From Planctomycetia bacterium (lineage in GTDB: Bacteria > Planctomycetota > Phycisphaerae > Phycisphaerales > SM1A02): a DNA stretch of 51,629 nucleotides. Position 1 is the first letter of the stretch. Every line of letters begins with the position of its first letter. Both the position numbers and the translations under genes were made by a program. The notes below the pieces were generated by a model, which was not told where the DNA came from, did no database searches, and saw only the letters and a list, made by a program, of their open reading frames with translations. Of the stretch, positions 1 through 51,629 are shown piece after piece. Where the stretch lies: contig SXUJ01000004.1 in the NCBI GenBank assembly GCA_005790565.1, positions 1 to 51,629 on the forward strand, in the 5' to 3' direction.

Positions 1-885
1 GAGGCGCTTCGGCGCATCGACGAGGAGATTGCGAGTGGGCGCTATCGATCTCCCAAGCACACGGCCATTTGGTGGGACTTCCCGACGAACACCATCCTTG
101 CACCTGTCACGAGTGACAAGGAGGTCGACCTTCTGAAGAAACTTGTCGAAGAGACATTCGATGTGCGCATTGCGCCCCGAAGCAGCGGAACGCTCGCCTA
201 TGACACGCTCGGCGATCGCGGATTGAGTGCGGCGTTTGATGATGCGCAACCGGAGGCGTTCTCGCTGCCGCCGCTCGATATTGACGGAGCGGTGGATCAA
301 GGACAACGCAAGAGTCGAACTCGACCCGATGTGCCGTGGGCGTCGACGGCGGGGGAGTCGAAGGACTTTCTTGGAAACACCTTCCTCTTCTGGCTCTGCT
401 GGCACGCAGAAGTGAAGGAAGGGCTGCTTGAGACCGAGGCAGGAGAGTTCGCGATCGTCATCGATCGCTCCATCGACCTCGAGTGCGCGTGGGGGTTGAG
501 CGGCAAGACGACGGTGCATGGAAGTGGTGCCCTGCGGCGAATGGAAACCGTGCAGGCACTGAAAGGCGGGAAGTGGCCGCGCAAGGTTGGGATGTCACTG
601 CATGCGTTCGGACAAACCTATGAGTTCGTGTTGCAGGGCGATCGCATGGAGATTGCCGCGCTGAAACTTCCGAAGCCCGAAGAGAAACCCCAGAGCCTTC
701 GACAGGCCATCGAGATGCGGCTCGACTTGCTCATCAGCTTTGAGCGCGCATTCAGTTCGCTCTACGCGGCGTTTGTCCGTGACCGATTTAGCCCCGCTTG
801 GCCAACGCGCCGGGGGCAGATTGACCAGTGGGTGACCGAACTCGGAAGCACGCGCAAGAGCGTGTCGTTCGTGGAAACGGCGTAG
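1..885 (+). CDS. RdgC-like protein, 5' end outside window
   Basis: The frame is open from base 1 to the stop at 885, about 294 codons, so the gene starts upstream; the GTG at 163 is probably internal. The visible N-terminal part (IWWDFPTNTILAPVTSDK, then LVEETFDV) resembles the segment of RdgC-family proteins in which a W-D strand is followed by S-x-K-x-V-D and L-x-x-x-T-F. A second stretch around residues 120-135 (FLGNTFLFWLCWHAE) resembles the FLG-x-EFL-x-WLW motif of long RdgC-like proteins. RdgC proteins bind DNA and modulate RecA-dependent recombination. The assignment is by remembered motif and is tentative. The gene converges on trpF with only 7 bases between the stops. Confidence 0.5.
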   Translation, partial: EALRRIDEEIASGRYRSPKHTAIWWDFPTNTILAPVTSDKEVDLLKKLVEETFDVRIAPRSSGTLAYDTLGDRGLSAAFDDAQPEAFSLPPLDIDGAVDQGQRKSRTRPDVPWASTAGESKDFLGNTFLFWLCWHAEVKEGLLETEAGEFAIVIDRSIDLECAWGLSGKTTVHGSGALRRMETVQALKGGKWPRKVGMSLHAFGQTYEFVLQGDRMEIAALKLPKPEEKPQSLRQAIEMRLDLLISFERAFSSLYAAFVRDRFSPAWPTRRGQIDQWVTELGSTRKSVSFVETA

Positions 886-892
886 TCGTCCG

Positions 893-1528
893 TCACGCCG
901 TTCGTGCGGCTTGGATGAATGCTCGTACGCGAGCTGGATCCTTGACGCCCTTGCTCGACTCGACGCCGCTGCTGACATCCACGCCATCCGGTCGGAGGAG
1001 GCGCACCGCCGCCGCAACATTTCCGGCGTCCAAGCCGCCCGCGAGGAGGATCGGTGTGCGAAGGCTTGCGCGCGACGCCGTGAGCGACTCGTGATCAAAG
1101 GTGTTGCCGCTCCCGCCTCGCGCGCCATCGAGTACGAGTCGCGCGAGACCGCACGCATCCCACTGCGCAACACTCGCCGGAGTTGCGGCGAATCCCTTCA
1201 TCACTCGAGAAAAACGAAATCGGAGGCAGAGTGCGTGAAGTTCTTCCGGCGTTTCGTCGCCATGGAACTGCACCGTGTCAAAGGCGCGAGCAGCCTCGAA
1301 CGACGACGCATCTACTCCCCGTGCGATGAGCGCAACCGACTCTGCTCTTCCCGCGAGCGATTCGCGAATGCTCTGCGCGACGGCGAGCGAAACCGCGCGC
1401 GGGCTTGAGGGAATGAGGACGACGCCGACGAGATCAGCGCCTGCGGCAACGGCCTCCTGCGCCATCGCGGCGGTGGTTACGCCGCAGATTTTCACGAGGA
1501 GATGGCGCGGCGCTGTGGGAGAAATCAA
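893..1528 (-). CDS. trpF: Phosphoribosylanthranilate isomerase
   Basis: Converts N-(5-phosphoribosyl)anthranilate to CdRP, the third step of tryptophan synthesis, in the cytoplasm. The 211-residue length fits the family's single TIM barrel. Visible family motifs are KICGVT near the N terminus (catalytic Cys), VQFHGDE in the middle (with catalytic Asp further on), LLAGGLDAGNV and DVSSGVESSKGVKD at the phosphate-binding end. The start ATG overlaps the stop of the upstream rhomboid gene in an ATGA arrangement, so the two are probably translationally coupled. No other trp gene lies in the window, so the pathway is scattered in this genome or continues elsewhere. Confidence 0.95.
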   Translation of the reverse strand: MISPTAPRHLLVKICGVTTAAMAQEAVAAGADLVGVVLIPSSPRAVSLAVAQSIRESLAGRAESVALIARGVDASSFEAARAFDTVQFHGDETPEELHALCLRFRFSRVMKGFAATPASVAQWDACGLARLVLDGARGGSGNTFDHESLTASRASLRTPILLAGGLDAGNVAAAVRLLRPDGVDVSSGVESSKGVKDPARVRAFIQAARTA

Positions 1529-2706
1529 CCGACTTCATCCATAAGGGAGTGGTAGTACCGTTGGCGATCGTTGGGGAGGAGGGACTCGCGAATATCCGCG
1601 AGTACGCCGCGGGCGCGGGTCGCATCCCCGAGCGTTCTTGCCAACACCGTTGCGAGAAGCAACTTCACTTCTTCGCTTCGTCGATCGTTTGGAAACTTCA
1701 CGATGAAAAGCGTGAGCGCATGAGCGCCCGTCGCGGGGTCGCCGTCGGAAACCAACTGGGTTGCGAGGTCGATTTGCACCTCCGCGCTGAGCACCGCATC
1801 CACGCGATCCGCCAGTAATCGACGATAGCGATCCGCGGCCCTGCTGAATTCGCGCTGCGAATGCAGAGTGGCGATCTCCGCGCGATACCCGCGTTCGGTT
1901 TCACTCTGTGTGGAAGCGGCACCCGTGGCGACTCGCGAGGGCGGAGACGCGGACGCACTTGGCGCACTCCACACGTTGCCATCTCGCATCGCGGCGCGAA
2001 ACGCTCGGCGCCGTTGCCATTGCGAAAGCGCATGGAGCAGATCCGTTTCGGTGCGCGGCAGTTGCTTCGCGTAGAGCAGCACCAAACCAAGGGCAATCCC
2101 GAACGCCATTCCTGCAAGGTGCGCGAAATTTCCAACCGACGACCGACGCACCGAAGTAATCTCGAGAAGCGCATCGACGAGATCAATGGCGACATAGAGC
2201 ATGATGAAGAACGATGCGGGGATTGCGACCACCCCAAGCCCAATCAGGCTGAGCCCGTAGATGTTTGCGCCTGGGAATAGGGCAATGAACAGACCCGCGA
2301 CGGTAGACACGCTTCCCGAAGCACCGATCACCGCGCCGTGGGAGACCAGGATTTGTGCGGCGCCTGCGATTGCACCACCAAGGAGATACGCAGCAAGGAA
2401 TCGCAGCCGTCCGAGGCGAGCTTCCGCCGCGAGTCCAAAGGTCCACAGAAAGAACATGTTCCCAAGCAGATGCCACATGCTGTTGGGGTCGTGGAGGAAT
2501 TGGTAGGTGATGAGATTCCACCACTCAAACGCGCGCCAGTCGAGCGCGAGGCGGTCGTAGAACTGTTCCAGGCTCCAGAGACCACTGCGCGCGCCCCAGA
2601 ACCCCGCCGCATACGCCGCGACGTTCAGGGCGAGGAGGACGGGAACAACGACGATTCGGCGGCGGTGGCGAGACGACAGTCGATCTGTTCCGAGTGGGAG
2701 AAACAC
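1525..2706 (-). CDS. Rhomboid family intramembrane serine protease
   Basis: A membrane protease that cleaves within or next to transmembrane helices. With the GTG start at 2706 the protein has 393 residues: a short basic N terminus, six or so membrane helices to about residue 215, and a soluble C-terminal region of about 170 residues with TPR-like helical character. The catalytic dyad is visible as GASGS (Ser about 131) and NFAHLAG (His about 196); WHLLGNMFFLW is the conserved H-x-x-x-N loop. A longer frame to 2820 exists, but its first 38 residues look non-coding, and a TACCCT element lies 7 bases before the GTG at 2706. It overlaps trpF by four bases. Confidence 0.88.
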   Translation of the reverse strand: MFLPLGTDRLSSRHRRRIVVVPVLLALNVAAYAAGFWGARSGLWSLEQFYDRLALDWRAFEWWNLITYQFLHDPNSMWHLLGNMFFLWTFGLAAEARLGRLRFLAAYLLGGAIAGAAQILVSHGAVIGASGSVSTVAGLFIALFPGANIYGLSLIGLGVVAIPASFFIMLYVAIDLVDALLEITSVRRSSVGNFAHLAGMAFGIALGLVLLYAKQLPRTETDLLHALSQWQRRRAFRAAMRDGNVWSAPSASASPPSRVATGAASTQSETERGYRAEIATLHSQREFSRAADRYRRLLADRVDAVLSAEVQIDLATQLVSDGDPATGAHALTLFIVKFPNDRRSEEVKLLLATVLARTLGDATRARGVLADIRESLLPNDRQRYYHSLMDEVG

Positions 2707-2713
2707 GCGCCGG

Positions 2714-2719
2714 AGGGTA
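2714..2719 (-). promoter_or_regulatory. Putative -10 element (TACCCT) of rhomboid-trpF
   Basis: TACCCT on the minus strand ends 7 bases before the GTG at 2706, so transcription would begin at or next to the start codon. No convincing -35 box is visible. It is one of a recurring set of TANNNT sites in the window. Confidence 0.4.
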
Positions 2720-2915
2720 CGCGCAGAGGTCTGACTTTGTACCCAGGCGACCCCCGAATCTGAGAAATGTACACACGGTCTGCACGGAGCTTTGCTAGGA
2801 TCGCGGTTCCGCCGAGACATGATCTCGGCTCCGAGTGAGGCGCGCCTTTCTCATCGAACGCAGGCCTCGTTTGGGCGATTGAGATTGAACGGAAGTTCGA
2901 CCCAGAGATTGAACC

Positions 2916-4085
2916 ATGTCGACCGCAACACCCGCCGCGCCTGCTCCTACTCCCTCCGCGCCTACCGCGATCTATGACAAGGGGCTCGCAAACACGATCG
3001 TCGCTGACACACAGATGTCGTTCATCGATGGCGGGAAGGGCGTGCTTGAGTATGTCGGGATTGACATCGACACGCTCGCCCGCAAGTCAACCTATGAGGA
3101 GACGGTTTACCTCCTCTGGAACACAAAGCTCCCAAGCAAGGCGGAACTTGATTCCTTGCGCAGTGCGCTGCAGTCGGAGTATGAGATTCCACAGGGCATA
3201 TACGAGATGATTCGCGGGATGCCGCGAGATGCGGTGCCGATGCACGCGCTCCGGACGCTCGTCTCTGCGCTCGCGCTCTACGACACCGAAGCCGACGCGG
3301 ACGGTATCGAAGCGAGTAAGCGTAAGGCACTCCGACTTGTCGCCAAGACACCAACACTGATTGCGAACTTCGATCGACACCGTTCAGGCAAGGACTTCGT
3401 CCGTCCGAATCCATGCTTTGATATCGCAACCAACTTTCTCTGGATGCTCAACGGGGAGAAGCCAACCGAGGCCATGTCGCGCGGTTTGGATATCTGCTTG
3501 ATTCTGCACGCGGACCACGGGCTGAATGCTTCAACCTTTGCGGCCCGAGTCACGATCGCGACACTTTCGGATCTCTATAGCGCCATGACGACCGCTGTGG
3601 GCACGCTGAAGGGGCCACTCCATGGCGGCGCGAATGAAGAAGTCATGGTGATGCTCGATGAAATCGGCTCGATGGACAAGGTCGATGGGTATGTCGCGGG
3701 CAAACTTGAGCGCAAGGAACTCATCATGGGCTTTGGGCATCGCGTCTATAAGGCGTACGACCCACGGGCGACCTATCTCAAGACTTTCGCCAAGCAGATC
3801 GCGACGGACACCGGCAATCTTCGACTGTTCGAGATGAGTCAGCGCATCGAGTCGCTTGTGCTTGATGCGAAGGCGGGCAAGGGGATCTTTCCCAATGTCG
3901 ACTTCTACAGCGCGACAACCTATCACTGCCTCGGCATCAAGACGGATCTTTTCACCTGCATGTTTGCGCTGAGCCGCATGTCAGGCTGGTGCGGTCACTG
4001 CATCGAACAGTTGCAAGACAACCGACTGATTCGCCCACAAGCGAAGTACACCGGACCACACGGTGTGGAATACACGGCACGCTAA
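2916..4085 (+). CDS. gltA: Citrate synthase
   Basis: Condenses acetyl-CoA and oxaloacetate to citrate at the entry of the TCA cycle. The 389-residue protein has the complete catalytic set: His236 in GPLHGGAN, His275 in FGHRVYK and Asp329 in NVDFYSA, with HADHGLNAST upstream. The length and lack of an N-terminal zinc domain fit the short Gram-positive/archaeal-type (CitZ-like) dimeric enzyme rather than the 430-residue NADH-inhibited E. coli type. The first 20 residues are Ala/Pro/Thr-rich and probably disordered. It is transcribed divergently from the rhomboid gene with about 200 bases between. No clear Shine-Dalgarno sequence is seen. Confidence 0.95.
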   Translation: MSTATPAAPAPTPSAPTAIYDKGLANTIVADTQMSFIDGGKGVLEYVGIDIDTLARKSTYEETVYLLWNTKLPSKAELDSLRSALQSEYEIPQGIYEMIRGMPRDAVPMHALRTLVSALALYDTEADADGIEASKRKALRLVAKTPTLIANFDRHRSGKDFVRPNPCFDIATNFLWMLNGEKPTEAMSRGLDICLILHADHGLNASTFAARVTIATLSDLYSAMTTAVGTLKGPLHGGANEEVMVMLDEIGSMDKVDGYVAGKLERKELIMGFGHRVYKAYDPRATYLKTFAKQIATDTGNLRLFEMSQRIESLVLDAKAGKGIFPNVDFYSATTYHCLGIKTDLFTCMFALSRMSGWCGHCIEQLQDNRLIRPQAKYTGPHGVEYTAR

Positions 4086-4211
4086 ATGTGTTTGAGCGCC
4101 CGCGCAGTCTTCTTGCGCTGAAGCGCCGCAATACGCTGCATTCGCTTTCGATTCCGCGGGGCCGAATGAATCGGCACCAGCGGAGGAGTGGCTCCGTGGG
4201 TGCGTGGGGTC

Positions 4212-4228
4212 GCGTGTCCACGACACGC
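4212..4228 (-). terminator. Short hairpin after FG-GAP gene
   Basis: GCGTGTC (4212-4218) and GACACGC (4222-4228) form a perfect 7-bp stem with a 3-base loop, 7 bases past the stop of the minus-strand FG-GAP gene. There is no T-run, so a terminator role is only likely, not shown. Confidence 0.35.
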
Positions 4229-4234
4229 AGCGCG

Positions 4235-6541
4235 TTACTGTTTCGGGCTTGCCTGTGGGTAGAGCAGCACGCGGTCATGTGCGAGGAGTGCAACATCATC
4301 GCGACCATCGCCCGTGAAATCGGCGATGAGGCACGCGCTCGGTTCAAACTCGCGCGGTTCGCCGCCTTGGAACAGTCGCGTCTCGAACACTTTGAAACTC
4401 GTGCCGGGGACGAGGACGCCGTTCTCTGAGAAACTCAGAATGCTCAGCGCTTGTTCGCCGGCGTCGAGGGAGACGAGATCGAGGAATCCATCCCCGTTCA
4501 CATCACCCGCAGCGAGTTCGTGATCGAGTTGGTTGGGGCGATCCCCGCGACGGCTTCCGCGCTCTTCGAGCGTGACGCGGTTCCCACCGACCCGAGCGAT
4601 CGCGAATCCGTCATCGCCAATGAGCAGGACATCCGGCACCGCGTTGCCGGAAAACGCTCCGGTTCGGATGGGACCAAACTTGAAGCCGCTCACGGTGAGC
4701 GCCTCTGCCTGCTGCCACTTTTCGCCTTGTTTCTCGAAGAAAACGAGTTGCGCGTTCTCCTTGTCGCCGGCAATCAACTGATTGCCCTGTGCGGCAATCG
4801 AAACGAGTTTGGCGTCGCTTCGCGCGGCGTTCACTTGAGTCACAACTTGCCAGCCCGGTGGCGTTGCTGCGGAATCAAAGCGAAGCGCGCGGATGAAGTT
4901 GCGATCGGCAACGACGAGTTCCGCCTTCCCATCACCTTGCACATCAAACAACGCCGTGTTGGAACCGTTCGCCGCTTGCACGAGTCCAAACTGCGCCATG
5001 TCTTTCGACTCAAGCGCCGTAAACCCCGCGTCGGTCGCACGCAGCATGGTCATGGGCTTGTCCTGCGTGTAGAGCAGGAGATCGACCTTGCCATCCTGAT
5101 CGGCATCGCAAGCCATGACAGTTTCCGGTGCCTTCACGAGCGCGCCGAGCTTGACGACCTCCGGCGCAGTCGTGCCGGATCCATCCACCGCGAGAAGTTC
5201 GAGTTGATAGTTCTTGCCGTCCTTGGTGACCACCGCGAGGCGCGGGCCGGTTTCGAGATGGACGAGCGCGATGACGAGCGGCGTGCTTCCGGCACTCAAC
5301 GCCATTGCCGTTGGAAAGGTGAGCGTGCCATTCTCCCAGTGGCTTCGTCCGACGACGCCTTCCTTTTCGCTGAGCACGAACACTTCTGTGCCAAGCGGAC
5401 CACCGGTCGGGCCAGCATCGATGCCCGTGAGTTCGGCGAAGGATGGCTGTGCGCGAGATGGTTGGAGCCCGCGCTCCTTGACCTGCCGAAAGACGAGGAC
5501 CGCGCTGCTCGTTGGATCAGTTGCGAGCACATCGAGGAGGCCATCGCCATCGAGATCCGCGGTCGCGTAGGACCGCTTCTTTCCCGATTCGCCGGCGCCG
5601 AAGACTTCGAGCGCGGCTTCACCGTCCGCATTTGATCCGGTGACGACTTCTTCGATCACGATCCGCTTGCTCGGCCGCTCGATGAGCGCCAGAAGAGATT
5701 TTTTTGCACCGGGAAGTTGCAGCGCGGTTGCTTCGCGCAGTGGGGGCAATTCAAATCGGCGCTGTGAGCCGAGTTGGTGCTTTCCGTTCTCTTCACTTCC
5801 GAGCCAAAGGCGAACGGGCGCGGCGTTGTCCGGTGCGACTGCCGCGAGATCGGTGGAACCTTCGCCGTCGAAGTCGCCCACGAGTAACGCCACGAGAGGA
5901 TCTCCGCTTGCGAGTTCCGTTGCTTCGCCAAGTTTGGATCCTTCGAGCGGCCAAATCGTGGGTTTCCCGTTGACGAGTGCGGCGAGTTCTGGCTTCGCGT
6001 CATCGAGAAGATCCGCAATCAAGAACCCATCGCGAGCTTGCGAGAGTCCCTTGACCGGAATGCGCCGAGCCACTTCAAACGATCCGAGTTTGGTTTGCCG
6101 GAGAAACACGATCGTTCCCGGTTGTCCGGCGTAGACCAAGTCCATGAGGCCATCGCTATCGAAGTCATATGGAATCACCGCGGTCACTTGATGCGAGACG
6201 GGGACTTCGACGCGATGGAATCGCCAGAGCGGGGGGGCTTCGTTGATGCCGATCGTAGATTCGATCGGGTCATCCGGCGACGCTCCCTTCTTCTGCTCGT
6301 GCAACTCGATTCGGCTCTTCGCATTGTTGACGGCGATGAGATCCATCAGGCCATCGCCATTCATATCGCTCGCGGCGATTGGTCCCGCGCCTCGATCGAT
6401 CTTGAGGACGTCCAGTCCTTCGAATCCATAGTGCGCGGCCGTTTCTTGGTCGTCAATGGAGGCGCTCGTCACGGCAGACGCGGCGAGCGTGAGGGCGCAG
6501 AAGGGAATCGTGAGCGCGCGGAGCATGGAAAGCGAAGGCAT
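4235..6541 (-). CDS. Secreted FG-GAP/VCBS repeat protein
   Basis: About 768 residues from the ATG at 6541, which begins a clear signal peptide (MPSLSMLRALTIPFCALTLA, then SAVTSAS). The frame runs on upstream to 6883, but that part is not secretion-like and was left out. The mature protein is made of repeated calcium-binding loops such as SDMNGDGLMDL, YDFDSDGLMDLV, GDFDGEGSTDLA, ADLDGDGLLDVL, CDADQDGKVDLL, GDVNGDGFLDLV and ADFTGDGRDDVA, typical of FG-GAP/VCBS beta-propellers. Such proteins are extracellular or cell-surface and often bind ligands or matrix; no enzymatic domain is visible. It is divergent from the secreted protease at 6672. Confidence 0.85.
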   Translation of the reverse strand: MPSLSMLRALTIPFCALTLAASAVTSASIDDQETAAHYGFEGLDVLKIDRGAGPIAASDMNGDGLMDLIAVNNAKSRIELHEQKKGASPDDPIESTIGINEAPPLWRFHRVEVPVSHQVTAVIPYDFDSDGLMDLVYAGQPGTIVFLRQTKLGSFEVARRIPVKGLSQARDGFLIADLLDDAKPELAALVNGKPTIWPLEGSKLGEATELASGDPLVALLVGDFDGEGSTDLAAVAPDNAAPVRLWLGSEENGKHQLGSQRRFELPPLREATALQLPGAKKSLLALIERPSKRIVIEEVVTGSNADGEAALEVFGAGESGKKRSYATADLDGDGLLDVLATDPTSSAVLVFRQVKERGLQPSRAQPSFAELTGIDAGPTGGPLGTEVFVLSEKEGVVGRSHWENGTLTFPTAMALSAGSTPLVIALVHLETGPRLAVVTKDGKNYQLELLAVDGSGTTAPEVVKLGALVKAPETVMACDADQDGKVDLLLYTQDKPMTMLRATDAGFTALESKDMAQFGLVQAANGSNTALFDVQGDGKAELVVADRNFIRALRFDSAATPPGWQVVTQVNAARSDAKLVSIAAQGNQLIAGDKENAQLVFFEKQGEKWQQAEALTVSGFKFGPIRTGAFSGNAVPDVLLIGDDGFAIARVGGNRVTLEERGSRRGDRPNQLDHELAAGDVNGDGFLDLVSLDAGEQALSILSFSENGVLVPGTSFKVFETRLFQGGEPREFEPSACLIADFTGDGRDDVALLAHDRVLLYPQASPKQ

Positions 6542-6671
6542 ATTGGTTTCGTGGGAGAAATGTGGTCTGTTCGCGGGAGAGCTGGAAACGAGCGCGGGCA
6601 GTGCCGGTACGGAGTTCAGAAGTGGTATCGTAACGCTGATCGCCGCTTCATTGACGCACCCCAACTCCACT

Positions 6672-7766
6672 ATGCGACAGCCATCGTTCTTCCCAGTCGG
6701 ATTTCTTCCACGCTCGACCTCGCTTCGCCCGTCGGCACGTTGGTGCGCCGCCGTACTCGCCGTCACCGGATGGTGGGGCGCGAGTGCCTTCGCGCAGTCG
6801 AGCGCATCCGCGCCATCTGCGGCGGGATCGGTTGCGGCGTCGAACGCAGCCCGCGACACCGTGCGTTTGCGCCTCGGCGGCACGGTTCAAGGAACTATTC
6901 TGAAGCGGACGGATCGCAAGGTTTGGATCGATGTTGGACCTGGTGTGCTTGAGTTTTCGATGGACGATGTGCTTGAGATTGTGAGCGATGCCGCGGATGC
7001 GAGCGCGAACAAGACAGCGGTCGACATATTCTCGACCGCGACTGGCCTGAGTGACCTTCCGCCGCGCGAACAGACCAAGCTCATCGGTCCTGCGGTCATC
7101 AAGGTCTCGACGCCAGGCGGGCTCGGATCAGGCGTCATTCTTTCGGGCGACGGATTCGCCGTGACGAATGCGCATGTGGTTCAGGGTGAAACGAACATTC
7201 GCGCCACTGTTTGGTTTGCCCAAACAGACGGCACACTCAAGCGAACCGATATTGATGCCGTCGAGTTGATTGCAGTGAACAGTCAGGTGGACCTCGCACT
7301 CATTCGGCTGAAGCATCCCGATGGTGGCGTCTTTGAATTCGCGCCTGTGCAGGACGCGGAGAAACTCGAAGCGGGGCAGGCGGTTTTCGCGATTGGAAAT
7401 CCCCTTGGACTTGAGCGGTCGTTGACACAAGGGGTGATTTCAACCACGCAGCGCAACTTCGATGGGCTGACCTACATTCAGACGGACACGCCGATCAACC
7501 CTGGAAACTCCGGTGGGCCACTCTTCAACACGAAGGGCGAGATCATCGGGATTACAAACATGGGGATTCGTGGAGGGGAAGCGCTCGGATTTGCGATTCC
7601 CGCACGGTATGTGAAGGATTTCATTCGAAATCGAGAGGCATTCGCATATGACCGGAATAATCCCAACTCTGGCCACAACTATCTGAAGCCACCGACGAGA
7701 TCAAACTTCGACGCGCCGCCTCTTCTCAAGGATGGATCCTCCCTTGACGGCGCATCGCACTCGTAG
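6672..7766 (+). CDS. Secreted HtrA/DegP-like trypsin-fold protease
   Basis: A 364-residue protein with a twin-Trp hydrophobic signal region ending near ASAFAQ (residue 42). After a short linker domain (about 60-110) comes a trypsin-like domain with the full triad: His168 in TNAHVV, Asp207 in SQVDLALI and Ser280 in PGNSGGPL. AIGNPLGLERSLTQGVIS is typical of HtrA proteases. No PDZ domain follows, unlike DegP/DegS; the C terminus is about 50 residues of Asn/Pro/Ser-rich sequence. Likely a periplasmic or exported protease for protein quality control. The longer frame from 6456 adds a non-secretory leader, so the ATG at 6672 was preferred. It lies 52 bases before the next secreted protein. Confidence 0.85.
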   Translation: MRQPSFFPVGFLPRSTSLRPSARWCAAVLAVTGWWGASAFAQSSASAPSAAGSVAASNAARDTVRLRLGGTVQGTILKRTDRKVWIDVGPGVLEFSMDDVLEIVSDAADASANKTAVDIFSTATGLSDLPPREQTKLIGPAVIKVSTPGGLGSGVILSGDGFAVTNAHVVQGETNIRATVWFAQTDGTLKRTDIDAVELIAVNSQVDLALIRLKHPDGGVFEFAPVQDAEKLEAGQAVFAIGNPLGLERSLTQGVISTTQRNFDGLTYIQTDTPINPGNSGGPLFNTKGEIIGITNMGIRGGEALGFAIPARYVKDFIRNREAFAYDRNNPNSGHNYLKPPTRSNFDAPPLLKDGSSLDGASHS

Positions 7767-7818
7767 TTGCGCACCCACGCTCCCGACCTCGGAATTCATG
7801 CAGTTTCTGGAAACCCCA

Positions 7819-9642
7819 ATGAACACGCGAACCTCTCTCTGTAGTTTTCTCGCATCGCTCACGGCATCCTCCGCCTTGCTCGCGGGTGACGCACTCGACA
7901 TTCGTGACCTTGCGCCCAAGAACAGCTTTGTCGTGGTTGGCATCGCCGACCTGCCAGCGAGCGTTGAGCGCTTCAAGTCAACCTCCATGGGGCAGATGTG
8001 GAATGCGCCCGAGTTCAAGGAAAGTGTCGACCTGTTGCATGCCGCTTGGGATTCTGTAGTCAAGGAACGAGCGGCCGAGGGAGGATTCGATGTCGCCGAT
8101 CTCACTTGGCCAAAGTCTGCAGGGCTGAGCATCGCGGGCGAGCTTGACGAAGAAACGGGATTGGAAGTTCCCGCCACGGTTTTCTTCGTGGATTGGGCGG
8201 ATGCAGGGGAGAAGAGCAACAAGTGGCTCGAATCCGCGCTTGCGAATGCGGAGAAAACGGCGAAGGGTGCAGGCAACAGCGTGGCCTTCGAAGAAATCCG
8301 TGGCCGCCGCGTGCTGGTTATCTCGGAGGCGGACGCGGAGGCCGATGAACTCGGAATGGATGCGGGGGACACCGAAGGCGGCGCTCCCGATGAGTTTGCC
8401 CCGCAGATGTTCGGCATGAGTCCGTTTGATTTCAACACGACGCTGTACGCCGTCGACAAGGGGCGCGTGCTGGGTGCGTCGTCTTCGGCTGCGATGAGCG
8501 ATCTTTTGGCGAAGCTGGATGCCGCGAACACGAGCACCGACGCCGTGTCGAGTAATCCAGCGTTTTCCGGCGCACTTGAATTGGCCGGCGCCGCATCCGA
8601 TGCATACGCCGTCGTGTTGCTCGAGAACCTCTCCGCGCTCGCGTCAAACTCACCAGAGATGGCGATGGCGCAGCCATTCATGAAGCAGATCTTTGGGGAT
8701 GTGCAGGCGATTTCCGCCAATCTCACTGCGCGCGATGGGACGATTGAGCTGGCCGCGGCGGTGTACATTCCGAGCAAGAAGACAGGGCTTCCGGCCTTGT
8801 TTGATTTGGGGACGGAACTCGCCGCGCCGCCCGCGATTGTGCCTGCCGACGCCGTCAGTTACTCGCGATTCAATGTGCGCTTTGACGCGATCCTCCCGAC
8901 CCTTGATGAGATCGCCGCGGCACTTCCGCCCGAGTTCGGCGACATGATCAAGATGCAAATCGAGTCGTATCGACCGGCGCTGACGAGCGCATTCGCCGCG
9001 ATCGGTCCGGACATTCACATGTTCGGTTCGCTCCCTCCCATCGGGGGTGAAGACGCGGCGAAGTCGGTGACCGCGATTCGGATGAAGCCTGGAAAGGAAG
9101 GCGAGCAGGCGGTGAGCGACATGCTGAACCTCTTTCCGCTCGGTCTTGAGAGCCGCGACTTCAATGGCATGACGATTCTCTCCGATGAGTTTTCTTCCTT
9201 CGCCGTTGGGATCGGCGGCGGCTGGCTCGCGCTGGGAAACAGCGGAAGTGTCGAGCAGGCACTTCGCGCGGTTGACGCGAAGGATGCGGCGACGAATCTC
9301 TCCGCGGACGCGACCTACTCCTCTGCAATGCAGGCACTCGGCGGCGGTGAAGTCGTCGCTGCGGGATGGATCAATCTTCCTCGCCGATTCGAACAAACCG
9401 CGGCGATGATGAAGACGCTGCAGGAAGAGATAGAAGGGATGGCGAGCGGGGATGATGGAGAGAGCGGCGAGGTTCCGCTGCTCGGCATGGATCGCGACGC
9501 GCTTCCGGGCGTGGAGGCGTTCTTGGATCCCGCGCTCATCAAGCGTTACCTCGGACAACAAGTTTGGGATGTGCGTTCGTCGGCGCAGGGCTATCGCGCC
9601 CGCTTCATGTTGCTCCCCCCAAGCGCATCGACGACACCCTAA
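7819..9642 (+). CDS. Secreted protein, DUF3352-like
   Basis: 607 residues from the ATG at 7819, which starts a signal peptide (MNTRTSLCSFLASLTASSAL, then LAGDA). The rest is soluble and Ala/Asp/Glu-rich. The opening (LAPKNSFVVVGIADLPAS) and repeated 'sample, compute, compare' segments resemble the DUF3352 group of uncharacterised bacterial exported proteins, in which short beta-alpha units recur; this is a resemblance by eye. The last four bases overlap the stop of the convergent hydrolase gene. Function unknown; it follows the protease on the same strand and may be co-transcribed with it. Confidence 0.65.
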   Translation: MNTRTSLCSFLASLTASSALLAGDALDIRDLAPKNSFVVVGIADLPASVERFKSTSMGQMWNAPEFKESVDLLHAAWDSVVKERAAEGGFDVADLTWPKSAGLSIAGELDEETGLEVPATVFFVDWADAGEKSNKWLESALANAEKTAKGAGNSVAFEEIRGRRVLVISEADAEADELGMDAGDTEGGAPDEFAPQMFGMSPFDFNTTLYAVDKGRVLGASSSAAMSDLLAKLDAANTSTDAVSSNPAFSGALELAGAASDAYAVVLLENLSALASNSPEMAMAQPFMKQIFGDVQAISANLTARDGTIELAAAVYIPSKKTGLPALFDLGTELAAPPAIVPADAVSYSRFNVRFDAILPTLDEIAAALPPEFGDMIKMQIESYRPALTSAFAAIGPDIHMFGSLPPIGGEDAAKSVTAIRMKPGKEGEQAVSDMLNLFPLGLESRDFNGMTILSDEFSSFAVGIGGGWLALGNSGSVEQALRAVDAKDAATNLSADATYSSAMQALGGGEVVAAGWINLPRRFEQTAAMMKTLQEEIEGMASGDDGESGEVPLLGMDRDALPGVEAFLDPALIKRYLGQQVWDVRSSAQGYRARFMLLPPSASTTP

Positions 9643-10568
9643 TCGATTTTCCCACGCGCCAATTGTTGCGCGAGGCTGGCATACGCGGCTCCCCCGATGA
9701 TCCAAAGGTCATCGTGGGAGCCGCCTTCAATCTCATGCAATGTCGCGCTGGGCGCGCTGCGCGCGATGCGTCGCGCTTCATCCAGCGGGCTCGTTGGATC
9801 GCGTGTTCCCGCGAGAATTCCGAGCGGCACAGACAGCCGAGCGGCGGACGCGCTTGTGGGTTCAAGTCGGACTCCGCAGAGGCGCGTGAGCGCGAGTGCG
9901 GGTCGAAGGAGCGCGGCGCGCGGCATGGCGCGCGCGTCAAGTCGCGCGCCAATCGGCGTTGCGAGTTGCTCGTAGGGCGCGATGGCGAGGACGCCTTGCA
10001 CGCGCGTGGCAAGTGTGGGCTCGAGTGCGCTTCGAATCGCGATGACCGCGCCAAGCGAGTGCCCCACGAGAATGACGCGGGTCAGCTGGAGTTGCTCGAC
10101 AAGTTCAGCGATGAGTTTCGGTTCGTTCGTGCCAAGCGTCGTACCCTTTCCGCTCGCGTCGCCATGACCGGGTAGATCGATGAGCGTAAGGCTGCGAGCG
10201 ATGGGGAGCCACGGCTGAACCCGTCGTAGCGAATCGATGCGATTGCGTGCGTACCCGTGGAGGAGCAGGACATCGACTCCTTCGGCGCGGAGGTCGATCT
10301 TCCAAACATCGAACTGCGAGCCGAGAAGCGTCACGCGTGTATCGGCTGCGTCAAGCCCCATCGCGGCGGGGTCGCACGCAAATCCCCGTGCCAATGCCCA
10401 TCCGACGCTTCGCCGAGGAGGATGGAGTGCCTCCCAAGCGATGGCGGCGACTGAACCGCCCCATGCGAGCAATGCGCTCGTTGCGAGAAATGCAGCTCCG
10501 CCAACAATGGGTTCCACCCGAGGAAGAGTATCGCGGCGCGGTCGTGCTGCGCGATCACTCCGCTTCAA
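9639..10568 (-). CDS. Alpha/beta hydrolase, membrane-anchored
   Basis: 309 residues from a TTG at 10568; a GTG at 10517 is an alternative that would start just before the hydrophobic segment (about residues 20-45). The hydrolase fold shows LLLHGYARN (oxyanion loop), the nucleophile elbow GHSLG with catalytic Ser, TRDPTSP with the probable acid Asp, and GGSHDDL with the catalytic His. Substrate unknown; proteins of this kind include esterases and lysophospholipase-like enzymes. The TTG start lies inside the end of the zinc-ribbon gene (14-base overlap), so it appears to be the last gene of the pheT cluster. Confidence 0.75.
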   Translation of the reverse strand: MKRSDRAARPRRDTLPRVEPIVGGAAFLATSALLAWGGSVAAIAWEALHPPRRSVGWALARGFACDPAAMGLDAADTRVTLLGSQFDVWKIDLRAEGVDVLLLHGYARNRIDSLRRVQPWLPIARSLTLIDLPGHGDASGKGTTLGTNEPKLIAELVEQLQLTRVILVGHSLGAVIAIRSALEPTLATRVQGVLAIAPYEQLATPIGARLDARAMPRAALLRPALALTRLCGVRLEPTSASAARLSVPLGILAGTRDPTSPLDEARRIARSAPSATLHEIEGGSHDDLWIIGGAAYASLAQQLARGKID

Positions 10569-10707
10569 ACATCCGGCGGTTGCTTCCGCCTTCGCCGACT
10601 TTTGCTTGCGCCTCGCGTCGACACTTTGGGCATCGGCCCTTGTATGCGCTCCCGTCAGGCGTCTTGGTCAGTCGCCCGTACGCATTGCAGCATCGAAACC
10701 AAATCAT
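10555..10707 (-). CDS. Small zinc-ribbon protein
   Basis: A 50-residue protein starting MIWFRCCNAYGRLTKTPDGS and continuing with KGRCPKCRRE. Paired cysteines (CC and CPKC) about 20 residues apart look like a one-domain zinc ribbon, similar to very short planctomycete proteins of unknown function. A GTG at 10812 would add 35 residues and overlap the upstream cyclodeaminase gene by 14 bases; the added part is Asn/Ser-rich with no recognisable feature, so the ATG at 10707 was chosen. It sits between two genes that it nearly touches, which supports its being real. Confidence 0.6.
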   Translation of the reverse strand: MIWFRCCNAYGRLTKTPDGSAYKGRCPKCRREAQAKVGEGGSNRRMFEAE

Positions 10708-10798
10708 GAGAAACGAACGGGGTGGCGTTCCATTCGATCCGTCACTCGCGTTGGGATGGCTCGCGTTTCCATTGGGCATGGAGTCCCTCGCAATCGCG

Positions 10799-11443
10799 TT
10801 AGATGCGCGCACTCAGTGTCGACGCCCGCAGTGCGATGTCACGGAGCGTCGTGTCGAGGGCGCTCGATCGATGGGCGCGTTCCACTTCATGCTCAAGCAG
10901 CGGCAGGTTGGCTCGGACATTCCACGCCGCCGCACGCGCTGCGGCTGCGGCGAGGTCGATCGCGATCGCGAGGTCGCTCTTGAGGCTTTCCGCTGTTGTG
11001 CCGATGAGCGGCTCAAGCTGTCCGAGCACACTGGATGCGGTTTCGATCACGGACTGTGGTGCTTGGATGGCATCTTCGACCGCCGCGTTCCAACCGAGCT
11101 CTCGCGCGGCATCATCTTTGGGCAGTTTCCAAAGTGCATTCAGCGCGCGGTAGGCGGCAGCATCGAGATCTGCCAATCGAAGCGCGGTCTTTCGCAAGTC
11201 GGTCAGTCCCGTGAGCGCGGCGCGGTGGGCTGGCGCGAAGGATGCAAACTTCGACTTCGAAAGCGCGAAGGAAACGACCATCTCGCCGAGTGCCGCGCTT
11301 TGTGCGAGGAGAAGCCCTGCGACTGCACCGCCTCCAGGGACTGGGATGGGCGCGGCAAGTGCGTCGAGGAACGCAGCGACCGTTTGCGCCGCGAGGGCGT
11401 GCTCCACGCGCGGGCCGTGGGGTGGCTGGGCGTCGGCGTTCAT
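10799..11443 (-). CDS. Cyclodeaminase/cyclohydrolase family protein (FTCD C-terminal fold)
   Basis: 214 residues, mostly helical, with the family signature PVPGGGAVAGLLLAQSAALG near residues 32-51. In formimidoyltetrahydrofolate cyclodeaminase this fold removes ammonia from 5-formimino-THF; stand-alone relatives are thought to act on folate one-carbon units, but substrate is unproven here. The start ATG overlaps the stop of pheT in an ATGA arrangement. No histidine-degradation gene is nearby, so a role in general folate metabolism is more likely than histidine breakdown. Confidence 0.8.
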   Translation of the reverse strand: MNADAQPPHGPRVEHALAAQTVAAFLDALAAPIPVPGGGAVAGLLLAQSAALGEMVVSFALSKSKFASFAPAHRAALTGLTDLRKTALRLADLDAAAYRALNALWKLPKDDAARELGWNAAVEDAIQAPQSVIETASSVLGQLEPLIGTTAESLKSDLAIAIDLAAAAARAAAWNVRANLPLLEHEVERAHRSSALDTTLRDIALRASTLSARI

Positions 11444-13491
11444 ACGGTGCGAATCTCCGCATTCGTGTCGCGCTTGAGTTGATCGAGCATGGAGGCCACT
11501 CTTGGTTCAATCTCTTCGGCGCGAAGGGTTCCGTCCGTGCGTCGGAATCGGAGGCGAGCCGTGACGGACTTCTTTCCTTCGCCGATCTGTTTACCTCGAA
11601 AGACTCCGATGAACTCTATGGATTCGAGATCGAGGAGTGACGCCTCGCGCATCGATCGCTCGATCGAGTTCCAGGAGACCGCCTCTGCAACGACCGCGCT
11701 GACATCACGGTCTGTTGCGGGGAATTGCGGCAGCTCGGTTGCACTCGATTCTGGGGGAAACTGTGCGAGCAGGGGTCGAAGTTCGAGTTCGGCGCACGCC
11801 ACCGCGCGATCGAGCCCATGCGCTTTCTGCAATTGTGGTTGCATGACGCCCGCGAGGCCAACGACAACTCCGTTCACGAGAACGCGCGCGCCCGCTTGCA
11901 ACCACGGGGGGCAATCTTTTGTCAGCGGAAGGAACGCAAGGCACGCACCTTGGCCTGTGAGGACTCGCAACACGCGTTCGACGCTCGCGCGGATGAAGCG
12001 ATACGCCGCTTGCGCATCGCGCGTTCCGTCGCATGCGTCAGCGAGCAAAGCGAGCGTCGGTCGCTCGCGGTGCGCATTGCCTTCCCAGTGAAACGCGCTT
12101 GCGAACTCAAAGATCGCGAGGCTCGGAGTGCCGTTCGATTGATTGTGTTCCTTCACATTCATCAGGGAGGACAACACGCTCGTGCGAAGCGCAGGTTCAC
12201 CTGCGGTTGCATCGTCGACTGCGAGCATGGCGGCGGAGGCGGGAAGAAAGATCGATGCCGCCTTCTCGCTGACGAGGGAGTGCGTGATGCTCTCCACAAA
12301 GCCAATCGAAACGAGCGCTGCCTTCACTGCTCGCGTGCCGCGCTCGACTGGGTTTGGGCTGGGTAATCGCACGCGGATGAACTCCGCGACGGGGATGCTC
12401 TCGATGCCGTCGAGGCGACAGATCTCTTCGATCAGATCGATTTCTCGTTCAATATCGACGCGCCGAGGGGGCACGACGCAATCGATGTATGAGCCATCCG
12501 CCCGCAGTTTCGGTTGAAACTCCAACTTCTCAAGCAACTCTACGATGCGTGCATCACTGATGTTCGTTCCGAGCACGGCGCGACATCGCGACGGGCGCAG
12601 TGACGCCAGTCGAGCCGGCGGCAGGGCGATTCCATCCGAAACGACGCCACCGCAGAGCGTGCCGCCAGCAATCTCAAGAATCAGTGATGCAAGTCGCGTC
12701 GCCGCGGCGTCGATCTCCGCAGGGTGCACTTGTCGCTCGAATCGATACGACGAATCACTCGAAATGCCGTGGCGCCGACTTGACGCGCGAACGCGAACCG
12801 GATCAAAGGTCGCTGCTTCAAGCACGATATCCGTGGTGTTCGGTGTGACGCTCGCGAGCGCTCCGCCCTTGATGCCGGCGAGAGCAATGGGGCGAGTCGC
12901 ATCCGCGATGACAAAGTCCGAAGCCGTGAGCGAGAGGGGCTTCGCGTCGGCTCCGAGAGGGAGGAACTTTTCGCCCTCGCGGGCCTCGCGGATCTGGATC
13001 TGTGCACCTTCGAGTGTGGCGAGATCGAAGACATGGGTTGGTTGCCCAAGCTCAAAGAGCACGAAGTTGGTGGCATCGACGATGTTGTTGCGCGGGACCT
13101 GCCCAATGGCGATGAGTCGCTGTGCGAGCCACGCGGGGCTTGGCCCGACTTTCACTCCCTTGATGACGCGCGCGGTATATCGAGGACAAAATGTCTGCGC
13201 CGTGTTCGTCACGGTGATCGGCATCACGGCAGGTGCATCCCCGTCAGGCAGGATGGCAGTAGGAGCCTTGAGTGTGCGCCCAGTTGAAGCCGCGATTTCG
13301 CGGGCCATACCCACATGCGAGAGGCAGTCTCCGCGGTTGGAGGTGGTCTCGATTTCTTGCCAAGGCTCCCCGTTGTCCGCAACGCCATCGCCATCAAGCG
13401 GCAGTCCGAGTGCGGTGAGCACTCGTGCCTGCTCAACAGCACACGCCGGGGGAAGCAGGTAGTCATTGATCCAGAGCACACTCGTACGCAT
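11440..13491 (-). CDS. pheT: Phenylalanine--tRNA ligase beta subunit, short form
   Basis: Charges tRNA-Phe as an alpha2-beta2 enzyme; the alpha subunit is not in the window. The ATG at 13491 gives 683 residues. The B3/B4 editing region (about residues 95-240) and B5 domain (about 295-370) are followed by the catalytic-like core and a C-terminal FDX-ACB anticodon domain starting near FPATDRDVSAVV. The usual EMAP/OB tRNA-binding domain, normally at about residues 40-150, is absent: the sequence goes from LGLPLDG directly to EIETTSNRGDCLSHVGMARE. The longer frame to 13524 adds 11 residues without support. It heads a four-gene overlapping cluster. Confidence 0.92.
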   Translation of the reverse strand: MRTSVLWINDYLLPPACAVEQARVLTALGLPLDGDGVADNGEPWQEIETTSNRGDCLSHVGMAREIAASTGRTLKAPTAILPDGDAPAVMPITVTNTAQTFCPRYTARVIKGVKVGPSPAWLAQRLIAIGQVPRNNIVDATNFVLFELGQPTHVFDLATLEGAQIQIREAREGEKFLPLGADAKPLSLTASDFVIADATRPIALAGIKGGALASVTPNTTDIVLEAATFDPVRVRASSRRHGISSDSSYRFERQVHPAEIDAAATRLASLILEIAGGTLCGGVVSDGIALPPARLASLRPSRCRAVLGTNISDARIVELLEKLEFQPKLRADGSYIDCVVPPRRVDIEREIDLIEEICRLDGIESIPVAEFIRVRLPSPNPVERGTRAVKAALVSIGFVESITHSLVSEKAASIFLPASAAMLAVDDATAGEPALRTSVLSSLMNVKEHNQSNGTPSLAIFEFASAFHWEGNAHRERPTLALLADACDGTRDAQAAYRFIRASVERVLRVLTGQGACLAFLPLTKDCPPWLQAGARVLVNGVVVGLAGVMQPQLQKAHGLDRAVACAELELRPLLAQFPPESSATELPQFPATDRDVSAVVAEAVSWNSIERSMREASLLDLESIEFIGVFRGKQIGEGKKSVTARLRFRRTDGTLRAEEIEPRVASMLDQLKRDTNAEIRTV

Positions 13492-13543
13492 AGAGTGGGA
13501 AGGTAACCTCAACTCAAGGCCCACAGGATGAGGGCGGAGGTGC

Positions 13544-13549
13544 TACTGT
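13544..13549 (+). promoter_or_regulatory. Putative -10 element (TACTGT) of lipoprotein pair
   Basis: TACTGT ends 7 bases before the ATG at 13557, consistent with a leaderless start. It supports the ATG at 13557 over the GTG at 13548, which lies inside this element. Confidence 0.4.
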
Positions 13550-13556
13550 GGCGTCC

Positions 13557-14273
13557 ATGCCCGTGCGTTCGTCGCTGATGGTTTCGTTCTTGCTCGCAGG
13601 CGCGCCGATCGTCTCGATTGCGTCGATGCTGTCGAGCAGTGGATGCGCCTCCACGCCCCCTCCAACGGCAGATCTTGCCTCGGAAGCGGAGACTGATCGG
13701 CTGGGCGCGCTGCCCCGTGACTTTTCGATTGAACTCGCGGTTGAAGTCGGAACTGGGGTTGCTGTCAGTGCTCGCGCAGAAGAGCGGGCAGCCGTGTACG
13801 CATTACTCGCCGACGGATCGCTCCATGCTGAGGCGGACATTTCGCAACTCAAAGGGAAGCGGCCAGCTCGTGTCCGGCGACTGTCGCGCGAGCAGGAGAG
13901 CGATTTATGGCGGCTCGTCGTCGATGGTGGCTTTGGCGAGAGTGCGAAGAGCGATACCCGTGGGAATGTGTGGACGGAGCAGCCTTCAGCGGGAACGATT
14001 CTGGTCAAGGTTCGTGTCGGGGCAAATGGCGAACGGTGGTGCTTTCTCCGGCAGTACGCGCCTGCAACCGATGATGAACGCGCCGCACGGCGGCTTACCC
14101 GAGCACTTGCGAATCTCGCGTGGATGAGTGACGAGCCACTCGCCGAAACCGCAGAGTTTCCCGTGCGGTACGACCTTGGCGCGGATCCCTACGCATCGAT
14201 GCAGCAGCCCGACTTGATCGGGCGTGCTCTTCCGTCGCTGCCAAGCGCAACCTCTGGGACGCAACCACAGTGA
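13557..14273 (+). CDS. Probable lipoprotein, paralogue of next gene
   Basis: About 238 residues. The N terminus is a signal peptide ending in SMLSSSGCAS, a near-consensus lipobox with Cys around residue 30, followed by a Pro/Thr linker. The soluble domain (about 55-205) contains a beta-rich 'DGSLHAEADI...LSREQESDLWRLV' module that parallels the next gene's 'DGTYSFAGGT...LTEEQITTLRTKL'. The two look like diverged tandem copies, and the stop overlaps the next start (ATGA). Function unknown; probably outer-membrane or periplasmic. It is divergent from pheT. Confidence 0.7.
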   Translation: MPVRSSLMVSFLLAGAPIVSIASMLSSSGCASTPPPTADLASEAETDRLGALPRDFSIELAVEVGTGVAVSARAEERAAVYALLADGSLHAEADISQLKGKRPARVRRLSREQESDLWRLVVDGGFGESAKSDTRGNVWTEQPSAGTILVKVRVGANGERWCFLRQYAPATDDERAARRLTRALANLAWMSDEPLAETAEFPVRYDLGADPYASMQQPDLIGRALPSLPSATSGTQPQ

Positions 14274-14785
14274 TGTCACAGGTTCGCGGGTTGATTGGAG
14301 CAGCGATTGTCGTCGGCTCGCTCTTTGGGGTCGGAGTCCCCGCCTGTGAGTCACAACCCCATGTTGCAAAGATTGACCGGACCGCAGGGTTGAGTTTCGA
14401 CTTCTACTGGACCGATCCAGCGGAGGGGCGCGCCATGCGCGCGAAGCTTCAGACCGACGGAACCTACTCATTCGCTGGTGGAACGAGCGCAACCTATGAC
14501 GACTTCGATTGGTCCACGCTGCTCACCGAGGAGCAAATCACGACGCTGCGTACGAAGCTGAACGCGGCGGGTCTGCGGCAGGGCAGCGGTGATCGGCTTG
14601 GAGAAGGCTCCTGTCAGATTACATTCAACTCTCGAACGAACGGCGAAAAATGTTCGATGCATGGGTCTGGAGAGACGCCGGAGATCGTGGAGTTCCGAGC
14701 GTATCTCGTGCTTCTCTCCTTGCGACGATTTGCCGACACGATGGATGCACTGCCGAAGGGCAACTCCACGACGGCGCCGAAATAG
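14270..14785 (+). CDS. Probable lipoprotein, paralogue of previous gene
   Basis: 171 residues. The N-terminal hydrophobic segment ends VGVPACES, a lipobox-like site with Cys at about 26. The mature part opens with AGLSFDFYWTDPAEG and includes a conserved-looking SREQ/TEEQ helix motif shared with the preceding gene. Three cysteines in the C-terminal half (CQITF, KCSMH) may pair. It is the second gene of a coupled pair and is followed within 5 bases by a strong hairpin. Function unknown. Confidence 0.68.
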   Translation: MMSQVRGLIGAAIVVGSLFGVGVPACESQPHVAKIDRTAGLSFDFYWTDPAEGRAMRAKLQTDGTYSFAGGTSATYDDFDWSTLLTEEQITTLRTKLNAAGLRQGSGDRLGEGSCQITFNSRTNGEKCSMHGSGETPEIVEFRAYLVLLSLRRFADTMDALPKGNSTTAPK

Positions 14786-14789
14786 AAAA

Positions 14790-14822
14790 GGGAGCGTGTG
14801 CTGAGGCAGTGCACAGGCTCCC
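14790..14822 (+). terminator. Hairpin terminator after lipoprotein pair
   Basis: GGGAGC-G-TGTGC (14790-14801) pairs with GCACA-G-GCTCCC (14811-14822), 11 pairs with one internal G/G mismatch and a 9-base loop, starting 4 bases after the stop at 14785. The following bases are not T-rich. Confidence 0.55.
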
Positions 14823-15608
14823 CGGAGAGTGGTCGAAGGGAGGAGATCGTCTCTACAATCGGCGTTGCAGAACAACACCCAGTCTTGAGGTCCACGCACA
14901 GCGCTCTTGGCGTCGCGTCCGCCGTCCCTGGCGGTCAAATCATCCTTGATTCACGCGCCGTGCTTCGATCACAAACTGATCACCGAGGCGCAGAGGCGGT
15001 TGGCGCATTTGTGATGAACTGAGCCTGCGAGATTCTGACTAGTCGCTTGCGCTTGTTCCCGTGCGCGTCCATGCGTCGGGGCTAGGTGGAGGTGCGGTCC
15101 GTGCAGCCGCCACGCATGGAGAAGTCGGGCCACCTTGCGGCTCTTTCATCCACTGACTGATTTGGAGGATTTTCAGGATTCGACCCCCTCTAAGTATTGT
15201 GTCCTTCGCGTTGCTGTTGGTTCCAATGCATGGATTCAACGGCGGTTAGGGCTTTGGGCGCTCGGCAGTTACTGTCAACGCGGGTGAAAAGCCGCGCGAC
15301 GGATGTCACCGGAGTCCTGTGGCCGCGCACCTGATCGAACCTCGATGAACCTGAAGCCGATCCATGGGGGCTCATTCCATGCTCACATACTTCCAATCTC
15401 TGCCGCTGCCGCAAACACGGGGCCATCACCAAGCGAACCGGTTGGAAGTTCAACGAGCGTGCCTGCTATCGAGACTTTACGCATGGAATGGCGTAGAAAC
15501 GAATCAGCTTCGATCTGCCCGATGCCGAGGGTGGCGAACATCTCAGGGAGGCCAGCGGTGCCCGAGTCCCAAGTGCTAGGGATGGCGATACTTGGTCCTC
15601 GTGTGTGA
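14823..15608. other. Long stretch with no recognisable gene
   Basis: About 790 bases in which I can support no gene on either strand. Short open frames are present (for example 15303-15608 on the plus strand) but none shows family motifs or a plausible N terminus. The only local structure noted is a 9-bp inverted repeat, TCCATGCGT (15068-15076) and ACGCATGGA (15112-15120), enclosing a G-rich 35-base segment that could belong to an RNA, though no known class is recognised. The stretch lies just before a broken sigma-factor gene, so it may be eroded sequence. Confidence 0.5.
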
Positions 15609-15671
15609 GCCGAGGGGACGCTAAACGGGGAGTTTCCCCGAGGAAAGGAACCGAGCGTTGCAAGCCTTGCC

Positions 15672-16182
15672 TTGGCGTGTTACCCGCCCGTGCATCTCTT
15701 CGTCCGCAAACGAGCGACTGCCGAGATTGCGGATGATTTGGCACAAGAGTGGTTTCACCGCGCCATAAATTTACGAAATCTCGAAAGGATTGCCCTAGAA
15801 GTGGGTTTTTTCCTACGCATCGCTGAACACCTGTTGAAGCGGCGCGCTGGTCAGAAATCTCGATTTCATGAAGTTCTCAGACGGAGCGGGCGAGTGGACT
15901 CCGCACTCTCTGAGAGCCGAAACTGGGATGCCAGCGCCGACGACAGCAGGTGGTTTGAGGCATCCGTGAACGAGAGTCAGGGCAGCCTTGCACTCGAAGC
16001 GGAAGCGTTGGACGAGGCACTTCGCCTCCTTCCATCCCACCTCAGCGCAGCAGTGCGAATGATTGCCTGCGACGGTCTTTCGTATGAGGCCGCCGCGAAT
16101 GCTCTTGGAGTTCCTGCTTCATTCGTCAACAACTGGTAACACCGTGGCCTTCAAAGACTCAGAAAGATCACCGAGGCGTCCA
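15672..16182 (+). pseudogene. Degraded ECF sigma factor gene
   Basis: The frame encodes sigma region-2-like sequence (HLFVRKRATAEIADDLAQEW, then FHRAINLRN and FLRIAEHLLKRRAG) and region-4-like sequence (LDEALRLLPSHLSAAVRMIA, then GLSYEAAANALGVPASFV). A TAA at 16137-16139 falls inside the last helix; translation past it in the same frame continues HRGLQRLRKITE, the usual end of region 4. No proper N terminus is visible: the frame opens just after a TGA at 15606, and region 2 is cut short. I read this as a pseudogene. It is not a recent copy of the intact sigma gene at 18349, which differs clearly. Confidence 0.6.
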
Positions 16183-16410
16183 ATGGAATCACTAACAAAT
16201 CACCCGCGCATTGTGAGTTTCGCTTCTCCAAGGGCGCTGCAAGAATCTCCCCAAGGCCAATCGCACCTCGCGGAAGCGTCCGCGTCGAAGGCTCGTGTTC
16301 GGGAGAAGTTGATCGAGCGACTCGAAACTGCGCTAGCAAACGCCGATACGCCAATTGAAACCGCACCTATGACGGCTTCCCGTTCGGTCGCGGTGATTCC
16401 TGCACCGTGA
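16183..16410 (+). CDS. Small hypothetical protein
   Basis: A possible 75-residue protein that starts just after the broken sigma gene. The sequence is polar, Ser/Ala/Pro-rich, with a central basic helix (KARVREKLIERLETALANAD). No family or motif is recognised. Its support is limited to an open frame, its position, and the hairpin that follows 20 bases after the stop. It could equally be leftover sequence. Confidence 0.35.
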   Translation: MESLTNHPRIVSFASPRALQESPQGQSHLAEASASKARVREKLIERLETALANADTPIETAPMTASRSVAVIPAP

Positions 16411-16430
16411 ACCTCTTCGTTTGGCTCACC

Positions 16431-16458
16431 TAGGCGCTCGGATTCCTCCGAGCGCCTA
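16431..16458 (+). terminator. Strong hairpin upstream of Hsp70 gene
   Basis: TAGGCGCTCGGA (16431-16442) and TCCGAGCGCCTA (16447-16458) form a perfect 12-bp stem with loop TTCC, followed by TTGC. It would separate the upstream remnants from the Hsp70 unit. Confidence 0.65.
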
Positions 16459-16476
16459 TTGCATTTGCGGTTCGCG

Positions 16477-16482
16477 TAGGAT
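16477..16482 (+). promoter_or_regulatory. Putative -10 element (TAGGAT) of Hsp70 unit
   Basis: TAGGAT ends 9 bases before the ATG at 16492, giving a leader of only a few bases. It lies after the terminator hairpin. No -35 box at proper spacing. Confidence 0.35.
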
Positions 16483-16491
16483 TCGTCGCAC

Positions 16492-18339
16492 ATGAGCGAG
16501 CAATCCGAATCCGCGTCGCCGATCGTCGGGATCGACCTCGGAACCACGAACTCACTCATTGCCATTTGCGATGAAGCAGGACCCAGAGTGCTCGGCGGTG
16601 TCGTGAGTGCGCTCGTCCCTTCCGTGGTGTTTTTCGAAACCGATGGGAGCCGAGTCGTTGGTGCCGAGGCAGTCGCGCGAGGCACGAACGCTCCGTCGCG
16701 CATGGTTTCGAGTTCGAAACGCTTCATCGGGCGAACTGCGAGTGAGATGCGCGCATTCGCTGCCGCGAGCGGAGTCGAGCTCTGCGAGGGACCGCGAGGT
16801 TTGGCCGGATTTGTGATCGACGGTGCGCGCGTGCTTCCGCAAGAAGTCTCTGCGGAGATTCTCGGGGCTCTGCGCGCACGCGCCGAATCGGAACTGGGGG
16901 TTCCGATTGATCGAGCCGTCATTACTGTTCCCGCGTACTTCGACGACGCGCAGCGCCAAGCGACCCGGGATGCCGCGAGGCTCGCTGGATTGCGCGTTGC
17001 GCGACTTGTGAATGAGCCCACTGCGGCGAGCCTGGCCTACGGGCTTGGGCGGGCTGCGCAGGCTGGAGAACTCGTCGTGATCTACGATCTCGGCGGCGGG
17101 ACCTTCGATTGCACGCTGCTTGAAATCGTCCCGAAAACAGAGGGTTTGGAAACGGACTGCTTCCAAGTCCTCGCGACGGCGGGTGACACCGAACTCGGCG
17201 GCGATGACATTGATCGCGCAATCGTCGACTACTGGAATCGGCATCCGTCAGGGCCCAGGCTCGCCGACTCGGCGCGGTGCTTGGCAGTCGCCGCGCGTCT
17301 CAAATGCGCGCTCTCGACAACGGCGTTCGCGGAGGAGTCCATCACGCTCGGTGGCCAGTCCATCACGCTCGCGCTGACGCAGTCGGAGCTCGATTCGATC
17401 GCGGCTCCGTTTGTCGATCGCACGCTGGCGTGCTGCCGCCGTGTGCTCCGTGACGCGAAAGTTTCGACTGACGCGATCGCGCGGGTGGTCCTTGTCGGAG
17501 GTTCAACGAGACTCTCGCTCGTACGGCGCGAAGTTGCGAAGTGTTTCGGCCAAGACCTTTACCTCGCGCTCGATCCGGATCGGGTCGTTGCGCTTGGGGC
17601 GGCCATTCAAGGAGCGATTCTCTCGGGGAATAGGCGCGATCTCCTTCTCCTCGATGTCCTCCCGCTTTCGCTCGGACTCGAAACCGTAGGCGGCGCGACG
17701 ACGAAACTCCTCATGCGCAATACGCCCATTCCGGCACGCGCGACGGAAAAATTTTCAACATCGATGGACGGGCAGACGAGCGTGAAACTGCAGGTGGTGC
17801 AGGGGGAACGAGAATTCGTCGAGCACTGCCGATCGCTCGGTACTTTCCACCTTACTGGCATTCCGCCGATGCCCGCGGGCATTCCGCAACTTGAAGTGGT
17901 GTTTCTGGTGGATCAGAATGGGGTGCTCTCGGTTCGCGCCGTCGAGCGCCGCAGCGGAGTGACGGCGGTGCTGCAGGTCATTCCCTCCTACGGTCTCACG
18001 GAAGAAGAAGCTTCGCGGATGGACAGTGAGAGCATTACCCACGCACGCGAGGACATGCGTCGCCATCGGGTGACCGATCTCTGCGTCCACACCAAGCTCG
18101 ATATCAAGTGGATTTCGGATGCGCTCAAGCGAGTGCGGAGTGCACTTGAGGCGAGCTATGTCCTCGATCTTGAACGGCGATTGGCGCAGCTCTCGGCGAT
18201 GGTGAGCGCCGCAGAGGCGGACATGGATTCGGTTGATCCCGAGGCGTTTTCGAGCCTCAAGCAGGGGCTTGATGTTGCGAGCATTCGTGTGCACGAATGC
18301 GCAATCGCACACTCGATTCGGGGGACATCGATAGGGTAG
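16492..18339 (+). CDS. Hsp70-family chaperone (DnaK/HscA-like)
   Basis: 615 residues. The ATPase domain (about 10-380) has IDLGTTNSL near residue 14, VITVPAYFDDAQRQATRDAA, VNEPTAASLAYGLG, IYDLGGGTFDCT and VLVGGSTRLSLVR, so nucleotide binding looks intact. The substrate-binding part starts near DVLPLSLGLETVGG. The C-terminal lid is short and lacks the disordered tail of housekeeping DnaK, closer to HscA-type paralogues. No dnaJ, grpE or Fe-S assembly gene is nearby; instead the next gene, 9 bases on, is an ECF sigma factor followed by a kinase. A specialised regulatory or stress role is an inference from this context. Confidence 0.85.
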   Translation: MSEQSESASPIVGIDLGTTNSLIAICDEAGPRVLGGVVSALVPSVVFFETDGSRVVGAEAVARGTNAPSRMVSSSKRFIGRTASEMRAFAAASGVELCEGPRGLAGFVIDGARVLPQEVSAEILGALRARAESELGVPIDRAVITVPAYFDDAQRQATRDAARLAGLRVARLVNEPTAASLAYGLGRAAQAGELVVIYDLGGGTFDCTLLEIVPKTEGLETDCFQVLATAGDTELGGDDIDRAIVDYWNRHPSGPRLADSARCLAVAARLKCALSTTAFAEESITLGGQSITLALTQSELDSIAAPFVDRTLACCRRVLRDAKVSTDAIARVVLVGGSTRLSLVRREVAKCFGQDLYLALDPDRVVALGAAIQGAILSGNRRDLLLLDVLPLSLGLETVGGATTKLLMRNTPIPARATEKFSTSMDGQTSVKLQVVQGEREFVEHCRSLGTFHLTGIPPMPAGIPQLEVVFLVDQNGVLSVRAVERRSGVTAVLQVIPSYGLTEEEASRMDSESITHAREDMRRHRVTDLCVHTKLDIKWISDALKRVRSALEASYVLDLERRLAQLSAMVSAAEADMDSVDPEAFSSLKQGLDVASIRVHECAIAHSIRGTSIG

Positions 18340-18342
18340 GAT
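18337..18342 (+). promoter_or_regulatory. Possible -10 element (TAGGAT) before sigma gene
   Basis: TAGGAT begins at the stop of the Hsp70 gene and ends 6 bases before the GTG at 18349. It may provide a second leaderless start for the sigma-kinase pair within the operon. Confidence 0.3.
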
Positions 18343-18348
18343 GCGCGT

Positions 18349-18963
18349 GTGAAGGAGACGCAAGATGCATCTCGAACGACTTCCGCGATGCTCGTCGCGC
18401 TCGCGGATCCCCAGAACGCTGTCGCTTGGGAAGCGTTTGATGCGCGCTACCGTCCCATTCTGATCGGCTTCGCGCGGAACCTTGGCTACAACGATCATGA
18501 CGCTGCCGAAGCGGCGCAGGAGACCATACTGCGTTTCTTGATCGAATGGCGCGACGGAAGATACGACAAGTCCCGGGGGCGTTTGGGCGCGTGGCTTGTG
18601 GGCATCATGCGATTTCGACTTCTTGATCAGCGCCGACAGCGTGCGACTGCCAACATTGGCCGCGGTGAGAGTGCAATGGTCGACATGAATGATGATGCAT
18701 CCCTGTCACAGGTGTGGGAACGCGAGCGTCGGGAGTCAGTCTTGCGCGAGAGTCTTGAAGAATTGCGCCGGACGAGTCGAAGCGATCCCAAGACCGTCAA
18801 GGCATTCGAGATGCTCGTCTATCACACGCTCGCACCGAAGGTGGTCGCGGATGAACTTGGCATGAGTCTCCATGATGTCTACCTCGCGAAGAGTCGTGTG
18901 GCGGCGCGCCTGCGGGAGATCGTCGCTCGCCTTGAACTCGCCTACAGCGAGGAGCCTGCGTGA
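18349..18963 (+). CDS. ECF-type RNA polymerase sigma factor
   Basis: 204 residues from a GTG. Region 2 is seen at about residues 28-95: AWEAFDARYRPILIGFAR, AAEAAQETILRFL and RGRLGAWLVGIMRFRLLDQR. Region 4 (about 140-195) includes the helix-turn-helix FEMLVYHTLAPKVVADELGM followed by SRVAARLREIVARL. It would direct RNA polymerase to a specific promoter set. The stop overlaps the start of the next gene, a Ser/Thr kinase, in a GTGA arrangement, which implies coupled, roughly equal synthesis. Planctomycetes are known to carry many ECF sigma genes next to such kinases; targets are unknown. Confidence 0.88.
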   Translation: MKETQDASRTTSAMLVALADPQNAVAWEAFDARYRPILIGFARNLGYNDHDAAEAAQETILRFLIEWRDGRYDKSRGRLGAWLVGIMRFRLLDQRRQRATANIGRGESAMVDMNDDASLSQVWERERRESVLRESLEELRRTSRSDPKTVKAFEMLVYHTLAPKVVADELGMSLHDVYLAKSRVAARLREIVARLELAYSEEPA

Positions 18964-21053
18964 GACGGCCGGAGTTGACCGATGTCGGTCCCGGAGATGG
19001 TTGTATCGGAATCGAACGACTCGAGGCGATTGCAGCCGCGGATGATGCAACGCCATCGGAGTCCGGCCACCTCTCGCTCTGCGCGCGTTGTTCCGAACTT
19101 CTTGAGGCGATCAAGGGCGACAACGCGTTTCTCGCGGAAGTGAAGGGTGTCGGACCGATTCGCCGTTCCCTCGTCGCACCCGACGCGATCGACGATGGAC
19201 CTGTCCCGGGTTACAAGTTGATCGGCGAATTGCATCGGGGAGGGCAAGGGGTTGTGTATCGAGCAGAGCAACTCGCGACAAGGCGCAGTTGTGCGGTAAA
19301 GCGGTTACTCGGCGGAGGCCTCGCGTCGGGGCGCGCACGGAGAAGGTTTGAGCGAGAAGTTGAACTCGTTGCGAACATGCGGCATCCTGGCGTTGTCACG
19401 CTCTACGAGAGTGGGCTGGCTCGGGACGGAGAGCCATTCTTTGCGATGGAACTCGTGGTGGGCGAGCGATTCGATTCCTACATTCGGATGAGCGTGCTCA
19501 CCCCGAGGCAGGTCGTGGAACTCTTCCGAAGCGTCGTGGACGCTGTCGCCTATGCCCACCGCCGTGGTGTCATTCATCGGGATCTCAAGCCAGGGAATGT
19601 GCTCGTCGACACCGACGGGCACCCCCGAGTCCTTGACTTCGGGCTGGCGCGCCCAATGGAAAACTCGGCAGTCGGCATGTTGGATGGATTCGGCCTCGCC
19701 GGCGGAGAAACTGTCGCGGGTGAGTTCCTCGGCACTTTTGCGTACGCGGCGCCTGAGCAACTCCGTGGTGATCCTGACGCGATTGATTCGCGTATCGATG
19801 TCTATGCACTCGGGGTGATGTTGTATGAAGCGCTCTGCGGGAGTAAGCCGTTTGCATCAGCGGCGAGTGTTGCGGATCTCTTGTTGCAACGACTCGAAGC
19901 AAAGCCGAGGCGTCCCTCCGAGATTTCTCCAGGGATTGACCGAGATCTCGATGTCATCGCGCTCAAACTTCTTGATCCCGAGCCCGACCGTCGTTACGGA
20001 ACTGCCGATGAACTCCGCGATGAATTGGACCGGTACCTTCAGGGCAAGCCGATTCTCGCCCGCGAAGACAGCTTCGTGTATGTCGCGGTAAAGACGATTC
20101 GGCGGCACTGGGCCGCATCGAGTGTTGCGGGGGGAGTGCTCCTGCTCATCGTTGGCGCTTCCATCGCCCTTTCGATTGCTTACGCGACGACGGACATCGC
20201 GCTTGGCAAAGCGCAGAAGTCATTGAGTTCCCTGAAAAACTCGATGACAAATGTGGATCCTGAACTCGGACGCGGATCAAGCCAACTCGGCGTGAATGAG
20301 TTTCTCGCGCTTGTGACCGAACAAGTGAATCAGGAACTCGGAGATGATCCGGAACTGCTCTCGGGCATTCTCGTCACACTCGGACTGGTGCATCTTGGTT
20401 TCGATGACGCGGTGGGCGCGCAGGATGCGATCGAGCGAGCGCACGCGATGCGATTCGACGCATTCGCGCAAGGAGCCTGCACCAAGGAAGAACTCGCGGA
20501 AGTCGAGTTCGCGCTGGCGCGATTGCGTTTCAACCTCGGCGACTACACCGCGAGCGAGCGCGCCTATCACGCTGCGTTCGTCTTGTACGAAGAGTCAGTG
20601 GGTCCCCACGCACTCGCCACGGTTGAGACGCTGCGGCAACTTGCGAGCGCTTATCGCGCGCAAGGCAAGTTTCAGGAAGCGCGGCAATTCTTGAAGTCCG
20701 CATTCGATCGCAGCGCGTCACTTGAAGTTTCGCGCGAGGCGGCCATTTCGAAGGCTGCAATTCTCAATGGCATGGCCGCCCTCGGGCGCGCCGAGGGCGA
20801 CTTTGCGTCAACGCTTGGACTCTATCAAGAGGCGCTTGACGCGCTCGCGCCGTATGTGGAGCCCGATGATTTTCGGGTTGGGCGCACGCTCTACAGCATC
20901 GCGCTCATGCAGGACGCGATCGGAGAGCAGGCGTCTGCGACGGAAAACGCGCGAGAGGCGCACCGCATTCTGTTGCTTCGAAAGGGGCCAGAAGCGAAGA
21001 CCACCAAAGAAGCTGCCGCGTTGCTTGCGCGGCTATCTTCGGGGACTCTGTAA
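18960..21053 (+). CDS. Transmembrane Ser/Thr protein kinase with anti-sigma-like zinc motif and TPRs
   Basis: 697 residues from a GTG that overlaps the sigma gene. Order: residues 1-70, a short region with H37-x3-C41-x2-C44 (GHLSLCARC), the pattern of zinc-binding anti-sigma domains; kinase domain 84-360 with a glycine loop GELHRGGQGVV, Lys114 in AVKRL, HRDLKPGN at 206-213 (Asp208), DFG at 226-228 and APE at 264-266; one membrane helix at about 384-408; then a TPR-like helical region to the end (about 420-690) with repeated 'ALGxAxRxxAxYxxAL' spacing. The topology puts kinase and zinc motif in the cytoplasm and TPRs outside. It probably senses an exported signal and controls the adjacent sigma factor; that link is inferred. 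Confidence 0.88.
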   Translation: MRRPELTDVGPGDGCIGIERLEAIAAADDATPSESGHLSLCARCSELLEAIKGDNAFLAEVKGVGPIRRSLVAPDAIDDGPVPGYKLIGELHRGGQGVVYRAEQLATRRSCAVKRLLGGGLASGRARRRFEREVELVANMRHPGVVTLYESGLARDGEPFFAMELVVGERFDSYIRMSVLTPRQVVELFRSVVDAVAYAHRRGVIHRDLKPGNVLVDTDGHPRVLDFGLARPMENSAVGMLDGFGLAGGETVAGEFLGTFAYAAPEQLRGDPDAIDSRIDVYALGVMLYEALCGSKPFASAASVADLLLQRLEAKPRRPSEISPGIDRDLDVIALKLLDPEPDRRYGTADELRDELDRYLQGKPILAREDSFVYVAVKTIRRHWAASSVAGGVLLLIVGASIALSIAYATTDIALGKAQKSLSSLKNSMTNVDPELGRGSSQLGVNEFLALVTEQVNQELGDDPELLSGILVTLGLVHLGFDDAVGAQDAIERAHAMRFDAFAQGACTKEELAEVEFALARLRFNLGDYTASERAYHAAFVLYEESVGPHALATVETLRQLASAYRAQGKFQEARQFLKSAFDRSASLEVSREAAISKAAILNGMAALGRAEGDFASTLGLYQEALDALAPYVEPDDFRVGRTLYSIALMQDAIGEQASATENAREAHRILLLRKGPEAKTTKEAAALLARLSSGTL

Positions 21054-21069
21054 AGTGAGCGGTCGTCGA

Positions 21070-21792
21070 TCAGGCTCGCCTTGACCGGCGCGCAAGTCCG
21101 GCGAGCGCCAGCAACGCGAGCGCGCCTGGCGCGGGCACACCTTCGATACCGACAGTTCGGATGGAGTACTCGCCGCCAACGTTCGCGGGATCGACCGCCC
21201 AACCCGTAAGTGCGTCGAAGTTTCCGAATCCGATGACGCCGGTTGGCATGTTCGGCCAGATGAGTCCACTGGTGCTTAGTGGATTGACTCCGCGCATCGA
21301 GATGGCGATGTAGTAGAGGCCGGGATCGGTGAGGACGAACCCTGATCCGTCGTTGGACTGCGATTGCACCATAGCGCCGTTCATGCTGGAGGAAAAGTCG
21401 GCATTGCCGAGGACTCCGAAGGCGTGCGGGTTAGTGACCGATCCACTTCCCTTGAAGACAAAGAGTTGGCTGTCAAACGCCGCTGAGCCTCCGCTCTCGC
21501 CCCCAGCGGTCGAAATCCTGAAGATTGTCGGTGCGGTGATCTGGATGAGGAACATGTCGGAGTAGTCCGGCGCTGCGTTCCCGAAGCCGGTTGTGCTCAG
21601 GCGCCCCTTGATCTCCATCACGGTGCCCGTCTGGGTGACCGCCTGCGCCATGCTCGCTGAATTGCCCGCGTCGACCCAGAGGTCATTGTCCCAGGTTGGA
21701 CCGGCGTAACTCGCGCGAGCGAGAGTGAGGGCGAAAACGAACGCGGAACCAACAGAAAGACCGCGCGAAAGCGTTGAACTCTTGGCAATCAT
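21070..21792 (-). CDS. Exported PEP-CTERM-like protein
   Basis: 240 residues from the ATG at 21792, chosen because a GGAG motif lies 8 bases upstream and a signal peptide follows (LSVGSAFVFALTLARASYAG). The mature part is beta-rich and Gly/Ser-rich, with no enzyme motif. The C terminus, VPAPGALALLALAGLARRSRRA without the last residues, is a PEP-CTERM-like sorting tail: a Pro-containing motif, a hydrophobic helix and a basic end, as used by exosortase systems in planctomycetes. Likely a surface or matrix protein. It converges on the kinase gene. Confidence 0.8.
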   Translation of the reverse strand: MIAKSSTLSRGLSVGSAFVFALTLARASYAGPTWDNDLWVDAGNSASMAQAVTQTGTVMEIKGRLSTTGFGNAAPDYSDMFLIQITAPTIFRISTAGGESGGSAAFDSQLFVFKGSGSVTNPHAFGVLGNADFSSSMNGAMVQSQSNDGSGFVLTDPGLYYIAISMRGVNPLSTSGLIWPNMPTGVIGFGNFDALTGWAVDPANVGGEYSIRTVGIEGVPAPGALALLALAGLARRSRRA

Positions 21793-21832
21793 CTTGTGCT
21801 CTCCAAAAAAGGGGGGGGTCGGAATCATGCCT

Positions 21833-21861
21833 AGTATGCATCCCGGACGACGGGGATCCAA
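21833..21861 (-). promoter_or_regulatory. Sigma70-like promoter of PEP-CTERM gene
   Basis: On the minus strand TTGGAT (21856-21861), 17 bases, then CATACT (21833-21838). Transcription would start near 21826, leaving a leader of about 34 bases that contains a C8-T6 tract and the GGAG ribosome site (21801-21804). This is the clearest two-box promoter with a normal leader in the window. Confidence 0.5.
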
Positions 21862-21977
21862 GCGCGATTCGAAAAAGTTCCTCTAGAACACTTCCGATTT
21901 TGGCGGAGTGATCTATCATCTGCGTTCGACTTTCGTCCGAAGTTTCGCTTCCTGGCCTCTGTTTCCCGCACCTACAC

Positions 21978-22012
21978 CCCGGAATAGTCCGGGAAGAACC
22001 GCGATCATCGCG
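21978..22012 (+). promoter_or_regulatory. Paired inverted repeats in speA leader
   Basis: CCCGGA/TCCGGG (21978-21983, 21988-21993, 4-base loop) is followed by CGCGAT-C-ATCGCG (22000-22012). They lie 15-50 bases before the speA start and could form leader hairpins or an operator. Confidence 0.35.
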
Positions 22013-22026
22013 AAGGCTCCCCTCGA

Positions 22027-24090
22027 ATGGTGAATCCGTCTGCCGCCCCACTCCGGGCGCCGAGTGCTCCGACCGTTTCCTCCGCGTCGAGCGTGGCCTC
22101 CACCACGAATGGGACTGCTTCTCCGCGGTCGAGCCAATTGCGAGCGTCGATGGAGCGTGGATGGACGATCGATGATTCGGCGGATCTCTACAACTTGCGA
22201 GGCTGGGCGAAGGGATTCTTCGATGTGAACGCGCAAGGGCATGTCGTCGTGCGTCCCACGCGCGAGACGGGGCGTGAGATCGATCTGTTTGAGGTGGTGC
22301 AAGGATTGCGTGAGCGCGGATTGCGCACCCCCGCACTCTTGCACTTCAGCGACTTGCTCCGCACGCGCATGACCGACATGCACGACGCATTCGCGACAGC
22401 GATTCGCGACAATGGATACAAGGGTTCCTACAACGCGGTCTATCCAATCAAGGTGAATCAGCAGCGGCGTGTCGTGCATGATGTGCGCGAGTTCGGCATG
22501 CCGCTCGGATTCGGCATTGAGGTTGGCTCGAAACCAGAGCTCCTCGCGGTGATGGGATTGACGAGTGACTCTCCGGATCGATTGATCATCTGCAATGGCT
22601 TCAAGGAGGAGCGATACATCGAATTCACGATGCTCGCTGCGAAACTTGGTCGACGCATTATTCCAGTGATCGAGAACATCACGGAGCTTCGATTGATCGT
22701 GAAGTACGCCGAAATGCTCGAGATTCGGCCGCGCATTGGAGTGCGAGTCAATCTCTCCACGCAGGGCGCGGGCCGGTGGCGGCACAGCTCCGGCATCAAG
22801 GCAAAGTTTGGACTGAGCGTGAACGAAGTCCTTGAAGCGGTGGAATACCTTGGAACGAAGGGCATGAAGGATTGCCTTCAATTGCTCCATTGCCACATGG
22901 GCTCGCAGATCCATGACATTCGACAGGTCAATTCCGGCGTGAATGAACTCGCTCGCATCTACACCGAACTCGCGAAGATGGGGTGCAGCATGCAGTACCT
23001 CGATGTTGGTGGCGGATTAGGCATCGACTACGACGGGAGCCAGACCAACTTTGAGTTCTCAACGAATTACACGCTTGCGGAGTATGCGTCAAATGTCGTG
23101 TACAAGGTGATGAGCGTGTGTGACGAAGAGGGGGTTTCGCATCCGACGATCATTACGGAGAGTGGTCGCGCGATGGTCGCGCAGCAAAGCGTGCTCGTCT
23201 TCGATGTTCTTGGCGCCAACAGTGTCGATCGATTCAAGGCACCGACCTCGCTCGAGGGCGTACCCCTCGCCGACGGTGAGATTCCGCGACCGATCGTCGA
23301 TCTCTTTGAAGCGTTTAGCGCGGTGAGTGAGCGACGGTTACTTGAGTGCTATCACGATGCCCTCCAAGCCCGCGATGAGGCGATGAATCTCTTCAGCGTG
23401 GGATATCTCTCGCTCGAACATCGCGCGATCGTTGAGCGATTGTTCTGGGCGACTTGCGCGAAGATCCGCGACAAGGCGCGGGAAATGCCCGCCGTTCCCG
23501 AGGAACTTGGCGACATCGAGGACGCGACGAGCGACACCTACTTCTGCAATCTGTCGATCTTCCAGTCCCTGCCAGATATTTGGGCGATCAATCAGCTGTT
23601 CCCGATCATGCCGATCCATCGCTTGACCGAGCGTCCCACGCGCAAGGCCACCATCGCGGACATCACTTGCGATTCGGACGGCAAGATCGATCGGTTTGTC
23701 GACAACCACGATGTTCGAAAGTCCGTCGAAGTCCATTCGATTGAAAATGGCGATCAGTACTACCTCGGCGCGTTCCTGGTGGGCGCGTATCAAGAGACCC
23801 TTGGCGACCTGCACAACCTCTTCGGTGATACGCATGTGGCGCACATTCGACTCGACGAAAACGGGAACTGGTGGATTGACGAAACCGTCGAAGGCGATAG
23901 CGTTCGCGAAGTGCTCTCGTATGTGCAGTACGACGTGAATCGCCTTTCGCAGGCGATTCGACACGAATGCGAGCGCGCCGTTCGCGACCGCCACATGTCC
24001 GTCGCGGAATCCAATGCGCTCGTCCGCGCCTATGAATCGGGGCTCGCGGGATACACCTACCTCGAGACGGAAAACGGCGCGGCGATGTAG
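22027..24090 (+). CDS. speA: Biosynthetic arginine decarboxylase
   Basis: Decarboxylates arginine to agmatine, the first step of the arginine route to putrescine and spermidine; a PLP enzyme of the alanine-racemase fold. 687 residues with a Ser/Ala-rich 40-residue leader that is probably disordered, then WTIDDSADLYNLRGWAKGFF, the typical SpeA opening. YNAVYPIKVNQQ contains the PLP-binding Lys; HCHMGSQIHDIRQV, YLDVGGGLGIDYDG and ITESGRAMVAQQ are core motifs. DITCDSDGKIDRFVD belongs to the C-terminal domain. The ATG at residue 42 is an alternative start. No agmatine-using gene is adjacent. Confidence 0.95.
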   Translation: MVNPSAAPLRAPSAPTVSSASSVASTTNGTASPRSSQLRASMERGWTIDDSADLYNLRGWAKGFFDVNAQGHVVVRPTRETGREIDLFEVVQGLRERGLRTPALLHFSDLLRTRMTDMHDAFATAIRDNGYKGSYNAVYPIKVNQQRRVVHDVREFGMPLGFGIEVGSKPELLAVMGLTSDSPDRLIICNGFKEERYIEFTMLAAKLGRRIIPVIENITELRLIVKYAEMLEIRPRIGVRVNLSTQGAGRWRHSSGIKAKFGLSVNEVLEAVEYLGTKGMKDCLQLLHCHMGSQIHDIRQVNSGVNELARIYTELAKMGCSMQYLDVGGGLGIDYDGSQTNFEFSTNYTLAEYASNVVYKVMSVCDEEGVSHPTIITESGRAMVAQQSVLVFDVLGANSVDRFKAPTSLEGVPLADGEIPRPIVDLFEAFSAVSERRLLECYHDALQARDEAMNLFSVGYLSLEHRAIVERLFWATCAKIRDKAREMPAVPEELGDIEDATSDTYFCNLSIFQSLPDIWAINQLFPIMPIHRLTERPTRKATIADITCDSDGKIDRFVDNHDVRKSVEVHSIENGDQYYLGAFLVGAYQETLGDLHNLFGDTHVAHIRLDENGNWWIDETVEGDSVREVLSYVQYDVNRLSQAIRHECERAVRDRHMSVAESNALVRAYESGLAGYTYLETENGAAM

Positions 24091-24327
24091 AGCCACGCGG
24101 CATCGTCTCGATGCGAGTTTTCGGCGGTGCTCCTACTTTCTGCGCACCCTTGGTTTCAGGGGAAGTGGCGCCGCGAACCTCCGTCTTGGAGCGATTATCT
24201 GAAGATAGGCTTGCGCGCTCGCGGGACGGCGGCCAAGACCCTTCCTCGGGCTTCGTCGGCACGATCGGTGACTCTTGTACGACTTGCACCGACCGTTGTG
24301 CGTTGTTCTCTTTACGCTCCATCATCG

Positions 24328-25126
24328 ATGGCTGATACACAGGTCGTCCCATGGGGAAACTCCGCGGGCGGAAGTTTGGGAGTGGTTCCAGAACTCACGG
24401 ACATCGCTGAACTCCCCGCCGGAAACGCGTTTGTCATCGCGAAGCGGGGCGACGGTACGGTCTTTGGCCCTAGAGACAACTCGCTTGGCCAGTGCAACAT
24501 TCCTGTCGGCCTCACCAGCGTCGCCACAATCGCTGCGGGATACAGCCATTCCATCGCACTTCGCACAGACTCCAGCGTGGTCTGCGCGGGATCGAACAGT
24601 GATGGCGAATCCATCGTGCCGTCCATCCAAGGAGTGGTTGGCATCGCCGCGGGTGAGAACGTTAGCCTCGCGCTTCTCAGTAGCGCGACTCTCGCGGCTT
24701 GGGGCTACAACGGAAATGGGGAGTGCAACATCCCGATTGGACACACTGGTGTCAGTGCCATTGCTGCTGGAGGTCATCACGGGATCTCGCTGCGCGGCAA
24801 GGGAACTGTGCGGTGCTGGGGGCACAATCTCGAAGGTCAGTGTGCCGTGCCGACTGGTTTGCGCGGAGTGGTTGGCATTGCTCAGGAGTGCTCCATACGG
24901 CGGCGCTCAAGGGTGACGGAACCGTCGTCTGTTGGGGATGGAATGGCGATGGGTATCGCCATGTTCCGGCAGGAGCCTCTGGAGTTGGAGCAGTGACTGC
25001 AACGGCGATGGTATGGAAGACTCATGTGAGATTCTGCTTGATCCACTCAGTGACTGCGACGCGTATGGCATCCTCAACCGCGTCGACATCGCACTGCTCC
25101 TGAACAAATGGGGACCTCTGCCCTAA
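24328..25126 (+). pseudogene. RCC1-repeat secreted protein gene, frameshifted
   Basis: RCC1-like repeats are readable across three frames. Frame 1 (24328 to about 24880): VAIIAAGYSHS-type blades such as ATIAAGYSHSIALRTDSSVV and AIAAGGHHGISLRGKGTVRC. Near 24885 the repeats continue in another frame (GVLHTAALKGDGTVVCWGWN), and near 24990 in a third, which ends SDCNGDGMEDSCEI and DIALLLNKWGPLP before a stop at 25126. That tail is the dockerin-like module of this lineage. No signal peptide can be found before 24328. Two frameshifts plus a missing N terminus indicate a decayed gene, though assembly errors would look the same. Confidence 0.65.
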
Positions 25127-25166
25127 CGCTCCGCGCGTCGTTGCGCACCGAGTGCATTCTTGCCCG

Positions 25167-25172
25167 TACCCT
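25167..25172 (+). promoter_or_regulatory. Putative -10 element (TACCCT) of methyltransferase gene
   Basis: TACCCT ends 7 bases before the ATG at 25180, supporting that start over the upstream ATG at 25108. Confidence 0.38.
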
Positions 25173-25179
25173 TCGCGAG

Positions 25180-26400
25180 ATGGATTCGTGGCGTGATGTT
25201 TCAATCTGGCAATCGCTCTGCGATGAGAATGTCGCTGGCGCACCGCTTCTGCGTGTACTTGAGGCGGAATCGGAGTTCACGCCGGCCCTCATCGCAAGGC
25301 TGCGCCGACAGTTTGATTCATCGCGCATCTCCGCGGCCATTGAGTTGATCCAAGCGCGTCGGCGCGCGGTAGGAAAGCTGGATTTTGCAGCGCGGTGCAA
25401 CGCGGACTGCGGGGGAGTGGAGATGGCGAGTTCCTCTCGATGTGCGCTCTGGAAGGCCGAGCGCTTTCGGGACGCGCGATTGCGTCACTTGCCGATTCTC
25501 GATCTCTGCAGTGGCATGGGCTCGGACTTGAAGTCTCTCGTCGACCTCTGTGGCGAAGCGCGCGTCCTCGGTGTCGAGCATGACCCGCTTCGAGCGTGGA
25601 TGGCGCGCGGGAATGCGCGCACCCGGGTACGCGAGGCGGATGTGGCGAGTCAGGAGATTCAATCGATGCTGAGCGACTCGCTCGTGCACTGCGATCCTCC
25701 ACGCCGAGACCAGTCCGGTCGAGTGTGGAAGCGCGGCGCGCAGACCAGTGATGAGTTTGAACTTGCGTCCTTACTTGGATGGATGCGTCGGAGCAGCGGG
25801 GGTGCGCTCAAGCTTGGTCCTGGTATCGCGCGTGAATTGGTTCGTGCGGATGATGTCGAGTGCGAATTCGTCGAGGTGCACGGCACGATGGAGCAGTGCG
25901 TCGTGTGGACGGGCGCGCTCGCGACGCACGCGGGCGTGATGCGCGCGACTCGGTTAGGAAGGGAGTCGCATAGTCGTGTTGGCAGTCCGCGAGCTGTTCC
26001 GCAAGCGGAGGCACTCGGCGCATTCGTCTTCGAGCCTTGCGCCGCAATCGAGCGCGCTGGACTTCTGGGTGATCTCGCCGAGGAACTCCGCGCAGGTGAA
26101 ATCGCGCACGGTCTCGGATTACTCACCGCAGCACAGGCGTGTGATTCGCCATGGGCGGAGTGTTTCGAGATGGTGGGAGCAATCGCGCGATCACCGCAAG
26201 AAGCAGTCGCCAAGCGAAGCGCCGAGAGTGCACAGGAGGAGTTTCGCAGCGTGCGTGTGCGAGGGAAAGCACTCGACGCTTTCGGCGGAGTCGATCGCGT
26301 CACGAAATCTCTCGCATGCGAATCCGACGGCACACTCGTCCTTCATGCATGGCGAAGCGGCGCCAAGAGCGCGTGCGTCGTCACGCGCATCGTTGGATGA
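25180..26400 (+). CDS. SAM-dependent methyltransferase with THUMP-like C-terminal domain
   Basis: About 406 residues. The N-terminal helical part (SIWQSLCDENVAG and IAAIELIQARRRAVGKLDF region) precedes a class I SAM-binding fold: ILDLCSGMGSDLKSL is motif I, VLGVEHDPLRAWMARGNA is the acidic motif II region, and HCDPPRR resembles the DPARR motif of the THUMP-like methyltransferase group. The C-terminal third matches the THUMP-like domain in layout. Relatives are annotated as class I methyltransferases of unknown substrate, possibly RNA. The ATG at 25108 would overlap the decayed RCC1 gene; the ATG at 25180 better fits the domain boundary. Confidence 0.75.
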   Translation: MDSWRDVSIWQSLCDENVAGAPLLRVLEAESEFTPALIARLRRQFDSSRISAAIELIQARRRAVGKLDFAARCNADCGGVEMASSSRCALWKAERFRDARLRHLPILDLCSGMGSDLKSLVDLCGEARVLGVEHDPLRAWMARGNARTRVREADVASQEIQSMLSDSLVHCDPPRRDQSGRVWKRGAQTSDEFELASLLGWMRRSSGGALKLGPGIARELVRADDVECEFVEVHGTMEQCVVWTGALATHAGVMRATRLGRESHSRVGSPRAVPQAEALGAFVFEPCAAIERAGLLGDLAEELRAGEIAHGLGLLTAAQACDSPWAECFEMVGAIARSPQEAVAKRSAESAQEEFRSVRVRGKALDAFGGVDRVTKSLACESDGTLVLHAWRSGAKSACVVTRIVG

Positions 26401-26582
26401 GACGCAAGCGCGCGACTCGAATGGCCGAGGGCTCCGTGGTGAGTGACGCGACACTCGTGGGCAGCGGAGCCGAGGTCGTCACACAGGAGGCATCGGTCGA
26501 TGGGCCGCGACACATCCGAACCCATAAGTTCGCCGCTCTGAGATTCGTGCGAACGACAACCGCTGCGTCGAATCACAACCGC

Positions 26583-29516
26583 TCAACCGCCGCTACAGAA
26601 GAAGAGCGCGGCTTCGACGCAATAGTCATCCCACGCATCCGAGCAGCAGGTTGGATCAACGCTGCAGACGAAGAGGCAACACGCACTATCGGCGCAGAAG
26701 GGCGTGAGATGCGCGGTATAGCAACCGCCCGTGCGCGGACTGCCACATCCAACGCCACCGCCACATGCGTCGCACACATCGCCAGCGATGCCCGCACAAG
26801 TGTTGTCCCACTCAATCGTGCAGCAGTAATCGTCGATCGCGCAGACATCCTTGCAACACGCCTTGTCGTTGCAATTCGCGTTGTCGTGCGGATAGCAGCA
26901 GGACCCTGCTTCTGGCGTGCCGCACTCAGGTTGCGGGCAGGCGCCATTGGGTCCGTTGCACTCCGGGTTGATCTTCGCTTCCATCGCGCAGAACTGATCC
27001 CACGCGACTTCGCAGCAGATCACATCGAGCAGGCAGACCGCAGCGCAGCACACGGCATCACTACACGCGGGGGTCTCCTTCGCTTCGCAGCACGGACCTG
27101 CGCAATCATCGCCGCAGTCAAGGTCGCACTGCGAGCATGCAGTCTGCGTCCTCGAGAGATCGACGCACGCCTGATCCCACTCCACCGTGCAGCAGTAGTC
27201 ATCCACCGCGCACACTGCGCCGCAGCAACTCGCGTCGTTGCAACTTGGTCGAGCGTGCACTTCGCAGCAGCTACCGCCGCCGATGTCGCCGCAGTCTGGC
27301 ACGCTTGCTGCGCAGCGGAGTAAGGCTTCGTCCGCGCAGAGTTGATCCCAGTCACTGAAGCAGCAGTACATGAATGCGGGATCGTCACAAACGGTCGTGC
27401 AGCACGCCGCGTCGGTGCAACCAGCGAAACCATGCGGCGTGAAGCACGAACCGGAAATCACGAGTCCGCAGCCGCCCTCGCAGGTTTCAATCGCGTCGCG
27501 GACGCAGCCCGTATCCCATTCTCCGCTGCAGCAATACGGGTCGTATCGACAGACCGCCGTGCAGCACACCGAGTCGTTGCAGTTGGGTTTCGTGTGCTCT
27601 TCGATGCAACTGCCTGCGCAGCTATCGCCGCAACCTGGCGTGGCACAGCAGTAGATGCGCGAGAGGGCAGCGCAGGATTCATCCCACGCAATCGTGCAGC
27701 AAGTTTCGTCGATCGAGCAGACGCCCGCACAGCAGGTTTCGTCATCGCATCCAGCATTGGCGTGCGCTTTGAAGCAATCACCAAAGCACGGGCACGGCCA
27801 GCTTGGGCGGGGCACGCAATGGAGTCCAGCGCTCGCTACGCAGTTCACATCCCAGCGCGCAGTGCAGCAAACGGGATCGAGCCGACAAACGATGTTGCAG
27901 CAAGTGGGATCATCGCAACCAGGAGTGGTATGGCCAACGCCGCACTTGCCGCTTCCAGGGCAACCGGCGACGGAGTAACAAATGCCTTGCGCGACATAGA
28001 CGCAGTTCGCGTCCCAGCCCAACTGGCAGCAGTACGGCTCAACCTGACAGACCGCAGTGCAGCAGAATTCATCGGCGCATCCTGGCTCTGGATGGACGAG
28101 GTATGGATCGCCTCGGTTGGGGCAGTTGGGCGGACGATCGCAGAAATTGGATGCGTTCGCCGCGCAGGTTTCATCCCACGCCCGTGAGCAGCAGGTTGGA
28201 TCGAAGTTGCAGATCAGTGAGCAGCAACCAGCGTCGGAGCATCCGGCGATTCGGCTCGGAACGCCACATGGGCGAGAGAGGAACGATCCGCAGGCGCTGC
28301 CGATTTCACACACGCTGTAGGCGTTCAATACGCAGAACATGTCCCACTGCAATTCGCAGCACCGTGGGTCGAAAGTGCACACGCTATCGCAGCACTCGGG
28401 GTCGTAGCAACTTGGTCCAAAGTGTGGATAGAAGCAACTCTCGCTCTCGATGTCGCCGCAACCATTGCAATGGGAGGCGGCGAGATCCGCGCAGCCGGCA
28501 TCCCATTCAAACGTGCAGCAGACGCTGTCGACGATGCAGACTTGTTCGCAGCAACCCGGATCGTCGCACCCTGGTGAGTTGTGCCGCACATAGCAACTGC
28601 CGTAGGCGTCGGAGCAGCTTGGGACGAAGATGGCGCACATCGTCTCCGCTTGACGAGCGCAGGTGTAGTCCCATTCAACCACGCAGCAGAAACCATCCAC
28701 TGCGCAAACATCGTTGCAGCACCGGAAGTCGTTGCAGCCGACGCTCGCATGCGCAGACTTGCAGGCGCCTGCGGTGGGATCGCCGCAGGTGCATTGCGTC
28801 AGCCCACAGTTGGAGTTTGCGGATTGAGCGCAATAGAAGTCCCATCGATCTTCGCAGCAGTACTGATCCGTGGCGCAAACGAGTTCGCAGCACGTCGCGT
28901 CACTGCAGTAGGGACTTGCGTGTTCGTAGCAGCAACTCCCTGCGTTGGGATTGCCGCAGTCTGGGCAGAGTTGATTTGCCCAATCGACGCAGATCTGATC
29001 CCAAGTACTCTCGCAGCAGTGCGCATCAACCGTGCAAACGGTCGAACAGCAGTTGGAGTCGCTGCAACCAGCCGCCTCATGCGGGATCTTGCAGCTGGGT
29101 GCGCCTGGGGCGCCGCAACCGACGCACATCGCATCCGCGAGATTGACGCAACTTTCGTCCCACGCCACGCTGCAGCAGCCAGGATCGGCGGCGCACACGA
29201 CCTCGCAACACGCGCCGTCACGGCATGAGCCGCTTCCGTGCGCGACGAAGCAACTCTCCGCAACTGCGCCGCACGCGGTGCAGAACTTCGATGCGAGAGA
29301 AACGCAGAGTTCATCCCACGCGACAGCGCAGCACATCGGTTCGACGGCGCAGACCGTCGCGCAGCAATTCGGATTTGAACATCCGGCTTCGATGATGCTT
29401 GCCTCGAAGCAACTGTGCGTTGCACTCGAGCAAACGGCCTGCCCGTTGGCGTTCGCGGTGAGCGCGAGTGCCGCAAGGAGGGTGGTGAGGAGGGAGAGCA
29501 GAGAATGAAATCGCAT
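26583..29516 (-). CDS. Secreted cysteine-rich protein with about 17 CC-x-WD repeats
   Basis: 977 residues from the ATG at 29516, which opens a signal peptide (MRFHSLLSLLTTLLAALALT, then ANANGQA). An ATG at 29561 overlaps the upstream metalloprotease stop (ATGA) and would add 15 residues. The rest is about 17 tandem units of roughly 50-60 residues. The consensus is C-x6-C-x3-H-x3-GC-x-D-x2-CC-x2-VC-x2-D-x2-CC-x3-WD-x2-C-x2-A-x4-C, about 10 cysteines per unit, probably disulfide-bonded outside the cell. Examples: CCSTVCTVDAHCCESTWDQI and CCKDVCAIDDYCCTIEWDNT. There is no enzymatic domain. I do not recognise a named family. Units differ at many non-Cys sites, so the array is old. Confidence 0.8.
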   Translation of the reverse strand: MRFHSLLSLLTTLLAALALTANANGQAVCSSATHSCFEASIIEAGCSNPNCCATVCAVEPMCCAVAWDELCVSLASKFCTACGAVAESCFVAHGSGSCRDGACCEVVCAADPGCCSVAWDESCVNLADAMCVGCGAPGAPSCKIPHEAAGCSDSNCCSTVCTVDAHCCESTWDQICVDWANQLCPDCGNPNAGSCCYEHASPYCSDATCCELVCATDQYCCEDRWDFYCAQSANSNCGLTQCTCGDPTAGACKSAHASVGCNDFRCCNDVCAVDGFCCVVEWDYTCARQAETMCAIFVPSCSDAYGSCYVRHNSPGCDDPGCCEQVCIVDSVCCTFEWDAGCADLAASHCNGCGDIESESCFYPHFGPSCYDPECCDSVCTFDPRCCELQWDMFCVLNAYSVCEIGSACGSFLSRPCGVPSRIAGCSDAGCCSLICNFDPTCCSRAWDETCAANASNFCDRPPNCPNRGDPYLVHPEPGCADEFCCTAVCQVEPYCCQLGWDANCVYVAQGICYSVAGCPGSGKCGVGHTTPGCDDPTCCNIVCRLDPVCCTARWDVNCVASAGLHCVPRPSWPCPCFGDCFKAHANAGCDDETCCAGVCSIDETCCTIAWDESCAALSRIYCCATPGCGDSCAGSCIEEHTKPNCNDSVCCTAVCRYDPYCCSGEWDTGCVRDAIETCEGGCGLVISGSCFTPHGFAGCTDAACCTTVCDDPAFMYCCFSDWDQLCADEALLRCAASVPDCGDIGGGSCCEVHARPSCNDASCCGAVCAVDDYCCTVEWDQACVDLSRTQTACSQCDLDCGDDCAGPCCEAKETPACSDAVCCAAVCLLDVICCEVAWDQFCAMEAKINPECNGPNGACPQPECGTPEAGSCCYPHDNANCNDKACCKDVCAIDDYCCTIEWDNTCAGIAGDVCDACGGGVGCGSPRTGGCYTAHLTPFCADSACCLFVCSVDPTCCSDAWDDYCVEAALFFCSGG
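26594..29440 (-). repeat. Array of about 17 cysteine-rich protein repeats
   Basis: Coding repeat of about 150-180 bases. It is diverged at DNA level and recognised from the encoded Cys/Trp-Asp spacing. Unit 13 (CDDPAFMYCC) has a small insertion and unit 9 lacks two N-terminal cysteines; the others keep the pattern. Confidence 0.8.
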
Positions 29517-29557
29517 GGAGAACTGCAAAGAGGAGAGAAGCGCATGCGCGCGAAAGG

Positions 29558-32311
29558 TCATGGTGTCGAGAGAATGCGCACAGCGCCCGCATCGAGGCCT
29601 GCATCGTTGTTGAACGGGATGCCAACGCCTGTCAGGCCGCTGATGGAGCCGAGGGAAAAGCCGAACTGATCGCCAGATTTGGGCACGATGGCTGTGTGCT
29701 CAGTCGAAAAGACCGGAACCTGCGAAGTCGCAAGTTTGCGGAAGGTGAAGACACTTCCCGCGTTCTGCCGGAGTATCCCGTCGACCGTCTGGTCGCGACC
29801 AGGCGCGCCGATGCTGATGACAAGGTCTGTGCCGCTGGAAGCAGCGTTGATGGAGACGCTCGAACCAAACGCGTCGCCTGCTTGCAGGTCCGGTCGAAAG
29901 ATCTTGTTTCGAATCGTCCAGGTGTTCGCGGCCGTTCGCTCCACGAGCCACGCCGCGCCCTTCCCACCGTCGGAGCCCGGTGCGCCGATCAAGAGCCAGT
30001 TGTCGTGAATGTCGACAGCTTCGCCGAATCGATCTCCGATCACTGCTTGTGAGGAGCCAATGGCGATCTTGCGTGGTCCGCCGAACCCCGTCGCGCCCGT
30101 TGTCGCTCGGTAGTAGGTCCACACCGCACCTCGGTCGCTTGAGGTTCCAGGTGCGCCGAAGACCACGAACGCGCGGGTTGGGGTTGACCCGATGGCCGGA
30201 CAGACGGGATCGACCGCCACGCTCCACCCGACTTCGTCGCCGAGCAGGGTTGTTGTCGAACCGCGCAGGTTTCCGCTTTGCACGATCGTGCCAGAATCAT
30301 TCTGGCGGAAGACATACATCGATCCCTTGCCCAAGTTCGAACCAGGGGCGCCGACGAAAACCTGATCCCCCGCGTCGGTGCCAATGCGTGTCATCGCAAC
30401 GGAGAAACCAAAGTAGGCATTGGTTTTGGTGGTATCTGGCGTGATCGCCTGCGGGATCACGCGATGTTTCTGCACCCAACCCGAGCCCGTTTCCTCGTAG
30501 GTATATGCGGCGCCTTCGTTCACCCAATTCGCGCCTGAAGTGGCCTGCGCGCGATACGCACCGGCCACCGCAAGATTTGCACTCGGCACGCTTCCCGCAC
30601 CCTGTCGCTTGAAGACGGCGACGCTGCTCCCGAACATGGCGTACTGTCGTGGATCGCTCGGTCGGAGGACCGCGAGGCCACCCCATGTGGTACCAACGCG
30701 CGCGTAGAGAATCGCCGCTCCCGCAGAGTCCATGGATCCGTCAGCGCCATCATCATGCGGCTCACCCGCGATCATGTATGGAAATGGGTCGGCGTTGCGC
30801 GCGTCCATCGAGACGCTCCAACCCAGCGTGTCGAGAATGTCTGGGTCGATCGAACCAACGACTGGACTTGTGATGGGGCACTCATCCGGAACGCTATTGC
30901 CGTCGGCATCAAGGGAAAGGCCGGTTGCGATGTCGCACGCATCAGGAATGCCGTTGCTGTTGCAGTCGGGAGCCGCGCCGGTGTCGAGTTCATATTGGTC
31001 GTCGATGCCGTTGGCATTGCAATCGCTTTGGATCCCGCCCGAGCAGCGGAACTGCGCAATCGACAGCGCGGTGAGGTTGATCGTGCGCGCGTTATTCGCG
31101 CCCACGCCAGGCGTATTTCCGGCGACACCCGTGGCTACACCGTCATAGACGACGGACGGATTGGAGAAGTGCGGGATGCGAACGCCAGGGTCGTACGCCA
31201 TCACGGTTCGCCAGAGAGATCCCGAGTTTCCGGTGAAGCGGAAACCGACGGAGTAGGGGTAGTAGCCGCCTGTTCCGCAACCTCCACCATCTCCTGGTGC
31301 GTGGCAGCACCCGAAGTTGTGTCCGACTTCGTGCGCGAGCGTGTAGCCGCCGAGGCAGCCGAGATTAGTTGCGCCGAAGCCGGAATTCGGGCTGTTATTG
31401 AAGAGGGCGGCCACGCCGCAAGCACCAGTTCCAGTGGAAACGATGTGCATGAGATCGGCGCCGAGGTCATTGCGCCGCGTGGCCATTCCCGCGTCGGAAC
31501 TGAGCCAATCAAGATCGCTGAACAAGCTCGCGGAACTCGAACGGTCGGTGCTCTCAAGTCCGACGACGCGCACGCGTGTGATGCACCGTGCATTCGACAG
31601 TGCCGTATTGAGATTCGCAATCGCCGCGGCGATTTCCGCCTCAGCGGCCGCGACGCTACCAGCCGCAGTGATGACATCGGTGTTGTAGAAGACGGCAATG
31701 TCGACGAGCCCCGCCGAATCAGCGCAACCGCCTGCGACGCCGCCGTCGGCGGGTTGCTCGTCATCCGTACTCAATCCATGGGCATCGTGCGTCGGATCGT
31801 GTGGCTTCTGGTGTCCACCTTGCCCAAACGGAACATCGAAGGCTCCACCGCAATCGCCAGTATCGGTGAACGGTTCCATGATCTGACTGTCGCGTCCATC
31901 CCCGTGATAGCGAACGCCTTGTTCGCCGCGATGCGCTTCGCCGGAAAGTTGTCCGTGCGTGAACACGATGGCCGCCGACGCAAGTTCACTCTCTTCACGG
32001 AACTGCCATTCGTAGATTCGACCATCGAGCAGCCACCGCTTCTCGACGAGCGTCATGCCAATCTCAACGCCATCGGCAAACGGAAACACCACGGCATCGC
32101 CAATCGCGAGGTCGCGGAACTCATCGACGCTCAACTCGGCAATGCCCTCGTTGCGGACGGCCGCGCGTTCGAAGGCGATCGCTTCGCGTTGCTTGACATG
32201 GTCGATTCGCTTTGGCTCGTCCGCCTCGACGGCGTTCGCGCCAACGAGTGAGAGCGCGACCATGAGTGCCGTGCAAGCAGTGAGTGCGATCGCGCGCGAG
32301 TGTCGACGCAT
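29558..32311 (-). CDS. Secreted zinc metalloprotease with calcium-repeat linker and FG-GAP-like C terminus
   Basis: 917 residues from the ATG at 32311, which begins a signal peptide (MRRHSRAIALTACTALMVAL, then SLVGANAVEA). A propeptide-like region runs to about residue 200. The catalytic domain (about 205-400) carries HEVGHNFGCCH, with zinc ligands His327, His331 and His337 and catalytic Glu328, of the reprolysin-like metzincin group. It is followed by DCNANGIDDQYEL, DCNSNGIPDACDI and DADGNSVPDEC calcium loops (about 435-480), then a 430-residue part with WSVSMD/FGSSVAV/GFSVAM repeats resembling FG-GAP propeller blades. The frame extends to 32434 without support. Its stop overlaps a possible start of the cysteine-rich gene, so the two are probably made together. 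Confidence 0.85.
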   Translation of the reverse strand: MRRHSRAIALTACTALMVALSLVGANAVEADEPKRIDHVKQREAIAFERAAVRNEGIAELSVDEFRDLAIGDAVVFPFADGVEIGMTLVEKRWLLDGRIYEWQFREESELASAAIVFTHGQLSGEAHRGEQGVRYHGDGRDSQIMEPFTDTGDCGGAFDVPFGQGGHQKPHDPTHDAHGLSTDDEQPADGGVAGGCADSAGLVDIAVFYNTDVITAAGSVAAAEAEIAAAIANLNTALSNARCITRVRVVGLESTDRSSSASLFSDLDWLSSDAGMATRRNDLGADLMHIVSTGTGACGVAALFNNSPNSGFGATNLGCLGGYTLAHEVGHNFGCCHAPGDGGGCGTGGYYPYSVGFRFTGNSGSLWRTVMAYDPGVRIPHFSNPSVVYDGVATGVAGNTPGVGANNARTINLTALSIAQFRCSGGIQSDCNANGIDDQYELDTGAAPDCNSNGIPDACDIATGLSLDADGNSVPDECPITSPVVGSIDPDILDTLGWSVSMDARNADPFPYMIAGEPHDDGADGSMDSAGAAILYARVGTTWGGLAVLRPSDPRQYAMFGSSVAVFKRQGAGSVPSANLAVAGAYRAQATSGANWVNEGAAYTYEETGSGWVQKHRVIPQAITPDTTKTNAYFGFSVAMTRIGTDAGDQVFVGAPGSNLGKGSMYVFRQNDSGTIVQSGNLRGSTTTLLGDEVGWSVAVDPVCPAIGSTPTRAFVVFGAPGTSSDRGAVWTYYRATTGATGFGGPRKIAIGSSQAVIGDRFGEAVDIHDNWLLIGAPGSDGGKGAAWLVERTAANTWTIRNKIFRPDLQAGDAFGSSVSINAASSGTDLVISIGAPGRDQTVDGILRQNAGSVFTFRKLATSQVPVFSTEHTAIVPKSGDQFGFSLGSISGLTGVGIPFNNDAGLDAGAVRILSTP

Positions 32312-32579
32312 GTTGATCTGGAGAGGGCGGCGGAGGGACATGGGAAGAAACTCAGGGTTCAAGCGGACAAGCGAGCAGCGGGGGAGATTGGCGCGCATTT
32401 CGAGGAGAGCACCGGCCAAGGGACACGGCCGCAAAGCCCGTTATTGTGCCCTAAATTCGGTCTCAACAGGATGCATCCAATCGGGGAGTTTTCCAAACGC
32501 GTACGGGGCGGAAAGGTCGTGATTTCTTGTGGTTGTGTGCGTGCATCCCTACGCTCAGTGGCGAGGGGAGTTCACCCAT

Positions 32580-33395
32580 TCATCGTGCATTCGCATTGCG
32601 CTGCGGCGACGCGTGCTTTGCGTCGACGACGCTTGCGCCCAATTCGCCAAACTTGCGTTCGCGTCGGGTGAAGTCGCGGATCGCAGCATGGAGGTCGCTT
32701 GCGGCGAAGTCTGGCCAGAGAACATCGGTCACATGGATTTCGGCGTAACTGATCTGCCAGAGCAAGAAGTTCGAAACGCGAAACGATCCCGCGGTTCGGA
32801 CGAGCAGATCCGGGTCAGGAATCCCAGCGGTGTAAAGGTGCTCTGCGATCGTGCGGTCGGTCACATCTTCGGCGCGCAACGATCCTTGTTCCACCTTGAA
32901 GGCAATCTGCTGCGCGGCGGCTGCAATTTCTGTCCGAGAACCGTAATTCATTGCCAAACACAGCGTCAACCCGCGCGACCGAGCGGTCGCTGCCTCGGTT
33001 TCATCAAGCTCATCAAGCACTCGAGGCGGAAGTCCCTCGCGCGATCCGATTCGCCGAAACCGAATGTCTTGCTCCACCATCAGCGGCCGTTCGAGCGCGA
33101 GAAACTCTGCGCAAAGCTCCATCAATCCCGCGACTTCCTCCTTCGGGCGCTTCCAGTTTTCGCTCGAAAACGAATAGAGGGTGAGGGCCTCGATTTTCAA
33201 TCGCACGCACTCCGTCACGATCTTGCGAACGGTGGCTGCGCCCTCGCGATGGCCGACGAGCCGGGGCATGCCCCGAGAGGTCGCCCAACGTCCATTTCCG
33301 TCCATGATCGCGGCAATGTGTCGCGGGAGATGGGTTCGCTGAAGGTCGTCAAGCGGCGCGGGGACAGGTTGGAGACTCGGCGTTCGATGCAGCAT
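32580..33395 (-). CDS. uppS: Polyprenyl (undecaprenyl) diphosphate synthase
   Basis: Makes the C55-type lipid carrier precursor used for cell-wall and surface glycan assembly by adding isoprene units to FPP in cis. 271 residues. Visible motifs: HIAAIMDGNGRWA (catalytic Asp), HREGAATVR, TLYSFSSENWKRP and NFLLWQISYAEIHVTDVLWPDF without the last residue (the Glu of SYAE ligates Mg). The conserved RTxGE motif reads RTAGSFRVSNF, so the Glu and following residue are changed. It lies 14 bases after purA on the same strand and is likely co-transcribed. The C-terminal 25 residues are unconserved. Confidence 0.92.
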   Translation of the reverse strand: MLHRTPSLQPVPAPLDDLQRTHLPRHIAAIMDGNGRWATSRGMPRLVGHREGAATVRKIVTECVRLKIEALTLYSFSSENWKRPKEEVAGLMELCAEFLALERPLMVEQDIRFRRIGSREGLPPRVLDELDETEAATARSRGLTLCLAMNYGSRTEIAAAAQQIAFKVEQGSLRAEDVTDRTIAEHLYTAGIPDPDLLVRTAGSFRVSNFLLWQISYAEIHVTDVLWPDFAASDLHAAIRDFTRRERKFGELGASVVDAKHASPQRNANAR

Positions 33396-33409
33396 CGGAG
33401 GTGTGATCG

Positions 33410-34780
33410 TTAGCGTGCCGCGACCGGCACCTTACGCGCTGATTCGAGCGTTTGCGTTCGCTCAGGTCCGACCGAGACGAGTTCGATGGGCGTGCCCGTG
33501 AACTGCTCAATGAACGCCAGATACTGCTGTGCTTCGTCCGGGAGGTCCGCGCGATCATGGCAATCCGTGAGTTCGCGACTCCATCCGGCGAGCGTCTCGT
33601 ACACGGGGGTGAACTCTGACATGCGCTCCGCATCCGGAACGAACCGATCGGTGACGGTGCCGTCCGCTCTGCGATATCCAACGCACACTTTCAGTTCATC
33701 AAATCCACTCAGCACATCGAGGAGCGTGCACGCGATCGCGTCGGCGCCGCACACCATGGTGGAGTAGCGCACTGCGACAAGGTCGAGCCATCCGCAGCGT
33801 CGTGCTCGACCGGTTGTGGTTCCGTACTCGCGACCGCGCGTGCGAATTCGGTCGCCGGTGGCGTCGAGGAGTTCCGTCACGAATGGACCGCCTCCCACTC
33901 GCGTCGAATACGCCTTCATGATGCCGTAGACCTTGCCGATCGCTCGGCCCGGAACGCCTGATCCTGAGGGAATTCCGAGCGTTGAGCAGTTGGAGCTTGT
34001 GACAAACGGGAACGTGCCGTGGTCAATGTCGAGAAGGCAGGCATTCGCGCCCTCAAACAGCACGCTCCGCCCCTCGCGCATCGCATCGTGCAGGAGATAC
34101 ACGGTGTCAGTGATGTGCGGCCGGAGGCGTTCTCCCGCCGCTGAAAATCGCGCGGCGAGTTCGCGTGGAACGAGTGGCGCGACCTCGCCAGGGTTTGTTC
34201 CGATCGTCGCGCCAAGTGCTTGGAGTTCCGCCATCCGCATGCTGCAAATGGTGTCGAGTTTGCGCTCGAGCAGGTCGCGGTCGAGGAGGTCGCCCATTCG
34301 AATTGCGGTCGATCGCCGAATCTTGTCTGCGTAGGCGGGTCCGATGCCCCGTCGGGTGGTGCCGATCGAGCCGCCATTTCCCTTCGTCCCAGCTCGCTTG
34401 GCAAGCAGGTCTTCGAGTGCTGCGTCCTGATCCTTGTGATAGGGCATGACGACATGCGCACGATCGGAAATGCGCAGATTGCTTCCAACCTCGACACCGC
34501 GCTTGCGAAGTCCTTCGATCTCTTCGAGAATCTTCTCGGGATCAACAACCACGCCATTGCCAACGACATTCGTTTTTCCGTGACTCAAGATGCCACTGGG
34601 AATGAGATGGAGCGCGTATCGCTCGGTACCGACTTGCACCGTGTGGCCGGCATTCGCGCCCCCGTTGTAGCGAACGATGCAGTCATAGCGGGCGGTGAGG
34701 AGGTCGACGATTTTGCCCTTCCCCTCATCCCCCCATTGGAGTCCGACAACAGCAGCGTGAGGGGTAGGCAATGAAGGCAT
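33410..34780 (-). CDS. purA: Adenylosuccinate synthetase
   Basis: Joins IMP and aspartate using GTP, the first step from IMP to AMP. 456 residues. Seen: VVGLQWGDEGKGKIVDLLT (GTP loop with the catalytic Asp and the IMP site), NGGANAGHTV with catalytic His, GTTRRGIGPAYADK, LFEGANACLLDIDHGTFPFV and EYGTTTGRARRCGWLDLVAV. The protein is slightly longer than the usual 430 because of a C-terminal extension (TPIELVSVGPERTQTL onward). guaB lies at the other end of the window, so both IMP branches are represented. A TACAAT element on the minus strand lies 47 bases upstream. Confidence 0.95.
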   Translation of the reverse strand: MPSLPTPHAAVVGLQWGDEGKGKIVDLLTARYDCIVRYNGGANAGHTVQVGTERYALHLIPSGILSHGKTNVVGNGVVVDPEKILEEIEGLRKRGVEVGSNLRISDRAHVVMPYHKDQDAALEDLLAKRAGTKGNGGSIGTTRRGIGPAYADKIRRSTAIRMGDLLDRDLLERKLDTICSMRMAELQALGATIGTNPGEVAPLVPRELAARFSAAGERLRPHITDTVYLLHDAMREGRSVLFEGANACLLDIDHGTFPFVTSSNCSTLGIPSGSGVPGRAIGKVYGIMKAYSTRVGGGPFVTELLDATGDRIRTRGREYGTTTGRARRCGWLDLVAVRYSTMVCGADAIACTLLDVLSGFDELKVCVGYRRADGTVTDRFVPDAERMSEFTPVYETLAGWSRELTDCHDRADLPDEAQQYLAFIEQFTGTPIELVSVGPERTQTLESARKVPVAAR

Positions 34781-34826
34781 TCGGTGATCTCAGGGCGGGG
34801 GGAAGTGAAGAGAGGGACGAGGGCAG

Positions 34827-34832
34827 ATTGTA
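34827..34832 (-). promoter_or_regulatory. Putative -10 element (TACAAT) of purA-uppS
   Basis: TACAAT on the minus strand, five of six consensus bases, 46 bases before the purA ATG. The -35 is poorly matched. Unlike most units here, this would give a leader of about 40 bases. Confidence 0.4.
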
Positions 34833-34945
34833 GGGCAATAAAGATGCTCAAGATCCCGTGAAATGGACTCAAGCCCGTCTGTCTTCTCTCCGATGTGCAG
34901 CGGAGAGGGCCACTGTCCTCAGGTTCCCCGCGTGTGAGCACTGCC

Positions 34946-35143
34946 ATGACCCGAGACGAAGTCATTCGAATCATGTGCCCAAACTTGGGCTGTCAGCGAG
35001 TTCTCGCTGTTCCTGGAAGCGCTCGGGGGAAGCTGGTTCGATGCCGGGGATGTGGCTCGAACATTCGGATCCCGACGCCGCGGCTTGACGCAGGCTCCAT
35101 CCCGTCGGCCGCGGAGAAGACAAAGGGTCGCGAAGCCGCGTGA
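34946..35143 (+). CDS. Small zinc-ribbon protein
   Basis: 65 residues from the ATG at 34946 (another ATG at 34973). The core is CPNLGCQRVLAVPGSARGKL followed by VRCRGCGSNIRIP: two cysteine pairs about 20 residues apart, the pattern of the short planctomycete zinc ribbons in which an 'RVPxSARGKLVRC' strand precedes the second knuckle. Such domains often sit at the N terminus of larger proteins; here it is alone. Function unknown. It ends 21 bases before hemW and is divergent from purA. Confidence 0.6.
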   Translation: MTRDEVIRIMCPNLGCQRVLAVPGSARGKLVRCRGCGSNIRIPTPRLDAGSIPSAAEKTKGREAA

Positions 35144-35152
35144 CGGTGACCG

Positions 35153-35158
35153 TAGACT
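35153..35158 (+). promoter_or_regulatory. Putative -10 element (TAGACT) of hemW unit
   Basis: TAGACT ends 6 bases before the GTG at 35165, consistent with a leaderless start. No -35 box. Confidence 0.38.
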
Positions 35159-35164
35159 GAGTCG

Positions 35165-36403
35165 GTGGCCAGTATCGCTCTTGAAGTGCAAACGGAACGC
35201 GTCGCGTCGACGACGCTTGATCGCATTCTTCCGAGCGGACGCCAGAGGGTCGACGGCCTCTACGCGCATATCCCGTTCTGTTTTCACAAGTGCCACTACT
35301 GCGACTTCTATTCATTCGTGGATGCGGATGACCGGCAGGAAGTTTTTGTTGCACGATTGGAGCACGAGGTCGCGTTTGCGCGGGAGCGGATCGAAGGACC
35401 TCTCCGGACGATCTTCGTTGGCGGAGGGACACCGACGCTCCTTCGGCCGCCGTTGCTCGCTCGCACGCTCCGTGCGATTGCTTCGATTCCTCGAATCAGC
35501 GGGTATGAGTGGACCGTGGAAGCCAATCCCGAAACGGTGACGGCGGAGGTTGCGGCCACGCTCGTGGCTGCCGGAGTGAATCGAGTTTCGGTGGGCGCGC
35601 AGAGCTTTGAGGCAGCGCATCTGAAAAGGCTAGAACGATGGCATGATGTTTCGAGTGTGGCGCGGGCCGTGGGGGAACTCCGCAAGGCCGGAATCCAGAA
35701 CCTCAACCTCGACCTGATCTTTGGAATACCCGGTCAAACTGCGGCCGATGCGCAGCGCGATGTCGAACGGGCGCTCGACATCGGCATCGAGCACCTTTCG
35801 GCGTACGGTCTGACGTACGAACCAAACACCGCGATGACGAAGCGACTCAAGCGCGGCGATTTCGAACCGGCGAGTGATGAGCTTGAAGCAGCGATGTACG
35901 AGTCGATTCGTGCGCTTCTCGCGCACGCGGGATTCGAGCAGTACGAGATTTCCAACTGGTCAAAGCCATCCTTTGCCTGCCAGCACAATCTCACCTACTG
36001 GCGCAATCGGCCGTGGTGGGCACTCGGGCCGAGCGCGAGTGGATTTGTCGCGGGTCATCGATTCAAGATCGTGCCGAGACTGAGCGATTGGCTCGCGCGT
36101 GGCGGAGATGCCCCCGACGGTGGAGGCGCGCCCCCGATCCTCGACCATGAGCCACCCGATGAAGCGCGCCATGTCAGCGAGGCATTGATGCTCGGTTTGC
36201 GCATCGTCGGGGGTAAGTCGAGCGGGGAGGCTGCGGGGATCTCCGCCGAGTTGGAGGCCCTCGCTGTCCGATTGCGGCCCTCACGCGAAGTCGCGATCGC
36301 GCATGCGCTTGAGCGGGGGATCTTGGCGCGAGAGGGCGGTCGGTTACGGCTTGGAGACCGCGGGATGTTGGTCGCGGACGGACTTCTGGCGGAGTTGGTT
36401 TGA
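35165..36403 (+). CDS. hemW: HemW-like radical SAM protein
   Basis: 412 residues from a GTG. PFCFHKCHYCDFYSF holds the CxxxCxxC cluster motif with the HemW-type 'YCDF' extension; FVGGGTPTLL, ANPETVT, NRVSVGAQSF, NLNLDLIFGIPGQT and GLTYEPNTAM are all family landmarks. HemW is a heme chaperone that inserts heme into respiratory enzymes; older annotations call it oxygen-independent coproporphyrinogen oxidase, which lacks this particular set of motifs. The last codons overlap the TTG start of the next gene (TTGA). It heads a three-gene unit with two membrane proteins. Confidence 0.88.
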   Translation: MASIALEVQTERVASTTLDRILPSGRQRVDGLYAHIPFCFHKCHYCDFYSFVDADDRQEVFVARLEHEVAFARERIEGPLRTIFVGGGTPTLLRPPLLARTLRAIASIPRISGYEWTVEANPETVTAEVAATLVAAGVNRVSVGAQSFEAAHLKRLERWHDVSSVARAVGELRKAGIQNLNLDLIFGIPGQTAADAQRDVERALDIGIEHLSAYGLTYEPNTAMTKRLKRGDFEPASDELEAAMYESIRALLAHAGFEQYEISNWSKPSFACQHNLTYWRNRPWWALGPSASGFVAGHRFKIVPRLSDWLARGGDAPDGGGAPPILDHEPPDEARHVSEALMLGLRIVGGKSSGEAAGISAELEALAVRLRPSREVAIAHALERGILAREGGRLRLGDRGMLVADGLLAELV

Positions 36404-37434
36404 CGAAAGATCTCTTTCATTCAGCCCCTTCGCACTCTCGACCGATATTGCAACCACCAGTGCTGCGCGCCGTGCTCCATCTCATCCGACCCGGTGACTG
36501 GACGAAGAATGTCTTCGTCCTCATCGCGTTCGCGTTTTGGGCGGCGAATCAATACGCAACCGCACCGACGGCTGCAATCGTCCACGCGATTTCGCAATCG
36601 ATAGCTGCGTTTGCGGCGTTCTGCTGTGTCGCGAGCGGTTTCTACTGCATTAACGACACCATGGATCGCGAGAGCGATCGCCTGCACCCGGTGAAACGAT
36701 TGCGACCGGTCGCGTCTGGCGCAATCTCGCCCACCGCCGCGCTCGTTCTCGGCTTTGCGCTCCTTGCGGCGGCATGCGCGATCGCGGAATCGGTGCGCTT
36801 TGGTCTCCTCCTCGCGGTGCTGCTCTACGCACTTCTGCAAGTGGCCTACAACTTTTGCTTCAAGCGCGTGGCCATCCTCGATGTCACGACGATCGCAGCA
36901 GGATTCGCGCTGCGGGCGGCTGCGGGGGCGCTCGCGATCGATGTCAAGATTAGTGTGTGGCTCGTGCTCTGCGTGTTTTTCCTCTGTCTGTTCCTTGGAT
37001 TCATCAAGCGAACTTGCGACCTCGTTGCTGCGCAGCGAGTGCAGTCTTCTTGGCGAAGCAGCGCGGGATACGGAGATCGGAGCGAACTCGATTTTCTTCT
37101 TGCGCTGAGTGCCACGCTCACCGTGGTTGCGTACATCGCGTACTCCACGAGTGAGCACGCACAACTCATCTTTGGTTCGCGCGCCATTGGTATGACCCTG
37201 TTGTCGCCGCTCGTGCTGACGGCGATTCACCGATTCTGGCGGCGTGCCCATGAGGGTGGTTCCGACAGTCCACTTGCGGCGCTTCGGAGTGACCGAGTCG
37301 TGCTGTTTTCTGTCGCAAGTTATATCGTGCTGCTCGGATTCGTCTTGTTCGCCCCGATCGCGCGAGAAGCGCTCGATGCGGTCTTTCTGCATGTTTCTAA
37401 CGGATCCGCGGTCGCTTCCGGAGCGCACCCGTGA
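36400..37434 (+). CDS. UbiA-family prenyltransferase, DPPR-synthase-like
   Basis: 344 residues with about eight or nine membrane helices. The opening LIRPGDWTKNVFVLIAFAF and the catalytic Asp-rich motif NDTMDRESDRLHPVKRLRPV match decaprenyl-phosphate phosphoribosyltransferases, which attach phosphoribose from PRPP to a polyprenyl phosphate, the first step to polyprenyl-phosphate arabinose/ribose donors. A second Asp motif is less clear. It begins with TTG inside the hemW stop and ends in a GTGA overlap with the next gene, so it is translationally coupled on both sides. A partner epimerase (DprE-like) is not in the window. Confidence 0.78.
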   Translation: MTKDLFHSAPSHSRPILQPPVLRAVLHLIRPGDWTKNVFVLIAFAFWAANQYATAPTAAIVHAISQSIAAFAAFCCVASGFYCINDTMDRESDRLHPVKRLRPVASGAISPTAALVLGFALLAAACAIAESVRFGLLLAVLLYALLQVAYNFCFKRVAILDVTTIAAGFALRAAAGALAIDVKISVWLVLCVFFLCLFLGFIKRTCDLVAAQRVQSSWRSSAGYGDRSELDFLLALSATLTVVAYIAYSTSEHAQLIFGSRAIGMTLLSPLVLTAIHRFWRRAHEGGSDSPLAALRSDRVVLFSVASYIVLLGFVLFAPIAREALDAVFLHVSNGSAVASGAHP

Positions 37435-38804
37435 CGGAAGAGATCCGAGATCGGCGCACCCTGTGGTTCGGCCTGCTGCCGGTTGTGGCGTGGCTCGTCT
37501 TAGTGCTGCCAGTCGTGTGCTCTGGGCTGATTGGCACTGCTTCGGCATGGGATCAAGAGTACTTCCATCGACCGGTGATTCACATCCTGTCAGCAGGGCT
37601 GCCGGCTCCATCCTTCTTCGACTATGGATCCGCGACGACGCCGGGCTACCACCTTGTGCTCGCAGTGCTCGATCGGTTTGGCGCCGATGACCTCGCACTT
37701 CGCATCGTGAGTTCACTCTTTGCCCTGGCGGCGAGCGTCGTGCTCGCTCGCGTGGTTGCGCGATTGTCCACGCCCGCATTCGGCGCGCTGAGCGGACTGC
37801 TCTTTCTGCTGAACCCGTACATCCTCGGAAGCGCGATGCACTTGAGCACCGACGCGTTCGCCTTTCTCTTTCTCATTCTTGCCATCGCGGCCGGAATTGA
37901 CATTGCGCGCGATGGTGTTTCCATGCGTGTTGCGGTACGCGGGATGGTCTGGAGTTGTGCAGCGGCGATGGTTCGGCAAGTACTCCTGTGGTGCGCGGGC
38001 ATTCCTTTTGTCGCCGTGCTCCTGCGGATCGGGGCCGGGTTGGAGTCGAGAAAGCTCCGTGCCCTCGCGGTCACTTCGGTCATGAATCTCCCTGGCGTGC
38101 TGCTCGTCGGTGCATTCGTCGTGTTGTGGGAAGGATTGATTCCGCCGGGGTTTCGCATCATTCACGGCTCGGGCGTGAACAGCACAACGCCGATTTATGT
38201 CCTCGCGCTCGTGGGGTGCTGGGGAGCGTTGATTGCTGCGGTGCACCCGAGTTTCTTCGTGGCAGTGCGGTCGAAGCAAGCGATCCTTTGCGGCATAGGT
38301 GCGGGATGCCTCGCACTACTCGTGAAGAGTTCCTACGACGGTCCGCACGACGGCATTCGATGGGGCGGCACGCTCTGGACCGTCGCTCGCTACACGCCTG
38401 TGATCATGGAACGTTCGATCGTCATCGTGGCGCTCGCCGTCTGTGGTGGTGCGGTGATCGGCGCAATCCTCCGCCTCGCGCAGGGGCATCCACGACGCGT
38501 CGAATGTTGGACCGCATTGCTCGCTCTCGCACTGGGATCACTCGCGCAGACGCTGAACACCAAGTGCTTCGAACGCTACGCGCTCCCTGTGGTCTTGATT
38601 GTGATTCCGATTGCGGTTGGTGTCCTGCTTCCCGCGGTTGGAGCGGAAAAAGTCCCGTCGGCCCGCGCGCGGCTGCGGTTTCCTCTCGCCGCGCTCTGCC
38701 TGCTGTTCATCGTCGCGACCGCCGACATTTACCTGCGGCTTGGTCGCGAAAACCCGCCGCCACCGCTGCCGCACGAGTTTCGACCTATCGCGCCGGCGCG
38801 ATAA
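37431..38804 (+). CDS. Polytopic membrane protein, GT-C glycosyltransferase-like
   Basis: 457 residues with about ten to twelve membrane helices. The first luminal loop reads WDQEYFHRPVIHIL followed by a T-T-P-G-Y-H motif, which resembles the acidic loop and 'TTPPG' of ALG10-type alpha-glucosyltransferases; AAMVRQVLLWCAG parallels their 'RQTNxxW' motif. A lipid-phosphate sugar user of the GT-C class is therefore plausible and would fit the preceding DPPR-synthase-like gene. The start GTG overlaps the previous stop. The assignment rests on motif resemblance only; it converges on the DUF1844 gene. Confidence 0.6.
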   Translation: MTEEIRDRRTLWFGLLPVVAWLVLVLPVVCSGLIGTASAWDQEYFHRPVIHILSAGLPAPSFFDYGSATTPGYHLVLAVLDRFGADDLALRIVSSLFALAASVVLARVVARLSTPAFGALSGLLFLLNPYILGSAMHLSTDAFAFLFLILAIAAGIDIARDGVSMRVAVRGMVWSCAAAMVRQVLLWCAGIPFVAVLLRIGAGLESRKLRALAVTSVMNLPGVLLVGAFVVLWEGLIPPGFRIIHGSGVNSTTPIYVLALVGCWGALIAAVHPSFFVAVRSKQAILCGIGAGCLALLVKSSYDGPHDGIRWGGTLWTVARYTPVIMERSIVIVALAVCGGAVIGAILRLAQGHPRRVECWTALLALALGSLAQTLNTKCFERYALPVVLIVIPIAVGVLLPAVGAEKVPSARARLRFPLAALCLLFIVATADIYLRLGRENPPPPLPHEFRPIAPAR

Positions 38805-38866
38805 AGGCCCTCGCGCCGCCGCGCAAAGGCGGATCGCGTCGATGGAGGCCGCAGAGACTCTCCGGT

Positions 38867-39376
38867 TTATGGCATTTCGATGCGTGGGGTAGTCGCAGCG
38901 CGACTCGCCGGCACAGGGCTTCCAATCGATCCTAGGACCGGCGATGCACCGACTCCGGCGGCGCTTTCCCGTTGCATTTGCGACGCGACCAATTGTGCGA
39001 TTTGCATGAACCGTTGCTGAAGATGTTGGACGACCTCCTGCAACTCGCTTGCTTCCTCCGGAGTGAGGTTTCCCTTGGTTTTCTCGTGGAGCACGCCGAG
39101 CATACCCATCGCAAACTGTGCGCTCTCGAGGTCGATCATGACCTTGCCGGTTTCAGGATCTTGCATCCCGCCAAGCCCCATCACCGCCTGCGAGGCAAGG
39201 CTCGCGACGAGCATTTGGAATCCAGTCGGAGGCGGACCCTCTTGTCCTCGCGCGCCTGGACCTGACGCGGCCGCCGTATTGCGCGCATCCGCCTTCTCCG
39301 CGAGGCGCTCTTTCTCGGCTTGCGCTTGCGCTTTCCAGTCGTTGTCGATGTGCAGTCGTGGGGTCTCGTCGCTCAT
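38867..39376 (-). CDS. DUF1844 family protein
   Basis: 169 residues from the ATG at 39376. After a polar N-terminal linker with an AQAEKERLAEKAD helix comes the DUF1844 core: FQMLVASLASQAVMGLGGMQ, then DLESAQFAMGMLGVLHEKTK and GNLTPEEASELQEVVQHLQQ. Function of the family is unknown; it is a small cytoplasmic helical protein. The frame continues to 39634 upstream, but those 86 residues are low in structure and the ATG at 39376 has a TACACT element 6 bases before it. Confidence 0.85.
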   Translation of the reverse strand: MSDETPRLHIDNDWKAQAQAEKERLAEKADARNTAAASGPGARGQEGPPPTGFQMLVASLASQAVMGLGGMQDPETGKVMIDLESAQFAMGMLGVLHEKTKGNLTPEEASELQEVVQHLQQRFMQIAQLVASQMQRESAAGVGASPVLGSIGSPVPASRAATTPRIEMP

Positions 39377-39382
39377 GCGCGG

Positions 39383-39388
39383 AGTGTA
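39383..39388 (-). promoter_or_regulatory. Putative -10 element (TACACT) of DUF1844 gene
   Basis: TACACT on the minus strand ends 6 bases before the ATG at 39376. The divergent gene at 39445 has the identical hexamer at the identical spacing. Confidence 0.45.
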
Positions 39389-39432
39389 GCCGCCGCGCGT
39401 CGGGCGACGCCCACCGTGTCCGTCCGATTCTC

Positions 39433-39438
39433 TACACT
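39433..39438 (+). promoter_or_regulatory. Putative -10 element (TACACT) of SurA/PpiC-like gene
   Basis: TACACT ends 6 bases before the ATG at 39445. Paired with the opposite-strand TACACT at 39383, 44 bases away between element edges. Confidence 0.45.
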
Positions 39439-39444
39439 GCGCCC

Positions 39445-40773
39445 ATGCAACCGCACGGTTCGTTGATGCTCCGCCTCGCGCTTTCCCTGCTTGCAACGGC
39501 GGCGGTGATTGGTGGCTGCAATTCGATCGACTCTCGAATCGAAGGCGGCATTGAAGTTCATCGAAGCAATGCGGGCATTGGCGACTTTTCGGCTCCAACG
39601 GCTGCCGTGCGCGCACAGGCTCGGACGCTTGCACTCGATCCTACGGTGTATGCACCACCAGTGATTGAAGTCGAGGCCACGACGATAGTGGCTGCAGGGC
39701 CTGAGACGCACGCGAGCGAATCGACCGCGACGGAACAAGTCATTTCGAAGTCGCCCGATGGTGAAGAGCATCGTGAGCTCATTGCGCGGACGCAATCGGA
39801 AGAAGTCGCGGTCAATCGACCGTGGCCGATCGAAGGGCTTGTCGGGCAGATCAATGGGCGTCCGCTCTTCGCCGACAGGTTTTTCGCGCCCCTTCAGGCT
39901 CGCATTGTGCAGATGGCCGCGTCTCCGGATCGCGTCGAGGCGCGTCGCGCGATCATTGATCTCATTCGCTTCTCGTTCAAGGAGTATGTCGATAGCGAAC
40001 TCATCATCGCTGAGGCGGAGTCTGGTCTCTCGACCGATCAGCAGCAAGGGCTCTTCGCTTGGCTCGCGTCGCTCGAAGAGGTGGAAATCGCCGAGCGCGG
40101 AGGAAGTCTGCTTGAAGCAGAAGCAAGTCTGATGGATGAGCGGGGCATGTCGATTGAGGAGTTCCTCCAAGAGCGCCGTGATGTCGCACTCGCGCAGCAA
40201 CTTCTCCGAAAACGCATTGAGCCGCGGGCGATTGTTTCGTGGCGCGATATCGAGCGAGCGTTTCGCCGAAGAGAGAGCGAAATCAATCCGCCACCGGCGA
40301 TGCTCATCGGCCGCATGCGCTTCGATACCACAACGGACGGCGCGAAGATTGAGCAGGTGAAGCAACTCATCGGCGAAGGCAAGACCCTGCCGGAAATCGC
40401 GGATGCGCTCGGCGTTCCGAATCACGGAGCATGGAATGAATTCAAACTTCCCCCCGAGGGCATCCGAGGGTTGCCTCTCACGGATGCGGTCAAGGATCGA
40501 TTGATCGACCTTCCCGTCGGAAAGCCCAGTGCCGTGCTTGAGCAGAAGGACTCGATGACTTGGCTCGCGGTTCTTGGAATCTCTCAGGCTCCGTATCGAT
40601 CCGTCTTCGATCCATCGGTGCAGACGCACCTCCGCGAGGATCTGCGCATCCAGCGTGTCATGGCCGAACGAGATCGCTGGCTTCGATCGCTCCGTTCGCG
40701 ATGGGTGTCAGAGGGCATAGAGCAGATGGAAGCGCGCCTCGTACAAATCGCGATGACGCGATACTGGCAGTGA
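39445..40773 (+). CDS. SurA/PpiC-like lipoprotein
   Basis: 442 residues. The signal peptide ends in a good lipobox, AVIGGC, with Cys25 as the likely lipidated residue. A low-complexity linker (about 25-150) leads to a SurA-N-like helical domain from VGQINGRPLFADRFFAPLQA (about 165-290), then a parvulin-like segment (INPPPAMLIGRMRFD through LIDLPVGKPSAVLEQ, about 300-400) and a helical C terminus. Such proteins are periplasmic folding helpers for exported proteins, and the prolyl isomerase site cannot be judged by eye. No neighbour suggests a substrate. Confidence 0.7.
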   Translation: MQPHGSLMLRLALSLLATAAVIGGCNSIDSRIEGGIEVHRSNAGIGDFSAPTAAVRAQARTLALDPTVYAPPVIEVEATTIVAAGPETHASESTATEQVISKSPDGEEHRELIARTQSEEVAVNRPWPIEGLVGQINGRPLFADRFFAPLQARIVQMAASPDRVEARRAIIDLIRFSFKEYVDSELIIAEAESGLSTDQQQGLFAWLASLEEVEIAERGGSLLEAEASLMDERGMSIEEFLQERRDVALAQQLLRKRIEPRAIVSWRDIERAFRRRESEINPPPAMLIGRMRFDTTTDGAKIEQVKQLIGEGKTLPEIADALGVPNHGAWNEFKLPPEGIRGLPLTDAVKDRLIDLPVGKPSAVLEQKDSMTWLAVLGISQAPYRSVFDPSVQTHLREDLRIQRVMAERDRWLRSLRSRWVSEGIEQMEARLVQIAMTRYWQ

Positions 40774-40815
40774 GCGCCAAGCGAGCACACTGAGCGTCGC
40801 GCGTGTCGCGATCAT

Positions 40816-41256
40816 TCAACGGGGCGGAGTTGGTTCATGTTGCAGTACCGCTTGGATGTGACGCAGGCAGCGGCAGGATCGCCCACTCCCCACAACCGCA
40901 ACGATGTCGAGTCGCACCGGGCGTTTGCGCCGAAGGTGCGCGGCGATGAACCGGATCAGTCGCCCCTGGGCCCGCAGTTTCCGTCGATCGACCCGTTCAG
41001 ACGCGTCGAAGCCTCGTGCTGATCGCTTGACCTCGACGACCACGACTTCCTTTCGATCGGGTGATTCGAAGACAAGATCTGCTTCGTCGCGGCCGACCGT
41101 AAAGTTTCGGGCGAGCAATCGGTAGCCCTCGCGTTTGAGTGACTGTTCGGCGGTCGCTTCGCCCTCATCCCGCTGCGTTGGAGAGATTGCTCTCGCGGCG
41201 TCGCACAGGCGCGCGAAGAGTGGCGATAGAAGCGCGCGAGGTACTGACCACCTCAC
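40816..41256 (-). CDS. yraN: YraN/UPF0102 family endonuclease-fold protein
   Basis: 146 residues from a GTG at 41256 whose GTGA overlaps the stop of the upstream DUF4159 gene. The family core is GEATAEQSLKREGYRLLARN, then RDEADLVFE and VVVVEVKRS (the D-E-x-K nuclease-like core with Asp, Glu and Lys), then RKLRAQGRLIRFIAAHL. The canonical family opening G-x-x-G/A-E-x-x-A is kept. The fold is related to Holliday-junction resolvases, but cellular role is unsettled. A much longer frame to 41532 exists upstream but its extra part is antisense-like and rejected. Confidence 0.85.
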   Translation of the reverse strand: MRWSVPRALLSPLFARLCDAARAISPTQRDEGEATAEQSLKREGYRLLARNFTVGRDEADLVFESPDRKEVVVVEVKRSARGFDASERVDRRKLRAQGRLIRFIAAHLRRKRPVRLDIVAVVGSGRSCRCLRHIQAVLQHEPTPPR

Positions 41257-43538
41257 GAGCCACACTCTCTCGCACGCAAGATCGCAAGTTCGATGAGTGC
41301 GGAAATGGCGTCCCGCGTGTCTTCGGGCTGCATGCCAACGCAGTCGGCGTGCGGTACACCGAGTAGCCCGAAAGAGAGGTCCTCTCGACTGAATACGGCT
41401 GCAATCCCGCGCGTGTCTTTCTCGCCGCGAAGCCGCAGCATCGTGGTGGTCGATTGCTCGGGCTGCTGAAGGTCGATGCCAAGCAGGGCGCGCGGGCGCC
41501 AACGCAAACTGGCAAGCTTGAGGGTGGGCCAAGCCTGAGAGAAGTCTTGTGGAGTCAGTCGCGCGACTTCAACTTGGCGTGCCTCCGTCCACGCAACCTC
41601 GCAACGCCGCGCAAAGTCTCCGGCTCCGAAGGGAGATTCGAAGAGGACAAGACCACCGCGCGAAGTGAAGCGGCTGAGCGCGTCAAGGATGGCTGCTTGT
41701 GGAACTGCGCGCGAGTCTCCGTGGATGACCGCAACACAGGGGAGTGGGAGTGCGTCGATCGCTGCGACCGTCGCCGATGCACGAATCACTGCGAGCGCGG
41801 GCAGTGACTGCATTTCTGTCCATGCCGCATCTTCAGGTTGCGCAGCCTCACTGACGAGCGCGATCGTGGCGGTTGCGGAGAGTGCAAGCGTGTTCGGTTC
41901 GCGCGCGAAAGTCGGCCACCCCATCGCGTCGTGACTGTACGGCAGTGCGAGTTGCGCAAGGGCTTTCGCGGCGCGTTCCGCCTGTTCGTCTTTCGATTCG
42001 AAGTCAACAAAGACGAGGAGCGCCCGAGGCGCGCCGTAGACTTCGACCGCCCATGCACGCACAGCGTTCGCGTCGATTCCCATCGGGGGTGCGCTGCGCA
42101 GGTCGATTGCTCGCTCAAGGCGCGCGCGGAGCGTTTGGCGCTCGGGAGGCGGAAGATTGACGACGGCGAGTCCTCCGCGCGCTGCGTGCATGCGGAGCGC
42201 GGCGCATTGCGCATCAGAGAGCGTTCGTGCGCGTTCCCTCGACACATAGAGCATGGCGGTGCGCTGCGCGATCTCCGGGCGTAAAGCGTCTCGGTCGACG
42301 ACCCACCAGCCCGCGCGAACCTCATCGCGCTCTTCGATGAGCTCCGTCACCGTCCGCGCGAGCGTTCGCGAAGCTGCCGCCTCCTTTGCCGTGCACCACA
42401 TCAAAATGGCGTTGGGTCGGAGCGCGCGGTCGAGGAAGAGGAGTGCGGTCGCAAGGTCCACGGCGCGAACTCGAGTTCCGCCCGCTTGCGCGCCGAGCCG
42501 TTCTCGAACGGAATATCGAGACGGATCGGTCGCGGATGGCACGAACAACTGCTGCGCGAGAGTTTCCGCGCATTCCTGAAGCCAATCATGGCTTCCGATT
42601 TCTGTGATGCCATGAGCTTGTGCGGCGCGTTCTAGCGCGAGGATCCAGAAGATCCACCACGCTTGATGTCCTGGATTCGCCTGTGGTTCGAAGTGCGTTG
42701 CGAGCCAGTGTTCGGCACGCTCGATGGACTTTTCGATCTTCTGCCGCAACGGTTGATCGCGTCGGACGTCTTCAAGCGTGAGGATGCCATCGAGTGCGGC
42801 GAGCAATCCTGCGGTGATCGATCCGCGCGCGGGCTCCGTTCGCGATTGTCCTTGGTAGGTCCAGCCGCCGCTGCTCGTCTGGGAATCGCAAAGCGAGTGG
42901 CAAAGGGATCGCCACAGCGCGGCCGGTGATTTCACGCCGACGCGCGTTGCTTCAAGAAGTGCGAGCGCAACGAATTGCCGAATGGAGTTGTCTTCAAGTC
43001 GTGTCGATGGCTCGTGCGCATACCCCCAACTCGACGACTTCTTTGAGAAACCCGATGCGATCCACGCGACATCTGCTTCAAGCGCTCGGCGGGTGGATGC
43101 CTCGGCGGTGCCGAGCGATTTGCGCAGGAGTGAAGCGCGCACAAGCACGCGAGCTGCGATCGCGTAGGTGCCATCCATGGGGTGCGTCATCGATGCGAGT
43201 GCGGGCGCGAGCCGAGGATCCTGCGACGCGACACCGCTCTCAAGCAGCGCCCAGCAGCAGAATGCCGTCTCGCCGCCGATCTGCGCAGACTCGCTTGGTG
43301 GTCGCTGCTGCGGTTGCCAATGTCGCTGTGCGTCGTGCATCGCAAAGAGTGCTGCTCGCGCGGCCTCTCGCATGGCAATGAGGTCGTGCGTCGTGAGGGT
43401 TGCGCGAGGTGTGGCCGTCGGGGCTTCGATCGGTTGCGCTTGCTGTGCATGCGAAGTGGGCACTGACAGCACGGTCAAGAGAGCAGCGAGAAAGATTGCG
43501 AGCTGGTTCGACACGGGAGACGCGATCCTACCGAGCAT
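41253..43538 (-). CDS. DUF4159 protein with toroid-like N-terminal domain, exported
   Basis: 761 residues with an N-terminal signal (NQLAIFLAALLTVLSVPTSH, then AQ). A GTG at 43514 (VSNQL) is an alternative start that would leave a cleaner signal peptide and lies 10 bases after a TAGGAT. Residues about 50-400 contain repeated alpha-helical units such as SSGGWTYQGQ and ARGSITAGLLAALDG, like prenyltransferase/squalene-cyclase toroids. Residues about 410-760 match DUF4159, with FVDFESKDEQ, GLVLFESPFGAGDF and FSREDLSFGLLG. The combination is recurrent in planctomycetes; function is unknown. Confidence 0.75.
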   Translation of the reverse strand: MLGRIASPVSNQLAIFLAALLTVLSVPTSHAQQAQPIEAPTATPRATLTTHDLIAMREAARAALFAMHDAQRHWQPQQRPPSESAQIGGETAFCCWALLESGVASQDPRLAPALASMTHPMDGTYAIAARVLVRASLLRKSLGTAEASTRRALEADVAWIASGFSKKSSSWGYAHEPSTRLEDNSIRQFVALALLEATRVGVKSPAALWRSLCHSLCDSQTSSGGWTYQGQSRTEPARGSITAGLLAALDGILTLEDVRRDQPLRQKIEKSIERAEHWLATHFEPQANPGHQAWWIFWILALERAAQAHGITEIGSHDWLQECAETLAQQLFVPSATDPSRYSVRERLGAQAGGTRVRAVDLATALLFLDRALRPNAILMWCTAKEAAASRTLARTVTELIEERDEVRAGWWVVDRDALRPEIAQRTAMLYVSRERARTLSDAQCAALRMHAARGGLAVVNLPPPERQTLRARLERAIDLRSAPPMGIDANAVRAWAVEVYGAPRALLVFVDFESKDEQAERAAKALAQLALPYSHDAMGWPTFAREPNTLALSATATIALVSEAAQPEDAAWTEMQSLPALAVIRASATVAAIDALPLPCVAVIHGDSRAVPQAAILDALSRFTSRGGLVLFESPFGAGDFARRCEVAWTEARQVEVARLTPQDFSQAWPTLKLASLRWRPRALLGIDLQQPEQSTTTMLRLRGEKDTRGIAAVFSREDLSFGLLGVPHADCVGMQPEDTRDAISALIELAILRARECGS

Positions 43539-43605
43539 GACGGTGTTTCCGTCCGACTGGTCCCTTTGGGACGGAAGTTTTCGCGCCTTGCGAGACGGCG
43601 ATGAC

Positions 43606-43633
43606 TTGCATTCATGTCAGAGGCTCCTATTCT
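43606..43633 (+). promoter_or_regulatory. Two-box promoter of sugar dehydrogenase gene, leaderless
   Basis: TTGCAT (43606-43611), 16 bases, TATTCT (43628-43633), then 6 bases to the ATG at 43640. The predicted start of transcription falls on the start codon. It is the best-supported member of the TANNNT set because a -35 box is present. Confidence 0.55.
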
Positions 43634-43639
43634 GAAGGC

Positions 43640-45052
43640 ATGCTCTCCCGATACATGCTTGGTGGGTCAATGCTCGTCGTCACATGCGGCGTTCTCGCGC
43701 CCAGCGCGAGAGCGCAGACGATCACCCACGCGATGGTTGCGAGCGGGTTCCTGAAACCGATGCAGGTCGCTGGAACTCCAGGCGATGCCACTCGATTGTG
43801 TGTCGTCGAGCAGCGAGGGCAGATTCGATTGGTGAAGAACGGGGTGTTGCAGGCGACCGCCTTTCTCAACATCGACGCGCTCGTGCCCGATCAAACATAC
43901 GGAGGGATGTTCGGTCTCGCGTTTCATCCAGACTACGCCAGCAACGGGAAGCTTTATGTCCACCACACGACAGGGGGGACCAATGCAATCGTCGTTTGGG
44001 TCGCGGAGTACACGCGAGGCAAGAACGCTGATGTGATTGATCCGTCGACGCGGCGGGTGATCCTGAGTGTTGCGAGTCCTTCCACGCAAGCGTTTCACTT
44101 GGGCGGGTCCTTGTGTTTCGGCCCGGACGGGCTGCTCTACATCCCTCTTGGGGATGGTGGATACACCGGCGACGCGGGTGGGCCGCAGCGGTCGCAATCG
44201 CTGACGGGCGCGGCATCGCTCTTTGGCAAGGTGCTTCGCATCGATGTGAATGGGGACGATTTTCCAGGCGACGCCAACAGGAACTACCACATTCCTTCGG
44301 GCAATCCCTTCGTTGGCATCACCGGCGAGGATGAGATCTTTGCCCGTGGCATGCGCAACCCGTTTCGCGCAAGCTTCGATTCGGCCACCGGGGTGCTTTG
44401 GCTCGGCGATGTTGGTGGAACGGTGCGCGAAGAGATTGACACGCTCGACCCGACGACCGACGCCGCGTCGAATTTCGGTTGGAACTGCGCTGAGGGGTTG
44501 CTCTGCACAACGAACACGAATTGCAATTGCGCGACCGGTGCGCTTCGCCCTCCGGTGCATGATTACACGCACACAGTGGGACTTTGCATTACGGGCGGCA
44601 CCGTCTATCGCGGATGCGCGATGCCGGCATTCGAAGGTCATTACTTCTTCGCCGACTACCAGAACAACAAGATCTTCAGCGGCGAGGTCACGCCGGCGAA
44701 CAAACTGACCGCGGTTGTGGAGCGGACCGCGCAATTCACCGGCGGTACGAGCACGATTTCATCGATCTGCGCTGGACTCGACGGTGAGCTGTATGTGACC
44801 AATCACACGACGGGCGTCGTTCGAAGGATCGTGCAAAGCCCCGCGCCGCCGGATGTGAATGGAAACGGGATTCCTGACAATTGTGAGCCCCCAGCAAATC
44901 CCTTTGACCTTGATGGAGACGGGATTGTGGGCGCAGCGGATCTCGCCATCGTCCTCAATGCATGGGGCAACCAAGGTGGCATCGGTGATGTGGACCACAA
45001 CGGCATCGTCGATGCCGCCGACATCACGCTTATCCTCGGCAATTGGACCTGA
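43640..45052 (+). CDS. Secreted PQQ-type sugar dehydrogenase with dockerin-like tail
   Basis: 470 residues. Signal peptide MLSRYMLGGSMLVVTCGVLA ending near ARAQ. The six-bladed beta-propeller of glucose/sorbosone dehydrogenases (GSDH) spans about 30-400: LCVVEQRGQIRLVKNGVLQ, GMFGLAFHPDYASNGKLYVH, LYIPLGDGG and GMRNPFRASFD are family landmarks. Such enzymes oxidise sugars with PQQ in the exported compartment, feeding electrons to an acceptor. The tail holds DVNGNGIPDNCE, then FDLDGDGIVGAADLAIVLNA and GDVDHNGIVDAADITLIL, paired calcium loops like type I dockerins. No cohesin is seen in the window. Confidence 0.85.
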   Translation: MLSRYMLGGSMLVVTCGVLAPSARAQTITHAMVASGFLKPMQVAGTPGDATRLCVVEQRGQIRLVKNGVLQATAFLNIDALVPDQTYGGMFGLAFHPDYASNGKLYVHHTTGGTNAIVVWVAEYTRGKNADVIDPSTRRVILSVASPSTQAFHLGGSLCFGPDGLLYIPLGDGGYTGDAGGPQRSQSLTGAASLFGKVLRIDVNGDDFPGDANRNYHIPSGNPFVGITGEDEIFARGMRNPFRASFDSATGVLWLGDVGGTVREEIDTLDPTTDAASNFGWNCAEGLLCTTNTNCNCATGALRPPVHDYTHTVGLCITGGTVYRGCAMPAFEGHYFFADYQNNKIFSGEVTPANKLTAVVERTAQFTGGTSTISSICAGLDGELYVTNHTTGVVRRIVQSPAPPDVNGNGIPDNCEPPANPFDLDGDGIVGAADLAIVLNAWGNQGGIGDVDHNGIVDAADITLILGNWT

Positions 45053-45070
45053 GTGCTCGCGCGCGCTCAC

Positions 45071-46765
45071 TCACCTCAATTGTGCGGGAACCACGAAGTC
45101 TCCTGTCGCGACGGTCTCTTTGCCGAGCATGACTGCGACAATCCGCTTGCCGCTCGGCAAGCGATAGATTGCGTAGAGTTTGTCCCCGCTGGTTTGGGAG
45201 AGTTGCGGATACATGTCGATCCTCTGCATGCCCTGTTCAGGGCGCAAGTCGATCGTGACCATCTTCTCGCCTGTTTCCTGCACATGGATGAAGCCGATGG
45301 CGGTGTAGACCTGTCCTTGCTCATCCATGAGTTGGAGCGGCGCATCCTCCCCGGCAGCGGTTCGCTTTGAGCCCCACACATCGACCGATGAACGGCCGCG
45401 GCTGATGTCGAGACGAAGAACGGTCGAACCTACGGGAAACGAGATCCCCTTAATGGTGAGCGACCTGTTTCCACGGTAACCGCCGCGCGAAAAATCTGCC
45501 CGCCCACTTGCGAGATACCGCTCACCATCGGGATCTGGCTCCATTCCGTTGAGGTTGTTGAGATCAACGCTCGCTGGGTCAACGGTGCTGTTTTGGGTGA
45601 GGTCGCTGGGCTTCAACTTCGGCGCGGATGCGTCGATCTTGAGATCGCTCTTCCCCGATCCGGTCCCAGCGAACACCAGAGCCTTCCCAGCGGCGGCGGT
45701 GACGGCGGGTTGTTGCGCAAAGCGGGAAACATCCAAGCGTTGCCCCATGACTTCGACGAAGGATGGTTCGCCAACGGCGGTGATCGCAGCGGCGGGGAAA
45801 GCGAAGGACACGATGAGTTCTTCCTCACCTGTCGCACTTGCTGCATAGGCGGTCTTGTCGGCGAACTCGCAGATGATGCGCCCGCCGTTGGGGCCTCGCT
45901 GACCCCAAATGAGCGGGTAGGAAACGCCTGAACTCGCGGTCGCATTCGTGCCGACAAGCTTCACCTGTGCTGCGCTCACGACGATCATCTGCCCTTCGGT
46001 CGACGCGCCGCGCGTGAGCTTCATCTCCGCAACATAGGCTGGGCCCCTGAGCATGCCGATCTGGAATGAAGGATCGTTGATGAACGCGAAGTCTTCAAGC
46101 GTGACCGATCCAGGCAATGCCGCGACTTTGGCAAGTCGGCCGTTTCGACTGAATCCGTCACGAAACAGTCCGAGTGAGTCATCAGCGAGGCGAGGGTAAT
46201 ACGCCGCAAGCGTGGGCTTGCTGAGCGTTGGCGACATCGCGCCAGTCGAGAGGATCCCAAAGCTCGCCGCGGCAATTCGGTGCGCCGGAACCCAGAGGTT
46301 GCCCTCTGCCGATGGCTGGCCGTTTGCAGCGCCTGCACCCTGCGTCCGGACCACGCCCCCAAACTCCATGAGTCGCGCGGTCGAATGGATGTGCCCGATG
46401 CCGATGAGCGCAATTCCCACGGTGAGGATTCCACTTCCTACGCCAAACAAGCCGCCGCCGACGAGGTTTGCGAGGTGTGGAAAATTCACATTGTCAGGGG
46501 CGAGTTTGTCCGCGAGAAGGCGGAGCAAAAACAGATAGAGCGAAAACGGAAGGAGGAGTCCGATTCCCCAGCCGTAGGGCGCGAGGCCGGGAAGGGGGGC
46601 AAGAATCCCGAGGCGGGTGATCGGCTCCCAAGTTGCGAAGGCGAGCACGCCCGCGCAGAGGACGCAGAGGAAATGCAGAATGGAGCCGAAGAGGCCTTGG
46701 TTCGCCCACCAATACGCAATGAGTCCGATGAAGGCGATGACGAGAATGTTGAAAAGGGATTCCAT
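45071..46765 (-). CDS. CvpA-like membrane protein
   Basis: 564 residues from the ATG at 46765. The first about 130 residues form four membrane helices (MESLFNILVIAFIGLIAYWW and LLPFSLYLFLLRLLADK) arranged like CvpA-family proteins. The remaining 430 residues are soluble and beta-rich, probably outside the membrane, with no motif recognised. The 110 extra residues of the frame to 47095 overlap the upstream gene and are rejected. It follows the PilB-like gene with a 100-base gap on the same strand. Confidence 0.65.
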   Translation of the reverse strand: MESLFNILVIAFIGLIAYWWANQGLFGSILHFLCVLCAGVLAFATWEPITRLGILAPLPGLAPYGWGIGLLLPFSLYLFLLRLLADKLAPDNVNFPHLANLVGGGLFGVGSGILTVGIALIGIGHIHSTARLMEFGGVVRTQGAGAANGQPSAEGNLWVPAHRIAAASFGILSTGAMSPTLSKPTLAAYYPRLADDSLGLFRDGFSRNGRLAKVAALPGSVTLEDFAFINDPSFQIGMLRGPAYVAEMKLTRGASTEGQMIVVSAAQVKLVGTNATASSGVSYPLIWGQRGPNGGRIICEFADKTAYAASATGEEELIVSFAFPAAAITAVGEPSFVEVMGQRLDVSRFAQQPAVTAAAGKALVFAGTGSGKSDLKIDASAPKLKPSDLTQNSTVDPASVDLNNLNGMEPDPDGERYLASGRADFSRGGYRGNRSLTIKGISFPVGSTVLRLDISRGRSSVDVWGSKRTAAGEDAPLQLMDEQGQVYTAIGFIHVQETGEKMVTIDLRPEQGMQRIDMYPQLSQTSGDKLYAIYRLPSGKRIVAVMLGKETVATGDFVVPAQLR

Positions 46766-46865
46766 CGAGATCGTTCCAGTCGCAGTGGCGCGTGACACTT
46801 CGGTGACGCGCGCTACGAGATTGTGTGGACAAGAGGAGAGGTGCAGAGAAGGTTGGTGATGGCGA

Positions 46866-48584
46866 TTACGGAGCGGATTGCTTTGGGGCGGCGCCGCTGG
46901 TGGCGGTTGGCGGTTTCGCGCCCGCGCTTGCAGGTGCGGGCTTTGCAAACGCGCGCGCGGCTTCGTCGAAACTTGTTTTGCCGTCGCGCACCTTGTGCAG
47001 GGCAGCTTCTTGAAGTTGCAACATTTTTTGTTCACGGATGGACCGCGCGTATGCACCTCGGAAGTCACCTTCGGTGAGTGTGGCGCGACCAGCATCGTCC
47101 AAGATCAATACTTCGAAGATCGCGCTCTGTCCGAAGAACCCGCTGCCTTGGCAGACGGGGCAATCCTCGATCTTGTTCTTGACTTGCACCTTGCCGCTCT
47201 GGCGGAACAGTTCCACGGTCTTTCCGGGAGCAATGCCCAATCGCTTGGATTGCTCAGGGCTCGGTTGGAAACCGACTTTGCAGTTGGGGCAAACATTTCG
47301 AAGCAATCGCTGATTGGACACACCGGCGATGCACTTGGCTGCAAGTTTCGCATCGCCAACCAATTCCACCCACTTCGCGTAAGCAGCTTGGACGCTGTCG
47401 GACGGAATCACGACATAGAGCAGCGGTCCCTTCATGCCGGGGGTCGCGGCTTGCTTGGCGGTACCCGCGTCGGAGATGTCCGTGCAGAGGATCGCGTCGG
47501 GGTCCTTCCGGACGATGGAACGCAGTTTCTCGGGGAAATCGTGCGCGGCATCGTTCGGGTCCCACTGCATGTGCTCAACACCCTCGAGTCGGAACAAGAC
47601 TTCCTTCTCGAGCGTCTTGAGATTCGATGTGTACGCATCGTGGCGGCCGAGGAACGCATATGCCGTCGTACTCGCGCCCTGGCCGACAGGTGCACTCACG
47701 ATGAAGACCCCGTGCCGGAGTGCGGGCTCTTCGAGCGCGCGCAGTGCGGTGAGTTGCGTTGGAAGGAGCCCGAGATCATCGAGAGGACGATCCAAGGACT
47801 TCGCGCGATTGAAATCAATGCGAAGGGTCTGTCCTGCACCGGAACCAAGTGCGGTCAGGGTCAGGAGTTGCTTGCCGCTCGGCCCCTCGACATGACACTC
47901 GCCGACTTGCCGCCGCCGTCGGTCGGCAACATCGAGTCCGGCAGCTGTCTTCAAGAAGTCGATCATCTGCGTCCCGACTTCGACAGGCATAGGGTCGAGT
48001 CGCACGCGCACCCCATCGATGAGCATTGTCACCTGCACCGCCTGTGCATTCGCCTGCACATCGGTGCGGCTCGCGCGGCGATTGAACGCTTCGATGGTCG
48101 CTGCTTCAGCGGCGATGTACACCGCGAGTTTTGGATCCTCTTTCGCAGGCACGGGCATTTTCTCGCCCTTCCGGTTGAGGAAGAATGCGCTCGCGCCGCG
48201 GTCCGCGGTGCGCTGGCGACGCGCTTCGAGTGCGTTCTGTAGGTGCGTACCAAACAGCACGAACTTTCGATTCGGTGGAACGCGTGCGTCGCGGAACTTC
48301 CAGTAGCCATAGAGACTGCCGGCGTAGATGCCAAGCATGAGCGGGAACCCAATCCAAAAGATTGGAATCAAGAGCACCACTGCGAATCCCAGCAGACCGA
48401 TCGCGATGAGAGCGGCGTTTATCGCGAGAATTGGGAAGTTGTAGAAACGCGCGTCGAATTCAAACTTCGCGACATATCGCATGTACGCAACGAGCGCGGC
48501 GAACATGAGGATCGGCTTGGCGATCGACATGAGCACGGGGGCGTCGGCAAGGAGGAGTGGCATGGTCATAGGCATGTGAAGCAT
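46866..48584 (-). CDS. PilB/GspE-like protein with membrane anchor and degenerate Walker A
   Basis: 572 residues. Two or three N-terminal membrane helices (about 15-35 and 52-90) are followed by a GspE-type ATPase layout: N2-like domain from about 150, Walker A region at 297-307 (SAPVGQGASTT), Walker B region at 361-371 (DPDAILCTDIS) and a four-Cys zinc site (CPNCK, then CPVCQGSGFFGQSAIFE). The Walker A lysine is replaced by Ala304 and the catalytic Glu position is Asp369. Family enzymes power type IV pilus or type II secretion assembly; this copy is probably not a working ATPase. It ends in an Ala/Pro-rich tail and sits just after pilT. Confidence 0.8.
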   Translation of the reverse strand: MLHMPMTMPLLLADAPVLMSIAKPILMFAALVAYMRYVAKFEFDARFYNFPILAINAALIAIGLLGFAVVLLIPIFWIGFPLMLGIYAGSLYGYWKFRDARVPPNRKFVLFGTHLQNALEARRQRTADRGASAFFLNRKGEKMPVPAKEDPKLAVYIAAEAATIEAFNRRASRTDVQANAQAVQVTMLIDGVRVRLDPMPVEVGTQMIDFLKTAAGLDVADRRRRQVGECHVEGPSGKQLLTLTALGSGAGQTLRIDFNRAKSLDRPLDDLGLLPTQLTALRALEEPALRHGVFIVSAPVGQGASTTAYAFLGRHDAYTSNLKTLEKEVLFRLEGVEHMQWDPNDAAHDFPEKLRSIVRKDPDAILCTDISDAGTAKQAATPGMKGPLLYVVIPSDSVQAAYAKWVELVGDAKLAAKCIAGVSNQRLLRNVCPNCKVGFQPSPEQSKRLGIAPGKTVELFRQSGKVQVKNKIEDCPVCQGSGFFGQSAIFEVLILDDAGRATLTEGDFRGAYARSIREQKMLQLQEAALHKVRDGKTSFDEAARAFAKPAPASAGAKPPTATSGAAPKQSAP

Positions 48585-48644
48585 CAGGGGATCTCTGTGT
48601 CGCGGCAGTCGGCGGGCAGCGCGGGGTGAGCGCGAGGTGCAGGC

Positions 48645-49742
48645 TTAACTGATGCCCTTGAGGCGCATCTTGAGTTCTTCGGGCTTCGGGGTCGCTTGCA
48701 AGGCAACGCTTTGATGGATGTACTCTTGCTCGACAAGCTTGACGAGCGCGCTCGTGAAGTCGAGCATGCCTTCATCATGGCTCTGCTTAATGATGTCGAG
48801 CAGTTCGCCCTCACGGCCTTCAAGGATGTACTTCTGCACACCTGGGGTGTTGATCAGAATCTCGAGCGCAGGAATACGGCCGATGTGCGCGTGCAGAGTG
48901 GGAAGTAGCTTCTGGTAGATGACGGCTCGAAGGTTGTAGGCGAGGAGCTTTCGAATCTGCTCGCGCTCGTTCTCCGGAAACAGATCGTAGATACGACCGA
49001 ACGTCTGCCACGCCGAACTGGCGTGAATGGTTCCGAACACCAAGTGACCTGTTTCTGCCGCGCGAATCGCAGCTTCAAACGTCTCATAGTCGCGCATTTC
49101 GCCGACCAGCACGACATCGGGGTTTTCGCGGACGAGCGCGCGGAGCGCATCATTGAAGTTGGTTGCGTCGATTCCAATCTCGCGCTGGTTGATCGTGGCC
49201 TTCGCGTCGTTGAAGATGTACTCGATCGGATCTTCGATCGTGATAATGTGCACCTTCTTGCGCTCGTTCACATACTGAATCATCGAGGCGATCGAGGTGG
49301 ACTTTCCTGAGCCCGTCACGCCGGAGAAGAGGATGAGACCCTGCGCAGCCATCGACACATCACCGAGAATGGAAGGGAGGTAGAGCTCTTCGAACTTCTT
49401 GATTTGGCTGGTGATGAGACGAGCCGCGAGACTTGGAGTGCCACGCGCCATGAACAGATTGACGCGGAAACGGCGAATGATCGCATCGGAACTTGTGTCA
49501 TTACGATCGCCGCCGTGGTCGTACGCAAAGTCGATCGAACCATGGCGCGTGAGGAAGTCGAGTTGGTTCGGATCGAGAATATCCTTCGCCACTTGAAACA
49601 TCTGATCCGCGGTGCACACACCCGTTTCGAGATCCTTGAGCACACCGCGGTGACGGATGCGTGGCCGCAGGCCCGACTTCACGATGAGATCGCTCCCTTC
49701 GTATCGAATTGTGGCGGCGAGCCAGGTGAGCCAAAGCTTCAT
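48645..49742 (-). CDS. pilT: PilT-type retraction ATPase
   Basis: 365 residues from the ATG at 49742, where a GAGGGCGAGGGG stretch precedes the start and length matches the family (350-370). ATGs at 49814 and 49871 extend it by 24 and 43 residues. The ATPase is intact: Walker A GVTGSGKSTS, Asp box HIITIEDPIEYIF, Walker B DVVLVGEMRD with the catalytic Glu, and His box FGTIHASSA. PilT disassembles type IV pili, which gives twitching and DNA uptake. It lies 61 bases before the PilB-like gene, so the pair are probably one operon. Confidence 0.9.
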   Translation of the reverse strand: MKLWLTWLAATIRYEGSDLIVKSGLRPRIRHRGVLKDLETGVCTADQMFQVAKDILDPNQLDFLTRHGSIDFAYDHGGDRNDTSSDAIIRRFRVNLFMARGTPSLAARLITSQIKKFEELYLPSILGDVSMAAQGLILFSGVTGSGKSTSIASMIQYVNERKKVHIITIEDPIEYIFNDAKATINQREIGIDATNFNDALRALVRENPDVVLVGEMRDYETFEAAIRAAETGHLVFGTIHASSAWQTFGRIYDLFPENEREQIRKLLAYNLRAVIYQKLLPTLHAHIGRIPALEILINTPGVQKYILEGREGELLDIIKQSHDEGMLDFTSALVKLVEQEYIHQSVALQATPKPEELKMRLKGIS

Positions 49743-50031
49743 CCCCTCGCCCTCAGCGGTGCCTCGGTGCTTGACGGCGAGTGGGACGAGGAGTTCGTGT
49801 CGGGACGGTGCCATGGATAGATTTTCGACCGTTGTATCGGGTGCGGGCCGCAGCCAAGGAATGGAAACCAAACGGACTCTGTCTTGCGTCGTGCACGGCG
49901 AACGCGTGGCAGGGGGCCCAAGCCCATCCTGACACTGAATTGGAAGCCGCGAATCGTACCCGATTCGCCGCGGACGGAAGCGTTCAAGAGGCCCGTTGCC
50001 GTGCTGCGCATCGGGAACTGCTTCGTGGCTG
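49743..50031. other. Divergent intergenic region, pilT/guaB
   Basis: About 290 bases between the preferred pilT start and guaB. It contains the alternative pilT starts on the minus strand and, in the plus direction, no motif other than the TATCGT at the end of the region. Confidence 0.4.
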
Positions 50032-50037
50032 TATCGT
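50032..50037 (+). promoter_or_regulatory. Putative -10 element (TATCGT) of guaB
   Basis: TATCGT ends 6 bases before the ATG at 50044; another leaderless-type spacing. It favours the ATG at 50044 over the longer frame from 49996. Confidence 0.4.
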
Positions 50038-50043
50038 GCCGCG

Positions 50044-51537
50044 ATGGATCACAAGATTGTCCTTGATGGCATCACCTTTGATGATGTCCTGCTCATCCCC
50101 GCATACAGCGAACTGACACCTGATTTGGTGGATACATCGACGCGGCTCACGCGCTCGATCGATGTACACATTCCCATTGTTTCAGCCCCGATGGACACGG
50201 TGACCGAGTCTCATCTTGCGCGTGCACTTGCGCAAGAGGGTGGCGTTGGCATCATCCATAAGAACCTTCCCGTGGAGGTGCAGGCGCGGGAGGTGGCGAA
50301 GGTCAAGCGGAGTGAGCATGGCGTTGTCGTTGATCCGGTGACACTCGCACCGACGGACACGCTCGCGACGGCCGCGAAGTTGATGGCAGAGCAGGGCGTC
50401 TCCGGATTTCCTGTCACGGAGGATGGTTCAAGGCGAGGGCGCCTCGTGGGCATTCTTACTCGGCGCGACATGAAGTTCTTGCAGGGGAAGGATCTCAGCG
50501 CGATTGGCGTGAAGGATGCGATGACGACTGCGAATCTCGTGACGGCTGCGCCCGATGTGACGGCAGAGCTCGCAGAACAACTCATGAGTCGCGCGCGCGT
50601 GGAGAAACTCCTCCTCGTGGATAGCGAGAGGAGATTGCGCGGGCTGATGACAATGCGGGATGTGGAAAATGTGCGAACACATCCGAGGGCGTGTCGTGAT
50701 GCGCGCGGGCGATTGCGCGTTGGCGCGGCGGTCGGCGTTCGCCAGTTTGACCGAGCAGAAATGCTGATCGCGGCAGAAGTCGATGTCCTCGTGGTCGACA
50801 CCGCGCATGGTCATTCGAAGAATGTGATTGAGACCGTGCGCGAGATCAAACGCCGATTTTCGATCGAAGTCATCGCGGGCAATGTCGGCACGGCGGATGG
50901 AGCGAAGGCACTCATCGATGCCGGCGCGGACGCCGTGAAGGTCGGCATCGGACCTGGTTCGATTTGCACCACGCGCGTGGTGACTGGCGTGGGAGTGCCG
51001 CAGATTTCAGCGATTCTCGAAGCGGTGCGCGCCGCGGATGCAGCGGGCGTACCCGTGATCGCCGATGGTGGAGTGCGTCAATCAGGGGACATCGCGAAGG
51101 CACTTGCTGCCGGAGCTTCCGTCGTGATGCTCGGATCGTTACTGGCAGGTCTTGACGAGAGCCCGGGCGAAGTGGTGCTCCATCGCGGTCGCCGATTCAA
51201 GACGTATCGCGGTATGGGAAGCGAAGGCGCGATGTCTGCTGGAAGCGGTGACCGGTATGGGCAGGCTGGCATTCGCGAGGCGCGCAAGTTTGTTCCAGAA
51301 GGCGTTGAGGGGATGGTCGCGTATCGCGGAAACCTCTCGGACTTCGTCTATCAGATGGTTGGTGGAGTACGAAGTGCAATGGGATACTGCGGCTGTCGCA
51401 CGATGCAGGAGTTTCGGCAGCGCTCGCAATTCGTGAAGGTGTCGAATGCGACGGTCATCGAGAACCATCCACACGACATCACGATCACCAAAGAGGCACC
51501 AAATTACTCGTCATCGACGAGCGGTCGCGCAGAGTAA
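50044..51537 (+). CDS. guaB: IMP dehydrogenase
   Basis: Oxidises IMP to XMP with NAD, the first step of GMP synthesis. 497 residues from the ATG at 50044. TIM barrel with inserted CBS pair: [15 protein letters not shown] opening, CBS1 (about 96-145, [20 protein letters not shown]), CBS2 (about 160-210), [20 protein letters not shown], active-site Cys308 in [10 protein letters not shown] and the mobile flap [15 protein letters not shown]. The C-terminal arginine-containing loop is present. It is followed by a strong hairpin and is probably monocistronic. Confidence 0.97.
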
Positions 51538-51577
51538 CGCTCGAGTGCAACGGTCCGTAGCGCGCGCTGCATTTGCA

Positions 51578-51607
51578 ACGAGGCACCTTCTGTTGAAGGT
51601 GCCTCGT
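51578..51607 (+). terminator. Terminator hairpin of guaB
   Basis: ACGAGGCACCTTC (51578-51590) and GAAGGTGCCTCGT (51595-51607) form a perfect 13-bp stem with loop TGTT, 41 bases after the guaB stop. The following bases GCGTTGAG are not T-rich. Confidence 0.65.
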
Positions 51608-51629
51608 GCGTTGAGTGCCGGTGACAGGA

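Follow-up and report, generated by a model that had tools for sequence, protein, structure and literature searches.

The window analyzed here, the whole stretch of 51,629 nucleotides, carries on its minus strand a gene for a long cysteine-rich repeat protein, next to the gene of a predicted metalloprotease and homologs of uppS and purA:

26583-29561, minus strand: long-array gene, 992 aa, 17 CC-WD units, read as the ORF from the first ATG; orthologs with 85-90% identity are present in the three MAGs named below
29436-29561, minus strand: putative signal peptide region, 42 aa counted from the first ATG or 27 aa from the ATG at 29516, identified by eye in the translation
29558-32434, minus strand: metzincin (Reprolysin_3/4/5) with FG-GAP_2 repeats, assigned by Pfam and NCBIfam; its stop codon overlaps the first ATG of the array gene (ATGA)
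32580-33395, minus strand: uppS homolog, a frequent neighbor of long arrays
33410-34780, minus strand: purA homolog, a neighbor

An earlier note on this DNA placed the gene at 26583-29516. The lower end stands, but the upper one is an internal ATG at 29516, 15 codons after the first ATG and an alternative possible start, so that the ORF from the first ATG reaches 29561. The same note took the product to be secreted, in agreement with the apparent signal peptide, for which cleavage before VCSS was predicted by eye. A Pfam search of the whole protein recognized neither an anchor nor a dockerin, and promoter and terminator scans performed no better than on shuffled sequence. The ORF contains 181 cysteines, 19.1% of the 950-aa part that follows the putative signal peptide, and this mature chain is acidic (pI 4.05, with only 31 Lys and Arg residues combined).

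The regular array of about 17 cysteine-rich units described previously is real: all 17 units match the consensus C-x(3,4)-CC-x2-[VI]-C-x(4,8)-CC-x3-WD-x2-C, which was not matched once in 200 residue shuffles of the protein. The CC and WD elements of the original label, CC-x-WD, hold, whereas the spacing between them has to be corrected to CC-x3-WD. The units, delineated with a unit profile, follow each other at a pitch of 52-64 residues:

29271-29429, minus strand: unit 1
29115-29264, minus strand: unit 2
28956-29114, minus strand: unit 3
28803-28955, minus strand: unit 4, with an extra cysteine, C1'
28632-28784, minus strand: unit 5
28458-28613, minus strand: unit 6
28305-28457, minus strand: unit 7 (the AlphaFold model covers 28305-28460)
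28134-28289, minus strand: unit 8
27972-28124, minus strand: unit 9, without C1, like its counterparts in L069-L071 and L080
27813-27965, minus strand: unit 10
27642-27794, minus strand: unit 11
27474-27629, minus strand: unit 12
27306-27461, minus strand: unit 13, with an insertion between C5 and C6
27126-27290, minus strand: unit 14, with an extra C1'
26955-27113, minus strand: unit 15, with an extra C1'
26763-26921, minus strand: unit 16, with an extra C1'
26589-26744, minus strand: unit 17, where the match stops one residue short of the C-terminus

Pairwise identity between units is 26-50% (mean 40%, and 27% outside the shared cysteines), and Tandem Repeats Finder reports a single short row within the array (18 bp, 2.1 copies). 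This one row, together with the divergence of the units, indicates that the repeats are old at the DNA level, and neither method reveals a recent unit duplication.

The array gene was compared with its orthologs in three MAGs:

L069, SIAK01000031, Baikal-deep: 168/168 aligned cysteines kept, dN/dS 0.054
L070, SXUI01000063, F1-140: 181/181 aligned cysteines kept, dN/dS 0.032
L071, QWPV01000067, ZH-13MAY13-plancto70: 159/159 aligned cysteines kept, dN/dS 0.067

Because all aligned cysteines are retained and dN/dS stays between 0.03 and 0.07 (rough ratios, dS being 1.5-1.9, near saturation), the gene is real and under selection, and the previous suggestion that selection keeps the cysteines is borne out. 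In the same comparison, the array is under stronger constraint than the adjacent metzincin. In an alignment of eight 17-unit arrays that represent six genera, cysteine identity to the window per unit, including extra position-specific cysteines, is 0.89-1.00, and identity at the other positions is 0.28-0.40.

The earlier note also allowed that the repeat could be a known but obscure one. This is not borne out by Pfam, NCBIfam, PHROGs or the PDB, none of which yielded a credible match. The whole protein matched no Pfam or NCBIfam family at E≤1 and, by phmmer, no PDB entry at E≤10. When 44 diverse units were searched individually, four Pfam families appeared at E≤10, each with one of the 44 (best E-value 0.054), and one PHROGs family at E≤0.1, also with one of the 44 (0.012); none of these is credible, nor is the only PDB match of the unit profile, limited to 16-17 residues of an aldolase (E 0.56-1.2). 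Searches with the array's own 17 units brought nothing credible either. Foldseek, which can miss relatives at 52 residues, matched the unit model to nothing in the PDB at E≤10 and to five entries of BFVD, all weakly (best E 2.7). Possible resemblances to Plexin PSI, ShKT, granulin and phospholipase A2 are unsupported by any Pfam hit. Among the matches listed in open-access literature searches on planctomycete cysteine-rich repeats and domains, CL500-3, dockerin and planctosome, titles and opening lines of abstracts contain no description of the CC-WD unit. The unit is a probably extracellular domain absent from all libraries searched, and adds to what is encoded by uncultured planctomycetes. 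Of the two outcomes that the note named as refuting it, a match to a described family and absence of the array from close relatives, neither occurred.

Each unit has ten framework cysteines, C0 ahead of the unit and C1 to C9 inside it. To derive their pairing, cysteine absence was analyzed by Fisher tests, with phylogeny not modeled, across 402 distinct units (3 of 405 were dropped as identical or lacking an anchor column); the units were also reduced by single-linkage clustering to 283 groups, for which median p values are given. Paired loss was detected for C1' and the tail cysteine (p 4e-46; 2.7e-30 after clustering), C0-C4 (3.5e-13; 2.1e-10), C1-C2 (7.7e-10; 5.7e-8), C5-C7 (9.3e-10; 3.8e-9) and C3-C9 (1.2e-8; 2e-7). 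The C5-C7 signal comes from four units, two in L092 and one each in L076 and L083, and thus reflects few independent events, since two of the four are in one protein. C6 is missing from one unit and C8 from none, and these two would be paired by elimination. We therefore propose, from covariation in sequence, the disulfides C0-C4, C1-C2, C3-C9, C5-C7 and C6-C8, and an optional one between C1' and the tail. The map does not predict the covariation also seen between C3 and C4 (p 4.5e-7; 3.5e-6 after clustering), and discordant units number 51 for C1'-tail, 27 for C0-C4, 17 for C3-C9 and 16 for C1-C2. In a set of 198 units, the CC pair is replaced by a cysteine elsewhere in four. Overall, the CC-WD domain and its disulfides are well supported, in line with the disulfide-bonded units envisaged initially, and the predicted map is specific enough to be checked in one mass-spectrometry experiment.

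The AlphaFold2 model of unit 7, built with 61 aligned units, has a pLDDT of 94.6 and a pTM of 0.76, and confidently predicts a three-helix mini-domain (helices at residues 21-30, 33-36 and 41-50). The conserved aspartates of the C-x-D, D-P and W-D motifs, present in 161, 165 and 195 of the 198 units, respectively, correspond to model residues 20, 31 and 40, at or just before helix starts, and probably start or cap the helices. Three units modeled together reach only low confidence (pLDDT 68.8, with the lowest values at the linkers), so that rigidity and stacking of the units are conjectural.

These features bear on the metal-rich fiber that had been offered as the other explanation of the paired cysteines. 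A metal-binding or metal-storing fiber resembling metallothionein would accommodate the cysteine content of 19% and the very acidic chain, but the cysteines come and go in specific pairs, the Trp-Asp pair is conserved, with aspartates at or just before predicted helix starts, the apparent signal peptide sends the protein to an oxidizing compartment, and structure prediction arrives at a compact helical fold with no metal included. We consider such a fiber very unlikely.

The CC-WD unit is not confined to the array. At E≤0.001, the window's genome has 34 matches to the unit, of which 17 belong to the array and the other 17 to nine further ORFs. Two of these nine, located at contig ends and sharing a stretch, are probably one gene. 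A profile search of the window's GTDB family detected the unit in 165 of its 181 genomes, representing 43 of the 45 genera, with 13 of the 165 resting on matches no better than 1e-6. At least 16 matches were found in 88 of the 181 genomes, 1-15 in 77 and none in 16, and eight unit-rich genomes, when searched without the limit of 37 matches per genome that applied to the family search, have 39-120 each. The 93 genomes with fewer than 16 matches, some of them incomplete, show no long array, which implies that the long array is not essential to the family. In a draw from the class, 53 of 298 genomes matched, 19 from the window's family and 34 from other families (24 in f111, six in f102, two in f113, one each in f110 and f114), and no match came from the window's order outside its family. 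Restriction of the unit to one GTDB family, suggested by the first phylum draw described below, is rejected by these five further families; units were present in all nine loci inspected outside the family, one of them carrying W[ST] where the others have WD. A draw from the phylum gave matches in 10 of 392 genomes with a 17-unit profile and 9 of 392 with a 44-unit profile, all in the window's family except for one weak 23-residue hit in G317 with the 17-unit profile, which disappeared with the wider profile. Judging by their family numbers, those five families were probably absent from the phylum draws.

The smaller relatives that carry the same module include dockerin-tailed proteins and a protease. 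Among the nine other unit ORFs of the window's genome, Dockerin_1 was detected above the cut-off in three, below it in three and not at all in three; one ORF has GBD_T9SS_assoc above the cut-off and PPC below it, and one is fused to Peptidase_S8 (above the cut-off). A home-made pattern recognized dockerin-like C-termini in 33 of the 48 shorter family proteins that contain units and are complete at the C-terminus, compared with 12 of 655 mechanical ORFs that have no units and none of the 30 long arrays; the pattern is crude and finds four of the nine other unit ORFs of the window's genome. That genome encodes a DsbB homolog adjoining an ORF that is putatively secreted and contains two thioredoxin-like WCGWC stretches (identified by eye), and DSBA, Thioredoxin_4 and VKOR were not found in it. 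The dockerin, GBD_T9SS_assoc and Peptidase_S8 partners, and DsbB beside the thioredoxin-like ORF, count in favor of export of the array.

Tandem arrays usually drift in copy number. Nevertheless, among the complete long arrays, window included, 20 of 28 have 17 units and five have 18, the remaining three having 16, 19 and 20, respectively. Long arrays were found in 14 genera, half of which (7/14) are at 17 units and the others within 16-20. For the 14 genera sampled, such near constancy is unusual; it opens a length-dependent role to testing. The arrays come from 60 stretches, 30 of which had none, many having been fetched for other unit genes; because stretches were picked for high-scoring hits, the 28 are not a random sample. 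The count omits the cut arrays L086, L170 and L172, as well as L069-L071 (the same records as L172, L171 and L170, respectively) and L173 (only 2 units), and depends on the profile, L135 having 17 units with profile A2 and 18 with profile A6. Unit order is less uniform: the longest in-order chain of best matches to the window is 17 in L070, 14 in L080 and L130, and 13 in L131 (null maxima 9-10), and in 8 of the 12 arrays tested (L086, L090, L092 and L132-L136) it is 5-10, not above the null maximum of 8-10.

The near-fixed number of units would not be expected of a peptide cassette, that is, of a polyprotein precursor cut into 17 cysteine-rich peptides that act on other organisms. The short variable linkers and stable mini-domains would suit such a precursor, and animal secreted cysteine-rich repeat proteins exist (SCREPs, PMC6262176), but the 31 Lys and Arg residues in 950 leave few basic sites for processing, and we regard this possibility as highly improbable.

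The genomic neighborhood raises the possibility that the array serves the co-encoded reprolysin-type protease as an inhibitor, chaperone or substrate-presenting arm. The ATGA overlap of the two genes, the presence of a metzincin homolog within 9 of the 30 long-array stretches, and the fusion of units to Peptidase_S8 in another protein are all compatible with such a partnership. However, the metzincin was seen only in genera g1, g2 and g282, so that the stretches from 11 of the 14 genera lack it; the uppS homolog, found in 24 of the 30 stretches, persists in 17 of the 21 without a metzincin; and the array is the more constrained of the two genes. A dedicated protease partner is, accordingly, an unlikely role for the array.

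The unit core was also sought in viruses. Its strict DNA form was found in a single IMG/VR contig (L190), where a 1212-aa ORF contains a clear unit scoring 48.7 bits, and the looser D-P-x-CC-x3-WD-x2-C in at least 120 viral-contig stretches. Among 80 of the latter, a similar domain is present in 79, including L242, where it occurs in a different, proline-rich setting. The motif match in L216 seems spurious, and the alignment of the viral domain omits it along with L190. A Por_Secre_tail was recognized in each of the four viral-contig proteins scanned, though in one it fell below the cut-off. In L226, a portal-protein gene lies close to the gene of the domain protein. The viral-contig domain shares with the CC-WD unit the core DPYCC-x3-WD-x2-C, but lacks C4 and C5, occurs as one motif copy per ORF and, in the four scanned proteins, is accompanied by a T9SS-type tail that sets these proteins apart. 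In hhalign, unit and viral domain align with a probability of 96.8% (E 2.3e-10; a single template). As the loci were chosen by the very motif to which the score is due, homology can be called likely, though short of proven. Neither a tblastn search of phage GenBank records with a two-unit query nor a search of plasmids with the whole protein gave a match.

The module in a viral-contig protein, and its mixing with galactose-binding-like and dockerin domains, would fit a multivalent receptor or adhesin, in which each unit is a ligand-binding module and the array provides avidity for peptides, glycans or particles. LDL-receptor class A and scavenger-receptor modules bind ligands in this manner. 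Colonization of particles by some lake planctomycete lineages, as reported in PMC6461901, would also suit such a protein, but the identity of 0.28-0.40 between corresponding units outside the cysteines does not suggest 17 conserved binding sites. We hold a receptor to be rather unlikely, if worth keeping in mind.

That the array is an extracellular disulfide-module protein appears highly probable. As for its function, we infer, at about even odds, a structural rod that is exported, stapled by disulfides and nearly constant in length. A rod fits better than binding sites, an inhibitor or a metal store because the cysteine framework, the helix-start residues, the W-D pair and, among long arrays, the number of units are kept, and the rest drifts. 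Under this scheme, the protein would be exported and its mature part, 17 copies of a three-helix disulfide-stapled CC-WD mini-domain of about 53 residues, would fold unit by unit through oxidation; once folded, the units would stack to form a rod that is rigid, acidic, resistant to proteases and fixed in length, with a structural or spacing function at the cell surface or within the cell's matrix. Counting against the rod are the in-order chains within the null in 8 of 12 arrays, the lack of a recognized anchor, and the failure to find DSBA, Thioredoxin_4 or VKOR. On a more tentative level, we can envisage a broader picture in which the CC-WD unit defines a new disulfide-rich three-helix superfamily common to Phycisphaerae and to phages whose proteins bear T9SS-type sorting tails, with the 17-unit array acting as a molecular ruler in the form of a surface rod, its length preserved across genera of this aquatic family.

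The array belongs to the general kind of secreted disulfide-rich repeat proteins by its apparent signal peptide (identified by eye), tandem units and paired cysteines. Granulins, too, are tandem disulfide modules, with a cysteine spacing that differs from that of the CC-WD unit. Like the animal SCREPs (PMC6262176), the array consists of tandem, secreted, disulfide-stapled small domains, but, unlike SCREPs and granulins, it is bacterial, has a nearly fixed number of units and no Pfam hit at E≤1.

The planctosome model offers another comparison. In Andrei et al. 2019 (PMC6461901), ZH-13MAY13-plancto70 is treated among Phycisphaerae MAGs as one of the Nemodlikiaceae, the CL500-3 lake clade, a membership implied there and not stated outright. 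Because the array of this MAG is 85% identical to that of the window, the window's clade is probably the Nemodlikiaceae/CL500-3 of that model. The words "cysteine" and "disulfide" do not occur in the main text of the paper, and cohesin (PF00963) had no match in the window's genome, which is estimated to be 100% complete; a control search detected PF00963 in one genome out of 14. The model and the genome analyzed here have in common dockerin-tailed proteins and an M12B reprolysin; in this genome, the reprolysin-type gene is adjacent to and overlaps that of the array.

A DPYCC-x3-WD domain is found in proteins of viral contigs, represented here by 80 (L191-L270) of at least 120 matching IMG/VR stretches, one of which (L216) is seemingly spurious. 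In the three proteins inspected, GCxDPxAxNY...DGSC-type repeats precede the domain on its N-terminal side, and all four proteins scanned bear a T9SS-type Por_Secre_tail (below the cut-off in one). In one stretch, L226, a portal-protein gene lies close to the domain-encoding gene. A phage gene encoding a host-secreted protein would be unusual. Another viral contig, L190, encodes a protein with a CC-WD unit:

L190:237-3875, (+), CC-WD-unit ORF, 1212 aa

It contains a single clear unit close to the C-terminus (48.7 bits) and matched no family in Pfam or PHROGs.

A protein with several units occurs in another family of the class:

L162:3424-9039, (-), five-unit protein

Its five units are widely and evenly spaced; WD-x2-C is absent from this protein, with WT or WS at the WD position in the three units inspected.

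Within the window's genome, two contigs end in unit-bearing ORFs:

L072:4679-6361, (-), end of contig C97
L079:1-1725, (-), end of contig C166

Both contain the stretch LEAGIPYRLAIGGF, and they are probably a single gene divided over the two contigs.

The same genome encodes a candidate oxidation system consisting of two adjoining, divergently oriented genes:

L311:1195-1881, (-), DsbB homolog
L311:1952-3031, (+), putatively secreted ORF containing two thioredoxin-like stretches, each with WCGWC

DSBA, Thioredoxin_4 and VKOR had no matches in this genome.

Two further ORFs lie in the window:

24127-24996, (+), ORF with RCC1_2 repeats (PF13540, Pfam match)
25108-26400, (+), 430-aa ORF adjoining the array

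The RCC1_2 ORF is flanked by ORFs 22027-24090 and 25108-26400; the latter, which matched no family in Pfam or NCBIfam, has homologs in L070 (from a close relative), L080 and L131, all of which carry long arrays.
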